DNA from: Notolepis coatsorum
Lineage: Eukaryota; Chordata; Actinopteri; Aulopiformes; Paralepididae
Direction: 5' to 3'
DNA length: 64,000 nt
NCBI GenBank assembly: GCA_963971535.1
Contig: OZ020598.1
Span: 99,011,674 to 99,075,673, forward strand
Below the pieces are notes generated by a model that searched no databases, had not been told where the DNA came from, and was given only the letters and a program-made list of their open reading frames with translations. The first letter of the stretch is position 1, and the number at the start of each line of letters is the position of its first letter. Shown here piece by piece: positions 1-64,000 of this stretch. The position numbers were made by a program, and so were the translations under genes.

Positions 1-66
1 CACACCACTGGACACACGGAGAGATACCTGGACACACACACACGCGCGCGCGCACACGCACACACG
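1..66. repeat. Imperfect CA-rich simple repeat
   Basis: Interrupted CA/CG dinucleotide runs at the left window edge. Nothing coding is visible here. Confidence 0.7.
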
Positions 67-78
67 GAGTACGGTAAG

Positions 79-262
79 ATTGGCTGTACTGTGTAGGAAG
101 TGCTCCCCTAGCTTCAATCTCATTGGCTGTACTATGTAGATAGGAAGTGTTCCCCTAGCTTTAATCTCATTGGCTGTACTATGTATATAGGAAGTGCTCC
201 CCTAGCTTCAATCTCATTGGCTGTACTATGTAGATAGGAAGTGCTCCTCTAGCTTTAATCTC
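79..262 (+). repeat. 47-bp minisatellite, 4 copies
   Basis: Four head-to-tail copies of a 47-bp unit beginning ATTGGCTGTACTATGTAGAT; unit starts are at about 79, 122, 169 and 216. The first copy is slightly shorter and copies differ by a few substitutions. The stretch from 263 to 420 has no recognisable feature. Confidence 0.9.
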
Positions 263-420
263 AGGTTGGATTGTTTTTCATGACAAGTTAATGGAACCAT
301 GTATAGCGACCATCTTCAGTGTGCCAATGGAGTACTGTGATGACGTATACAAACCTACCTTGTAGCCGTTAGAGTTCCCAGCATGCAGCATCAAACCTGA
401 AATCATGTAGCTGGTTACTA

Positions 421-455
421 TAGGGCTGGGCAATATGGCCAAAATATCATATCAC
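421..455 (+). mobile_element. Fragment of a hAT MITE terminus
   Basis: Starts TAGGGCTGGGCAATATGGCC, which resembles the terminal inverted repeat of the complete hAT MITE at 40079-40761. The element is broken after about 35 bp, where LINE tail sequence begins. Confidence 0.6.
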
Positions 456-640
456 ATTTACATATAGGCTTACAATTAGTCATTTAGCTGACGCTTTTAT
501 CCAAAGCGACTTTCAAATTGTGTACAACAAGTCAGCAGGAGGGGAATACCTCTGGCAGCAATGGGCAAGTGGTATTGTTCCTCATACAGTGTCAAACCTG
601 AGTGCTACACTCTGAGTGCATAGTTGCATAGTAGCATAGT
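456..640 (-). mobile_element. L2/Maui-type LINE 3' tail
   Basis: Reverse complement of the tail of the L2 element at 13006-14936: the shared block reads CATTTAGCTGACGC followed by a TCCAAAGCGACTT motif. On the minus strand this is the usual end of fish L2 elements (AAGTCGCTTTGGATAAAGCG, then an AAATGTAAATG tail). Only the extreme 3' end is present. Confidence 0.8.
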
Positions 641-689
641 AGGCAGTAGTATAGGTATAGTAGCAATAGGGTTGTAGCTAATGTTTAGT

Positions 690-870
690 GCTTAGTGTTT
701 TCCACCACTCCACGGTACCAGCTCAGTTCAACTCGACTCGCCTTTGGTACCAGCCAGTACTTTGTTTTCCACTGCAGATAGTACCCCCCTGTACTGCATC
801 AAAGGTACAGTGCTCGTACCCTATGGTACCACTGGAGCGACAAAGCCTATGTACCTTTAGGTCCATTCCT
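690..870. mobile_element. GGTACC-rich DNA-transposon-like fragment
   Basis: Contains repeated GGTACC palindromes and the phrase GTTTTCCACTGCA typical of termini of non-autonomous fish DNA transposons. I could not define both ends or a TSD, so the superfamily is left open. The short open frame here is not a credible gene. Confidence 0.35.
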
Positions 871-1035
871 GTACTTTGATTTCTGTGTGGTATGGTAGTT
901 TTGGTGAGAGGGTTAGGGTTAAGATACCTGGTATGGTGGTCTTGGTGAGAGGACGTACGAAGAAACCCTGGATGGGGTACTGCAGAGGAGAGTTGGCTGG
1001 AGAAAACAGAAGGGTGTCCAAATCAGACCTGGTCC

Positions 1036-1038
<3 letters not shown>

Positions 1039-1091
<53 letters not shown>

Positions 1092-1605
1092 GGGAAGAGA
1101 GAGTGAAGTAGGAGAGAGAGTGAAGGAGGAGAGGGTGAAGGATGAGAGAGAGTGAAGGAGGAGAGAGAGTGAAGGAGGAGAGAGAGTGAAGGAGGAGTGA
1201 GAGTGAAGGAGGAGAGAGAGAGAAGGAAGAGAGAGTGAAGGAGGAGATAGAAGGAAGAGAGAGAGTGAAGTAGGAGAGAGAGTGAAGGAGGAGAGAGAGA
1301 TAGAAGGAGGAAAGAGAGTGAAGGAAGAGAGAGAGAAGGAGGAGAGAGAGTGAAGGAGGAGAGATAGAGTGAAGGAGGAGAGAGAGTGAAGGAGGAGTGA
1401 GAGTGAAGGAGGAGAGAGAGAAGGAAGAGAGAGTGAAGGAGGAGGAGAGAGAAGGAAGAGAGAGTGAAGTAGGAGAGAGAGTGAAGTAGGAGAGAGAGTG
1501 AAGGAGGAGAGAGAGAGTGAAGGAGGAGAGAGAGTGAAGGAGGAGAGAGAGTGAAGGATGTGAGAGAGTGAAGGAGGAGAGAGAGTGAAGGAGGAGAACG
1601 GGGAG
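1039..1605 (+). repeat. (GA)n microsatellite grading into purine minisatellite
   Basis: A perfect (GA)n run from 1039 to about 1088 continues into roughly 500 bp of GTGAAGGAGGAGAGAGA variants with units of about 15-20 bp. The strand is almost pure purine. The long minus-strand frames rich in Ser, Leu and Pro across it are translations of the repeat, not genes. Confidence 0.95.
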
Positions 1606-1726
1606 AGAAAGAGGGTAAAGGAGAAAGGAAAATATGATAGATCAAGCTGTGCCACATCATTAAAAATGTACAGCAATTATATTATTTTATCATGTAATAT
1701 AAAATAAATATGAATGTAGTATTAAA

Positions 1727-1982
1727 GGCACTACTAGGTGGATTCAATTTATTGTAGCTACGGTGCAATGCTGGAGACGGTTGGCCAGCCACTCCCTCCA
1801 TTCCACCATGCTTTGCGGTTACAGCTAAATGTGTGATTCTGGTTGTTTTCTAAGATGGCAGGTGGTCGCTCTGTGTTGCAAATGTTATAGTTGTGTGGTT
1901 TATTGTTTCTTTCCATGTAAACAAACTATTTGGCTCATGAGTTCAGATAATACTTGAAATACTTAATACATAAAAAAAATAC
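1727..1982. other. Unannotated interval
   Basis: Unique-looking AT-rich sequence with no open frame, repeat or RNA gene that I can support. It would be intronic on the minus strand if the exon at 1983-2129 is real. Confidence 0.4.
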
Positions 1983-2129
1983 CTAATCATGTACTTCTTG
2001 TATTCCTCAGCTCTGCGGCGTAGAGTGTCGTTGTATTGATCTCTGGGTATGTGGTCGTGCAGGTTGATGGCACCTTTACCACACGTACAACCTGGAGCGG
2101 GACTGGACTTGTTTGGAAACAGCATCACG
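1983..2129 (-). CDS. Candidate internal exon of an unrecognised host gene
   Basis: On the minus strand a 147-bp open block is bracketed by splice-like signals. A CAG acceptor directly follows a long TG-repeat tract, and the block ends at a GTATTT donor. The peptide includes GCTCGKGAINLHDHIPRDQY followed by NDTLRRRAEEYKKY, which is charged, non-repetitive and looks like real protein rather than repeat translation. Exon phase would be one nucleotide in and two out. I do not recognise the family. No neighbouring exons are visible in the window, so it may be a lone exon with large introns or a chance open frame. The (CA)n array on the plus strand would serve as the pyrimidine-rich acceptor region of this exon. 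Confidence 0.45.
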
Positions 2130-2155
2130 CTGCACACACACACGCACACGCACAC

Positions 2156-2246
<91 letters not shown>
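2130..2246 (+). repeat. (CA)n microsatellite
   Basis: About 115 bp of nearly pure CA repeat. The apparent Cys/Val and Thr/His frames on either strand are repeat translations. From 2247 to 2674 I see only AT-rich sequence and a C homopolymer near 2496. Confidence 0.98.
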
Positions 2247-2248
<2 letters not shown>

Positions 2249-2674
2249 AATACATAATAATAATCAACATTATTTTGAGGCCTCTTTGGAAAACAGCCAG
2301 CCGCTAGGCAGTGGTGGTTATTTAGTTTTTTCCCCCCATTTATTGTATCCTGGTGTTTTCTATAGCTTTTATTTGTATTTATTTCAGTGTTCTTCTGTTT
2401 TCCCCAGCCCTATCTCATCTCTCTGCGATTCCAGTGGTTAGGTTACCCCTTAAGATTCCCCTCTTTTGTGTGTGTGTCTGCGTGCCTGTCCTATACCCCC
2501 CCCCCCCCCCATCCTGACTAAGACAATGGAGATGCTCACTGTTTGCCAGACAGAACCCTGCCCTAGTGGAGACAAGGCATTACATACTGTACCACACCAC
2601 AGCATCATCCATTCTACTGCCTGAGGATCCAATTCAGGTGGTGAAACAGGCGTTAACTTAGGTGTGAGTTTATG

Positions 2675-3115
2675 AATGAATGAATGACTTTTATTTATAT
2701 AGCACCCTTCACAGCACGAATGCACAGGGTGCTTTACCCTACAGCTTATATAAAAAAAAAAAAAAAAATCAGAAATAAATGACAACAACAACGACAGACA
2801 ACAGTTAAAAAACAGTGAAAACAGATACAAAAGTAGAATAAAATAATTTGGATAAAATCATTAGTCACTAATTAAAAAACAAAACTATAGGAACAGTGAG
2901 GACAAGAAAAAGTGCCTATGTATGACCAAAGGCCTGTCTGAACAAATGTGGTTTTAGTTGGTTTTTAAAAGAGTTTTCAGAGGGGGCAGTTCGCAGGTCC
3001 AGGGGGAGAGCGTTCCAGAGCCTTGGTGCTGTCACCTCGAAGGCTCGATCACCCCTTGTTTTCAGCCTGGACCTGGGGACCACCAGTTTACACCAAGGAG
3101 CTGCTAGTGTGAGGT
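2675..3115 (-). mobile_element. L2-type LINE 3' end
   Basis: Begins on the plus strand with a GAATGAATGACTTTTATTTA tail, the minus-strand 3' terminus, and runs back into a decayed ORF2 C-terminus. The stretch around 2985-3090 encodes on the minus strand the conserved block that includes PRSRLKTKGDRAFEV. It is a second copy of the 3' end of the L2 at 32828-33497. The 5' side is truncated near 3115. Confidence 0.8.
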
Positions 3116-3209
3116 TTCACGCTCATTACATGTGCACAAAACACACGCGCACATGCATACAATACTGTATGTTGGACACTAGAGGGTGAAATTCTTTTTC
3201 TGCTGCCAA

Positions 3210-3399
3210 GATTTGAGACCGTTTGCTGTGGTAGAGGGACAAGGCTTTACGGAGGTTGCCCAGGTGCGGCTTGACATTGGATCCAGGTTCGGAGGCAATG
3301 TGCAGGTGGAAGACATACTGCCGTCTGCACGCAGTCTATCGCCATGTGGATGGAGAGTATGAGAAAGTAAAACAACGTGTTATGGAGGAGCTCCGTCAG
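3210..3399 (+). pseudogene. hAT transposase-derived exon 1 (frameshifted)
   Basis: The frame from 3210 reads DLRPFAVVEGQGFTEV then LPSARS, the layout of the RPFSVVEDxGF block in the catalytic region of hAT transposases of the ZBED group. Around 3330 the frame shifts by one and continues as YRHVDGEYEKVKQRVMEEL to a CAG/GTATGA donor at 3399/3400. The upstream CCAAG could be an acceptor. No zinc finger or C-terminal dimerisation domain is visible nearby, so this is an isolated, broken piece of a spliced transposase gene or a domesticated relative. Confidence 0.65.
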
Positions 3400-3584
3400 G
3401 TATGACAGCCAGACTATTGCCTATTTTGTAATGTTAATGTAACGATCTCATGCACTAAAATTGTTTTCTTTAAACTATCGCATTACGTTTTTAACCGCTT
3501 GATCTCTAACATTTAAAATTGGTAATCTATTTCACATGTAAGATTGAGATCTGATAACAATTAATAGGATGTTGTATCCCTTAG

Positions 3585-3767
3585 AGCAAAGGGTATGCTG
3601 TGACCAAAGTCCTTTGGGTGGAAGAGAGGACAAACACTCACTACATCACTCTAACAGTCCATTACATCCATGACTGGAACATGGTGACTCGGGTCCTGGC
3701 CACAAGAGAGATGGTGGTTGTCAAGTCCAACGACTACATCAAGAGGACTGTTGAGGAAATCCTTCAG
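3585..3767 (+). CDS. hAT transposase-derived exon 2
   Basis: Lies 185 bp downstream of the first piece. It follows a TCCCTTAG acceptor and ends at a CAG/GTATCT donor; its 61 codons are open. The peptide includes YAVTKVLWVEERTNTHYITL and VHYIHDWNMVTRVLATREM, matching the hAT core in which a DMWT-like motif is followed by a Y(I/L)T(L/V)TAHYI stretch. Known hAT transposases have the catalytic Asp just before MW(T/S); here the equivalent is KVLWVEE, so that aspartate appears to be lost. Two donors and one acceptor in register argue for a genuine spliced relic. Confidence 0.65.
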
Positions 3768-3959
3768 GTATCTCTCTTTCTCTCTTGGTATCCTCCTGTG
3801 CTGGTGCATTATGCATAAGCATGCACATGTTCTTGTCCATATAGTGCCTAATTTATTGTAAAGTGCTGTGACATCTGGGTGAAAAATTTAGGATTTTGGG
3901 TACAATTAAATATCTATAGCAGTCAGATTTGTAATTTATTTTATCCAACGTAGGAATTT

Positions 3960-4588
3960 GGCATTCAGTTTGACTCCCACTGCTGAGCTAGCCTTCCTCG
4001 CCATCTTGTTCAGTTTGACTCCACTACAGAGCTAGCCTTCCTCACCAGCTTGTTCAGTTTGACTCCACTATGGAGCTAGCCTTCTTCACCAGCTTGTTCA
4101 GTTTGACTCCACTATGGAGCTAGCCTTCTTCACCAGCTTGTTCAGTTTGACTCCACTATGGAGCTAGCCTTCTTCACCAGCTTGTTCAGTTTGACTCCAC
4201 TATGAAGCTAGCCTTCCTCACCAGCTTGTTCAGTTTGACCTCACTATGGAGCTAGACTTCTTCATCAGCTTGTTCAGTTTGACTCCACTATGGAGCTAGC
4301 CTTCCTCACCAGCTTGTTCAGTTTGATTCCACTACAGAGCTAGCCTTCCTCACCAGCTTGTTCAGTTTGACTCCACTATGGAGATAACCTTCCTCACCAG
4401 CTTTTTTTAGTTTGACTTCACTATGGAGCTAGCCTTCCTCACCAGCTTGTTCAGTTTGACGCCACTATGGAGCTAGCCTTCCTCACCAGCTTTTTTAGTT
4501 TGACTTCACTATGGAGCTAGCCTTCCTCACCAGCTTGACTCCACTATGGAGCTAGCCTTCCTCACCAGCTTGTTCAGTTTGACTCCAC
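3960..4588 (+). repeat. 44-bp minisatellite, about 14 copies
   Basis: Tandem copies of a 44-bp unit containing TTTGACTCCACTATGGAGCT. Some copies are shortened (for example near 4530). It abuts the broken end of a LINE RT fragment at 4590, so it either captured or interrupted that LINE. Confidence 0.95.
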
Positions 4589-4589
4589 C

Positions 4590-4970
4590 TATTGTGGTTC
4601 ACTGTGTCGAATTCTCGCCGTAGATCGAGTAGCACCATACAACAGAGTTTCCCGTTGTCAACCTCTTTCCATATTTGTTCTGTTAAATATAATAAACATG
4701 TGTCGGTTGAGTACAATTTTGTAAAAGCTGATTGGAGTTTGTACATTAGATTGTTCCTATTTAAGTACTCGTTTAGTTGCTCAAATAATTACCTTCTCAA
4801 AAATCGTTGACAAAGAACCCAAAATTGACACCGGTCGACAATTACCAGGGTAATTTTTGGCTCCATTTTTTATACAGGGGGAGTATTTTTTAGGTCTTGG
4901 GGGAAAACAGCCTGTTCAATGGATAGGTTGAAGATGTGAGTGATGCTGGGAGCTATCTGCATACATTAAA
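4590..4970 (-). pseudogene. LINE reverse transcriptase fragment
   Basis: Minus-strand RT block, readable across small frameshifts: an ITHIFNLSIEQAVFP finger region (about 4925-4965), a CRPVSILGSL motif, STDTCLLYLTEQIWKEVDNG and VLLDLRREFDTVNHN. These correspond to RT motifs before the catalytic YADD box, which is missing because the fragment ends in the minisatellite. The closest relative in the window is LINE B (23280-26336), which shares STDTCLLYL and FDTVNH. Confidence 0.8.
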
Positions 4971-4974
4971 TGCA

Positions 4975-5134
4975 CTAGCAGTTGGTGCATAAAAACCGAG
5001 TAAAACCTAAAAGAATGACCAAATCAAGCACATCTTGACGGAGTCCACAGAGAGGCGGCAGAGCATTGCGGCACCATCTTGCTTGCTTTAGGGGTTTGAA
5101 GCCTGATTGAAATTCCTCCATGATATTGTTTTCT
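4975..5134 (-). pseudogene. Second RT scrap next to a TTAA element
   Basis: Minus-strand reading contains IMEEFQSGFKPL, an RT motif of L2-like LINEs. The rest is decayed. It is cut at 5134 by the insertion of the TTAA element at 5139. Confidence 0.5.
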
Positions 5135-5138
5135 TTAA

Positions 5139-6049
5139 CACTTTGAGTGCCAGGGACGTCATATCTCGTTTTATTAGCCCCCCCATTGAGTGCAGACGAC
5201 GACAATTATCGTTTTATTTTTTTTATTAGCGATCTGAATTCATATTTCAACCGAGTCTCCCGTTGGTACAGCAGCTCCTCCAGGAGCTCAGATGGGAAAA
5301 AAGTGCCCCCTATCGTCTATCCCTGTGTAACTGCAGGTCAGTCGATTAGACTGACCTGGGATCTGTAGATCTGTAGAGGTGGAGCCAACTGGCTCCATTG
5401 TGCTGGCGAGACGTCTGATCAAGAGGGATCTGATCGCGAGACGGAAATCAGCCTGGAATATATATTTACAGCAGCCAATAATCAATCAATAAGCGTGATC
5501 GATATTTGGAATGGCGATCAGGAATTGGAATAATCTTTTTGGATAACATCTGATCTCAGGTAAGGAATCTATTTGACCAGTCAGACCTGTTTTCACGGAG
5601 ATTTCAGCGTTTGCCATGTGTGATGTGGCTGTTTGGCTGTGATCGCTGATGAGGAAATAAGAGAACCAATTTTTCAGATCGCCTCTATAGCGTGCATACG
5701 TACACATATACTATCGATAATCTAGCGTTTATTTGAAAACGATTCATAAATAGGCCGAAAAATGACAATGTTTTTGTGTATTCTAGAATATTCCAGTAAA
5801 TGTCTTTTATCACGGAATCTTTATATTTTCCTTGAAAACGAGGGCTTTTCAAAATGCTATAAAACGAAAATGAACCGATAAAAAAACGTTTCGACAATGT
5901 TGACTGCAAACAAGTCATTGATAAGCGACGGGCAGATTAGACACATAGCCATAATTTAAAACATAGATTAGGCGTTTTTAACGCTAACATTGAAGTGGAT
6001 GATGGCATTCAACGGGGTAAAAAGGTAAACAAGGTAGGCACTGATAGTG
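5139..6049. mobile_element. piggyBac-like MITE, copy 1 (TTAA TSD)
   Basis: 911-bp element with 13-bp terminal inverted repeats, CACTTTGAGTGCC on the left and GGCACTGATAGTG on the right. It is flanked on both sides by TTAA (5135-5138 and 6050-6053). There is no transposase frame. Internal blocks (TTGGAATGGCGATCAGGAAT, ATAGCCATAATTTAAAACAT) recur in the copies at 24112, 35034 and 59367. TTAA target duplication is characteristic of piggyBac and Kolobok superfamilies; the assignment between them is inferred. Confidence 0.85.
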
Positions 6050-6053
6050 TTAA

Positions 6054-6826
6054 AGGCCCACTTAATTAACAAAAAAAATTAACAAACAATTAATTCAATG
6101 AAATATATGGGAAGAAAAATAGATAATTACAATGAGATTTAGACTCGTTTTCTTTTTTCCATTTGAGCAGGATGTTTGTGAATAAAAATCCATAATGTAC
6201 TGCATATGAAAGTAAAGCACCTTTCATACAAGAATTTCAGCTCAAAAGGTCTAGAACATTAAAATCTTTTATTTTTGTATTTACTTATAGACAATGTGCA
6301 TTTATATTATAATCATTGTCACATGAAAACATGTTTGCACCAGATTTAGCAGAAGCTCATTTCCATCTGTATAGTCTATACAGAAAACATGATAATCACA
6401 TAAGATAAGATTCCTTTATTGATCCCTCTTTCATATTAGGATCTAACATCTTAAAAAGGCATTTTTTGTTTACGGTTTGAGTGTCAATGATACACATAAA
6501 ATAGACATATAAAATCATGAAATTGGCCGATACACTTAAAATAGACATATCAACCTAGTTTTTTAGATGTTTACAATATGTTTTGATAAAAAAAAAAAAA
6601 AGTGCTCCACCACAGTATTTTAGAAGTTTAGTACGATCAGAGCCATAGGACTTTCTCATACGCCTTTTTTTCCCCCACCTGTTCTAAGGTACATTATACA
6701 ACAAGTACAGTTCTGAATTACTTTACAGAACAGTTCTGAGCTACATTACAGAACAACCTCTAGTTAAAGTTGTTTTTGTTTTTAGGCACAATACATAATA
6801 AGAAAGCCCAGAGCAGTACTTTGCTC
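6054..6826. other. AT-rich transposon debris
   Basis: No gene. It contains short LINE-tail scraps, for example ACCTTTCATACAAGAATTTC near 6220, which recurs near 8730, and AAGATTCCTTTATTGATCCC near 6410, a common fish LINE terminus on the minus strand. Confidence 0.5.
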
Positions 6827-6830
6827 TTAA

Positions 6831-7731
6831 CACATCCTGCGCCATAAATGTCGTACGACGGGTTTCAAGTTCATGCGAATTCTGCCAATCCACGGCGTAC
6901 GACGTTATTGAGATCATATTTCATATTTTCGCCATGTTATTCATATTTCCCTCACGGAGCCTGGTTTGATGCTGTGTGAGCCGGCACAACTCTGCAACGC
7001 TTCAATACTGCCCCCTGGTGGATGATCGGCGAAATGCGTCCTGCCACTCGCATATCGTTGCGGGACTGTATACACACATGTGTAGCGATTGCTGCCATAA
7101 CGCAATAATCGACATGATTTGGGCGTGTATTATTATTATACAAACCGGAAATCGATCGACTCGATCCCCATCAAATAACTGGGATCTTTTTGCTCCAGTC
7201 TCATCGCCCAACGGTAAGAGGAGGCTGACGTTACTTTCAGCCTGTTTGTTTATTATTATCCATGCAAACCGCTCTGATCAATATATCACCCATACTACAT
7301 AAAGCATTTAACGACGATCACGGAATTATAAACGACCCCCCCTCCCTCCGTTCATCCGTGCATGATCAGTCATAACGTTTAGGATCATGTACAGTTGAAA
7401 TTTTTTAAATAGCGTGGATCGGCAACAAACGGCATTTGATAATCTATATATACGTTTATGCCTATATCTCACGTTCTAGGAATTACTGCAGAAAACAATA
7501 AAAACATATTTATATTCTAGACGGTATTTTCGTATGAATGTATGCATGAAAAAGTAAAGCGTTCCTACATCCTGAACGATAGATAATCGATGTTGAATGG
7601 GCCATAGTAATGTCAATTTAGCAATACAATTTAAAAAGTTATAGCCCTGCAAAGAAGGTGAACATCTCCATAGGCTTACAGTACTGGCAGAGAATGGTAT
7701 AAGATGCTCGAAGTGCGTGGCAGGGAATGTG
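6831..7731. mobile_element. TTAA-flanked MITE of a second subfamily
   Basis: 901-bp element flanked by TTAA (6827-6830 and 7732-7735) with imperfect ends CACATCCTGCGCC and GGCAGGGAATGTG. The termini differ from the CACTTT... family, yet size, target site and overall layout match. It has no convincing coding sequence. Confidence 0.75.
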
Positions 7732-7799
7732 TTAATATTTTGAGTTTCATTACAAAGTTCAGTTACACACGGCAGGAACTATTCAAACAACTCAAAGGT

Positions 7800-8192
7800 A
7801 TTTGACAGTTCTATGGCAAATTAAAATCGAACTCACTCAACCTACTGTATGGAAGTGTGGGGTAACACATGAAAGTAACATAAAGCCATTATTTATATTA
7901 CATCAGAGAGCAGTAAGAATAGTTCACAATATAGATTCAAGAGAACATAAGAACAAATTATTTATTAAATCCAGATTACTGAAACTTAAAGAGTTAGCTG
8001 AAATACAGACTTTATTGTTTTGTTTTGGAGCAAATATACAGAGGTTGTTTGTTCCCTGTCCAGATGACAGTAGGAAATTCAAGATATTGTATGAGGTGTA
8101 TTTAAAGGGAGATTGAACAAATTCACTAGATTGAGCCATAACTGATTAATTCTCTCTATCTGGTCAAAGTGATCTCTACTCAGAAATATTGT
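7800..8192 (+). pseudogene. LINE ORF2 C-terminal fragment
   Basis: The frame ending at 8116 contains ESNIKPLFILHQRAVRIVHN, then LFIKSRLLKLKELAEIQTLL, the post-RT C-terminal region of fish LINE ORF2 proteins. The 3' part (about 8100-8192) recurs at 9232-9328, so two copies of the same LINE tail lie 1.1 kb apart. The RT core is absent. Confidence 0.7.
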
Positions 8193-8199
8193 TTTATTT

Positions 8200-9030
8200 A
8201 ATTGTTTTCATTTTTAGCAGGATGTATGTTAATACAAATCTATAATGTAATGTATATATGGTACATCTTTTTTTTTAATCATCCAGACCTTTACCAAAGT
8301 ATCTCAAAAGGAATATACCACAACTCTCAGGATTTAAATATAGGTAATAGATGAAGCGTTTGGGGGTATACTCACCAATCTACTACCAGACAGCAAGTAG
8401 AACATTTAACTTTCTGACAAATCAATTACTGATAAGCATTTGTTTCCAAACATTGGAAATATTTTCCCCTGTAGTATATTATAATATTTTTTTTTATTAA
8501 CACAGAATATAACATGATATGTGTCTTGTCGGCTTATAGTTATCAAAGATGCCAATAATTCTAAAACTATTGTACGATAACAGCAAAAGAGAAAACAACA
8601 GAGATATTTACGATACTTTTCTTTTTTAAATCATCACTTTCTGCCACTGAAGTATAATACTTAAGCAAATGTATAAATTCAGGTGACAAAGCACAACATT
8701 CAGCATATGAAGAGCACATTTGTACAACACCTTTCATACAAAAATTACAACTCAAAGTGCTTCACAGCAGTAAAACAGACAGCCATAACATTTGCCAGGC
8801 CACTGTAAACAACAAGAGTGGAATGGTAACTTTTCAGATAGCTTTTTAGCTACAAACAGACACCCAGTTATTTTCTAAGGACATAATTTGTCTACTTGTT
8901 TCTATTTATCTCCCAAACAACATAGTGCACCTTTGATGAACACTACCTCATTGAGTAAATACAGTACAAAGTGGTTTTGAATTACTCAGTGGACCAATAC
9001 AATACAAATCAATACTACAAACGTCTTTCT
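8200..9030. other. Unannotated AT-rich interval
   Basis: No supported gene. A LINE-tail scrap similar to that near 6220 lies at about 8720-8790. Its ACTCAAAGTGCTTCACAGCA block is typical of minus-strand 3' ends of fish LINEs. Confidence 0.4.
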
Positions 9031-9032
9031 CT

Positions 9033-9174
9033 GGTCTGCATCCCCTTAACAATTGTGTGTATTGAGCCGTACTGTATTGTACCCATTCTGCAATCTGTTA
9101 AATAAAGTTCATTCATTCATTCATTCATTCATTCATTCATTCATTCATTCATTCATTCATTCATTCATTCATTC
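9033..9174 (+). mobile_element. LINE B-type 3' terminus with (CATT)n tail
   Basis: The block CATCCCCTTAACAATTGTGT followed by AATAAAGTTC ends in about 68 bp of (CATT)n. The same terminus closes LINE B at 26258-26336 and recurs at 29430-29530, so this is a severely 5'-truncated insertion whose tail expanded. Confidence 0.8.
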
Positions 9175-9231
9175 ACAAGCAGGCAGTGATTCATCCCAGT
9201 ATAGTTAATTTTGTGTTGATATTGTATGATG

Positions 9232-9330
9232 TGTATTTAAAGGGAGATTGAACTAATTTACTAGATTGAGGTGTAACTGATTAATTATCTCTATCTGGTC
9301 AAAGTGATCTCTGCTCAGAAATATTGTGAG
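9232..9330 (+). mobile_element. Second copy of LINE tail seen at 8100-8192
   Basis: Nearly identical to 8096-8192, including TGATTAATT followed by CTCTATCTGGTCAAAGTGAT. The interval 9331-9660 has no other recognisable content. Confidence 0.75.
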
Positions 9331-9664
9331 TGGAAGATGCTAATTGATCATGGCGTGTAGCTTTATCCTACTTAGATTTTGAAGAACGGTAACAATGGAG
9401 TATCCTCATGCATTGCTCGTCTAGATCAGCTTCCCATTCCCTCTAGCCAGGTAACGGATTAACCAAAAAGTACAATCACAGCCACCTCCCTCCTTGTGTG
9501 TGTTGGTAGGAATGTCAGCCTTTGATGTGTATTCCCTGCCTCACCTTTCACACCTTAGTCTAGTCCTTTGGAAAACAGAAAGCTTTGTGCGATAGTTCAC
9601 TATTTAATCTGTAGTAAAGCAACTTAAAATAAATACAAGTGAGATCCAGAGTGGACTTTAAGAA

Positions 9665-9860
9665 ATTTGTTTATTTAGACTGAGACATTTTTTTTAAGTC
9701 TCTTGAATGGAAGGTTGGATATCGGCCTGTAGTTGGTCAGAACTTTTATGTCTAGTTTGGGTTTCTTTTGTAAGGGTTTTATAACGGCTGTTTTGAACGC
9801 ATCTGGGAAGATGCCTGTCAGAAGCGATGTATTACTTAACTTAACTTACTGCAGCTGTTG
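9665..9860 (-). pseudogene. L2-type RT fragment
   Basis: Minus-strand peptide contains FPDAFKTAVIKPLQKKPKLD and NYRPISNLPF, the RT finger and motif 1 of L2-like LINEs, with no downstream catalytic motifs. It parallels the L2 at 36016-36867, which has FKEAVLQPLLKKPNLD at the same place. Confidence 0.8.
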
Positions 9861-10041
9861 TGAAGTTTGGGAGACAGGTGTCTTCTCTGTCACGCCCTCT
9901 CTGAGACAGTCGTGGACCATCACATAGCCATAGTAGATGAATATACAGGACCAACACACCATCATGAGTACAATGAACACTGGTTTGCCAAGCCCCATCA
10001 TCTGGATAGAAGGAATATATACAGTATACAGTAGATATATT

Positions 10042-10090
10042 AGGGCTGTCGATTTTAACTAATTGTTTTCACATCATTTGCACTGAATCA
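10042..10090 (+). mobile_element. hAT MITE terminus fragment
   Basis: TAGGGCTGTCGATTTTAACT resembles the terminal repeat of the hAT MITE at 16373-16935. Only one end is present. Confidence 0.45.
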
Positions 10091-10165
10091 CATTATCCTT
10101 TTTGACCCCAACCGTCTCCCATAGCTTTGAGATCCATCCGGTGGTTGCTGTGGTTACATTATACC

Positions 10166-10795
10166 AGTGTTTCTCAAAGTGGGGGGCGCAGAGGTATGAC
10201 AGGGGGGGCCTTGAGATTTATTAAAAAAAAAAAAAAAAAAAAAAAAATTACAGAAAATTATCACTAAAGTGCTATCTGTTGCAGCTGCACTGTTCTCCAT
10301 GAAAATACCATTTCTCAAAATCTGAAAATCATTATTTAATAAAACACAGAAAAGGATCACCAAGTTACTCTGGATAAAAAAAACCTTTACAGACAACATT
10401 GAGACAAAGCTTCCTGACACATCTCCATCCAAACTCTTGGAAGAACTCTTTGGAAAATCTCATCTGATACCACCTAGAGAGCTAGTTTCAGAGTGTGGTG
10501 CTGAGCACCAAGTATCTCATCTCATGGCCCACCAAGTATCTCATGATGCAGCAGTTAAGGTGTTGATACCATTCAGCACCACATACAGTATCTGTGTGAA
10601 GCTGGCTTTTCATCCATGACAGCTCTGAAAACAAAATATAGGGCCAAGTTGAAAGGTCACAATATTGGTGTTATTTCAATCAATTTAAACATGGCCCATT
10701 TCATGACTATTTTGTTGGGGCGAGGGGGGGGGGGGGGGGCAAAATATTTTGGTCCACCAAAGGGGGGCCTGACAGAAAAAGTTTGAGAAGCACTG
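10166..10795 (+). mobile_element. hAT element relic, 8-bp TSD CATTATAC
   Basis: Terminal repeats CAGTGTTTCTCAAAGTGGGG and AAAGTTTGAGAAGCACTG bound a 630-bp element. Perfect 8-bp duplications CATTATAC lie at 10158-10165 and 10796-10803, diagnostic of hAT. Inside, the plus strand around 10440-10660 holds a decayed transposase C-terminus: AAVKVLIPFSTTY, then frameshifted remains of the CEAGFS-type motif found in ZBED5-like hAT transposases. Poly(A) and poly(G) runs flank it. Confidence 0.9.
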
Positions 10796-10800
10796 CATTA

Positions 10801-10921
10801 TACCATCAATACCACTGTTAGACCATCATACCACTGTTAGACCATCAATACTACTGTTAGGCCATCAATACCACTGTTAGGCCATCAATACCACAGTTAG
10901 ACCATCAATACCACTGTTAGA
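10801..10921 (+). repeat. 20-bp minisatellite, 6 copies
   Basis: Six tandem copies of ACCATCAATACCACTGTTAG with small changes. It starts within the right TSD of the hAT element. Confidence 0.85.
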
Positions 10922-11244
10922 CCTAAAATCATAATTATCTACCTCATACTGTAGTCTACCCATAACTGTTTGATAGCATGTACAACAGCATATTTACATT
11001 TATATTTACTGCATGCATATATACAGTATATACTGTATCCAAATCTGTCTACTTATCCACCTGTACCTACTTATCCACCTGTATATAACACATATAACTC
11101 TGTATGATAGCATGTACAATACAATTATTTAGAGGCCTCTTTGTAAAGCAATGTGTCTTTTTATACCCACCTACTTCCTTCACTGTCTACAACGTAATCG
11201 TAACTACCTAACTCAATCTACCCAGTCTACCCATATAACTCTGT

Positions 11245-11772
11245 ATGACTGCCAATGTCCAGTCGCTGGAGAACATGATGGATGACCTCAGGGCGAGGAT
11301 CAGATTCCAACGGGATGTGAGAGACTGCAACATCCTTTGTCTGACGGAAACATGGCTGACCCCCCTCACGCCGGATCAAGCTATCAGCCCGTCCGAATCC
11401 TTCTCTGTTTTCCGCGTGGACAGAACTCACCAACAACAAATGGTGCAGCCCCCAAGGAGATTAAGATTCTCCACCTCTCCTGCTCGCCGGACCTGGAACA
11501 TCTGTCCATTTTATGTCGTCCATTTTATCTTCACAGCCATCACCATCACAGCAGTCTACATTCCACCTCAAGCTGATACCGACAGGGCACTAGCGGACCT
11601 TCAGGACACGTTATACCGGTATCAGATCAAACATCCAGACGCGACCATGGTGGTGGCTGGCGACTTCAACAAGGCAAACCTAAAGAAGGTTATGCCAAAC
11701 CTCTACCAGCATATTACATGCTCCACCAGGGGAGGGAAAACGTTGGACCATTGCTATACTCCATTTAAGTAA
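11245..11772 (+). pseudogene. LINE apurinic-like endonuclease domain
   Basis: Motifs of the APE-type endonuclease are readable in order: CNILCLTETWL (catalytic Glu, about residue 33 of the frame), VYIPPQAD, MVVAGDFNKANLK and KTLDHCYT. Together these are the DNA-nicking domain that primes LINE integration. Residues in the middle (HQQQMVQPPRRLRFSTSPAR) are out of register with the family because of compensating frameshifts. The SDH motif near the end of the domain reads as KSDHDAIFLIPG in another frame after 11800. Confidence 0.85.
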
Positions 11773-11950
11773 GGGTACAAAGCGCTCCCGTTCCCTCCGT
11801 TTGGGAAATCAGATCATGATGCCATTTTCCTGATCCCGGGATATAAACACCAAACGCGTGAAGCTGTGGTGATGCGAGAAGTGACGCGGTGGTCCGAGCA
11901 ATCAGAGGCCACGTTACAGGACGCACTGGATGACGTCGACTGGGACATGT

Positions 11951-12110
11951 TCCAATCAAATCAAATCTAATTTATTTATAAGGCCCGACAACACACGTTA
12001 ATGTCCCCATGGGCCGTACATGTCTTCTTTAAACAAGTCAAGAAGAAAACATAACAATAAGTCAAGAACAGAACAAGAACACCATAAGGTCCAACAAATG
12101 TAAAATAAAT
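11951..12110 (-). mobile_element. Dispersed LINE 3'-tail repeat inserted in the LINE
   Basis: Begins CAAATCAAATC, then TTTATTTATAAGGCCCGACA and CCCCATGGGCC. The same repeat occurs at 21122-21500 and, diverged, at 63474-63760. The plus-strand start is a tail of repeated CAAAT, so the source element reads on the minus strand. Family not named. Confidence 0.7.
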
Positions 12111-12522
12111 GCAAATAATTGAAAGAAAATCAAGTTCCAGCGACATCAGTGAGTTCGCAGATACTGTTGTTAGCTTGATAGCAACGCTAACAGTATTGTC
12201 CCCGCAAAGGCGGTTCTGGTTTTTCTTAACCAGAAACCATGGGTTGACAACTCCATCGGAGTCGCCCTCAATGCTCGCACTACTGCTTACAACTCGGGGC
12301 GTGCATCTGGAAATATGGACGAGTATGGACGAGCAGCATACAGTATCACAAGGCGGTGAAGGCTGTGCAAAACGGAGATATGGGAACAGGCTGGAGACAC
12401 AGATGAATCAGAACTACACCGGGGGCTTAAGGCGGGGACTACGGACGATAACTGACTACAAGGTCAGCCCCTCCTCAATCGTGAGTGCTGACGCCTCCCT
12501 AGCAAACGAGCTGAACTATTAG
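12110..12522 (+). pseudogene. LINE linker between endonuclease and RT
   Basis: Plus-strand frame contains RRYGNRLETQMNQN and GLRTITDYK followed by DASLANELN, the segment that in intact relatives joins the endonuclease to the RT. The first half is less well conserved. It continues directly into RT part 1. Confidence 0.7.
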
Positions 12523-12599
12523 GTGCGGTTTGGGTAGGGTGGTGGCTACGCTAGCTCACTGATGCACCGTTTACCGCGACGGGAGTTCCTCCGCTGGGG

Positions 12600-13005
12600 A
12601 AGAGCACACACTCTCTGTGACGGAGCACAGCGTGAGGAGAGTGTTTATAGGGGTGAACACTAGGAAAGCTGCAGGCCCAGATGGTATAACAGGGCGAATA
12701 CTTAAGTCCTGTGCTAACCAGCTAGCCCTAGTGTTCACCACTATATTTAACCTATCCCTGGCCAAGTCCATGGTCCCTGCCTGCTTCAAGGTCTCCACTA
12801 TAATCCCTGTACCAAAAAACACATCCGCAGCATTCCTAAATGACTACAGACCGGTGGCACTCACCTCTGTGGTCATGAAATGCTTCGAGAGGCTGGTCAA
12901 GGATTACATCTGTACCTTTCTCCCTAGTACCATGGACCCTTTGCAGTTTGCATACAGGACAAACAGATCCACTGACGACGCAGTCTCCCAGATACTGTGC
13001 TGTAT
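12600..13005 (+). pseudogene. LINE reverse transcriptase, part 1
   Basis: Open frame with [63 protein letters not shown] and [19 protein letters not shown]. These are RT motifs 0-2 in order. It is cut just after SQIL by the L2 insertion; the next expected residues ([16 protein letters not shown]) appear at 14937. Confidence 0.9.
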
Positions 13006-14936
13006 CCAACCAACTCACTGATTATCTCTTACAGAATGACCTCCTAGACCCTAATCAGTCAGGCTTCAGGACTGGTCACTCCACAGAAACGGCCCTCATT
13101 GCGGTCACAGAGGCACTTTACTTAGCAAAAGCGAAAGGCCTCTCCTCTGTCATGATTCTCCTAGACCTATCTGCAGCCTTCAACACAGTCAACCATCAGA
13201 TCCTCCTCGCGTCCCTCGCAGGAATGGGAGTGGCTGGATCTGCGCTGACATGGCTGACATCATACCTCAATGACCATTCCTACCAAGTGTCAGGGAGAGG
13301 GACCCTGTCTGCCACCTGCCCCCTGCGGACGGGTGTCCCCCAGGGCCCAGTCCTTGGACCCCTTCTCTTCTCCCTCTACACTAAATCTCTGGGTAACATT
13401 ATCACGTTTCATGCCTTCTTGTATCCTTGCTATGCCGACAATACTCAACTCTTCCTCTCCTTCCCTCCCTCAGATATCCACGTCTCTGAGCGGATCTCGG
13501 CCTGTCTGTCCGACATCTCCGCCTGGATGACGACCAACCACCTCAAACTGAACCTAAGCAAAACAGAATTGCTCCACCTGCCCGCCAAATCCTCCCCCCT
13601 GACCGACCTTTCCATCACAGTCGAGAATGCAGCTGTGACCGTGTCCCCGACCGCCAAGAACCTTGGTGTTGTCCTCGACGACCAGTTGAACTTCTCCTCT
13701 CACATCGCAGCGACAACCAGAACCTGCAGATTCCTCCTGAGCAACGTCAGAAGGATCCGCCCCTTCCTGACAAAAGAAGCCACCCAACTCCTCGTCCAAT
13801 CAACAGTCATCTCCCGCCTCGACTACTGCAACGCACTGCTTGCTGGCCTTCCGGCCACTGCCACCAAGCCTCTTCAACTCATTCAGAACGCAGCGGCGAG
13901 CCTGATCTCAAACCTACCGAAGTCAGCTCATGTCACCCCACTTCTTAGGGACCTGCACTGGCTCCCCATTGCCGCACGAATCCGCTTCAAGGCCCTCGAC
14001 CTGGCATACCATGCGGCAAAGGAAACCGCTCCCACCTACCTCCGGTCAATGGTCTCTAACTACACACTCTCAAGACCCCTACGCTCTGCATCTTCTGGCC
14101 GTCTCAGACCCACTCCTATCTGAGCTCCAGGAGGGTCATCAAGGAGAAGCTGCCTATTCTCAGTCCTTGCCCCACAATGGTGGAACGAACTGCCCACCAA
14201 GGTCAAGGTCAACTTTATTTATATAGCACATTTAAAATCAACCGAAGTTGTACCAAAGTGCTGTACATTACAAAAACAGAAAATACTAAAAGAAATATAA
14301 AATACAGTACACACACAAAGTCATATAACTACAATAACGTTTAAAAAACAATCACGACATGACCAAGGGATGTGTGGCTTACCAAGCCTCAGAAAGCCAA
14401 TAAAAACATTTGAGTCTTCAGCTGTACCTTAAAACTATGTAGGGTCTGGGCAGACCTACAGTAATTTGCAGTGGAAGACTGTTCCATAATTTAGGGGCAG
14501 CCACCACAAAAGCTCGATCACCTTTAGTCTTTAGCCTAGACCTCGGGACATCTAAGAGCAGTTTATTTGCTGACCTCAGTGCTCTAGCAGGGGTACAAAG
14601 ATGGATGAGTTCAGCTAGATACTGAGGGGCCAGACCATTTAAGGCCTTGAACACAAACAGTTAGGACAGCCGAAACCCGTCCAATCTTTCGCCGTCGACT
14701 AAAGACGCACTTCTTCAACCATTATCTGAAATGAAAAATTAAAATCTAACCCTAACTAACCTTATTGTCATGCACTGGTCCTAATATACTAACCTACACT
14801 GTAGCACTCAACACTTTGATGAACATTGTTACTCAGCTGATAGATTTGTGCCCTTCCTGATGACTTGTCGTACAGAACTTGTAAGTCGCTTTGGATAAAG
14901 CGTCAGCTAAATGACTAAATGTAAATGTAAATGTAC
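13006..14936 (+). mobile_element. L2/Maui-type LINE, 5'-truncated, nested
   Basis: Inserted inside the RT of the surrounding LINE. The plus-strand frame 13006-14123 is open for about 370 codons: NQSGFRTGHSTETALI, ILLDLSAAFNTVNHQILL, GVPQGPVLGPLLFSLY, then a damaged active site reading CYADNTQLF (consensus YADDTQ; the second Asp is Asn). It continues with SRLDYCNALLAGLP and LHWLPIAARIRFKAL. It ends with the L2 tail AAGTCGCTTTGGATAAAGCG and ATGTAAATGTAAATG. Itself interrupted at about 14202-14663. Confidence 0.9.
14202..14663 (-). mobile_element. LINE 3' fragment nested in the L2
   Basis: Minus-strand ORF2 C-terminus: MFKALNGLAPQYLAELIHLC, then PRSRLKTKGDRAFVVAAPKL and WNSLPLQI. The 3' end on the minus strand is the TTTATTTATATAGCACATTT block at 14213. 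This is the innermost layer of the nest, inserted near the end of the L2 ORF; L2 sequence resumes at about 14664. Confidence 0.85.
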
Positions 14937-15955
14937 TGCACAACACCCTTTCTCACCTTGACAGTCAGAAGGGGGGCTATGTGAGATTGCTGTTCATTGA
15001 CTATAGTTCAGCTTTCAATACCATAGTCCCCACCAGACTGGCTGACAAGTTGATTGATCTGGGTCTGAACTCCACCCTGAGCGCCTGGATCCTGGACTTT
15101 CTGACCGACAGGCCCCAGGCGGTCAGGGTGGGTGGACCTCCAACTCAATCACCCTGAGCATCGGGTCGCCCCACGGCTGTCCTCAGCCCCTTGCTGTATT
15201 CGTTGTACACACATGACTGTGGGGCCCGGTTCAGCTCCAACTCCATAGTGAAGTTTGCGGACGACATGGTGGTGGGCCTGATCTCTAACAATGACGAGAA
15301 GGCCTACCGGGAGGAGGTTGATGTCCTGGCACTCTGGTGCCGGGATAACAGCCTACTCCTAAACATTGGTAAGACCAAGGAGCTGATCATAGATTTTAGG
15401 AGAATACAGCAGGACACACACACACCAGACACCACTGTGTATTAGTGGGACTATCGTGGACAGGGTGAGCAGTTTTAAGTACCTGGGAGTCCACATCACA
15501 GAGGACCTGACATGGCCAACACACACAGACACTGGCAGCGCCTCTATCACCTGAGACAATTAAGGAAGTACAGAGTATCAGGGAAGATACTCCAGTCCTT
15601 CTATTCCGGGGCTGTGCAGAGCATCCTGACTGGAAATATCACTGCCTGGTTTGGCAACTGCACTGCCAAGGACAGGAAGGCTCCAGGAAGGCTCTACACA
15701 GAGTAGTGCGCTCAGCAGAGTGTACTACGGGTATTGCACTACCACCCCTGCAGGACTTATATGACAGGAGGTGCAAATCCAGAGCCTGCAGAATAATGAA
15801 GGACCCTCACCACCCCAACAATAGCCTGTTCAAGCTGCTGCGGTCAGGCAAGCGCCTCCACATACATGCAGCAAGAACAGGGAGAATCAGACTCAGCTTC
15901 TTCCCCAAGGCCATCAGAACATTGAACACTGATCTCTCCACACACAAACACACAT
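14937..15955 (+). pseudogene. LINE reverse transcriptase part 2 and C-terminus
   Basis: Resumes the outer [24 protein letters not shown] (first catalytic Asp in FIDYSSAFN), [32 protein letters not shown] and FADDMVVGLI (catalytic FADD box intact). Then FKYLGVHITEDLTW, RLYHLRQLRKYRVSGKIL and SFYSGAVQSILTGNITAWFG. Several frameshifts and stops separate these blocks. The C-terminus reads IRLSFFPKAIRTLN immediately before the (CA)n array. Confidence 0.9.
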
Positions 15956-16076
<121 letters not shown>

Positions 16077-16372
16077 CTATCTCACCCACACACTACAAAA
16101 AAGGTCACTTTAAGAAACATAACTGTACATTAGTATATTATTGTATATAGTACTTTACCTTAATTCTTAAGCTTAGCATTGTATTGCATTTTATTCTTAT
16201 AATTTTTTAGCATGTCTAGCATTTATTATCTATTCTATTTTATTATTAACATTTTTGCACAATCGAGGCGGGCATGGCCACCTTCATTCCACTACATGTC
16301 TTGTGTATGTACTTGACAAATAAATCTCTTGAATCTTGAATCTTCAATGATAGCATGTACAATAATGCTGTA

Positions 16373-16935
16373 TAGTGCTGTCAGGCGATAAAAAAATGTA
16401 TCTAATTAATTACAGGATTTGTAATTAATTAATCAAATTAATCGCATTTTAATCTAATAACGATTTTAGGCCTGATATTCTATATTCTATAATCATATTT
16501 CAAATGGCATGTGTCCGGATGGCAGAATTCAGTACTGTATCTAGAAAACCTTCTGTTTAATCATCTTCCATTTATTCTGGTCTGGTCTGGTCAATTTTAG
16601 CATGGTGTTATTCACAGTCAAAGATAAAAAAAAATTATTGATATTCTCATTTGGTTCATTACAATTTACTCAAGCCTAGTAACAGACACAGTATTTCTGA
16701 CACTGGGAATACATTCCCTGAGATCCTAAGAACATGCAAATGGACCATATTAAAAAAGTATGTAAATGTGTATGCTACGTTCTTATGGAATGAATGAGAT
16801 AATTTTTTTTTTAAATTAAAACAAATAAAAAAAATATATATATTTTTGTATTATTAATTTTGAGTTAATTTTCATAACGTGATAATTTGCTGTCTAATTA
16901 ATTTATCTAATTAACACGATAAACTGACAGCCCTA
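16373..16935. mobile_element. hAT-like MITE
   Basis: Ends TAGTGCTGTCAGGCGATAAA and CGATAAACTGACAGCCCTA form terminal inverted repeats of a 563-bp AT-rich element with no ORF. The 8-bp flanks do not match (ATGCTGTA against ATATATAT), so the TSD is lost. It sits 8 bp beyond the LINE TSD copy. Confidence 0.75.
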
Positions 16936-17154
16936 ATATATATATAGTAGTAGTAGTTTATTCAGTCCTCACACAATACAATTAAGACTCCAAAACAGTA
17001 TTCTAAAAGAAAATAACAAACAAATGATTCACATTTGTAATCATTTTCTTAAAAACCAAAAGCGAATTACTCATTCTTAAATGTATATAAGTAATAGATA
17101 AATCATATTTATTACCGGTATTACCGTATAATATATATCTATTCACATCTGTCT

Positions 17155-17608
17155 TTTTTTAATCTACTTTTTCTCCTCCTATTTTTCTGTATTTTTCTCC
17201 TATCCCAATTTCCCCTTCCCCTTCCTGGTCGTTGCGCGCATGTGCCCGCCACTGGTCGGTCTAGGGAGCCCTGAAGTCTATCACATGCTTCCTCCGATAC
17301 ATAGGAGACAGCCAGCAGCCTCTTTTCACCTGGCAGCGTGGACTCTCATTGGTGAAGTGTAACGCGTGGGAGGATCACACTACCTTCACCAGTTCCTTCC
17401 CTTGCTGTGCAGGTGCCCTGACCGACCTGTAGGAGTCACTGTTTACAACGACCAGGATACCACCCACCGGCTTCCCACCCGCTGACTCTGCCAATTGTGT
17501 CAGTATGACGACCGGCCAAGCCGGAGGCACCGCTGACAGCCGGATTCGATACCAGTGTCTCTGCGGTGGTAGACAGACGCTTAGTCCGCTGCGCTACCCG
17601 GCCACCCT
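17155..17608 (-). mobile_element. tRNA-derived SINE with 16-bp TSD
   Basis: On the minus strand the element starts GGGTGGCCGGGTAGCGCAGC; TAGCGCAGCGG fits a pol III A box and GTATCGAATCC, about 50 bp on, fits a B box. It ends in a poly(A) seen as T-rich sequence at 17155-17161. The 16-bp duplication CTATTCACATCTGTCT flanks it (17139-17154 and 17609-17624). A second copy with the same head lies at 60409-60867. The insertion split a LINE 3' tail. Confidence 0.9.
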
Positions 17609-17624
17609 CTATTCACATCTGTCT

Positions 17625-17808
17625 GTACATACCTGCATATACTCCTTTTTACATATCTGTAGATACTATATCTATATCTGTACATTAATCACCTGCACTT
17701 TACTGTTACATTTGCACTCTGGTTGGATGCCAGATTTCCTTATTTTGCAATGTACTTGTGCTGTATGACGACAATACATTTGAATCTAATCGAATCGAAT
17801 CGAATGGC
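17625..17808 (+). mobile_element. LINE 3' terminus with (GAATC)n tail
   Basis: Continues the sequence interrupted by the SINE: CACCTGCACTTTACTGTTAC, then CAATACATTTGAATC and repeated CGAATCGAATCGAATC. This looks like the end of a jockey/CR1-group LINE. No ORF remains. Confidence 0.6.
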
Positions 17809-17914
17809 TGGTGCTTGTTATGGTTTCACCTGCACAATCCTGTGTCTCCCTCACACACCCCCGTGTCTGTCTCTAACCCTGTGTCTGTCCCATTCACTCC
17901 CTGCACTTCGACAA

Positions 17915-18150
17915 AGGGTCGGCCAACAGGTCTGGTTGTCGACTGGAGACCTTCCCCTCAACGTCGCTTCCAAAAAGCTCTCGTCTCGGTACATCGGTCC
18001 CTATACCATTGACCGGGGTGATCAACCCCGCCGCCATCCAGTTGCTTCTCCCTCACTCCCTCCGACGCATCCACCGGGTGTTCCACGTCACTCGGGTCAA
18101 GCCCTACATCACCACCAACCTGTCTACACCTACTCCTGCACCCCCCGGTT
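17915..18150 (+). pseudogene. Ty3/gypsy-type pol C-terminus remnant
   Basis: The reading frame shows GQQVWLSTGDLPLNVASKKL followed by SSRYIGPYTID, the GPY/F module after the integrase core of Ty3/gypsy LTR retrotransposons. In a shifted frame it continues to HRVFHVTRVKPY, the end of the domain. The rest of pol, gag and both LTRs are absent here, so it is an isolated scrap. It is cut by the TIR element at 18169. Confidence 0.8.
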
Positions 18151-18168
18151 AATAAAGGCTTTTCAAAC

Positions 18169-19459
18169 GCGTGAATATTAAAGGCAACGAACTTGTGTTC
18201 GGCTTTTCTCTGATTGGCCGCGCCCCCCCGCCCCCACGCGCAGGCAAGCGCAGTCGTCCCACGTCCCAAATGAAATCCAAGGAGCGCGCGCGAGCGGCAG
18301 CGCGGGCAACCAACTTGTGGCTGCTGTTCCAACGCACTTGTGTTGGGCTGCGGTAGCAGTGGAGCGCTATGAAATGCGCTGAACTAGAAAGCGTAACGTT
18401 ATTATGTTTCGCGTTTTTAACAACCAACTACCAGATTCACTCGTGTATAAACAAAGCCCATACAGTTATGAAATGCGCTGAACTAGAAGCGTAACGTTAT
18501 TATGTTTCGCGTTCCATTGATTAACGCCATTACCTGCTGTGCTGTAGGAAGCAGAGGTACAGTAAGTTACAGTAGGTGTAGGTTACATGTTTAATCAAAG
18601 CCCATACAATGGCTTTCGTGCGCCGCCGCCGGCTTGATACAGCTTCAGCAGCAGCAGCGGCGGTGCTCTGTTGTAGGAAGCCCTTCAATGACAGCGGCGC
18701 GCTCTCATATTTTGCGAATGCATAAACTATATCTTAAATTATGGCTATGTGTCTAATATGGCTGTCGCTTATCAATGACTTCGCGACAGCCATATTAGAC
18801 ACTCACTGTACATCAGTGTGGAACTGTAACGTTATATGTTATTTCGCCCGTGGAGGCTGCTGAGCCTGAAGCGCCAGCGGGGCGACGCGGTGGTTTATCC
18901 CCGGCTTTCGTGCGCCGCCGCCGGCTTGATACAGCTTCAGCAGCAGCAGCGGCGGTGCTCTGTTGTAGGAAGCCCTTCAATGACAGCGGCGCGCTCTCAT
19001 ATTTTGCGAAAGCATAAACTATATCTTAAATTATGGCTATGTGTCTAATATGGCTGTCGCTTATCAATGACTTCGCGACAGCCATATTAGACACATCGCC
19101 ATAATTTAAGATATAGTTTATGCATTCGCAAATATGAGAGCTCTGTCATTGAAGTGGGTGGTGGCAGCATTACTAACAGTAGCGATTTTTATTGTTTTGT
19201 CATGACCAAACATAATCCCAACATAGATAGGAGGTGTACTGTATGTCAAATGTCGGTCATGTGGTGGAAGAGTTTAGTACAGTCACACAACAGAACACCG
19301 CTGTAGTACAGTCACACAACAGAACACCGCTGGTTCGACCAGCGCTTCTGCCGCGCCGCAAGGGCGTCTGCTAGTGGATTGATTGATTGGCCGTGTGGCC
19401 AATCAGAGAAACGCTGAACGAAAAGCTGAACACAAGTTGGTTGCCTTTAATATTCACGC
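18169..19459. mobile_element. Palindrome-rich TIR element, 1.29 kb
   Basis: Perfect 20-bp terminal inverted repeats (GCGTGAATATTAAAGGCAAC and its complement at 19440-19459), extended by further imperfect pairing inward. A 4-bp AAAC lies outside each end (18165-18168 and 19460-19463), a possible TSD. Inside is a direct duplication of about 190 bp (about 18608-18802 and 18903-19095), and each copy ends in a hairpin with GTGTCTAATATGGCTGTCG arms. No transposase frame. Part of the interior resembles the piggyBac-like MITEs. Confidence 0.75.
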
Positions 19460-19463
19460 AAAC

Positions 19464-20040
19464 AGCCACTCAAATAATATTTATGTATGCTTCACAAAAC
19501 ATGTATTATCCATTTACAAAAGCAGTTGCAACTTCATAATAATACAGTATTTGTATATATGCTTTATAACCCATTTATTATGAACATCAATTTCAACTTT
19601 AAAATGGCCATCCAAATCATGTTTATAGATGCACAGTATTTATTATCCATTTACAAAGTATCATAAACATCGGTTGCATCTTTACAATAACATCCAGATA
19701 ATGTTTATAGATGCATTACAAACAAACCAATACCCATAAACAAATTATTAGAAAATATAGGTTGCATCTATCTAAATGATTTGTATGTAATTGTTTTTTA
19801 TAAACAATTTCTTAAAGGCTTAAAATGAGTAGTAGATACTATTTAACTAACACCTTACATAGTATGAAAATGTCACGTTTGTAATAACAATATTTAAGAA
19901 AAGTAATTGCTGCTGATTTGAGGGAGGATATTTAGAATTAAACCAGCATCAGTTTTGGAACTCTAATTGGTTTCATTTTAACACTACTGAATTGAAATGG
20001 TAATTAAAAAAAGGTGATGACCTACCGTTTTGCCTCCTAG
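19464..20040. other. Unannotated AT-rich interval
   Basis: AT-rich sequence with loosely repeated ATGTTTATAGATGCA phrases about 90 bp apart near 19620 and 19700. No coding or RNA signal. Confidence 0.4.
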
Positions 20041-20140
20041 AGAAAAAGTGCCCCCTTCCCCTCTCTCTCTCCCTCTCTCTGATTAGCTGCTTATATGCAG
20101 CCTGAAGTTATCGCCTGAAGTCCCGAGACCAAGGACCTGA

Positions 20141-21124
20141 ATGACGAAAGCAGATCACATTTCCTTGTGGACATGTGCAAGACACCTGTTAAACAGGTAT
20201 GGACAGATATCGGCAGTGCAGACCATGATATTGAATTTCACTTCCTCCTTTGTACACTTGATTTCCGAGAGCCACGGAGGAACCGAAGGCTGGGGGAAGT
20301 ACTGGAGAATCAAGCCCTCTAGGAGGACGAGGGAAGCCGGCGAACGACGGAGGTCAGAATGATCAGGTACCGATGATGACTTGCATACGCTGTCATCTCA
20401 CCACAGATGCACCATACCTGTTTCACAGTCTTCATGCCCAAACTGTGATAAGACCCTAAGATCAAATGCAAAAGCAGTCGCAGGTGATATGTGATAGATG
20501 TGTGCATATTAAATGTGGACTGATATCAGATTATACATACAACAAAGCAGTCAAATTAGATAATGATATTCCATTAGTGTGTAATGTATGTTGTCTACAA
20601 ACAATTCCTAATATAGGCTTAATTGAGGACAGTTTTGATGATGTAATTACTCCAATTGAGGATGACCAGAATTACACTAACGCACGATTCAACCAGGTAA
20701 ATGTTGACTGTTTTAACAGAAGAGGGCTGCATTTAGTACACTTGAAGTCTGCTACCAAAAATGGAAGAAGTAAAACTGTTAATATCAAAGATTAGGCCAG
20801 CGGTTTTGGCAGTGACAGAAACATGGATTAACCATACAGTGGACGATAATCAAGTAAATATTCCAGGTTATAGCCAAATCAGACGGGATCGAAATCGTAA
20901 TGGTGGAGGTGTTTGCCTTTATTTAACGGACGCTCTACATTTTAACCCTAGGACTGAGTTGGAGACGGAGGAATTGGAGATGGTTTGTGTTGATATAATC
21001 TTGCCCAAAAGCCATCCCATTCTTGTCGGAGTATGCTATAGGCCTCCAAAGCACCAGAACTTCTATGAGCAGTTTGAAATTGTCTGCAATGAGATTAATT
21101 TGTCCAAAAATGAAAGTATACAAA
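20141..21124 (+). mobile_element. LINE A, 5' part: PHD-like zinc finger and endonuclease
   Basis: Broken plus-strand ORF. An N-terminal Cys/His cluster (CPNCDKTLRSN, then ICDRCVHIKCGL and LVCNVCCLQ across one frameshift, 20434-20600) resembles the PHD-type finger of some LINE ORFs. It leads into an endonuclease: MEEVKLLISKIRPAVLAVTE, TETWINHTVDDN, NRNGGGVCLYLTDALHFNP and ILVGVCYRPPKH. The endonuclease is interrupted at about 21124, resumes at about 22805, and LINE A reappears once more at 26337. Three intruders therefore lie inside one LINE copy. Confidence 0.8.
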
Positions 21125-21500
21125 ATCAAATCAAATCAAATTTATTTGTAAGACCCGACAACACATGTTAATGTCCCCATGGGCCGGACATGTCTTCTTT
21201 AAACAAGTCAAGAAGAAACATCACAATAAATCAAGAACAAAACAAAAACATCATGAAGTCCAAAACATTTTAAATAAATAAAAGAAATTAATGCAACACT
21301 CCCAGACAAACCCCCCACGAAGGTAAGGAAAAACTCACTAAAACCTAGCAATAGGAAAAAATGCAGAGAAACCTTAGAAGGGCCGTTCAAGGGGGGATCT
21401 CCCTTCTTAGATGTCGGTGAGAGTAGTGTTGCAATAAAACAGGCGAAACAGTTGGTATTGGTAAGCATGCACACATACATAGACGCCTGCGCAATAGAGC
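21122..21500 (-). mobile_element. Dispersed LINE 3'-tail repeat in LINE A
   Basis: Same family as 11951-12110: CAAATCAAATC tail, CCCCATGGGCC, then AGGAAAAACTCACTAAAACC and GGGGGGATCTCCC. The longest copy in the window. Such minus-oriented tails are common in teleost genomes. Confidence 0.7.
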
Positions 21501-22146
21501 AGACGATGCACGTGCTCCAGGACTATTGAACTTGGGGGAGCAAGGATACGATCTTGCTCCACCACTTTTTGATCATATGAAAAATATGATATACCCCCCC
21601 CCAATATATAAATCTAAGCATAACTACGTAATTTCAATCAAATTAATAATACGCAATGACACTTAATAACACGTTTTTAAGTTTCCAAAGATTGCGAACC
21701 CCCCCCCCCCCCCCTGCCCCATTATGGTTTGATCCAGTTCCTCCCATCTCCAGCGCGTAGACCTTGGCTCACTGCCTCACAGCGCTGCAGTCTGGCTGCA
21801 GGCAGGAGTCAGTGTAAATATCAAGCCCACAGAGTGTGTCAAAATATTGGTGGGGCAGGCAGGCTTTTCCAGTAAGTTGTTCAAATAAAAGGATTATGTT
21901 AGACATAAGTTACTATTGAGTGGTAGTAGAACTTCTACGGTTCTACCACGCAATACATAAAAGTGTTTCACGGTCCCGAATTGCGATCTGGTCATACGGT
22001 TTCCTCGAATAAATAATAATAACGTTTCCCTCTCTGGTTGGCGTTAGCTTTAGTTTAGTTTATCTAGATATGTGGTGTGAGCTCAGCTGGATGACGTTGA
22101 CTTCATTTCCAAACGTTAACGCTATCGCTATCTATATGGCAGACGA
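21501..22146. other. Unannotated interval with C homopolymer
   Basis: Contains a C run at about 21699-21714 and unique-looking sequence; nothing coding that I can support. It is part of the interruption of LINE A. Confidence 0.35.
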
Positions 22147-22720
22147 GCAGGGCCGGATTAACGACGGCCGCGGCCCGTGGGCCTATAGTGACGAGGGGCC
22201 TCCATTTTTTTTTTTTTTTTTTTTTTTAGATCGATGTCATGATTGTGCACTGCAGACTCAGGGAGGAGGCAGAGAAGGAGAGAAAGAGACACAAGATTTA
22301 CAGGTAATGGAAATATATCTTTTTTCTCTTTCTTATTAAAAACTTGGCCTATTTGAAAGGAGATTGATTTAATAAAAATGAATGAGCGAAAAATCAATAT
22401 ACAGTGTATATACAGTATAATATATTATTATTATAGTAATTGGCTATCATACTGCAATATAAACTGAGTTTTATAGTGAAAAGAGCAGCTTTATTGGTCA
22501 AGATTGAAGGCTCTATATTGCAGGAAATTGCACGTACAGGTTCATTACATTTAAAAAAAAGTCTGCCATGGAGGGGGTCGTGCCGGACACCCTCCAAACC
22601 ACCCCTTGCCTGTCAAAAAAAAAAAAAAAAATAATAATAATAATAATAATAAATTTTTTTTTTTTTATAAAAATAAGATTCGTGCACCCCCACTTTCAAC
22701 TATAACTAGGCGGCCATGCA
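22147..22720. mobile_element. DNA-transposon-like repeat, copy 1
   Basis: Starts GCAGGGCCGGATTAACG, a typical DNA-transposon terminus in fish, and contains a distinctive block (GAGCGAAAAATCAATATACA to CCTCCAAACCACC) that recurs at 29836-30085. Both copies are followed by CACCCCCACTTTCAACTATA. T and A homopolymers at 22206-22227 and 22616-22630 suggest slippage. No transposase is visible. Confidence 0.6.
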
Positions 22721-22804
22721 CACATACGTATAATACGTGTAATACGTGTAAACACAGATAAGTGCATGCAATAGCAACTGAACATTCTATTTCTAGGGGA
22801 TTAT

Positions 22805-23270
22805 AATACAAATGTACAGACATCAGGCAAAACAATTTACTGGTAGATAAACTGTGCAAACTTACCAAGCTTTTTGGATTGAAACAATTGATAAAGGAGC
22901 CAACACGTATCTCTGTCAACAGTAAAGCAACTTTAGACTTGATTCTGGCATCCGGTCCAGAGAAGATTTCTCAGTCTGGAGTTTTAGCCTATGGTATCAG
23001 TGATAATATGGTGACCTACTGTACCCATAAGCGCACTAAAGTCCCCAATGTCCAAAACGAGTTTATTCAAACAAGAACAATGAAGCACTACTGCAAGGAG
23101 CGTTTTATTGAATCTCTTGGTGAGATAAGCTGGATAGACATACTAAACAGTAAAGATGCAGACGAGGCATGGAATCTATTCAAAGGGAAATTCCTCTCTG
23201 TACTAGACGTAGTGGCCCCAAATAAACACGTACGAGTGAAGCAGAAAACAGCTAAACTCATGAGATCCTA
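22805..23270 (+). pseudogene. LINE A, endonuclease end and linker
   Basis: Open frame from 22879, with readable sequence from about 22805: LFGLKQLIKEPTRISVNSKA and TLDLILASGPEKIS (the D-L-I motif at the endonuclease end), YGISDNMVTYC in place of the usual SDHN/SDHR, then a linker with WIDILNSKDADEAWNLFKGK. It is cut near 23270 by LINE B; the next residues (CIQNRDRALSRFKIKDQEQD) lie at 26347. Confidence 0.85.
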
Positions 23271-24111
23271 CACTGGTTGGTACACTGGTTGAATAAACTT
23301 GGTTTCAAAACCAAATTTTCAACAATACTAAACAACATGGCCCCCCTAAGAACCACCAGGGTAAAAAATCGCGCTGAGCCGTGGATGCACACTGTTTCGT
23401 AAAAGTCAGTCAAAGCGTACCAAAAGCACGAGCAGTGAACTCCAAGACCACGTGACTGAACTCAAACTGGAAAGAAACAGACTAAGAAATGACGTAAACT
23501 CCATGATCAAAACTGCAAAAAAAAAATCATCAATGACAAAACTGAGGAAAACAAAAACAAACCACGTGCACTTTGGAAATTACTCAATAATCAACTAGGC
23601 TGCAGTAAAAAAACTTAAAACCAGATTCTCAAACATAAACATAAAGACGGACAACACGCTCATCACAGACAAGCTGGATGTAGCCAATTACTTAAACACT
23701 TTCTTCACAAACATAGCCACAACATTGGTAAACAAACTACCCTCCCACTCAGGGCATTATGGGGTAGAACACATAGTAGCATACTACAAGAACCTAGGAA
23801 TCCACCAAGACGACCAAATTCCTCAGAGACTCAGCAGCCGCCATCACACACATAATAAACCTCTCCATAAAACAGGGACATGTCCCCAAGGACTTCAAAA
23901 TTGCGAGAGTAACACCCCTGCACAAAAAGGGCAGCAAATTAGACCCAGGCAACTACCGCCCTGTTTCTATCCTTACCTCCATCTCGAAAGTCATGGAAAA
24001 AATAGTATACGAACAGGTCGAAAAAGTACCTCGCGGAAAAAAATCTAATCTACGAATTCCAATCTGGCTTCAGAACATCCCACTCCACTGACACATGCCT
24101 TCTCTATTTAA

Positions 24112-24797
24112 CACTTTCAATGCCGGAGCTTGGTGCCCCGGAACCCCGTTGCGTGCCAGCATCCACTTCAATGATAGCGTTAAAAACGCATAATCTATGT
24201 TTTAAATTATGGCTATGTGTCTAATCTGCCCGTCGCTTATCAATGACTTGTTTGCAGTCAACATTGTCGAAACGGATTGTTTTTTAATCGGTTCATATCC
24301 TTTTTATAGCATTTCGAAAAGCTATCGTTTTCTTGAAAATTTCAGGAAAATAGAAAGATTCCGTCATAAATGGCATTTATTGGAATATTCTCGAATACAC
24401 TAGACACGTTGTCATTTGTCGGCCTATTTATGAATAGTTTTCAAATAAACGCTAGATTATCGATAGTGTACTTATGCATGCTATAGAAGCGAGCTGAGAA
24501 ATCGATTCTCTTATTTCCTCAACAGCACACACACACACACATATACACATACGGGACACGCTGTTATCTCAGTGAAAACAGCTCTGATTATCCTAAAACT
24601 GGTAACATAGACTCCTTACCTTAGATCAGATGTTCTCCAAAAAGATTATTCCAATTCCTGATCGCCATTCCAAATATCTATCGCGTTTATTGATTGATTA
24701 TTGGCTGCTGTAAATATATATTTCAGGCTGCTTTCCATCTTGCGATCACTTCCCTCTTCATCAGACGGCTCGCCAGCATAGTGGAGCCAGAAGGCAA
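24112..24797. mobile_element. piggyBac-like MITE, copy 2, right end lost
   Basis: Begins CACTTTCAATGCC directly after TTAA (24108-24111) and reads in reverse relative to copy 1 (ATGGCTATGTGTCTAATCTG, CCAATTCCTGATCGCCATTC). It runs to a match with copy 1 near its CGTCTGATCAAGAGGGATC segment and then stops. LINE B resumes at about 24798, so the right terminus and right TTAA were deleted. LINE B reads TGCCTTCTCTATTTAA before and ACAAATGACCACATC after, so the target was a TTAACA in the RT frame. Confidence 0.8.
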
Positions 24798-25422
24798 CAC
24801 AAATGACCACATCAAACAAGAGGTGGACGCGGGCAAATACTGCGGCATGGTCATGCTGGACCTACAAAAGGCCTTCGACACTGTCAATCACACCATTCTG
24901 ATTGACAAGCTAAAAGCAATTGGTTTTGATAGTCTACCAGTGCGCTGGATGCAATCCTACCTGGAGGTGAGTGAACAGATGGTGGAGGTAAACGGTACCC
25001 TACCCCCCCCCCCCTCCCAGTGAGCTGTGGTGTTCCACAAGGAAGCATACTAGGACCGCTACTATTCCTAATTTATGCAAATGACATGTCATCAACTTGT
25101 TCCTGTTTGCGGACGACTCAGCCCTGCTGGTCTCTGACAAGAACAAGTTACAGGTTGAAAAAACCCTCAGCTCGGAACTAGGCATATGCATATGGCTCGC
25201 TGATAACAAACTATCATTACACATAGGCAAAACAGAGTCCATTCTCTTCGGTTCAAATAACAAACTCAGCAAGGCCGACGGCCGACAGTTACAGTGGGTG
25301 ACAATATTGTCACAAGGAAAGATGAAATTACCTACCTGGGTTCCATCCTAGAAGCTAATCTTTCCTGTGACAAAATGGCATCCAATTTTGTAATAAAAAA
25401 AGTCAACCAATGAACTCGATTC

Positions 25423-25965
25423 TTGTACCGGATCTCCTCTCTGGGAAACAAGAATACCCTGAAGACTCTGGCAGGAGCACTCATTCAAGGGTACTACGAC
25501 TATGCTTGCACCTCATGGTACCAAAGCACCTCAAAGGCGCTAAAAACAAAATTACAAACATCTCAAAACAAACTGGTCAGACTACTGCTTGACCTTACTC
25601 CTAGAACCCACCTCACCCCTGCCCACTTTGACAACCTAGGATGGCTTAGAGTAGACGACAGAGTACAGCAACTTGCAATGGGCCTGGTCTACAAGATACA
25701 CTACACGACCAAGGTACCCATGTACATGTCAAAATACTTCCCAACGGTCAGTGAATACTACGATCACAACACCAGAGGGAGCTCCACAAATCATGTTAAA
25801 CCCAGATTCGGCTCAAACAAGGGACTAAACACGTTTCGCAATTATGCCACATCAATGTGGAACGCCCTACCCAAAGCTGTAAATGAATGTGAATCACTAC
25901 CCACTTTCAAAACCACTCTCAAAGAACACCTACGGGAGACTGCAATTCGAAACTGGCCCCTGTAA
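25423..25965 (+). pseudogene. LINE B ORF2 C-terminal domain, 180 codons open
   Basis: The longest clean stretch of LINE B. It reads LKTLAGALIQGYYDYACTSW, LQTSQNKLVRLLLDLTPRTH, FDNLGWLRVDDRVQQLAMGL and FRNYATSMWNALPKAVNECE. This is the C-terminal region after the RT in L2/CR1-like LINEs. The first 20 residues depend on a frameshift from the RT frame, so it cannot be translated as one protein with the RT. Confidence 0.85.
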
Positions 25966-25975
25966 ATGTCCTAAC

Positions 25976-26246
25976 TAGGGATGCTCGATATTGGCTTTTT
26001 TACCGATACCGATATACCGATATTGTCCAACTCTTAATTTCCGATACCGATATCAACCAATATCACATTTTGATGCCGATATCGGCCGATCGGACATCAT
26101 TTCTATAGAAATGTAAAAAAAAATTAAATAAAAAAATTACTTTTTTATTTATTTTTTGAAAACCGATACAGATATTTTCCGATATCACATTTTAATGCCG
26201 ATATCGGCCGATAATATCGGTAGGCCGATAATATCGGACATCCCTA
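25976..26246. mobile_element. hAT MITE (TAGGGATG family), copy 1
   Basis: Termini TAGGGATGCTCGATATTGGC and TATCGGACATCCCTA, with multiple internal CCGATATCGGCCGAT palindromes; 271 bp. The flanking octamers GTCCTAAC and GTGTCTCC do not match, so the TSD is not recognisable. A second copy with a perfect TSD lies at 56035-56401. Confidence 0.85.
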
Positions 26247-26336
26247 GTGTCTCCATCCCCTTAACAATTGTATGTATAGAGCTGTACTGTACTGTACCCA
26301 TTCTCCAATCTGTTAATAAAGTTTTCAATCAATCAA

Positions 26337-26540
26337 TCCTCGAGTGTATTCAGAACAGGGATAGAGCCCTGAGTAGGTTCAAAATAAAAGATCAAGAACA
26401 AGACTATGATGATTATGTCAAACTAAGGAACCAAGTAAATTACAAACTACTATATGACCACTGTCAATGAAAATCTTAAACAGCCTAAAAAACGATGGTC
26501 TGTCTTAAAGGATATTGGCTATTTGCAGGATGTCAGACTC
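26337..26540 (+). pseudogene. LINE A resumes after LINE B
   Basis: Plus-strand frame reads LECIQNRDRALSRFKIKDQE, then DYDDYVKLRNQVNYKLLYDH and, frameshifted, PKKRWSVLKDIG. This is the linker upstream of the RT, continuous with 22805-23270. The RT itself is absent. From 26541 to 26900 nothing is recognisable. Confidence 0.8.
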
Positions 26541-26901
26541 ATATCAGGCAGTGGGCGGATTTGTTCAAATGAGACCTCATGATGGCCGGGTTAGCCTACT
26601 TGTTGTTAAAATCACATTTGACTCAACACATACTGTATTTAGGCTATATTTGAAATCATTCAGGCCTACAGATCAATTAGAAATAGCATGTGGCACAAAA
26701 CATAACACACAATGTACAATTACAGAAAGCATGTTCCTATCCATGCAAATAGCCAACATTTCAAGTAGAAGAGAGAAGTGCAACAAAATAGATCAAGTGC
26801 CATAGAAAACTTGTTTCTTCTTCATACACAAACAGAATAGCTTTACTTTTAAAACGTGCAATATGCAGGAATTAAGAATTGCTCATGGTATAATAACTCA
26901 C

Positions 26902-27073
26902 TCTGCTTCCGTTTCTTCCAAAGTCCCAGTAGCTGTTGCAGTTGATTGAGTCAAGGATCTGGTGTACTCCCTGTAACAGGTTTTGTGATATCGCACCTCC
27001 AAGGCCACACAGTGTTTGGATATGCAAAAGAGGCTGGTGTCTTGTTTCACCTGGGCAGCTCTCAGCAACAGGC
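26902..27073 (-). CDS. Candidate spliced exon, unrecognised CYR-motif protein
   Basis: On the minus strand an open block follows a TTTAAAG acceptor and ends at a strong GTGAGT donor (26901-26896). The peptide reads GLLLRAAQVKQDTSLFCISK, then HCVALEVRYHKTCYREYTRS and LTQSTATATGTLEETEAE. The H-x3-C spacing in YHKTCYREYT resembles a Cys/His motif I know from uncharacterised fish and invertebrate proteins often linked to mobile elements; I cannot name the family. No partner exon is visible nearby. A transposon-derived origin is as likely as a host gene. Confidence 0.5.
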
Positions 27074-27364
27074 CTTTAAATAAAATTGGAAAATGACATG
27101 AGTGTGTGTTGGGATTGAGAATTTCTTTGATTGTATTTTGATAATGTGAGGGAAATGGTATCTATGTCAATCTGTGCTAAATCTCTGTACAGCTTGACTA
27201 GTTAATATGATCAACTAGCATACAGCTTTAATTAACTCAACAAGCAGGCCTGTGGCTTCACTCCCCCCCCCCCCCCCCCACACGCACTAGGACAAAAGAG
27301 CCACAGCATGCACCCCTCCCCCAGTATATGTGTGGGGGGGGGGGGAGGTGGTTAACAAAAGCAT

Positions 27365-27715
27365 TGGTTCTAAAAGCTAACAATGACTTTAAACATCATT
27401 ATACAACGGCATGCAAATTTCTCGATTCTGATTGGCTGAAACAGTCAATTTACACGTATGTATCTGTCACAATTCCACGCTCCTTGTCTAGCACAGTCTC
27501 TGGAGCGTAACAGTAAGAAGCATTTTGTATGAAAGTATTCTGTACTTCTGTATGACAACTATTAAAGAAACTTACGAATCGAATCACAATCACTCCGGCG
27601 TGCGGATTTTTCGGAAAAAACAAGATGGCGGACAATAATCTTTAACAAATGGATATGTTGATAGCGTCATAACGACTAAATATAAAGCGATTCTGTCACG
27701 GCGAATGTCTTAGTC
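27365..27715. other. Unannotated interval before a hAT element
   Basis: Contains TTTCTCGATTCTGATTGGCT, a phrase frequent in fish MITEs, but I cannot define termini. A minus-strand frame of 61 codons (27450-27635) has no recognisable motif. Confidence 0.35.
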
Positions 27716-27723
27716 CTTTAAAC

Positions 27724-28670
27724 CAGTGTTTCTCAACTGGTCGGTCGCGACCCAAAAGTGGGTCGCGGGGCCATTTTGAGTGGGTCGCGGATGTGTGAAA
27801 AAAAAAGTAATTTTTTTTTTTTTTATCTTTTTTTTTTCACTACCTATCTTTGTGAAAGTGGTTTCTCAGCTCTGGTCCAGCTGAAGACAAAGCGGAGGAA
27901 CAGATTGGACATTGAGCATGACCTCAGAGTTGCTTTGTCTACCATCACCCCAGACTTTGAGACTCTTGTCAGGAGCAAACATCATCCCCAGTTATCCCAT
28001 TAGTTCCCTGCATGTTAAGCTAAGAAGTCTGCTAAGAAGGATATATTATTTATTATTATTATTATTATTATTATTCTATTTCATTGTGTTTTTAGCCCTT
28101 AGTTGCACTTTTGTTGCAACCCCAGTTATCCCATTAGTTCCTCCAAACGTAGGTCTGTTATGTTAAGCTAAGAAATCTGCTAAGAAGCATAATTATTTAT
28201 TATTATTATTTAATTTCATTGGGTTTTTAGCCCTAGTTGCACTTTTGTTGCAACCCCAGTTATCCCATTAGTTCCCCCAAACTTAGGTCTGTTATGTTAA
28301 GCTAAGAAATCTGCTAAGAAGCATATTATTTATTATTATTTTATTTCATTGGGTTTTAGCCCTAGTTGCACTTTTGTTGCAAACTCAGTTACCCCATTAG
28401 TTCCCCCAAATTTAGGTCTGTTATGTTAAGCTAAGAAATCTGCTAAGAAGCATATATTATTTATTATTATTATTCTTTTATTTTATTGGGTTTTTAGCAA
28501 TAGTTGCACTTTTGTTGCACTTTTTTGTGTTTATTTCATGTTTTGAAAGATTGCGTATTACTGCAAATATTTTTTTTTTACATAAAACATAGTGGTTCAA
28601 AATTTTGGGTCGCGACTTAATGACTAAGGAAAATGTTGGGTCCCGAGGCTAGACCAGTTGAGAACCACTG
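27724..28670 (+). mobile_element. hAT element relic, 8-bp TSD CTTTAAAC
   Basis: Termini CAGTGTTTCTCAACTGG and CCAGTTGAGAACCACTG bound 947 bp flanked by CTTTAAAC at 27716-27723 and 28671-28678. The plus strand around 27833-28003 keeps the transposase C-terminal dimerisation motif TYLCESGFSALVQLKTKRRN followed by RLDIEHDLRVALSTITPDFE and a stop, as in ZBED5-type hAT transposases. Downstream the 3'UTR has expanded into about four copies of a 130-bp repeat (27986-28530) with CCCAGTTATCCCATTAG and ATT runs. Confidence 0.95.
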
Positions 28671-29372
<702 letters not shown>

Positions 29373-29426
29373 TTGCAATTTTTTTTTACCTACTTTCAAT
29401 AGAAGCATCTAAGAATGAAGTTCTAT

Positions 29427-29530
29427 AGAAAGTAGGTCTGCATCCCCTTAACAATTGTGTGTATTGAGCCGTACTGTATTGTACCCATTCTGCATCTGGT
29501 AATACAATTTTCAATCAATCAATCAATCAT
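29427..29530 (+). mobile_element. LINE B-type 3' terminus
   Basis: Same terminus as 9033 and 26258 (CATCCCCTTAACAATTGTGT), ending in CAATCAATCAATC. Severely truncated insertion. Confidence 0.8.
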
Positions 29531-29572
29531 TCCAATAACAACCACTAACTTCATAATTAAAAACTAAAGAAA

Positions 29573-29722
29573 AGTTGGATGTGTTAGTTGGTTGGATGTC
29601 TTAGTTGAAAGGCAGTTGGATGTGTTAGTTGGTTGGATGCCTTAGTTGAAAGACAGTTGGATGTGTTAGTTGGTTGGATGTCTTAGTTGAAAGACAGTTG
29701 GATGTGTTAGTTGGTTGGATGC
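29573..29722 (+). repeat. 41-bp minisatellite, 3.7 copies
   Basis: Unit starts at 29573, 29614, 29655 and 29696. The unit contains AGTTGGATGTGTTAGTTGGT. Confidence 0.9.
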
Positions 29723-29789
29723 ACTTCCGAGCTGCTTCCACATGAAGGCAATTTCTCTTTTTTGTTGTTGTGGGAACTACTTTTTGTGG

Positions 29790-30125
29790 CGGATGTTTTT
29801 TTCAATAAATCTTCGATTAATGTGTGTTTATTGTGTGATTTAATAAAAATAAAAGAGCGAAAAATCAATATACAGTATATATATATTAATATATTATTAT
29901 ATTTATAGTAATTGGCTATCATACTGCAATATAAAAAGAGTTTTATAGTGAAAAGAGCAGCTTTATTGGTCAAGATTGAAGGCTCTATATTGCAGGAAAT
30001 TGCACGTACAGGTGTTCATTAAATAAAAAAAAAATCTGCCGTAGAGGGGGTTGTGCCGGACCCCCTCCAAACCACCACTTGCCTGTCACTTAATAATCTT
30101 GCACCCCCACTTTCAACTATAACTA
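29790..30125. mobile_element. DNA-transposon-like repeat, copy 2
   Basis: Matches 22365-22610 and the following CACCCCCACTTTCAACTATA block. Only the right part of the repeat is present. Confidence 0.6.
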
Positions 30126-30226
30126 GGCGGCCATGCCGTTAGACATACACAATCGAGGGGGTCGCTTGAGGGGCGTTGGTGCTTCTCTCAAGGACGGCCT
30201 GGACCAAGGAGAGGGCTTCCCTCTGG

Positions 30227-30480
30227 TCACTCCGGGCATGAGTGGAGGCCTACCTGGTCGTGGTACCTGGCCTTCAGATATTGCACCTGTTCGGTCAAGT
30301 CTCTTGTCGCTTCGGTTTGTTGCTCCAGTAGCGCCGCCTGGGCCTGGCACTCCTCCTGAAGCGCCCCATACTTTGCCGCCATTTCCTGCGCGGCGCGGGT
30401 CTGTTCCTCTGACATCCTGGGTCTCTCTACTGGTCAAGTTCAAGGAAGTGGGTTAGGATGTTGATCCTGTTTGTGACGCC
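30227..30480 (-). pseudogene. LTR-retrotransposon gag start and primer binding site
   Basis: Minus-strand ATG at 30415 opens a 62-codon frame rich in Glu, Gln and Ala (MSEEQTRAAQEMAAKYGALQ), predicted coiled coil, consistent with the N-terminus of a gypsy-type gag. Upstream on the minus strand, TTTGGCGTCACAAACAGGAT lies next to a TGCTACA end, as expected for a primer binding site just after a 5' LTR. The frame stops soon after and the rest of the element is missing, so this is a decayed 5' end. Confidence 0.55.
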
Positions 30481-30483
30481 AAA

Positions 30484-31830
30484 TGTAGCAGGGTGGATTA
30501 TCCCTGCTTTATGGGAGTGGATGTACACTGCCACCTGGTAATGGGAACGCAGCAGATCTGGGTCCGGCTGAGTCCCCGACTGTAGGCCAGGAGTATTGGA
30601 GTGGAGGTTTAGCAGAGGGAGTGGATGGGGCCTAGGATTCACTAACCTAGGGGTGGTGCGCTGGTCCTTTTTGCCCTCCAGGGCGACTCGCAGTCGTTCC
30701 CCACACACCCACACTTCCCTCAATACTTCCTGCGCCCTCCCACACCCGATGACAGTAATGATGAATGATATACTTTCTCCCCAAAGCAGTACCCTTCCTG
30801 ATTGGCGAGTAGAGACCTGTCCCAATGATGCATAGGCAGGGGTGGGGAAAGGGTTAAACAATAATGAGCATTACCCGGAAAGGAAGGGGTTAGACAGAAT
30901 GCAAATTAACAGACACGCACACAGTGTTCCCATTTAGCTCTCTTTTACTGAAAGACTTATTTCTTAGGCATATAGTTACACAAGGCACAAGAAATAAAGC
31001 TCTTTCCACACTGGGCACCTAGTGCTCTCACTCTACGGCAATGAATAAAGTTCTTCCCACACTGGTCAATACACAGTAATAAAACCTGTCCCTTTAAGGG
31101 TTTAAATACTTGTTCATTCCCCCGTAGGTGGGGAGAGAGGGGAGGAAGAGGGAGAGGGGTACTGGAGCTACTCAATGGGAATTTTATAAAGGAACACACG
31201 TTATCACACCACATTCAACCAAAAGACAGTGGGCCCACGTTGAAAACAAAAGTCCTATCTATAGCCGGCTTCCCCAAAATAATAAATGTCGGGGCGACCC
31301 TAATCACTGTTACCAGTGTCCGTTCAAAGTACTGCTTCTCTTCGCCCTTAAAGGGCCCGCTCCGCACAAAGAGAATGTCTACCGATAAAGTTCCAGCACT
31401 CGGAGCGCTCACTGTAACTGGCTTGAGTGTACTGCTCTCACCACCAAACGTCCGTGTGGTGAGATGGCCGTCGAGAAGTGATAGCAGGAGGCGGGGCTGG
31501 GTAGACGTTAGGCAGGTGACTGCTGGGAGGCTACGGCTCGGAGGGGCTGGAGGTGTGTGCAGTGCAGTGACGTCCGCTGCTGGGCTGGAGAGGTAGGGCG
31601 ACACGCGGGCTAAACTGTGGTGCTAGGCCTAACTGAAGCTAAGCTGTGGGTCGGGACGACCCCCTGTCCTGACTCCTATACTTTAGCTAAAACGCAACGT
31701 GTGCAATATATACCACACTCTTCAGCAGTAGCACGTCTGCTTCTTCGTTCACAATGTCTCTTTATCATTAACTGGAAGCTAAGCTATCTCATATTCCATT
31801 ACTAACCCGCCTCGTAACTGGGTTTATATT
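30484..31830 (-). mobile_element. Possible LTR of the same retrotransposon
   Basis: Begins on the plus strand with TGTAGCAGGG, i.e. the minus-strand LTR end CCCTGCTACA adjoining the primer binding site. The outer boundary is uncertain: I found no clear matching TG...CA end or second LTR. The interval contains no credible gene; several overlapping short frames are not supported. Confidence 0.35.
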
Positions 31831-32357
31831 CCGCATGCTTGATGTCCGGAGCTCCAGCTCCAAGCGACCTCTTGCTTCTCTGGAAAACGATGAAGAGGAA
31901 GTTCCGCCGCAGGCGCCGCGCCCTGAGCCCATCCTTCTTCACCTGTGTCCCCCTGCCCAACGTCGCCACCAGCTCCCCCTGGCGGTACCTGTATCATGTC
32001 CCACTGTTAAGTGTCAATGTTAGGATGTGGAGGATCAAGAGGGGTCAGCAAGTTACACAACGTCATCGCGAACACAGAGAATGCAAGGAATTAAAGTTAC
32101 ACATTGAATTATTGTTAGATATATTCAGGTGTCTACATATGCATGAAAGGGGGGGGGGGGGCGGGGGACGTCGTTTCTGATTATTAATTACCAATAACCG
32201 TGTTCGTCTAAGTAGCCACATATGCTGGTCGGCTGGTTGAGTATCATAGCAAGCTTTGATCAGCATGTAATTTACGTGAAAAAGATCTTACCATGAGCCG
32301 GTTGGATCCCCCCGAGCATTTCCCCGTTATCGATCGCCATCGGGTAGATTGATATGT
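31831..32357. other. Unannotated interval
   Basis: Contains a 62-codon frame (31835-32023) rich in Ser and Pro with no recognisable motif, and a G homopolymer near 32150. Nothing else supported. Confidence 0.35.
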
Positions 32358-32741
32358 CTATTGGCTGATGAGAAATCCCCTTATTGCATAGTGAAATCCG
32401 CAATCCAAAACGTATCCCGTGCAACAGACAATAGCTATCGCTTCAGATGAGTAGAAAACTACATTAGAGATCAAAAAATAAAAAGACAACTTCTGCCACA
32501 GGGAACACTCTATTATCGCGATAGTGCTCCTAAGAGGATCTGGCCGGTATTGCACTTTCTCGAATACAAAGAGTAGGGTACATCTGCAGTGCAGCTCGGC
32601 GACCTTGAATAGGTTATTAAAATGGAATAAAGCCAAAACAACCTTCCCACGGACATGTCCGTGCTTCTGTCCACAACGGGTGGAATCGAAACCGTTGTTC
32701 GTCCCCAATGTGTTAATGCTCCCAAGCACTGGAATACACAA
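32358..32741 (-). CDS. Hypothetical ORF, 127 codons, low support
   Basis: Single open minus-strand frame starting MCIPVLGSINTLGTNNGFDS. It contains several Cys residues but no domain I recognise, and no promoter, ribosomal context or splice signals support it. It ends against the palindromic MITE at 32757. It is probably a chance frame within repeat sequence, and is listed because it is one of the longer non-repetitive frames in the window. Confidence 0.15.
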   Translation of the reverse strand: MCIPVLGSINTLGTNNGFDSTRCGQKHGHVRGKVVLALFHFNNLFKVAELHCRCTLLFVFEKVQYRPDPLRSTIAIIECSLWQKLSFYFLISNVVFYSSEAIAIVCCTGYVLDCGFHYAIRGFLISQ

Positions 32742-32756
32742 AAGTCATGTAGAATG

Positions 32757-32826
32757 CATACTTTTACTTTAGATACTTAAGTAAATTCAATCACAAGGAC
32801 TTTTACTTTTACCAGAGTACTTGTTT
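32757..32826. mobile_element. TTACTTAAGTAA MITE, left part
   Basis: Left remnant of a MITE with TACTTAAGTAA palindromes (CTTTTACTTTAGATACTTAA). Its other part is at 36797-36860; the L2 and its intruders lie between. Confidence 0.6.
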
Positions 32827-32827
32827 A

Positions 32828-33497
32828 TGAATGAATGACTTTTATTTATATAGCACCCTTCACAGCACGAATGCACAGGGTGCTTTACACTACAGCTTAA
32901 TATAAAAAACACAACAAAACAAAATCAGAAATAAATGACAACAACAACAGACAGCAGTTAAAAAACAGTGAAACCAGATACAAATAAAAAAAAATTTGAA
33001 TAAAATAATTTGGATAAAAGTCACTAATTAAAAAACAAAACTATAGGAACATTGAGGACAAGAAAGAGTGCCTATGTATGACCATAGGCCTGTCTGAACA
33101 AATGTGTTTTTAGTTTTCAGAGAGGGCAGTTCGCAAGTCCAGGGGGAGAGCATTCCAGAGCCTTGGTGCTGTTACCTCGAAAGCTCGATCACCCCTTGTT
33201 TTCAGCCTGGACCTGGGGACCACCAGGAGGTGCTGATCGGCAGATCTGAGTGAGCGGTGTTGGTGTAGGGATGGATGAGTTCAGTGATGTAGATAGGGGC
33301 CTGACCGTGAAGTGCTCTGAAAGTGAAAGTGAGGACTTTGAAGTGAATTCTATAGTGTACCGGGAGCCAGTGCAGGGATACCAGAATGGGAGTGATGTGA
33401 CATGATTTTTTTTATTTTTTTATTTTATTTATTTTTTTACCTTGTGAGTAGCCTGGCTGCAGCATTTTGGACCATTTTGGACCACCGTATGTTGTCT
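32828..33497 (-). mobile_element. L2-type LINE, 3' part
   Basis: Tail at 32828 (GAATGAATGACTTTTATTTA read on the plus strand). Going 5' on the minus strand it encodes the ORF2 C-terminus: QNAAARLLTR, then LVSLHWLPVHYRIHFKVLTF and FRALHGQAPIYITELIHPYT, followed by the PRSRLKTKGDRAFE-type block with lesions. It joins the RT part at 35965-36867 across the two TTAA elements; roughly 100 codons between GSL and QNAAARL are missing. Confidence 0.9.
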
Positions 33498-33783
33498 TTA
33501 AAGTGGAAATGAAGCAGTGAGCAATGTGATCCTAGTTTGTTTGTTGTGTACCTTGTGTAAGACAGGGTTCTATAATCAAATGTGAAATCTATCTTATTTG
33601 TCTGAAAAATCAAATATAATATCCCTGTTTTCAACATGGGCGCCGCCATTTTGTTGCTGACGTCATGGCTGACATCATGGAGCTTGTTTGGTGTATACAC
33701 TGCTGGTTAGTTGCCTATAGTGAATGGGTCAGTCGGTAAATAAAATGTTGCCTACAAAACAACGGGACCGCGGTGGTTCTGTT

Positions 33784-34060
33784 TGTATTGCTCCTGGCTG
33801 TTCAAACTAATTTTACCATGTGAGAGAGAGGAAAGTTGGTTAATTTCCACAAACTACCAGTGAAAAAAACAGTGTTGTTGGCATGTTGGCTCAGGCTGGC
33901 TGCACTCAGGCGGCGCGACCAGCCTGTTGGACAGGGAAGGAGGATCTGCAGCGAACACTTCATTGCCTGGGATTATGTTGTTGGGGGTGGAAGGTTTGTC
34001 CAGAAGACCACTAATCAGCTGAAGCCTGATGCGGTTCCCTCGGTCTTCGACAGACAGACC
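33784..34060 (+). pseudogene. THAP domain, left arm
   Basis: Reads CIAPGCSN, then after a stop and frameshift VNFHKLPVKKTVLLACWL, RICSEHFIAWDYVV and LKPDAVPSVF. This is the C-x4-C ... C-x2-H zinc-binding arrangement plus the AVPS-F box of THAP DNA-binding domains. The left copy has Trp in FIAWDY where the right copy has Ser. In Kolobok and P-type transposases this domain binds the element ends; here it is stranded without a catalytic region. Confidence 0.85.
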
Positions 34061-34469
34061 GGCGTTAGCTCTCGGGAGCGATCGCTAGCTAGTTGGCACC
34101 AGCCGGGGACCGGCGTTAGCAACCGGGAGCGTCGCGGAGCATTCAGCCTGCTGGCTACACAGCTTGTCGGTGTGCTAATAGCCTCTGCAAGCTAACGGTA
34201 GCTGGCTACACAGCTTGTCGGTGTGCTGGAGCCTCTGCAAGCTAACGGTAGCTGGCTCCAGGCTATTAGCACATCGACAAGCTGCTGGAGCTCCCGACGC
34301 TCGGCTGGTTGAAGTGGATCTAGGTAGCCAGCAGGCTGAATGCTCCGCGACGCTCCCGGTTGCTAACGCCGGTCCCCGGCTGGTGCTAACTAGCTAGCGA
34401 TCGCTCCCGAGAGCTAACGCCGGTCCCCGGCTGGTGCCAACTAGCTAGCGATCGCTCCCGAGAGCTAAC

Positions 34470-34749
34470 GCCGGTCTGTCTGTCAAAGACCGAGGGAACC
34501 GCATCAGGCTTCAGCTGATTAGTGGTCTTCTGGACAAACCTTCCACCCCCAACAACATAATCCGAGGCAATGAAGTGTTCGCTGCAGATCCTCCTTCCCT
34601 GTCCAACAGGCTGGTCGCGCCGCCTGAGTGCAGCCAGCCTGAGCCAACATGCCAACAACACTGTTTTTTTCACTGGTAGTTTGTGGAAATTAACCAACTT
34701 TCCTCTCTCTCACATGGTAAAATTAGTTTGAACAGCCAGGAGCAATACA
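34470..34749 (-). pseudogene. THAP domain, right arm
   Basis: Mirror copy of the left-arm domain on the minus strand. The 103-codon frame 34386-34697 runs from VNFHKLPVKKTVLLACWL through RICSEHFIASDYVV and LKPDAVPSVF into a tail that duplicates SSRERSLASWHQPGTGV. The N-terminal CxxxxC piece is separated by the same frameshift as in the left arm, so the lesion predates or was copied between the arms. Confidence 0.85.
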
Positions 34750-35033
34750 AACAGAACCACCGCGGTCCCGTTGTTTTGTAGGCAACATTTTATTTACCGA
34801 CTGACCCATTCACTATAGGCAACTAACCAGCAGTGTACACACCAAACAAGCTTCATGACGTCAGCAACAAAATGGCCGCGCCCATAATGCTAAATGCTTC
34901 AGAAATGCACACAACAAATCGTTTTTTCTTAGAAACTGCTTATTTTTATAACGTGATTTCTTCTGTGGCTTATCTAAATACTAATGTGATGCTATGAATA
35001 TGTATTTATCGCACTGCTTCATTTCCACTTTAA

Positions 35034-35960
35034 CACTTTGGATGCCACGGACGACATAACACGTGTTAACAGTCCGCCCCCTGAATGCCCAGCACGACAA
35101 TTAGCGTGCATTTTTTTTTATTAGCGATCTGAATTCATATTTCATCAACCGAGTCTACCGTTGGGAAACCAGCCCCATCAGGAGCTCAGATGTGAAAAAG
35201 CGCCCCCTATTGTCTCCCAGATGGTAATGCACCCTTTTGGAATGGACTCAATGAAAATGGATGAGAAAAAAAAACTCCGGAATCCACATTTTACTTCTCA
35301 CGCATGTAACCGGAGATGATCCCAGTCATTGTGGAGCCTCAGAACAGCGTGGAATATGTGTTTACAGTACGTGGCATTGAATCAATAAAAGGATTGATTT
35401 TTGGAATGGCGATCAGGAATTGGAATAATCTTTTTGGATACCATCTGATCTCAGGTAAGGTCTTAGGATAATCAGACCTGTTTTCACGGAGATGTAAGCT
35501 TTTCCCCTATGTGTGATATGGCTGTTTGGCTGTGCGAGCGATCAGGAACTAAGATAATCGATTTTCAGCTCGCGGCACCAGCGTGCATACGTACACATAT
35601 ACTATCGATAATCTAGCGTTTATTTGAAAACGATTCATAAATAGGCTGAAAAATGACAACGTTCTAGAATATTCCAGTACAGGGCGTTTATCACGGAATC
35701 TTTTTATTTTCCTTGAAAACAAGGGCTTTTCAAAATGCTATAAAACGGAAATGAACCGATAAAAAAACAATCCGCTTCGACAATGTTGACTGGACAAAGA
35801 GTCATTGATAAGCGACGGGCAGATTAGACACATAGCCATAATTTAAAACATAGATTAGGCGATAGTAACGCTAACATTGAAGTGGATGGTGGGCATTCAA
35901 GCACTAAATCGTGGGCATTCAAGCACTAAATCGTGCGCCCCCTGCTGGGCACTGAAAGTG
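35034..35960. mobile_element. piggyBac-like MITE, copy 3
   Basis: 927-bp element with ends CACTTTGGATGCC and GGCACTGAAAGTG, flanked by TTAA at 35030-35033 and 35961-35964. The left TTAA is the same tetranucleotide that ends the Kolobok-like element, so the two TTAA transposons stand shoulder to shoulder. Interior as in copy 1. Confidence 0.9.
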
Positions 35961-35964
35961 TTAA

Positions 35965-36796
35965 GGGACCCCAAGTGAGTGGCCACTCTAGCTGCAGTCT
36001 TTTCAGCTGCTACGATCAGCACCTCTGTTTTTTTGCATTTAACTGGAGGAAGTTACTCCCCATCCAGCTCTCAATGCCGAGCAGGCACTCCTGGAGAAGG
36101 CTGAGTTTCTCAAAATTGTCGGGCTTAAAAGAGTAGAGTAGTTGTATGTCGTCTGCGTAGCAGTGGTATTTAATGCCGGTGAATTTATTGATGAGGAGGC
36201 CTAGGGGAAGCATGTAAATGGCAAAAAGGAGTGGTCCTAGCACCGATCCCTGTGGTACCCCACATGAGAGGGGGGTGGGGTCAGATTTAAAAGGACCCAC
36301 AGCCACCGAGAAAGTTCTCTCCCTTAAGTAAGAGGCAAACCAGCTTAGAGCGCTCCCAGAGATGCCCACCCACTCCCTGAGCCTGTCCAAAAGGATGCTG
36401 TGGTTGACCGTATCAAAGGCTGCGCTCAGGTCTAACAGGACCAGAAGAGAGCATTCACCAGAGTCAGCAGACATCAGGAGATCGTTGGATACTCTGAGAA
36501 GGGCAGATTCAGTGGAGTGGAGTTTGCGGAAGCCAGATTGGAATTTGTCACAGATGTTATTTTGTGACATGTGGGTGGTGAGCTGGTTGGCTACAACCTT
36601 TTCTAACACCTTTGATGCAAAAGGCAGCTTGGAGATGGGTCTGAAATTGTTATGGATGGTGGGGTCTAGGTTGGGCTTTTTAAGGAGTGGCTGTAGGACT
36701 GCCTCCTTAAAATAGATTGGGACAGAACCAGAGGCTAGGGATGAGTTTATGATAATGACTAGACTGGGGCCAACAGAGCAAAAAACGTCCTTTATC
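35965..36796 (-). pseudogene. L2-type reverse transcriptase, YADD intact
   Basis: Minus-strand frame of about 283 codons: SNTQIKDVFCSVGPSLVIII-type finger, FKEAVLQPLLKKPNLD, FRPISKLPFASKVLEKVVAN, DKFQSGFRKLHSTESALLRV, LLVLLDLSAAFDTVNHSILL, CGVPQGSVLGPLLFAIYMLP and YHCYADDIQLLYSF. The catalytic YADD and the first Asp (LLDLSAAFD) are present. After NAKK a one-base slip leads to EVLIVAAEKTAARVATHLGS, which stops at the TTAA insertion. This is the best-preserved RT in the window. The endonuclease half is missing (5' truncation). Confidence 0.92.
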
Positions 36797-36860
36797 TGGG
36801 TATTTCTACTTTTACTTAAGTAAAGGAACTGTGTACTTCTTCCACCACTGCCTATTAGTG
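36797..36860. mobile_element. TTACTTAAGTAA MITE, right part
   Basis: TTTCTACTTTTACTTAAGTA then GTGTACTTCTTCCACCACTG, the right remnant of the MITE begun at 32757. The L2 inserted into it. Confidence 0.6.
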
Positions 36861-37256
36861 ACATCACACATGCAACTCAGCTTTCAGGGAAGTACAGAGA
36901 AGCTCTCCCTCTTCAGGGGAAGAATGTGAAAAAGGCGCTCTGGTGACACGTTCTGCACAAAATATCTGTGGACTTCCGGTTTGCGACGTTCTGGTGAGCA
37001 GCCACATGAAAGAGCTCCCGGTCTATGAATATCAAAAAAGGAAGTAAAGCAACTCAAAACGAAATAAAAAGTGACAATTCAAGGATATAAGAGAAAAGGA
37101 AGGCTGAACACGAGAAAAAACTAGAGAAGAGCGACCCTAGAAGAGTGGGCAGAGGGGCTAATAGCTAGCATACAGGCTAACACGCAGTGCGTCTGGAGCG
37201 AGATAGTAAGACGCAGGGAGGAATTAAAGAAGGGTCAGGACGGGCTTAGAGAAGAA

Positions 37257-37787
37257 ATGACCCCCGACAAAGAAAGTGTGACGAAGGGACAGGTACAGCA
37301 CGAGGAGATGACGCAGCAAGTAATACAAGCTAGCTTGGAGTTGGACCGCAGCGAGGCCTGGCCGGAGAAGGAGCTGCAAGCTAACACAGAAGCTACCACG
37401 AGGAATATGACGCAGCAAGCGATACAAGCTAGCGGGGCGTTGGACCGCAGCGAGGCCTGGTTGGAGAAGGAGCTGCAAGCTAACAGGGAAGCTAACACGA
37501 TGAAAATTAAGCAGCAAGGGATACAAGCTAGCGTGACGTGGGGCCGCAGCGAGGCCTGGTTGGAGAGGGAGCTGCAAGCTAACATGGCCAACACGCGGAA
37601 TGGACTCGATGCAAAGCGGGGTGTTTGGAGAAACATGGAGGCTGGATCGGGAGAGGGGAAACGGACGGCCCCCGGGGGAGGGACAGGGAGATGCTGGATA
37701 CAATCGGACCAACCACGACTCGGGCACGAGGTCGGCCGGACCATCCGCACACGAGATGCAGGCGCGGAGGCTAAGCATATTATTTGA
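37257..37787 (+). CDS. ORF with three 33-residue repeats, possible LINE ORF1
   Basis: 176-codon plus-strand frame. Three tandem 99-bp units (starting 37310, 37409 and 37508) encode MTQQ(A/V)IQAS...LDRSEAWLEKELQAN, a charged, probably helical coiled-coil repeat. The following part is Gly/Arg-rich. Upstream, ACTTCCGGTTTGCGACG and A-rich sequence resemble a LINE 5' region, and a block at 38030-38180 resembles the segment before the L1-like 3'UTR at 39378. I infer an L1-like ORF1 or first exon; no RNA-binding motif is visible. Confidence 0.4.
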   Translation: MTPDKESVTKGQVQHEEMTQQVIQASLELDRSEAWPEKELQANTEATTRNMTQQAIQASGALDRSEAWLEKELQANREANTMKIKQQGIQASVTWGRSEAWLERELQANMANTRNGLDAKRGVWRNMEAGSGEGKRTAPGGGTGRCWIQSDQPRLGHEVGRTIRTRDAGAEAKHII

Positions 37788-38029
37788 TAGTGAATGGAGG
37801 TTATGGTTCGAGACACACTGCGGATAACACACAGACCACTGGGAGTACAGACAAGGTAAACACATTAGTTGGGAAAATTGGGACTTGATTCGGGACATAT
37901 AATACAAATAATACGTACTAGACTAAACTGTAGACACTAGCACACATGACACACAGCTAAGAGGACGGGGAACATGGGGAATCACATTCGGAGACCTGAC
38001 CGGGAGCTCTGGAAATGTACTATCATATG

Positions 38030-38180
38030 AAAGATAAAAATTCAAATAAAATGTTGGACAATAATAGGGACATTGGAGAATCCCCATTGGGGATATCTCC
38101 GTCGTTATAGGTGGGGCCCTCTCCAGGAGAGCCTTACCCCTCCAACCCGCCAACGGGGGTCAAACGGGGTTTAAAAGAAT
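38030..38180 (+). repeat. Copy of the block at 39385-39520
   Basis: Shares ATGTTGGACA...TTGGAGAATC, TATCTCCGTC, a CTCCAG-G-GAG inverted pair and CCTCCAA...GCCAAC with 39385-39520. Probably the same LINE region in two copies. Confidence 0.6.
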
Positions 38181-38199
38181 TACCTGGGAAGTGCCAATT

Positions 38200-39377
38200 G
38201 TCATTAGTCTTCTTTTATATTATTTCTTCAGAGTTATGTTAGAATAGCAGTGCCTTGTGCCCCCCTCGCGCCTATTTCGTGCTCTTTGAGTTTTTTTGTG
38301 TGTTTGTGTGCACAGCGGTGGCTGTGTTGATGATTATGTCATGAAATTGGGTCCATATCGTCATTTTACATATATTTTCAATATGTCAAAAGAATATGAT
38401 TTGAAACGCTCTAAAAAAAAGTTATACATATAGGAATCCACAGGAGACCCTGGTGACAATTTTCATGCCATTGAATCCCATGTTAAAACGCTGTTTTTTA
38501 ATATGCAATCATTCATTTAATTTTCGATACAATTAAAAGATGAACACATTTTTCACAATGTGGGGACTGAAGCAATGCTCCAGGAATTCTGTTACCGGAT
38601 TTCTACACACGGTGGCGCAATTGTCCTATGGCTGTTGTTGCCAGCTAGGAAGCCGTCACATGCCTTCAAGAGGCGGAAATCATGCCGGCTGCAGGCACTC
38701 CAGGCAGAGAGTAGAGTGCTCCGGGGGGGGGGGGGAGGAGGGGTGATCAGCATGCAGCAGCACTTCCTTCTCCCCTCCTCCTCCTCACACTGGTATCAAC
38801 CCTGTCACACAGATGCAACACGGATCACTTTGATTGGTGCCGCACCCCTCGGCTCCTCGCTGAGCTTGCTATGTGCGGGAGGGGCTGGTGGTTGAGTACA
38901 CAACGCTTGTGTCTTCAAAATATACCGGCAAAAAGTGTACTGTATCCCCGCTGGAAATATTACCAATAACCAGTGCTTACTAACGTTAGCGTCTCGGCTT
39001 TTTCTGACCAAATGAGTTAATTATTTGTCTACACCAGGACATTATCTTATTCACAAGGACTTTGCACAGGTTTCCCACGCTGGACTATGGGGTCGAAAAC
39101 GTATATAAATATAAATGTTTTGCTGTTTTCTGCGTTTTTCTTTCATAAAAAGGCAGTTACTATCAAACAAACGGGAATATAAGTGGTTAAAATTCAGAAA
39201 TATTTGTAATCTTTTATAGATATCTTGAGGTTAGGCTCTTAGTGGTAATCGTGGGGAAGAAAATGTTTAAAAAAAAAAAAATTATATGACCTTGAACTTG
39301 ATGCACACTTTTGTGCTCTAAGCGTCATGAGATCATCATGTAGTGAGGAAGGCACAAGGGTTAAATGTGCACATGGA
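38200..39377. other. Possible decayed TTAA element, no gene
   Basis: CCTTGTGCC at 38250 and GGCACAAGGGTTAA at about 39350 could be a terminal inverted pair with TTAA only on the right. Support is weak. The rest is AT-rich with a G run at 38720. Confidence 0.3.
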
Positions 39378-41353
39378 CAAATATGAAGGACAAGAATTCA
39401 AAATGTTGGACATGAAGAGAGGCTTGGAGAATCTCCTTTGGGGGGTATCTCCGTCTCTGGAAGGGGGGCTTCTCCAGTGGGAGGGCTGATCCCCCTCCAA
39501 ACTGCCAACTGGGGAAAGAGTGCGAACCATATAACCATTTATATTCATGTAATCTTTTCTTATTGTGTTGTTAGTTTTATTTTCATAAATGTATGCAGTG
39601 ATGTCGGTGACATGGGAGGTACAGAGATGGGCAGGCTGGGTTCAGTGGGGGGGGGGGGGGTGTCGGGGGGAGGGGCCATCGTTCCGGCGGTTCGAACCGG
39701 GGGAGGGGGGGCCTTGCGTGTTGTGGGATTGGTGTGGGGGGGTGGTCCTGGGGTCCTCGGCCACCGTGGCCGGGGCGCTCTGGTCACCGGGCCGGGGGGG
39801 CACTGGGCTTGGGGTCGTGGGGGTCGGGGGGCCATTGAGGCATGGTGATTTGGCCTTCTGCGGACCTGGGCTTGGGGTTCTCGTGGGCCGGCGGTCGGGC
39901 GGGGGCGGGTGGGGGCTCTGGGTGCTCGGCTCCGCGCATGGTGGACCAGGATATGGGGGTGTTCTGTCTCTCGGGGAGGAGGGCGGGAGGGAGGGGTTTC
40001 TCTCAGGGGGATCAGAGCAGCTGGGCTTTACCCGGTGGGGCCCTGTGTGTTGGGGGGTCGGTGGGCGTGGGGTGGGGCTAGGGCTGGGCGATAAAACGAT
40101 AACGATAACTATCGCGATAAATTATTTCCTCGAAATAAACATGAAACGTGGTCGCAAAGTTTCGATATATCGATTTTCCAAGCTTGGATATCAGCGCACA
40201 TGCACTAACAACCAATCAGTGAAGGAGATGGCGACAGCGAAGGAGACCCGCGGTGCACCTCTGGGTAGTAAACAAGGCTGGCTAGGATCATTAGCTTGCA
40301 CGCCGCTATTTTATAGTTTACGTGCGGAGTGGGTGTGTGGCGTGAATTTTGATGGTAACGGTTAGAGTAGTGTGGGGTATGCGGTGGACGTCGTTGCAAT
40401 GTATTGGGGCGGAACGGAGTATTTTAGGGTGATAGTTAGTACATTGTCGTGGGATACACCGCTTGCTCTGGCTAACTGTTAGTTCCATTCTTATAATGCA
40501 TATGATCCAGTGGCGGTAGGTTGCCCCCTGGTGGAATATAATAATCTATGCACTGGGGCGTAGAAGAACGTGCGCGGACTGATGACGACATCAACTCGAG
40601 ACATTCGCAGCAGCAAAACAAGTGAGTCTATTAATAACCTGTCCGTCTGCGCCTTAAACTTGACAGAAATGATATCGACGATAATTATCGATATCGAGTG
40701 ATATGAAAATAATTTAATAATTTTATCGCAATAACGTTTTTGGCCATATCGCCCAGCCCTAGGTGGGGCTCTCAGGGGCATGGGAAATAGCGGTCTTGGC
40801 TCGGTGGGGGGGAGTCCCCTATCCTTTCCTCTACTGGGCCTGGCCCAATTGATTCAAGGGACCCGTGTCGCAGCGGCCTGGGATATGGGGGGCTCCAATG
40901 GGCTTAACTCAGGGGGGGGGATGTCGGGGGAGGGGGACCATCGTTTCCGCGGTTTGGCCCGGGAGGAGGGGGTCTTGGATGTTGTGGGGTCATCGGCCGT
41001 GGGGTGGGGTGCTTGGAGACATGGGAGGTAGCGGGCTTGGCTCGGTGGGGGGGAGTGCCACCCCTCGAACCTCTGCTGGGCCTGGCCCAATCAAATTCAA
41101 GGTACCTGTGTCGCTGAGTGCTCGGCCCCGCGTGGGACGGCCCTGGGATGTGGGGGAGCCCTGTTTGGGGTGGATGGCGGGAGGGGGGGGGTCCCTCTCA
41201 TGGAGGTCTAGGAGGCTGAGTGCGGCCGAATTCAAGGGGCCCATGTGAATGTACTGTCGTGTTGTTGATGTCATTGTAGGTATTGTGTAAGTGTTGTTTG
41301 TCTATAAATGTTAATAAAAAATGTAAGAAGAAAAAAAAAAGAAGAAAAAAAAG
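39378..41353 (+). mobile_element. L1-like LINE 3' end: G-rich 3'UTR and poly(A)
   Basis: About 1.3 kb (outside the hAT insertion) of extremely G-rich plus-strand sequence with three related blocks (from about 39610, 40860 and 41020; for example TGTCGGGGG followed by GGGCCATCGTT and GTGGGG). It ends AATAAAAAATGTAAGAAGAA and an A-rich tail at 41318-41353. A G-rich polypurine 3'UTR before poly(A) is known for L1 elements. The long frames on both strands are GC-skew artefacts. The tail joins the 50-bp minisatellite directly. Confidence 0.6.
40079..40761. mobile_element. hAT MITE (TAGGGCTGGGCGATA family), TSD GGTGGGGC
   Basis: 683-bp element with ends TAGGGCTGGGCGATAAAACG and GGCCATATCGCCCAGCCCTA and perfect 8-bp duplications GGTGGGGC at 40071-40078 and 40762-40769. 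The interior is AT-rich relative to the G-rich host and has no transposase. A fragment of the same family is at 421. Confidence 0.95.
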
Positions 41354-41396
41354 AACAATCTGTATAGTCAAAGTGATGCTTCCCAGAGGAGTTAAC
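41354..41396 (+). repeat. 50-bp minisatellite, block 1
   Basis: Part of one unit (AACAATCTGTATAGTCAAAG ... GAGGAGTTAAC) ending exactly where DIRS-like element 1 begins. Blocks 2 and 3 at 46486 and 52020 complete it. Confidence 0.9.
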
Positions 41397-41437
41397 GTTA
41401 GGTTATGTATATAACCAAGTTCTGTTAATACTAGTGA

Positions 41438-41605
41438 CGCTCAGCGTCATATTGCATATATCTCGCTTCAGCGTATATACACTGAATAAATTTCAAAATG
41501 TACCTCTACATGCCAGCATTCATCTGGCCACACCCCCATCCGCTTACCTACATAAGCGGGGATGGGACCACACACTCATCTCCTTCCCAACAAATTTCAC
41601 CATAA
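41438..41605. repeat. DIRS 1 inverted terminal repeat, left
   Basis: CGCTCAGCGTCATATTGCAT through CACACCCCCATCCGCTTACC to TCATCTCCTTC matches, inverted, 46297-46463 with few differences. Confidence 0.9.
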
Positions 41606-41634
41606 TAAAAAATCAAGGGCTGCAGCGGCGTCTA

Positions 41635-41721
41635 GACGCTGAGCGTCACTAGTATTAACAGAACTTGGTTATATACATAACCTAACGTTCTGTGTCATAC
41701 TAGCTCCCGCTCAGCGTCATA
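41635..41721. repeat. DIRS 1 internal complementary region
   Basis: First part (41635-41686) is the reverse complement of the left terminus, ending CATAACCTAAC. The second part (41687-41721) is the reverse complement of the right terminus, starting GTTCTGTGTCATACTAGCTC. Joined, it is the complement of the end-to-end circle junction, as in the established DIRS replication model. Confidence 0.9.
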
Positions 41722-42791
41722 GGACCGAGCCCCCCCGACCCCCCCTAATGGAGGGCACCCCCCCTATTGGAGGTTCCCGGGAGGGCGACGGACCCGACCG
41801 TGCGAAGAGGCACTCAAGCAACTCAACGCACAGGGTGAGCAGACCGTGGCCTGACCCCACGACTACACACACGCACAACCGCATGCCACCCGGGAACGAA
41901 CGGAGGGAACAACCTCGTTACTGCCCCCAGAATCACGGGGTCAAGGGCAAACCCAACCCCGTGGCAAGGCCGTAGCAGCGGAGCGCGAAGGAAGACCCAG
42001 ACCCACTGAAGGGACTGGATCCCCTGGAAAACGGGGGCCCGGAGAGGTCAATGACGCCAGGCATCAAGACCCCACCAGGCGGTCACTTAGTGACACCGCC
42101 CCCCACATCGCCAGCGTATTCGGATAAGGCCCCTCTTCTCCAAGAGCGGGCCCTTTTCCCCCAATAGCACACCGCCTGGCACACTGACCCTGCAGAACAG
42201 GCAGTCAGCATGGCCGTAAGCACACAAAAAAGGTTAACCAACGGAAGCAGGCAGCGCACCGGGGAAAACCAGGCAACAGGCTGTAACCTGAGCCTGGAGC
42301 ACTGCGGACGAGACAGGCGCCAAAGGAGTCAGCTCCGGCGGAAGGGGCGCATGCTGGCGTTGTTGCATGACCAAGCCTCCATTTAAAAAAAAAAAACCAC
42401 CCAAAGGGGTTGAAGCAGAGAAGGCTGACACGATTGGCAGACGTCATGAACGTGCAGGGGCACCCTCAACCGGGTAACCCGGGAGTTGACACTGCTCCAA
42501 CACACCAGGGAATCAACCACCTTGTCGTTACCCAATGCGGTGGTTGTTCCTATAACCCCTCAAGAAAAAACTCCAAAACACACCTGCGGGTATACACCGG
42601 CTATACCGCAGTACAAGTTTCAGTTTTCAAAAAAGGGTTATCCCAGGCCTACGGGTCGACGAAACATTACTTCGGACCGGGCCCGGCGATACGGGAAGCA
42701 CAGGGTCACCAGAGGAGGTCAAAGACCACCCCAACAGGCCCCTCTTCGCCATGCGTGAGAGAGGAGCGAAAAGAATGGAGAACCAGCCCCA

Positions 42792-42909
42792 AGCACACCG
42801 TACTTGGTATTCCCAGGCGGTCTCCCAACCAAGTACTAACCAGGACCAACCTGCGTAGCGGCCGAGATCTGACGAGATCGAGCGTGTACAGGTTGGCATG
42901 GCCGTAAGC
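42792..42909 (-). pseudogene. 5S rRNA-like sequence inside DIRS 1
   Basis: On the minus strand, about 118 bp collinear with vertebrate 5S rRNA: GCTTACGGCCATGCCAACCT at the 5' end, CGATCTCGTCAGATCTCGG, CTGGTTAGTACTTGG and GGGAGACCGCCTGGGAATAC. The internal promoter C-box region is nearly intact, while the A-box region (GCTACGCAGGTTGGTCC) and 3' end have substitutions. No T-run follows immediately (TTTT only about 25 bp later). Either a 5S pseudogene or the head of a 5S-derived SINE; the body after it is not recognisable. Confidence 0.85.
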
Positions 42910-45900
42910 CATTACGACAGTGCAGAGTACAAAATGTACCCAACCAGGGTCTCCATAGCGCTTAACCCTGTGACACCCGGACCGACCTGGCATTTTTCCC
43001 CCTGAAAAAAGCCCAAGTCCCTCAGGGTACCAGAACAGCAGATCTGCATCCCCGGCGGACAACGGGTTTAACTAATCTGGACCAGCGTGACCAGAACCAG
43101 TCCCGTGCCATAACCACGCCGACATGCCTACTCCAGGAGAAGGGGCAGATATGCGTGTTGATCTTAAACATGAAAAGAAGGCGCCACCCAGACGTTCGGG
43201 GCGAACCGCGCCCGGTGGCCCACCCCCAGGGCGTGAGACCCCTCTACATATGTTCAGATCCATTCCGTCATCATCCCCCAGATATGAACGAGAATCCGTC
43301 GACAACCAAAACAGGTCGTCGGAAGAGGAAAAAACCTCCATCCCAGTTGCTTTATAAAAACGCTGTTTTAACCTCAAGCAACCAAGGCGTGCCAGTCATT
43401 CGCCTGATCTTCAACAGAACACCCCGAGCTAGCACTATGCGTGCGTCGGGACACAACCACATCAATGAACAGGCTATTTAGACCTGTCATTGAATCCCCA
43501 AGGCGCCCAGGGGAACGACAAGAGGGGTGTGATGCTTCCTAACTCCAACCCTTTTTAATAGAAAAGAAGGAAGCACCAACAGTATGTATCCCAGTCTACA
43601 CAGCCGGGGGTAATTTTTTTTTACATTTTTACATCCCACCACCCTCCCATAGGGAGGAGACGGAAATCCCCAGAGAGACTTCCCACGCGAGCTGTACAGA
43701 TTGAAAAGAATATATTGCAACCTTGAGCCATGTAAAAGTTTGGTTTTAGGGCTCTCCGGGGAGGAGGCACTGAACCCATACACACTCAATAATCGAATTG
43801 AATCGAATACACACACAATAGAGTAGGACTCCTTTTTGAGGTTCCACTCACCTTGACAATCTGAGGAGAAGGAGAGTCCTAACTCACAGAAGGCCCGAAT
43901 AGGAGCTTCGTGAGGAGGAGCCCTGACCACCCCCCGAAACAGATCCATCATATGGACCCGAACAGCACACGGAAGTCCTACCAACAGAGACGCGCACAGT
44001 GACATACTCTATGACGGGGGAGTTTCTGCGGTGCACACGCCCAATATTCCAGGGCGTGGGACCAGGAAACTCCCTCCCCCCCCCCCCCCCCCTCTTACCC
44101 TGTAACGTGCCGAACAGCAACGTGACAGGAACCTTGAAGGACAGGAGGTTTTAACCCCTGCCCATCAAAGAAGGGGAGAAAAGGATTACCAGTTCACCCC
44201 TTTATGACCCCACACCCATGATACGATGTAATGACAAAAAGGAGTATGACGCAGTCATAGTCAGCTCCATGAAGCGTCTAACAGCTTCACACAGCGCATG
44301 TGCTAACCTGCCATCTGATTTTTACTAAGGAAAAAACACAGAATAGAGAGGGCCCTCTCAAGAGCCCCGGTACCAGACTTACACATGTGCTTCTGTGGCC
44401 AACCCAACCCAGTTGTAGGTCGCACGACACACACAACCCTTTATCACCTACAAAAAATGGCAAAAACACTCTACAGAGGAACGCCGTTTTTCATAATGAG
44501 AGAATACATAATTCTCGATTAGTATCGGCCACAGGCCTTGCTAAGCACACACGAAAAAGTTACCAAACAATCTTTTCTTTTAGGAAAATATAGTTTCTCA
44601 AGCTGTTCTAGCACAACCCCAGCAATCAAGCTAAGGGTTACATCGTATCCCTACCACACAGTGTACAATATATTGTAACAACACGTCTGAGAGGAGGGTG
44701 AAGAAGTCCCCAGGGAACCGGGGGGAAAAAACACCCCTCCCACTTTACCCTTGATACGGCCAGTTAAACAGGTAAACCTGTTAATATGTGAACACACTGT
44801 TCATTGTCATTACAGGCTGAGAAAAGAATCATTCTTTACTCATATGTCACTAAGCATAGCTTTATAGGTTAGTTTAACCCCCTTAGTTGTGAGTACACGG
44901 TACATGAACACACAATGTTTCTCAACACAACAAACCAGATCATTTTCACATCTGTAACAACAACCCGATTTGCATGGAGAAGCTACTACCAGTGACAAGA
45001 CAATTCACACATAACTCGCGTCGTATCCTAAATGTAGTGCAGCAACACTCGTTTTGGAAAACATCGTTATTTACAAAACATTTAGAAGGGAAAGCAAGAA
45101 GAAGTGTTCAAGGTCTGGTCAGGACCCTTCCTACCGTGAGCGCAGATCAAGCGAAACTGCAGTCTCTAACAAGGCACCGTAGTAACACAGCCGTCCTGTG
45201 TTGTCGCCATGGGCAGCGTCGCCACTCCATCCCGCCACTACGGTCCCCCTTGTTGACGCAGTCCTCGCCGGCTGGCCCCAGGGTAGGTTCGACTAACATC
45301 CTCTGTCAAAGATGACGTCGTAGTCAGAGTGTTTAAGCATGTTATAGTCTCAGAACGTTCAACAGTGTAGCATTAAGCTAACGGCCGCACTCGGCCGATA
45401 GCAGCAAGCTAACGTTACCTAGCCTAGTGACACAGGCTTGGTAAACACAGCGAGCTAGCGCCGCAGCTAACAGCTGACTGGCTAACACAGTAGGCCACAA
45501 CTAGCACGCAAGCTAAGCAGCTATCACCTGAATTCGTACACAACGATATAACAAGCCACTCAGACAGGCCGCCGTTCTGAAACCCTCCTCACCTTTTAAG
45601 AGAGAAGAGAAACGAGATGTTAACACAGTTTTACAACGGTGATTTTACCATCCGGCGGAGCCGGTACAAGTCCCTCTGGGCTGTAGCCGACTTGAACATG
45701 GATTTTCCGATAACGATCATCCATGCTCACATTTCCTCGTTTAGGGTATACTCTCATTTGTATATGAAAGACGGGGCCTTATACGGTGACAGAGAAGTAC
45801 CCACGCGTCCAGAGATCCTGGGATCACCAGTTACTGGTCGTGTGGCCCACTAGTTGCTATAATTAAAGGCTGAACAAAGGACCCTAATCTGGGGCCGGTG

Positions 45901-46296
45901 TTCGTAAACATTGTCAGCTAGCCCCCATAGCACTAACAGACAAGTGAAGCTCGCAAGCAAACATTACTCACCAAACCTGGAACCCACCGCTCCTCACAAC
46001 AGCGGCGCGTCCTACAGTCCAGCTGTGTCACTAGAGGGTTTTACCCCAACCAGCCGCAGCAAGGCGGACTGTAGTTGTGAGACATGTAGCGGCGTGAACT
46101 CCCAATACGAAAACCGGTGGAGGTTTTAGAATGATCACCATCTTCCAGACACTCCAGTGACGAAGACAATATCGCCATATTTTCTCGAAAATAGTGAGAG
46201 AGAAAATAAAGATATAATGTCAACGTATCTCCTTGTTCTTCCTTTCCTCAGAGTAAATATTTTTCTCCACGTCAAGTGAGCATGTGAGCAGCACGT

Positions 46297-46463
46297 TGTT
46301 TGTGATGAAATTTGAGAAGGAGATGAGTGTGTGGTCCCATCCCCGCTTATGTAGGTAAGCGGATGGGGGTGTGGCCAGATGAATGCTGGCATGTAGAGGT
46401 ACATTTTGAAATGTATTCAGTGTATATACGCTGAAGCGAGATATATGCAATATGACGCTGAGC
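46297..46463. repeat. DIRS 1 inverted terminal repeat, right
   Basis: Inverted match to 41438-41605. It is followed by AGCGGGAGCTAGTATGACAC at the element end, which differs from the left extreme and is represented separately in the internal complementary region. Confidence 0.9.
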
Positions 46464-46485
46464 GGGAGCTAGTATGACACAGAAC

Positions 46486-46596
46486 CATAGATAACAATCT
46501 GTATAGTCAAAGTGATGCTTCCCAGAGGAGTTAACCATAGATAACAATCTGTATAGTCAAAGTGATGCTTCCCAGAGGAGTTAACCATAGATAACG
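46486..46596 (+). repeat. 50-bp minisatellite, block 2
   Basis: About 2.2 units of CATAGATAACAATCTGTATA ... TCCCAGAGGAGTTAAC between the two DIRS-like elements. It begins exactly where block 1 stopped in the unit and ends after CATAGATAAC. Confidence 0.95.
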
Positions 46597-46637
46597 ATAG
46601 GTTATGTAGATAACCTAGTTATATTAGTATTGGCTAA

Positions 46638-46796
46638 GCGTCCCGCTCTGAGCCTTACGAGATACTCATATCTCCTGTGATACCTAATGTATCTCCCACG
46701 AACAAAAACACATGCACCCCACCTGTATGGGGCCCCGCCCCTTATGGTGGCCACCGCCCATATAACCATGACCCTGGTCATGAAACACCCTTCCTC
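46638..46796. repeat. DIRS 2 inverted terminal repeat, left
   Basis: GCGTCCCGCTCTGAGCCTTA through CCACCTGTATGGGGCC to CACCCTTCCTC matches, inverted, 51841-51999. Confidence 0.92.
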
Positions 46797-46848
46797 GCCA
46801 AAACCCGTCCCAGGAAAAGATCCCTCAAGAGGGAACTCAGGGCGCGCA

Positions 46849-46947
46849 GAGCGGGACGCTTAGCCAATACTAATATAACTAGGTTATCTACATAACCTAT
46901 CGTTATATTTCGTATTGCATCGCGTCCCGCTCTGAGCCTTACGAGAT
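46849..46947. repeat. DIRS 2 internal complementary region
   Basis: 46849-46901 is the reverse complement of the left terminus (ending CATAACCTATC) and 46902-46947 that of the right terminus (starting GTTATATTTCGTATTGCATC). Same circle-junction logic as in element 1. Confidence 0.92.
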
Positions 46948-47173
46948 AATGGGGAAGAGCGGGCGCGAGACCCGACAGATGTACCCCCTGAGGACCCGTA
47001 AGCCCACATCAAGGGGTGCGGGGAGCCCTGTCACCCCATCCTTCCTAACGAAGGGGGGGCGCAGTCAACTCCACCTGAATGCGAACAAGAGGGAGCCAGA
47101 ACCCCTTGAACACACCGTACAGGCGGAACCACGTGTGACTCAACACACTGCGGCCCATACCCATACACTCCTG

Positions 47174-48125
47174 CTACCCGACCAAAGGACGGGAAGCAGG
47201 AAAGGCCACAGACCCCAGAACCGCCTGGAAGACAGAACCCCCGGTCATGTCCATGAGGAAAAACCTTACAAAGGAGCCCGGGGAGGACCATGAAGCTGCA
47301 GCACAGATGGCCTCCACCGAGGCCCCACCCAGGAGAGCGGCAGAGGCAGCCACCCCACGAGTGGAGTGCGCCCTGACGCCCCCAGGGGGATCCTGCCCAG
47401 CCAGCGTGTAGCAGAGGGTAACACCCTCGCACAACCAATGGGACAGGCGCTGCTCCGACAGTGCCTTACCAGCACGAGCCCCACCGTAATAGACAAAAAG
47501 CTGGTCGGTAACCCTGAAATCCTGAGTACGGCTGAGGTAAATCCCCAAGCACGGACTGGACATGACAGGTGAAGGCCCGCATCTAACTCACCAGTGTGAG
47601 GAGGAGGACGAAACGCCTGAACCACAATATCCCGGGAGCGGAAGGAACTCCGGATATTCTCAGGCACGAAAGCAGGATTAGGTCGCAGAGTGACACCGCA
47701 ATCGGTCCGAAAAGACAGGCACTCTGGATGTACCGAGAGAGCACAGAGCTCACCTACGCGTTTAGCGGAAGTGACAGCCAGAAGGAACGCGGTCCTGAAG
47801 GACAGCTGTCCCAACGGCGCCCGCTCGAGCGGCTCAAACGGGGCCAAGGACAACCGACCGAGGACCAATTGAAGATCCCAAGTCGGAGCCAAGGAGCGTT
47901 GCACCGGCTTAACGCGTCGAGCGCCAAGCAGGAAACGCTTCACAAGAGGGTGGCTGAACAAGACATCCCCTCAAACCCCTCATGATAGGAGGATATAGCT
48001 GCTGCATATACCCTCACCGTCGAAGCCGACAGTCTATCAAGGAGAGACTGGAGGTAACTAAGGACAGCAACCAGGGGGCAGGAGACTGAGTCCTGGCCCC
48101 CCGCCTTACACCACACTTGGAACAT
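47174..48125 (-). pseudogene. DIRS tyrosine recombinase
   Basis: Read on the minus strand over three frames. N-terminal SAM-like part: LSYLQSLLDRLSASTVRVYA (about 48060). Catalytic part: FLLAVTSAKRVGELCALSVH (first Arg, in KRVGEL), LRPNPAFVPENIRSS, DQLFVYYGGARAGKALSEQR, then GGVRAHSTRGVAASAAL (the HxxR box) and AICAAASWSSPGSFVRFF. In relatives the nucleophilic Tyr follows RF in this last motif; here the residue is Phe, so the enzyme would be inactive even without frameshifts. It would integrate circular DIRS DNA. Confidence 0.88.
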
Positions 48126-48392
48126 ACGTCATCTGCCCGCGTAAGCGCGACAGTGGAGGGAGCATGCGCATTCCAGATGGTAACACCATCAGGATCAAGA
48201 ACCTGCGCCCCTCAACGTACCCGTCCCAACAACTGACCTAACAGATGTATGGGGAAGAATCCCTGGCGGCACGGCATCGGTCCCAGACCTGCCTGGCCAT
48301 GTCCAGACGCAATCCTCACCCGTCAGGATGAGGGCCGCCCCGCGACAGTACACCTGCACCCACATTCTCCCTGCCGCGGATGTGGGGAGCCC

Positions 48393-48660
48393 TTAGGCCG
48401 CGCAGATGGAGGACGCCCATAGCCAGCCGCCCGCCGCCTGGTGCAGACAGGGGGAGCGTACTCCTCCCTGTCTGTCGATACACGACACTGACGTCGTATC
48501 GTCCGTCCTGATCAACACCATTTGTGGACCAGAAGGACCGCTTTCAACACCAACACATTGAACGTAGCGCAGACCGGGCAGCATGGTTTGCCAGCTGCCC
48601 CCTACTGCGTTGGCCCGACGCATCACCAGCGAGGGAGGCGTCGGTGAAAACGCGACGTGA
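48393..48660 (-). pseudogene. DIRS RNase H-like domain
   Basis: Minus-strand peptide LIRTDDTTSVSCIDRQGGVR corresponds to the (R)SDNT-VV-YINRQGG motif of DIRS RNase H, preceded by a degenerate stretch matching the VLELRAV-type region. It sits between RT and recombinase, as expected. Confidence 0.75.
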
Positions 48661-48729
48661 GACAGCGCCGTAACCGTAACACGCTCCGAGATGGATGCCC
48701 ATAGCCCTCCAACCGTTGACTGGGAAGAG

Positions 48730-49320
48730 GAATACTCTACATCCAGTCTACAGCAACCCCAGGCTGGTAGAGACCTGCCTGGTACGAGACCTGACGATCC
48801 ACCTTGACCGCGAAGGACCAGAACGTCATCAGGGCAGAACACTCCGTAACCCCGGATGACGCAGAGGCCCCAGTGCGGCCTCCACGCACTTGGTGAAGAT
48901 GCGGGGAGCCAGAGAAAACCGAACGGCAGCCTCTGGTACTCATACGCTAACCCTGCAAAGGAAGCGTAGGTAAGCCCTAGGATGGAAGATCGGGGATGCG
49001 CATACGCATCCTACAGGTCTATGGAGGAGAACCAGACCCCCACCTGACAGTGTTCAACAGGTAGGAGACGATCCAAAAAATGCTGAACCTTCCCATGGGA
49101 CAGGTCCAGCCTGGGTCTTACACCCCTCCCTCCCGACTTCTCGGGCAGAGAACACCGGGAGGAGAACGCCACGACGATGGCTTGCTTCGTCCACAGAGAT
49201 TGGATCTCGTCGACCAGAGCTGTCCCTGCTGGAGACCCCGACAACAGGGTCTGTACCAAACCTGAAAACGGGTCGGGTTGTGTAAACACAAGTCCCCGCC
49301 TCACCATTCTCTCCATCTAC
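48730..49320 (-). pseudogene. DIRS reverse transcriptase
   Basis: Minus-strand segments include PFSGLVQTLLSGSPAGTALV, then DEIQSLWTKQAIVVAF, RPRLDLSHGKVQHFLDRLLP and WFSSIDL (first catalytic Asp region, cf. WFASIDLKDAYFH). Toward 48730 come LPFGF and FCPDDVLVLR, in place of the usual PYLDDWL active site. Several frameshifts separate them. The order and spacing match the DIRS RT. Confidence 0.82.
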
Positions 49321-49661
49321 CTCGACATATGGTACTGCCGTAGTCATATGTGACGACACTCCCAACGCACCCGCCGTCACGTGGCGCAGGTCCGCCAGGA
49401 ACTGTAGATAGTTGGCCCGGTCCCCCCCGCTGTGCGAAGACAACCCTGGAATCGTGCGAGGAGCGCGTTCCGTGTCGGAACACCTGACCCTGACACCACC
49501 CACGAGGCAATCGCACCCAAGGGGGAACCCCGACAGAAAAGGGCCTGTCTGATACGGGGGGCTTCCGATCAAAAAAGCCCCCCCACTGAACACCCCTCCA
49601 GAACATGCTGAAGGAGTTGTTCTGCAGCCGGACATGCAAGGTGTAAGGCCCCCATGGGTTC

Positions 49662-51700
49662 CTACACACCGTAGCCCTGCAGTGATATCACTACCACCCC
49701 AAACCATGTGAGCTGCGACCACTTGCCAATATTCCAGGAGTGGGAGCACCAACATGATACCTGGCCTGGCGAAGGCGAGGCCGGGGAAGCCCGCACTGTG
49801 TGCCTCAAAAGGTTTCGAGCCCCCCTGCTGACAACACTTAAGTTGACAGACGTAACACCAGGCTCAACCAACACAGTTCAAGGTGTGGGAGCCGCTTGAC
49901 AGCACAACATTCTCACGGACAGACCCAGGCTCAGCCATCAACTGGGTGTCAGCCCCTGTCTCCATGAGAAGCGAAGAATGGGGCCGCATACGCTTCAATG
50001 AAGGTTCGCGGCCCGCAGCCAAAGGAGAACGCTCAGAGCCCCGCTTCTGGGGATACCAGAGAGAGGATTGAACGGGGAGCGGGCTGCTCGCGGCAAAATG
50101 ACGACGGAGTGGTTTACCAACACCGAAATCACCCAAAATGGCCGATCCCTCGGCCGCCAAGACTGTCGGCCTCGCGACACCCTGTCGATTCTCCAACCAG
50201 GGCACCACTGGCGGGGGAAACATGGCCGCCTGTCGAGGGCCCCGTCATCGCCGCTGACGAGGCCGTGCTCTCTCTTCTTCTGGCTGCGCGGTGTGAGGCG
50301 GTGTAGGGCCTAGGACAATACCGCCCGCGCTCCAGCAGAAGACCAAAAATCCCCTGCGGAGAGGGGAACCCTGAGCGGTTATAGCTTGCGGCTGGGTCAA
50401 AGCTAATAACGTCAACAACCTTGCGCGATGTGTCGACGTCGGCCGGCCCTCAAGGCCCCTCCACCAGACACCATTTCTTTAATAGAAAAAACACCAATTC
50501 GAACACAGTTCTAATCGTTGCCAATTCCATACCGTGGCGGTACAAGCCTCAACAGCCCACCAGCCACTCGCCAGGCCGACCCATGGTGTCGGCCGGGCGG
50601 GGCATTGTTTCAATATATCAAAAACAAAGGACTGACGTTAACATGGAGCACCAGTGGTGATTGCAAACAGCACCCTCCACTGTGGTGTGGACCATGAAAA
50701 GGTTAAATGAATAAAAGAGCTAAACCACAAAAACTGTAGAATGAGCAAACCCATACACACAAAGTTTAAGGGGAGACGGACCAGACCCGTCTTCATTCAA
50801 AATATTCACAACAGAACACCAGCCCTAGTTTAGCCCATTTACCAAAAAAGGTAAACAAAGCCCCCCCCCCGCACTACTCCCCCAGTATACCGATTGACCG
50901 TCAGTATGAATGGTTTGAGAGGAGAGAAAGCTGTAGCAAGACAGACCTTCTCATAGCAGAGTGACAAAATGAAACAATAGCCCCCTACACAGGGCCGCCC
51001 CAGGAGATGGGGGGCCTCGCGTCTAAAAACGCACAGGGCCTCACATTTCTCCCAAGCGGCCCTGCCCTTATACTACTGCAGCCTAACGCCAGGCAATGTG
51101 GAACCCAAGACAACAATTGCCTGTGCACAGACACGCAACATGTTTACCATGTCGGCTGGACCCATAGCCCCACTACCCGACGCCAACCCAGATGGGAACA
51201 CCGTTCAACAAACCCCGCCGGAACACAAGGTAATACCTGGCTAGAACCTAGCCACGACCTACCCCGTTGTCAACCCATTTACCCGAAAAAGGTAAATAGA
51301 ACTCAAAACCCCACAACAGCTACCGACTGACCTTCATTGATGAACCGGGCAAGAGGCGGGAGAGTGACAACATCCCACGGCGGAGACATTAAAACAGCAT
51401 AGCAATTAGCAGTAGTGATAGCATGCGGCAGTAGCGATAGCATGTTAGCATAGCTTTAGATGTTTTAGCAGCACGCCCAAGACAGCTTGGAAACCGTTCC
51501 CTGCAGAGAACGTTCACCAAACCATCTTGCCCCTGGCGCCAACACACAACAAGGTTGTGTTAACAACACAAACCAGCATTACTAACACTAATACCCATGC
51601 CTGAAGACACAGGGCCTACCTGAGTACAAGCTGGCCCGACAGCCAGCCTTGTACAGCTGAACCTCGATGTGCAGTCATCAAACGAGGAACATCACAGGCC
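49662..51700 (-). pseudogene. DIRS ORF1/gag-like region, degenerate
   Basis: Region upstream of the RT on the minus strand, where DIRS elements carry their gag-like ORF. Fragments such as QSSLWYPQKRGSERSPLAAG and KRMRPHSSLLMETGAD are basic and proline/serine-rich, compatible with that role, but no conserved domain is readable. The remainder (51000-51700) is 5' untranslated-type sequence. Confidence 0.45.
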
Positions 51701-51840
51701 CGTCGTGTCGCCGAAAACATGCGTCGAAGATGCCAGGGGCCAGCAACCTCCGGTAAGCTTCCAACATTATTAATCTTCCTTAATCTTTTCATTCCGCTAG
51801 CTCGTATGGTGCACGCATCCAATACGCTGGGACGAAAATA

Positions 51841-51999
51841 GAGGAAGGGTGTTTCATGACCAGGGTCATGGTTATATGGGCGGTGGCCACCATAAGGGGC
51901 GGGGCCCCATACAGGTGGGGTGCATGTGTTTTTGTTCGTGGGAGATACATTAGGTATCACAGGAGATATGAGTATCTCGTAAGGCTCAGAGCGGGACGC
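51841..51999. repeat. DIRS 2 inverted terminal repeat, right
   Basis: Inverted match to 46638-46796. The element then ends GATGCAATACGAAATATAAC. Confidence 0.92.
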
Positions 52000-52019
52000 G
52001 ATGCAATACGAAATATAAC

Positions 52020-52211
52020 AATCTGTATAGTCAAAGTCAAGCCTCCAAGAGGAGTTAACCATAGATAACAATCTGTATAGTCAGTGATGCCTCCAAGAGG
52101 AGTTAACCATAGATAACAATCTGTATAGTCAAAGTCATGCCTCCAAGAGGAGTTAACCATACTGTAGATAACAACCTGTATAGTCAAAGTCACGCCTCCA
52201 AGAGGAGTTAA
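52020..52211 (+). repeat. 50-bp minisatellite, block 3
   Basis: Nearly four units starting AATCTGTATAGTC, exactly where block 2 stopped. These units carry CCTCCAAGAGG where blocks 1-2 have CTTCCCAGAGG. Sum of the three blocks is about 346 bp, or 7 units. Confidence 0.95.
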
Positions 52212-52215
52212 TTAA

Positions 52216-52359
52216 GCATTACATCATGCGACGGAGTGTGTTATACAAATTAGATCACGCCTATGGGTGGTTGTTAGGCCCGAGGCGCAGCCGAGGGTCG
52301 TTAGACCCCCATAGGCGTGATCTAATTTGTATAACACATGACTTCAAGTGATGTAATGC
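52216..52359. mobile_element. Foldback MITE with 31-bp near-perfect arms
   Basis: Arms 52237-52267 and 52308-52338 (TGTGTTATACAAATTAGATC ... CCTATGGG) are inverted complements around a 40-bp loop containing GGCGCAGCCGAGGGTCGTTA. Outer ends GCATTACATC and GATGTAATGC pair as well. TTAA precedes the left end (52212-52215) but is not seen on the right. Confidence 0.85.
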
Positions 52360-52479
52360 ATTTATACAATGACCGAATTCACCCAACCTTATTGCTATAC
52401 AATAAACACACAGTAATTGAAGCATAATGGAGATTTATTCACAAAACCATCCACAGAGGAAGTAGATACAATAGTAGAT

Positions 52480-52880
52480 CCACTAGTAGACACCAGAGGG
52501 AGCTCCACAAACCATGTTAAACCCAGATTCGGCTCAATAAGGGACTAAACGCCCTATCCACAGCTGTAAAGGAATGTGAATCACTACCCACTTTCAAAAC
52601 CAAAAGAGAGCACCTATGGGAGACTGCAATTCAAAACTGGCCCCTGTAAATATTCTGACCTAACCCAACCCCCTCCAATGTACAGTAAATGTCCTAACCC
52701 AATAATACACGAGACCCTTTTCTTGGGACCAAGTAAGGTTTTGTCCATAATCCAATGTACAGTTACCCCCCCCCCCACCCAACCACCTCCAATGTACAGT
52801 TTCCCCACCCCACCCCACCTACCCAACCCCCCCCTCCACCCCACCTACCCAACCTCCTCCAATGTACAGTTTCTTCGTCA
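52480..52880 (+). mobile_element. LINE B ORF2 end and C-rich 3'UTR, second copy
   Basis: Parallels 25765-25970 (ACCAGAGGGAGCTCCACAAA to AACTGGCCCCTGTAAAT) with an internal 50-bp deletion. The following 3'UTR holds three TCCAATGTACAGTT blocks separated by C-rich runs (CCCCACCTACCCAACC). Confidence 0.8.
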
Positions 52881-52959
52881 AATGTATATACTCTCTTTTT
52901 TAGACTCTTCTTGTATCACAAACAATACTGTATTTGTAAATCTGGTATGTCATAAATGT

Positions 52960-53641
52960 ATAGATGTAGCAGTACTGTCTGTCTGTCTATCTGTATGTCA
53001 TGTATGTCATATTCATGTATGTCATATTCTTCCTGCCCAGGTGAACCGCATACAACTACTGCTCCAGACACCGCCCTGGTGGCTGGTGTAGCTAACAGTC
53101 AGACTCTTCTTCACCCCAAACTCTCTGTTTACATGGGGGGCTGCAGGAATGGCCAACCTGAAATTCTGATCATTGGCGACTCCATTGTTAGATCTGTTGA
53201 ACTTCCAGGTGCTGTCACTTTCTGTCTCCCAGGCAGTAAGGTTTCTGATATTACAGAATTGACTCCAGTGCTAACTGACCTCCATCCCTCAGCTCACACA
53301 GATTATCCATGTTGGTACTAATAATGCGCGGTCAATCTGTTGATCTCCGTGACCAGCTGGATTCTCTTGCAATGACGATACAGAGCCTGGGTAGAACCTG
53401 TGTTTTCTCTGGTCCTATCCCAGCTCCCACAAAAAGTCCAGAACATTTTAGTCGTATTTTTAGCCTCCACGAATGGCTAAAATCATTTTGTACTGCAACA
53501 GCACATGGATTTATTAGTAACTTTGATTACTTTTGGACCAGAAATGACCTCTATAAACTGGATGGCCTGCATCCCAGTCTAAAGGGCATTCAACAGCTTA
53601 CACGTAATTATATCCAGTACATTGCTTTTAACTCAGATTGA
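52960..53641 (+). pseudogene. LINE ORF1 with SGNH (GDSL-type) esterase domain
   Basis: Motifs in order: ILIIGDSIVRSVELPGA (block I with the catalytic Ser of GDS), TDYP/IIHVGTNNARS across a one-base frameshift near 53310 (GxxN block), LGRTCVFSGPIPAP, and DGLHPSLKGIQQL (the D-x2-H catalytic pair). Esterase-bearing ORF1 proteins are known from vertebrate L2 and CR1 LINEs. The three catalytic residues are present; the frameshift is the main lesion. It sits just upstream of the endonuclease. Confidence 0.85.
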
Positions 53642-53704
53642 TATACACCTCAGCATGACCCTGCACTAGAATCTTCTCCTGGTCATTTTGAGGAGCATCC
53701 TATA

Positions 53705-54631
53705 ATGGGTCCTGCTGAACACTCCTTCTCCAACACGTCTGTTATTATGTTGTCTGCTTTTACTCTGTCTGATCTCCCTCTACCACCTATTACTTTTAAT
53801 ATAGAAGTAATGATTTCTGATAGGGTTCATGATCATTACCCAACACATTGGCATACTGTAAATCACTCCAACTTAATATCGGTCACTTTACAGTCTTCTA
53901 TTTCTTTATCACGTGAGTCAGATTCCACACCACTTTCTCTAAATAATCCACATACCTTTAAAGAAAGGAAAGGGTTGGGATTGATTCACCTGAACATTAG
54001 AAGTCTCCTTCAGCACCAGAAGTTGGACCATCTTAGAATACTGGTAGCACAGGCTGATCCAGATATATTGGTCATATCTGAGTCCTGGTTGAAGAAATCT
54101 GATTCTGACTCCACAATAGATCTACATGATTATGTGTTTAGAATTGATAGGGTAGGTAGGGGTGGTGGGGTAGTTATTTATGTCAAATCTTGTTTTTCGG
54201 CTTCTGTTGTTTATGCTGTCACTATCCCAATGTGTTTTGAAGTACTTGTTTTAAAGGTCGAGTTGGGGATCAACAATTTTATATATGTAATTGGTGTCTA
54301 CAGACCCCCTTCTGCTGATGCTAGCTCTTTAGATAGATTAGCTGAGCTCCTTTCACAATATATTGACTCTGAGGTGATTGTCATGGGTGATTTTAATATT
54401 GACTGGTTGAGTGGTGCTGCAAAGCACCTTAAAGAAGTCAGTGGTAACCTCAGTCTTTCCCAGTTAATTACTGAGCCCACCAGACCAAACCTTAAAAATG
54501 ACTCTAGGTCTACCCTTATTGATCTGATTTTTATGAATAAATATGACAGGATCTCAGCTTGTGGGGTTTTTGACTTAAAGATCGGAGAAAGAGAGGATTT
54601 AAAAAAAAGAAATGTGCATGCCATTGTATAA
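53705..54631 (+). pseudogene. LINE endonuclease domain, 308-codon frame
   Basis: After about 90 poorly conserved residues: GLGLIHLNIRSLLQHQKLDH, DPDILVISESWLKKSDSDST (catalytic Glu), GRGGGVVIYVKS, YVIGVYRPPSADAS, VIVMGDFNIDWL and LIDLIFMNKYDRIS. The final SDH box is missing: the frame goes off after VFDLKIGERED into unrelated sequence at about 54590, so the RT half is lost. Together with the upstream esterase ORF this is the 5' half of one L2/CR1-type LINE. Confidence 0.88.
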
Positions 54632-54813
54632 CCATAAACATGAACCATTAACCTTCTTGAGTGGAGGGGATCTTTCACAGTATTGTGTTACGTGCCTTGA
54701 GCAAGTCACCTAGCTTCCCCAGTGGTAGAAGACCAGCTGTGCTGCCACTGGCAGAAAGACACACAATACCACAAGCAGAAAACACACTGCATGCATTACT
54801 GCAGAGGAAAGAC

Positions 54814-54861
<48 letters not shown>

Positions 54862-54955
54862 AAACCTGATTTGCATGCATCTCCCAAGTCTCCAGTCTTA
54901 AGGAGCTGAATAATAGGATTAGAAGAAAGAAAAAATTCCTGAGCCAAATGCCCAC

Positions 54956-55048
<93 letters not shown>

Positions 55049-55058
55049 TGTGTGTGTT
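54814..55058. repeat. (CA)n and (TG)n/(CG) microsatellites
   Basis: (CA)n at 54814-54857 and, in inverted sense, (TG)n at 54961-55018 followed by about eight GTGC units to 55050. The two tracts can pair as a large hairpin around 100 bp of unique sequence. Frames over them are repeat translations. Confidence 0.95.
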
Positions 55059-55139
55059 TGGTCTTTTGTTTGCCTTGAGCATCAAAACACGAAAAGAGGA
55101 TTGAACCCACTTTAGGAAGAATACAGTGGAGAACATTAG

Positions 55140-55360
55140 GAAACTCTCTTTCTCTCTATCCTCCCTCTCTTATCTCTCTCTTCTCTCTCTCTCCTCCCTC
55201 TCTAATCTCTCATTCTCGTATCTCTCTCATCTAGTTATCTCTTTCTCTCTTTCTCTCCCTCCTTCCTCTCTAATCTCTCCATCTCTTATCTCTCCTCTCT
55301 TTCTCTCTCTCCTCCATCTCTAATCTCTCCATCTCTTATCTCTCTCTCCTCTTTTTTTTA
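55140..55360 (+). repeat. Pyrimidine (TC) tract, left part
   Basis: CTCTCTCCTCCCTCTCTAAT-type repeat. It resumes at 57288-57375 after the LINE, which therefore inserted into it. Confidence 0.9.
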
Positions 55361-57287
55361 GGGGGCTAAAATCATTCCTTTACAGAAAAATGCAAAAGTC
55401 AACCTGTCGGGTGCAAACAGTCGCCCTGTGAGCATTTTGCCAGTGTTAGCGAAGATAATGGAGAAAATACTGTTTACACAAATTCAGAGTTACGAATTGA
55501 ATACTGATTTTCAGCATGCCTATAGGGATGGTTACTCAACAGCGACAGCATTGACACAGCTAGTAGATGATTGTCTAATGGATATTGATAGAAAGAAATT
55601 AGCAGGATCAGTGATGTTAGACTTCAGTGCAGCATTTGATGTCATGGATCATGAAATACTACTGGAGAAACTTAAAGACTGGCTTTGCTTCATCGTCAGT
55701 TTCATGGATAACTAGCTACTTATACAGTAGAAAACAGAGAGTATTTTTCAACGGTAGCCTATCTGAAGCAAAAAAATGTAAGTATGGAATTCCGCAGGGA
55801 AGCTGCCTTGGACCTCTGTTATTCACCATTTATACAAATGATTTGCCATTAATTTTAGAGCAAGCAAAGGTGGCTATATATGCGGATGATACAACCCTGT
55901 ACATGGCATCCTCCTCTGTGGAAGATCTGGGTGTGGCACTAAATAAAGAGCTACAAAAAGTAGAAGAGTGGATTAGAGCGAATAGAATGGTTTTAAACAT
56001 AGCAAAAACAAAGTGTATTTTAATGGGTTCACACTAGGGATGTCCGATATTATCGGCCTACCGATATTATCGGCCGATATCGGCATTAAAATGTGATATC
56101 GGAAAATATCGGTATCGGTTTACATTTTAAATTTTATTTTTTTTACATTTCTATAACCTTTATTTACCCAGGCAAGCAAGTAAGAACAAATTCTGATTTT
56201 ATTTATTGTCAAAAGTATGCATAATGTTGTGTTAATTCCACAACAAGAGATATGTAATGTTAATTACCTGAAATTATTAAAAAATTTGGGGGGGGGAAAC
56301 CCTGCATATATCGGTATCGGTTGATATCGGTATAGGAAATTAAGAGTTGGACAATATCGGTATATCGGTATCGGTAAAAAAGCCAATATCGAGCATCCCT
56401 AGTTCACACCATATGCTAATTGCTAATCCAAAATTAAAAAATAATGATGGGAGGAACTGAAATTGAACAGGTAGAAGAAGCAAAGCTACTAGGTATAACA
56501 TTGGACAGTCATCTGAACTGGTCAACGCATATAAATAACATAACAAAAAATATGGGGAGAGGGCTGGCTTTAATTAGAAGATGTGCAGAATTCCTAACTC
56601 CAGAGTCGGTGATCGATGTTATCCAGGCTCTGATCCTTTCACATCTGGATTACTGTCCGGGGATCTGGGGAAGTGCTGGAAGAGAAAAACTGGGAAAACT
56701 ACAAATGACACAGAACAAGGCAGCGCGCCTTGCTCTGGATTGTAGGAAAAGGTCAAACATAGTAAGCATGCATGAAAAACTGTCATGGTTAATGGTAGAA
56801 CAAAGACTAAATGTAAATATGTGACTGTGATGTATAGAGCCATGACTGCATGGAATTCCTTACCACCTGCACTAACCAGGGTTGAAGACAAACAGACATT
56901 TAAAAAACACCTTAAAAATCATATAAGAAAGAGTGGTACTGTCAGTTAAGTAAACATAGTGGGTGATTGAGAAGATGGGTATGTGTGATTGTTGAACTTA
57001 GATTTTTAATATATTTGTATATTGTATTGAGATGTATTGTTGTGCTTTAAGTGAACATATATGCCTTGAAACATGATTGAGTAGATGGGTATGTGTGATT
57101 GGTGAACTTAGATATTTTATTATATAATATTTGTAGGTGTTATTGAGGTGTATTGTATTGTTTTATTGTATTGTATTAATTGTATTGATTTTATTGTATT
57201 GTATTGATTTGTGTGGACCCCAGTAATAGTAGCCTATGCCTGTGGCAATGGCTAATGGGGATCCGAATAAACTAAACTAAACTAAAC
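55361..57287 (+). mobile_element. 5'-truncated LINE (RT to 3' end) in the TC tract
   Basis: Starts in RT motif 1 and ends with CAGTAATAGTAGCCTATG, GGCTAATGGGGATCC and an (ACTAA)n tail. RT blocks: PVSILPVLAKIMEKILFTQI, YSTATALTQLVDDCL, GSVMLDFSAAFDVMDHEILL (first Asp), YGIPQGSCLGPLLFTIYTND and YADDTTLYMASSS (active site intact), then a hAT MITE, then EEAKLLGITLDSHLNWSTHI, LILSHLDYCPGIWGSAGREK and AWNSLPPA-type C-terminus. One frameshift near 55700. It is distinct from the esterase LINE upstream because TC repeat lies between them. Confidence 0.9.
56035..56401. mobile_element. hAT MITE (TAGGGATG family), TSD GTTCACAC
   Basis: 367 bp. Termini TAGGGATGTCCGATATTATC and ATATCGAGCATCCCTA, with perfect 8-bp duplications GTTCACAC at 56027-56034 and 56402-56409, inside the LINE RT frame right after LMGSH. 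Related to 25976-26246, but it carries about 100 bp more in the middle. Confidence 0.97.
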
Positions 57288-57375
57288 TCATCTCGTTCTC
57301 TCTTTCTCTCTCTCCTCCCTCTCTAATCTCTCTCTTATCTCTCTCCTCTCGTTCTCTTTTTCTCTCTCTCTGACG

Positions 57376-57562
57376 ACAAAATGTCTCATTATCTTGTCTT
57401 ATTTTGAAACTCTAGCCCTTTTCACTCTGAACTCCCGGCATTCTGCCGCAGCGGGGGAACCGGCGTTATGTCGCGGAGCATGTTTCAAGTTTCAAGTTCC
57501 ACTTTCTTTTAGAACGAGTTGAGCCACAGCCTGAGGCGCAGGACTACAAACTGGAGACTCAG
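57376..57562. other. Unannotated interval
   Basis: Short unique-looking stretch between the TC tract and the CAA minisatellite, including a tandem TTTCAAG (57483-57496). No coding signal. Confidence 0.4.
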
Positions 57563-58527
57563 CATCTAACAACAACAACAACCTCAGCATCTAACAACAA
57601 CAACAACAACAACAACAACAACCTCAGCATCTAACAACAACAACAACCTCTGGAGCCTCAGCATCTAACAACAACAACAACAAACTCTGGAGCCTCAGCA
57701 TCTAACAACAACAACAACAACCTCTGGAGCCTCAGCATCTAACAACAACAACCTCTGGAGCCGCAGCATCTAACAACAACAACAACAACCTCTGGAGCCG
57801 CAGCATCTAACAACAACAACAAACTCTGGAGCCTCAGCATCTAACAACAACAACAACCTCTGGAGCCTCAGCCTCTAACAACAACAACAACAACCTATGG
57901 AGCCTCAGCCTCTAACAACAACAACAACCTCTGGAGCCTCAGCCTCTAACAACAACAACAAACTCTGGAGCCTCAGCCTCTAACAACAACAACAACCTCT
58001 GGAGCCTCAGCCTCTAACAACAACAACAACCTCTGGAGCCTCAGCCTCTAACAACAACAACAAACTCTGGAGCCTCAGCCTCTAACAACAACAACAACCT
58101 CTGGAGCCTCAGCCTCTAACAACAACAACAACAACCTCTGGAGCCTCAGCCTTTAACAACAACAACAACCTCTGGAGCCTCAGCGTCTAACAACAACAAC
58201 AACTTCTGGAGCCTCAGCGTCTAACAACAACAACAACCTCTGGAGCCTCAGCCTCTAACAACAACAACAACCTCTGGAGCCTCAGCCTCTAACAACAACA
58301 ACAACCTCTGGAGCCTCAGCCTCTAACAACAACAACAACCTCTGGAGCCTCAGCCTCTAACAACAACAACAACCTCTGGAGCCTCAGCCTCTAACAACAA
58401 CAACAACCTCTGGAGCCTCAGCCTCTAACAACAACAACAACCTCTGGAGCCTCAGCCTCTAACAACAACAACAACCTCTGGAGCCTCAGCCTCTAACAAC
58501 AACAACAACCTCTGGAGCCTCAGCGTG
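57563..58527 (+). repeat. (CAA)n-CTCTGGAGCCTCAGC minisatellite, about 27 copies
   Basis: Nearly 1 kb of units made of CCTCTGGAGCCTCAGCCTCT plus AACAACAACAACAA, with unit length of about 34-43 bp governed by the number of CAA triplets. Early units carry CAGCATCT, later ones CAGCCTCT, and a few CAGCGTCT, which suggests block-wise homogenisation. Stops occur in all frames I checked, so it is not coding. Confidence 0.97.
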
Positions 58528-58552
58528 TGAATGCGGTAGCGCCCAGCGGTTA

Positions 58553-58832
58553 ACCCCTTCTGTAGTGTGGTAGTGAAAGGGTTAACCTTCTGTATTGTCG
58601 CAGTGAAAGGGTTAACCGTTTGGTAGTGTGGCAGTGAAAGGGTTACACCTTCTGTATTGTCGCAGTGAAAGGGTTAACCGTTTGGTAGTGTGGCAGTGAA
58701 AGGGTTAAACCTTCTGTATTGTCGCGGTGAAAGGGTTAACCGTTTGGTAGTGTGGCAGTGAAAGGGTTAAACCTTCTGTATTGTCGCAGTGAAAGGGTTA
58801 ACCGTTTGGTAGTGCGGCAGTTAAAGGGTTTT
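58553..58832 (+). repeat. 62-bp GTGAAAGGGTTAAC minisatellite
   Basis: Dimeric unit: CTTCTGTATTGTCGCAGTGA plus AAGGGTTAACC, then GTTTGGTAGTGTGGCAGTGA plus AAGGGTTAAA. About 4.5 dimers. One more related unit, inverted, is at 63858-63912. Confidence 0.92.
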
Positions 58833-58859
58833 AACCCTCCTTTTCCCTTATATATATAT

Positions 58860-58916
58860 TATTCCAACCTGTCAGTGAAAACTGGCGAAACCAAAAAAAT
58901 ATATAAAAAAAATAGT

Positions 58917-58917
<1 letters not shown>
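58860..58917 (+). other. Likely 3' end of rDNA ITS1
   Basis: Short sequence ending AAATAGTA directly before the 5.8S start; an AGTACAACTCTTAGCGG junction is usual in fish. Only about 60 bp can be ITS1 before the minisatellite begins. Confidence 0.5.
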
Positions 58918-58979
<62 letters not shown>

Positions 58980-59075
58980 CTAATGTGAATTGCAGGACAC
59001 ATTGATCGTCGACACTTCGAACGCACCTTGCGGCCCTGAGTTCCTCCCGAGGCCAGGCCTGACTGAGGGTCGCTT
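58918..59075 (+). rRNA. 5.8S rRNA, full length, probably pseudogene
   Basis: 158 bp aligned end to end with vertebrate 5.8S: CAACTCTTAGCGGTGGATCA, CTCGGCTCGTGCGTCGATGA, AGAACGCAGCTAGCTGCGAG, TGTGAATTGCAGGACACATT, CACTTCGAACGCACCTTGCG. Compared with the usual sequence there are a few changes, mostly C-to-T or G-to-A at former CpGs in the 3' stem (CCCTGAGTTCCTCCCGAGGC instead of a CCCGGG pairing) and GGCCTGACTGAGGG near the end. No 18S or 28S is adjacent, so it is a displaced rDNA fragment and most likely not functional. Confidence 0.92.
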
Positions 59076-59294
59076 TGCAATAGATCGGAAGCGTCCGCGC
59101 GGTTGGGGCGTCGCGGGCACTCGCCGTTGCCTTCGTCCCCCTAAGTGCAGACGAGGCCTCTTCTCCGTAGTCCTTTCCCCTCGCGCCCCCCTGTTGCTCT
59201 CTGAGTCCGTGTGTGGCCTACCGGTGGGACATCAGTCTTTCCAGCTGTCTACCACCGTCGCTCGCTGGCGGCTCGGGACCGGTACAGCAGGTTA
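59076..59294 (+). other. Partial rDNA ITS2
   Basis: GC- and pyrimidine-rich sequence following 5.8S (GCAATAGATCGGAAGCGTCC, CTTTCCCCTCGCGCCC), as expected for ITS2. It stops before any 28S sequence, at the junction with a LINE ORF end near 59295. The open frame through it is fortuitous. Confidence 0.7.
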
Positions 59295-59366
59295 CTAAAT
59301 GTGGAACGAGCTGCCGCTGCAGATTAGGCAGGCCTCATCACTGTCCCATTTTAAAAGCCTCCTTAA
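59295..59366 (+). pseudogene. LINE ORF2 C-terminal scrap
   Basis: Frame reads MWNELPLQIRQASSLSHFKS then LL, the WN-LPL-IR motif at the end of L2-like ORF2. It continues after the MITE as KTHLFSLAFDTM at 60297. The 3'UTR follows to about 61065, interrupted by a SINE, and ends TATAAATAAAGTTGGATAGG. Confidence 0.8.
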
Positions 59367-60292
59367 CACTTTGGATGCCAGCAACGCGTTTTGTCGTTAG
59401 TTCATGCCGACTGTTGAGTGCCCGCCAACGGTATATAGCGTTTGTTTGTCGTATTTATTTTTATTGGCGATTTGAATTCATATTTCATCAATCGAGCCTC
59501 AGGTTAGTGTTGCAGACTCTCTCTGAGCTCAATTTGGAAGATACCGCCCCCTATCGCCTCTCCCTGTGTAACTGCACCCCATTACTTTAGACTGATGAAG
59601 GGGGGGGGGGGGGGGGGCAGTTTCCTCATTTTACTTTTCCGTCAAGCCAACTGAAGGATCGATTGTGATCGCCGGCCCGGAAAACGCGTGGATTATGTAT
59701 TTACAGTACCCAACGCTGAATCAATAAACGCGATCTATATTTGGAATGGCAATCAGGAATTGGAATAATCTTTTTGGATAACATCTGATCTGAGGTAAGG
59801 AATTTATTTTACCAGTCTTAGGATAATCAGAGCTATTTTCACAGATATATCAGCGTTTGCCCTATGCGTGTGTGTGTGGCTGTGATCGCTGATGAGGAAA
59901 TGAGAGAATCGATATTTCAGCCTGCTTCTATAGCGTGCATAAGTACACTATCAATAATCTAGCGTTTATTTGAAAACGATTCATAAATAGGCCGAAAAAT
60001 TACAACGTTTTTGTGTATGCCAGAATATTCCAGTAAATGCAGATGATCACAGAATCTTTATATTTTCCTTGAAAACGAGGGCTTTTCAAAATGCTATAAA
60101 ACGGAAATGAACCGATTAAAAAACAATCCGTTTCGACAATGTTGACTGCAAACAAGTCATTGATAAACAAGGGGCAGATTAGACACATAGCCATAATTTA
60201 AGACAGAGATTATGCGTTCACAACACTATCATTGAAGTGGGTGGTGGCATTTAACGGGGGTAAGGCACACCGCATGGCTGGTAATCAAAGTG
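59367..60292. mobile_element. piggyBac-like MITE, copy 4
   Basis: 926 bp, ends CACTTTGGATGCC and GGTAATCAAAGTG, flanked by TTAA (59363-59366 and 60293-60296), inserted in the last codons of a LINE ORF. Interior collinear with copies 1 and 3 (TTGGAATGGCAATCAGGAAT, ATAGCCATAATTTAAGACAG). A G homopolymer at 59602-59618 is private to this copy. Confidence 0.92.
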
Positions 60293-60408
60293 TTAAGACT
60301 CACCTTTTCTCTCTGGCTTTCGACACCATGTAGCTTGTTGATTATATGATCTTATTGTTTTATTGTGTTATTGTTGTATTGTTTTGTTACTGTGTCCTTT
60401 GCTTTTAA

Positions 60409-60867
60409 TTTTTTTTTTTTTTTTTTTTTATTATTATCTTTCTTCCCCTCCTTTTTCCCGATTTTTCTCCCATCCCACCCTTCCCGGTTGTTGCGTACTT
60501 TCCCCTACTGTTGGTCCGGGAGACCGGAGACTGTCACATGCTTTCCTCTGACGCATGTGCAGCCTGCCGGCAGGCCAGCCTGGCCGCGCAGGTTCTCACC
60601 GGGGAGAGTGTAGCGTGTGGGAGGCCACACTATCTCTCCTCAGATCCAACCCTCGCTGAGCAGGCGCCCCGACCGAACTGTAGGGGTCGCTGTCCACAAC
60701 GCCCAGGACCCACCCTTCAGCTTCCCACCCCCTGATACAGCCAATTGTATCAGCGTGAGAGGACAGCCAAGCTGATAGCAACGCCGGGAGCTGGATTCGA
60801 ACAGGCGAATCCTAGTGTCTCCCGGTGTTGGTGACAAACGTAATCTCTGTGCGCCACCTGCCCCCCC
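60409..60867 (-). mobile_element. tRNA-derived SINE, second copy
   Basis: Minus-oriented like the copy at 17155. Minus-strand B box GTTCGAATCC lies at about 60795-60804, and the plus-strand start is a long T run (the poly(A) tail). An 8-bp duplication GCTTTTAA flanks it (60401-60408 and 60868-60875). The head (GGGGGGGCAGGTGGCGCACA) is more diverged than in the first copy. Confidence 0.85.
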
Positions 60868-60875
60868 GCTTTTAA

Positions 60876-61065
60876 ATACTTTTAAGTACTCTCAGCTATT
60901 ATATTTTTTATTGTTGCCTATGTTTATTTTTTTTTATTTTTTTTTTACTCTTGTTCTTTTATCTATTCTTTAGTGCTGCTTATAGTTTTTTAATATGCTA
61001 CCTCTGTACAGCACTTTGTGCCCCTGTGGCTGTTAAAGCGCTTTATAAATAAAGTTGGATAGGAT
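60876..61065 (+). mobile_element. LINE 3'UTR end after the SINE
   Basis: AT-rich 3'UTR ending CTGTTAAAGCGCTTTATAAA then TAAAGTTGGATAGGATTGG, continuous with 60297-60408. This closes the LINE begun at 59295. Confidence 0.7.
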
Positions 61066-61580
61066 TGGAAGACGGACCCTTTTCACACTCTTTGTTGAGC
61101 TGCCGAACGGTGCACGTCTCCAGGAGACAACGGGCGGATTTGCCGAACGGGAGTATCCAATGTGTGCTGGTGCGATCCATGGCACACTGATGGGAAAATA
61201 CAGTTTTTATCCAACGCCTTGCAGGTGCATGAAGAGTGACCTATTTTGCAATTGCTATGTTTCTATTTTTTATTATTATTCTTCTCCACGGAGCACAGAG
61301 AAAATAACTCTGTTCTCTGGAACTTACAGGCGCCTCTGTTTATGGGAAACAGAACTTGGTTATCTCTGCCTGGAAAGACCTGCCAGGGGAGACTACAGTA
61401 GACGTTCCATTATGATAACATTGTAATCTACTCACACAAATGAAAACCCATTCTTCCTTTAGAGATTCTACTCTTCTTGAAAGAGTTCATACCATGTTCA
61501 CTCTTGTTTTGAACCCACATGCTTGGAAGAAAGACGTCTGATCACACCAACAGACAAGACCATCTTTTAATACAGAATAT
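61066..61580. other. Unannotated interval
   Basis: A 123-codon plus-strand frame ending at 61426 (starting near 61055 in the LINE tail) contains GAIHGTLMGKYSFYP; I recognise no domain and see no splice signals. Possibly transposon debris. Confidence 0.3.
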
Positions 61581-61589
61581 TTCATTTTG

Positions 61590-62225
61590 TACAATGGGTG
61601 CGTGGCCTGTCATTTCCTCCGTGGAGTTTGGGGGTGAGGGCGTGGGATTCGCTGGTTTCCTTGTGGTGGCGAGGTCGCCGGGACCAGGGGGAGATGGGGG
61701 CGGCCCGAGGGCGTGGCATTCCCGTCGCCGTGCATGACGGTGTGAGTGGGGTGCGGGCTGTTTGTGTTTTCCTTCGGTCATGACGTGCTTTATCAGGGGG
61801 TGTGTCTTGGATGGGGATGTGGTGTGGATTGATGAGTGGGGTGTTTAGGGGACTGGCTGTTCCGGGGGGGGGGGTACTTATTTTATGCCTATTCTTATGT
61901 CTGCACATTTCCGTTGCACTACCTTTATTGTCTTTTATACCTATTCTTATGTCTGCAATTTACTGTATGCATTGTTTTTTATTTTGTCAACTATATGCTG
62001 ATTTTATGCCCATGTTCATTTTATACTAATTGCTGTGGGGCACTCTGGACTGCGGTCCATGTATAAAAAGTGCTATATAGATAGTTATTTATATGTATTA
62101 TTATTATATTGTAAAATATTGTAGGCCCTATGCATTGAAATGTCTGTAAGTCTCGACGACATTGAAAATGAGGGTGACCTCATTTGTCCTTTCGAGAATA
62201 AATAAAGGTTTGAATTGAATTTAAA
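61590..62225 (+). mobile_element. Possible LINE 3'UTR with G-rich segment
   Basis: G-rich 61610-61880 (GGGGGTGAGGGCGTGGGATT, a G run at 61863-61872), then AT-rich sequence ending AGAATAAATAAAGGTTTGAA. The layout resembles the L1-like 3' end at 39378 but sequence identity is not evident. Frames are composition artefacts. Confidence 0.4.
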
Positions 62226-62597
62226 AAATTTCAATAAGATGTATCTGATGCACACATATCCCCCCCCCCCCCCCCCGACGATGCCCTAGCCTACTACAGT
62301 CGGAAGGGGGTGGCACTCCGTTGTTGTTGTCGACCACAACTGTGCTGGTGAGGATCATGTTATTGTGTTTCAATAATGAGTTACATTAATGTGTTTTAAT
62401 AATTCATGTGTTTCATATGTCGATCTACACTATCTCGGGTGTATTTCTTTTTGTTCCACCCTCACATTATGTGTATGGGCTGGTCACACATATCTACAGA
62501 ATCTTACAATCATATATATATATATACATATATTAAATTAAATTCAAACCTGTATTTATTCTCGAAAAGGACAATTGAGGTCACCCTCATCCTCTTG
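62160..62597. repeat. Inverted pair of about 45-bp arms
   Basis: ATGAGGGTGACCTCATTTGT...CGAGAATAAATAAAGGTTTGAATT at 62168-62219 is mirrored by AATTCAAACCTGTATTTATTC...GAGGTCACCCTCAT at 62541-62591. The 320-bp spacer has a C run (62262-62277) and an ATATAT tract. Probably two LINE tails inserted in opposite orientation. Confidence 0.7.
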
Positions 62598-62875
62598 GGA
62601 ACAGAAGAACAGCAAACATGCAGTGCCTTCCTCTTTAGAGAACATTAACCAGGTGTTCAGTTAATATATTTTTAGAGAATATTAACCATATTGATAATAT
62701 GGTTAATAATATAATATAAGATATTTTTATAGTCAGTTACTCATTGCTATTACTCATTCACACTGGCATCAGAATATTCACATATTTGTATTGACAAAGA
62801 GGCAAATGTGCAAAGATGTAAAGAGACTGTGAGTGCGCGTGTGTGTGTGCATGTGTGTGTATTGGTGTGTGGTTT
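62598..62875. other. Unannotated AT-rich interval
   Basis: AT-rich sequence with a small inverted pair around TATTAACCATATTGATAATATGGTTAATA-type sequence (about 62681-62710) and a TG-rich stretch near 62840. No gene. Confidence 0.4.
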
Positions 62876-63300
62876 TTTTTTTAACCTTTATTTAACCAGG
62901 AAGTCCCATTGAGATACAAGATCTCTTTTGCAAGGGAGACCTGGCCAAGATGACAGCAATAACACCCGAAAACATCAGACAGCAATAAAATGTGCGGTAC
63001 ATCACACAAGAACATAATAAAAGTGCATGTACACAATACACAATACATCACACGTAAACATAAAAACACAAAACAGAACAGTCTACATAACAGTAAAAGT
63101 GTACGACAGTAAAATACAGGGCAATACAGTAACTCTGCAGTTTTGCAGCTGGGACCCGACTAGAGAAAGCAGCGACACTCTTCCTGTAGGAAGTTATGTA
63201 ATACAGACCTAAACTCGCAGAGGGAGACCAGGGTATCTAAGTGGATATGGTCCTGTAGCCCATTCCATGCCCAAGGTGCGAAGCTTGAAAAAGCCATTTA
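62876..63300 (-). mobile_element. LINE 3' fragment
   Basis: Plus-strand start TTTAACCTTTATTTAACCAG then GAAGTCCCATTGAGATACAA and GGGAGACCTGGCCAAGA, a frequent 3' terminus of fish LINEs read on the minus strand. Toward 63290, GGTGCGAAGCTTGAAAAAGC belongs to the ORF end. The RT is absent. Confidence 0.65.
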
Positions 63301-63473
63301 TCAGTCATTATTGATAAGATGACTGACGTAATGGTGGACATGAAGCTCCTGTAGAGAGTCCTCTGCCCATAGTTATGATTTGATCCGTTCGGATTAACTC
63401 ACGCAGCCCCAGTACGCAGGTCCCGCCTCTGCTCTGCTCAGCAGTCAATCAAGCAGCGAGGCAGAGAGGAGAT

Positions 63474-63760
63474 CAAATCAAATGTATTTGTATAGCCCAA
63501 GATCACATGGAATAGCCCCCATGGGCTGCCACCACCATAAAATCCAAATATGCAACACTCCCAGACTTTCCCCAATGAAGATGAGGAATGACTCACTTAA
63601 AACCTGGCAATAGGGGAAAAAAGCACCACAGGTGGCGTGGAGGAGAGAAACCTCAGATGGGCTGTTCAAAGGGGATCCCCTAACTGGATGTCGGTGATAA
63701 TATAGTGTTGCTATGGATGCTAGATGGATGGATAATAGAACAGGTGAATAATTGGTATGA
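63474..63760 (-). mobile_element. Dispersed LINE 3'-tail repeat, third copy
   Basis: ATCAAATCAAATGTATTTGT, CCCCATGGGCTG, CAACACTCCCAGAC, AAACCTGGCAATAGG and GGATGTCGGTGA match the repeat at 21122-21500 with divergence. Confidence 0.7.
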
Positions 63761-63857
63761 ATGTATATATACAAGGAGAGACAGAGAAGCAGATGAATAC
63801 GCCTGAATATTCATTAATCAACATACATTTCACCGACAGGTTGGAATAATACAGAAG

Positions 63858-63912
63858 GTTAACACTTTCACTGGCACACGACAAAGGGTTAACCCTTTCA
63901 CTATCACACTAC
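63858..63912 (-). repeat. Single unit of the GTTAACCC minisatellite
   Basis: AAGGGTTAACCCTTTCACTA and TAACACTTTCACTGGCACAC read, on the minus strand, as the AGTGAAAGGGTTAA units of 58553-58832. No rDNA accompanies it. Confidence 0.75.
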
Positions 63913-64000
63913 AGAATTCGATCACATCATTACAGTTCGATCAGTTAACATGTTGCCAGGTTCTATAGTTTGATATTCTGAAAAGAGAAGTCACAGCCAC

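What the first reader, a model, noticed from the sequence alone, without database searches (positions are those of the whole stretch)
41354..52211. Two different DIRS-like elements inserted at neighbouring AAC sites of one 50-bp satellite unit
Element 1 (41397-46485) sits after GAGGAGTTAAC and element 2 (46597-52019) after CATAGATAAC. In the 50-bp unit these two AACs lie 10 bp apart. The three satellite blocks join in perfect phase when both elements are removed. Two unrelated subfamilies landing in the same orientation in a roughly 350-bp array is unlikely by chance. It suggests that DIRS recombinase recognises this satellite or that the array is a DIRS landing site. Seen: boundaries and phase. 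Known: DIRS integrate by tyrosine recombination without ordinary TSDs. Inferred: target preference.
Basis: partly seen in the sequence, partly recalled or inferred. Interest (0 to 1): 0.9.

Follow-up and report, generated by a model that had tools for sequence, protein, structure and literature searches.

The report
Jumping genes land in TAAC minisatellites
Two DIRS retrotransposons sit a few repeat units apart in one short tandem array, and in the same genome elements of this type land in this array family and in a second, far larger one much more often than chance predicts.

Summary
The observation largely holds. Two DIRS1-like elements (41397-46485, 46596-52019) interrupt a 50-bp array; cutting both out joins it in phase. 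Each shares one AAC with the array and has no target duplication. The insertion points are 110 bp apart, not in one unit. The pair alone is weak evidence: with roughly 16,000 DIRS copies, about 8 pairs this close are expected by chance.

Of 38 left flanks from one chromosome stretch, 33 end in AAC and 18 in TAAC. I count 22 DIRS left ends at TAAC sites of the 50-bp family, window included, against about 4.7 from a TAAC-only model; one other locus holds three. The larger target is a 31-bp GGTTAACC minisatellite: 8 of 60 sampled copies and 1,127 junctions in one orientation against 90-165 modelled, perhaps up to 1.3 times that if divergent units are added. So these arrays look like real DIRS hot spots, but not by recognition of this one satellite. 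Whether the bias arises at integration or by retention is open. Ten paper searches listed no report of it.

The parts
41354..41396 (+). left block of the 50-bp minisatellite, ending in the target AAC (41394-41396) used by element 1
   Evidence: identical to 46493-46535
41397..46485 (-). element 1, DIRS1-like (about 1,500 copies by its left-end 31-mer, up to 2 mismatches); the right-end AAC is 46483-46485. Strand follows from the position of the internal complementary region
41438..41590 (.). element 1 terminal inverted repeat; partner 46312-46464, 153 nt, 99% complementary
   Evidence: I2
41635..41721 (.). element 1 internal complementary region: reverse complement of its left end joined to its right end at AAC/GTT
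   Evidence: (I4, I7)
46486..46595 (+). middle satellite block, ending in the target AAC (46593-46595) used by element 2
46596..52019 (-). element 2, DIRS1-like of another subfamily; right-end AAC 52017-52019. Recombinase- and RT-like frames on the minus strand are recognised from memory, not by a database match
   Evidence: no Pfam match above cut-off
46618..46796 (.). element 2 terminal inverted repeat; partner 51841-52019, 179 nt, 95% complementary
   Evidence: I1
46844..46948 (.). element 2 internal complementary region spelling its circle junction
   Evidence: (I3, I5)
52020..52211 (+). right satellite block, a variant unit with spacings of 48-55 bp
58548..58830 (+). array of the 31-bp GGTTAACC minisatellite, the commoner DIRS target family in this genome; no DIRS palindrome (up to 2 mismatches) inside this copy

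Best explanation
Two DIRS1-like retrotransposons inserted independently into an existing minisatellite. Shown by sequence: each circle junction carries AAC, the target carries AAC, and after insertion AAC is at both ends with no target duplication. Shown by counts, with the limits named below: left flanks favour (A/T)TAAC, and two TAAC-bearing tandem-repeat families hold several-fold more DIRS insertions than their number of TAAC sites predicts. Inferred: the tyrosine recombinase exchanges strands within AAC and prefers TAAC, and arrays in addition gain or keep insertions more than other TAAC sites. I think the likeliest reason is array chromatin, or weaker selection against insertions there, rather than one long recognised sequence, because three contexts in the 50-bp unit and both orientations in the 31-bp unit are used.
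For: In-phase join of the window array and a second empty site at C1:113.66 Mb with both junctions read. Flanks: AAC 33 of 38, TAAC 18 of 38, against 1,028 TAAC among 4,272 AAC in 133 kb of background. 50-bp family: 13 of 20 hits at the first TAAC, 7 of 19 at the second (reversed-pattern control 1), 2 of 5 in reverse; together 22, or 20 without the window, against 4.7 (Poisson P 7e-9 for 22; 1.4e-7 for 20). 31-bp family: 6 of 38 and 2 of 22 sampled copies in a repeat with 312,851 core matches, about 0.27% of the assembly; binomial P 1e-9 for 6 of 38, or 4e-6 counting only the 4 copies whose neighbouring unit the core search would find. 1,127 junctions in one orientation, reversed control 0, against 0.7 (uniform), 40 (AAC), 90 (TAAC) or 165 (TTAAC) modelled. 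Three left ends within 12 kb at C1:113.661-113.673 Mb.
Against: The rates rest on 38 copies from the first 20 Mb of one chromosome and on 133 kb of non-random background. None of the 60 sampled copies lies in the 50-bp family. Numerators are looser than denominators: 2 of the 6 satellite flanks (L126, L151) have units with 4-5 mismatches to the core and are outside the 312,851, and the 1,127 junctions do not require the core; in held sequence the repeat covers 0.35% (870 of 245,700 bases, with L017 and L020 removed; 1.1% with them), so the excess over TAAC/TTAAC may be nearer 5-10-fold than 7-12-fold. Junction searches allow mismatches while the total of about 16,000 comes from an exact motif. 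Collapsed arrays in the assembly would inflate the excess. Right-hand flanks were read for three elements only. The two reverse hits counted have identical matched letters and could be one duplicated event. At the same GTTAAC palindrome one orientation has 13 cases and the other 2-5 (P 0.007-0.096; the patterns differ in strictness), which could point to a longer recognised sequence.
Confidence: 0.68

Rival explanations
1. Chance: DIRS elements are so numerous that two fall in one small array now and then, with only the known AAC requirement at work.
For: With 16,000 copies about 8 pairs within 110 bp are expected in the genome. 0 of 60 sampled copies are in the 50-bp family (element-1 copies by eye).
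Against: 22 insertions in the 50-bp family against 2.1 modelled from AAC alone; 1,127 against 40 in the 31-bp family; 3 of 26 array loci outside the window have an abutting DIRS left end.
Confidence: 0.1
2. Direct recognition: the recombinase binds a longer sequence around GTTAAC or TAAC that both minisatellites happen to supply, so the arrays are true preferred targets.
For: Counted insertions lie exactly at the TAAC positions searched. The 31-bp family exceeds the TTAAC model 5-7-fold in one orientation. Possible orientation bias 13 against 2-5.
Against: The two units share little beyond GTTAAC, and several contexts are used. No similarity of the units to the circle junctions beyond chance. 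In 38 left flanks no position from -21 to -6 carries more than 0.16 bit.
Confidence: 0.3
3. Retention: insertions happen at any TAAC, but those in arrays are kept longer because arrays are silent and dispensable.
For: Accumulation of DIRS-1 in Dictyostelium centromeres is published (PMC5633606, passages seen). Contexts used in the arrays are varied.
Against: A 3.4-Gb genome should offer many neutral TAAC sites outside arrays, so a several-fold bias needs strong selection elsewhere (inference). Not tested here.
Confidence: 0.3
4. The satellite was carried in, or amplified, by the elements.
For: In the cases counted, array and element meet at the unit's TAAC; element 2 shares the 8-mer TAGATAAC with the unit.
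Against: That 8-mer length is reached by 67 of 1000 shuffles. 23 of 26 array loci outside the window show no DIRS left end at the array. A single untandem unit exists at C30. About 15 of 25 array loci, by eye, share a left flank of their own.
Confidence: 0.03

Closest known systems
DIRS1-like retrotransposons of fish (GaDIRS1, GaDIRS2, TnDIRS1a)
   Same: AAC circular junction, inverted terminal repeats, internal complementary regions, integration at a matching trinucleotide without target duplication (PMC3266345, passages seen)
   Different: That paper describes the 3-bp match; the passages seen say nothing on TAAC preference or minisatellites
DIRS-1 of Dictyostelium discoideum
   Same: Accumulates in repeats; said to insert preferentially into copies of itself and to make up 50% of centromere sequence (PMC5633606, passages seen)
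   Different: There the target is DIRS-1 itself, without apparent sequence preference; here it is two minisatellites with a TAAC site
Ngaro retrotransposons in virophage-like EMALEs of Cafeteria burkhardae
   Same: Tyrosine-recombinase retrotransposons with a biased target (91% of type 1 in EMALEs; PMC8547959, passages seen)
   Different: A choice between viral and host DNA, linked there to ORF1; not short tandem repeats

Membership tests
DIRS1-like retrotransposons | inverted terminal repeats | tested here: met
   153 nt at 99% and 179 nt at 95% complementarity
DIRS1-like retrotransposons | internal complementary region spelling the joined ends | tested here: met
   both elements
DIRS1-like retrotransposons | 3-bp circular junction identical to the target, no target duplication | tested here: met
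   AAC at all four junctions, in-phase join
DIRS1-like retrotransposons | RT, RNase H, methyltransferase and tyrosine recombinase genes | tested here: inconclusive
   8 distinct frames scanned against Pfam in two calls: no match above a curated cut-off, one weak helix-turn-helix hit at E 0.06. One frame against PDB sequences: one hit at E 0.092, an unrelated-looking design. RT- and recombinase-like motifs in broken frames of element 2 are recognised from memory only; the longest stop-to-stop frame listed in element 1 is 178 aa
PAT-like / Ngaro (split direct repeats; the definition is recalled) | split direct repeats instead of inverted termini | tested here: not met
   The long terminal repeats are inverted
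50-bp minisatellite family | tandem units dispersed over the genome | tested here: met
   135 matches from the 40 scored of 1,099 candidates; 5,484 core matches, reversed control 2, including arrays with spacings of 28 and 40 bp

The most novel reading that the evidence does not exclude
In this genome the DIRS recombinase uses TAAC-bearing minisatellites as a preferred landing place. About one copy in seven (8 of 60 sampled; 1,127 of roughly 16,000 in one orientation alone) lies in a single 31-bp minisatellite family that makes up about 0.3% of the genome, giving a large retrotransposon population a site-specific safe haven.
Probability: 0.4. Interest if true: 0.75.

Novelty: new variant of a known kind. 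Interest (0 to 1): 0.62.

Why it matters
What decides where tyrosine-recombinase retrotransposons insert is, to my knowledge, little known; the rule in the papers I saw is a 3-bp match. A genome with roughly 16,000 insertions and two array families with defined sites makes target choice directly measurable. If the bias is at integration, DIRS elements would join the retrotransposons that spare genes by homing to repeats; if it is retention, arrays are a refuge. It would also explain nested and stacked elements in minisatellite arrays such as this one.

Tried and rejected
Rejected: 'the satellite is rare' (my first reading from 4 exact matches of one 24-mer; overturned). Rejected: the satellite mimics the element ends. 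Of 20 site-1 hits, 13 were counted; C13:65.31 Mb was dropped after its letters were read (not the satellite), and 6 were left out because the letters after TTAAC do not look like a DIRS left end (one, C35:22.67 Mb, does share its first six places). Of the 13, letters beyond the pattern were read for 7 (window, L069, L166, L168-L171); L168 has a left end cut short and L169 only part of a unit; the other 6 are judged from the 27 matched bases. Of 19 site-2 hits 7 were counted and 12 left out, of which C8:5.78 Mb, C1:48.99 Mb and some others might belong. Of 5 reverse hits 2 were counted. Protein family and PDB searches led nowhere. Ten paper searches listed no report of DIRS in minisatellites, judged from titles and abstract openings; four papers were opened, at passages only. 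The reverse-orientation count for the 31-bp family did not complete. A count of all GTTAAC insertions and a list of right ends were planned and not run.

Rows dropped before counts: of the 100 places listed I used 40 of 43 pairs; 3 pairs and 14 unpaired rows were left out. 2 duplicates of the 40 pairs were removed (L112, L119). In the element-1 flank sample 1 of 23 rows (L084) is an internal region, so 22 are used and pooled figures are 52 of 60 for AAC and 31 of 60 for TAAC. One search held 30 loci, 26 of them independent. The unpaired rows mean the copy number may be nearer 18,000 than 16,000.

Full report
What is there. The window carries a 50-bp minisatellite in three blocks (41354-41396, 46486-46595, 52020-52211) split by two DIRS1-like elements. 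Cutting both out gives a 349-bp stretch with unit spacings 50, 50, 50, 50, 48 and 55. The left block equals the start of the middle unit letter for letter, and the two full middle units are identical. All four junctions carry AAC. [quoted passage not shown] for element 1 and ..ATATAAC|GATAGG.. for element 2. These are published features of DIRS1-like elements, including the AAC junction in G. aculeatus and T. nigroviridis (PMC3266345, passages seen).

Corrections to the finding. The insertion points are 110 bp apart in the joined array, at the first TAAC of one unit and the second TAAC of a later unit; they are 10 bp apart only in phase. The elements differ inside but share 83% of 41 nt at the left end and a palindrome GGTTAT-N4-ATAACC. 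The joined array has 12 TAAC on the + strand and 7 on the other, so a shared orientation is unremarkable.

How strong is the pair alone? The exact motif AGGTTATNNNNATAACCNAGTT occurs 32,029 times in the 3.42-Gb assembly, reversed control 0. An intact copy has it twice (left end and internal region), so there are at least about 16,000 copies; among the 100 places listed, 43 pairs and 14 single rows suggest somewhat more. At 16,000, about 8 pairs of insertion points within 110 bp are expected by chance. The pair is therefore not evidence by itself.

The 50-bp family. It is dispersed: 135 matches from the 40 scored of 1,099 candidate places, and 5,484 matches to a core 23-mer with up to 3 mismatches, some in arrays with spacings of 28 or 40. 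About 15 of 25 array loci, by eye, share a left flank, so many arrays lie in an interspersed repeat. Of 26 independent array loci held outside the window, 3 have a DIRS left end abutting the array (L040, L069, L072; palindrome with up to 1 mismatch). Junction searches over the whole assembly gave: first TAAC, 13 of 20 hits counted, window included; second TAAC, 7 of 19 hits (reversed control 1); reverse orientation, 2 of 5 hits, whose matched letters are identical to each other. The total is 22, or 20 without the window, against 1.3 modelled for uniform insertion, 2.1 for AAC sites and 4.7 for TAAC sites. The model takes all 5,484 core matches as full 50-bp units, which probably overstates it.

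Stacked insertions recur. At C1:113.66 Mb one element sits at the second TAAC and its right junction resumes the array in phase (L040; L165). Another subfamily sits at the first TAAC about 1.35 kb past that right junction, in a separate block of the satellite (L166). At C1:113,672,776 the matched letters read CAGAAC-CATAAATAAC-GATAGG: the 10 bp between the two TAACs of one unit, with what looks like the end of one element on one side and the start of another on the other. That the CAGAAC belongs to the L166 element is inferred from distance.

The flank consensus and the larger target. From the list I took 40 of the 43 paired copies, all in C1:0-19.8 Mb, and fetched 40 bases on each side. After removing 2 duplicates, 33 of 38 left flanks end in AAC, 18 in TAAC and 6 in GTTAAC; positions -5 and -4 favour A/T and T. 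In 133 kb of background TAAC is 1,028 of 4,272 AAC. Six of the 38 lie in a 31-bp minisatellite with GGTTAACC; 2 of 22 element-1 copies do too. None of the 38 resembles the 50-bp unit, nor, by eye, do the 22.

The 31-bp core occurs 312,851 times with up to 2 mismatches, reversed control 22; at 30 bp each this is about 9.4 Mb or 0.27% of the assembly. In held sequence the repeat covers 870 of 245,700 bases (0.35%) once the two loci brought in by a DIRS in it, L017 and L020, are removed. Two of the six satellite flanks (L126, L151) differ from the core by 4-5 bases and would not be in the 312,851; binomial P is 1e-9 for 6 of 38 and 4e-6 for the like-for-like 4 of 38 at 0.27%, and 6e-4 for 4 of 38 even at 1%. 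The junction pattern for one orientation occurs 1,127 times, control 0, against 0.7, 40, 90 or 165 modelled from uniform, AAC, TAAC and TTAAC rates; allowing for the divergent units the excess over the last two is 5-10-fold. Among 45 exact junctions listed on C1, 3 neighbouring pairs lie within 7 kb, against 0.04 expected, though duplicated segments may contribute, as the pattern at C4:40.77 Mb suggests.

What is not settled. The rates rest on 38 copies of one chromosome stretch. The junction searches tolerate mismatches and the total does not. Right-hand flanks were read for three elements only. Whether the bias arises at integration or by retention was not tested. An orientation difference at the same GTTAAC (13 against 2-5) hints at a longer recognised sequence but is not secure. 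The reverse-orientation count for the 31-bp family did not complete.

Prior reports. Dictyostelium DIRS-1 is said to target its own copies, without apparent sequence preference, and to make up half of centromere sequence (PMC5633606, passages). Cafeteria Ngaros of some types favour virophage-like elements (PMC8547959, passages). Xenopus DIRS-like elements carry TTT ends (PMC9210276, passages). Ten searches of the open-licence library listed nothing on DIRS in minisatellites; most subscription papers are not held, and I opened only four papers, at passages.

Noticed in passing
window 58548-58830 and 63848-63916: Two arrays of the 31-bp GGTTAACC minisatellite that is the commoner DIRS target in this genome; no DIRS palindrome was found inside either.
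   Followed up: yes
window about 40800-41353: An A-rich, LINE-tail-like end abuts the left edge of the satellite directly before AACAATCTG; it may have replaced the usual left flank of the array.
   Followed up: no
window 52216-52359: A hairpin with 52-nt arms, 87% complementary, starts directly after the last satellite unit (..GTTAATTAAGCATTACATC); it looks like a small inverted-repeat transposon.
   Followed up: no
window 46596-52019 and 41397-46485: Terminal repeats are nearly perfect while reading frames look broken (element 2) or short (element 1, about 1,500 copies), as expected for copies mobilised in trans.
   Followed up: partly
L001 1497-1545 (C30:86.195 Mb): A single untandem copy of the 50-bp unit, bounded at ATAAC and AACCATA.
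   Followed up: partly
C1:3.515 Mb and C1:25.716 Mb: The same core sits in arrays with 40-bp and 28-bp spacings: one minisatellite core with several unit lengths.
   Followed up: no
L072 3685-4190: Another tandem repeat of about 50 bp with AGAAC in each unit, near a DIRS insertion in the satellite.
   Followed up: no
C4:40.774-40.779 Mb: Two DIRS junctions 418 bp apart in opposite orientation, repeated in swapped order about 5 kb on; looks like an inverted duplication.
   Followed up: no
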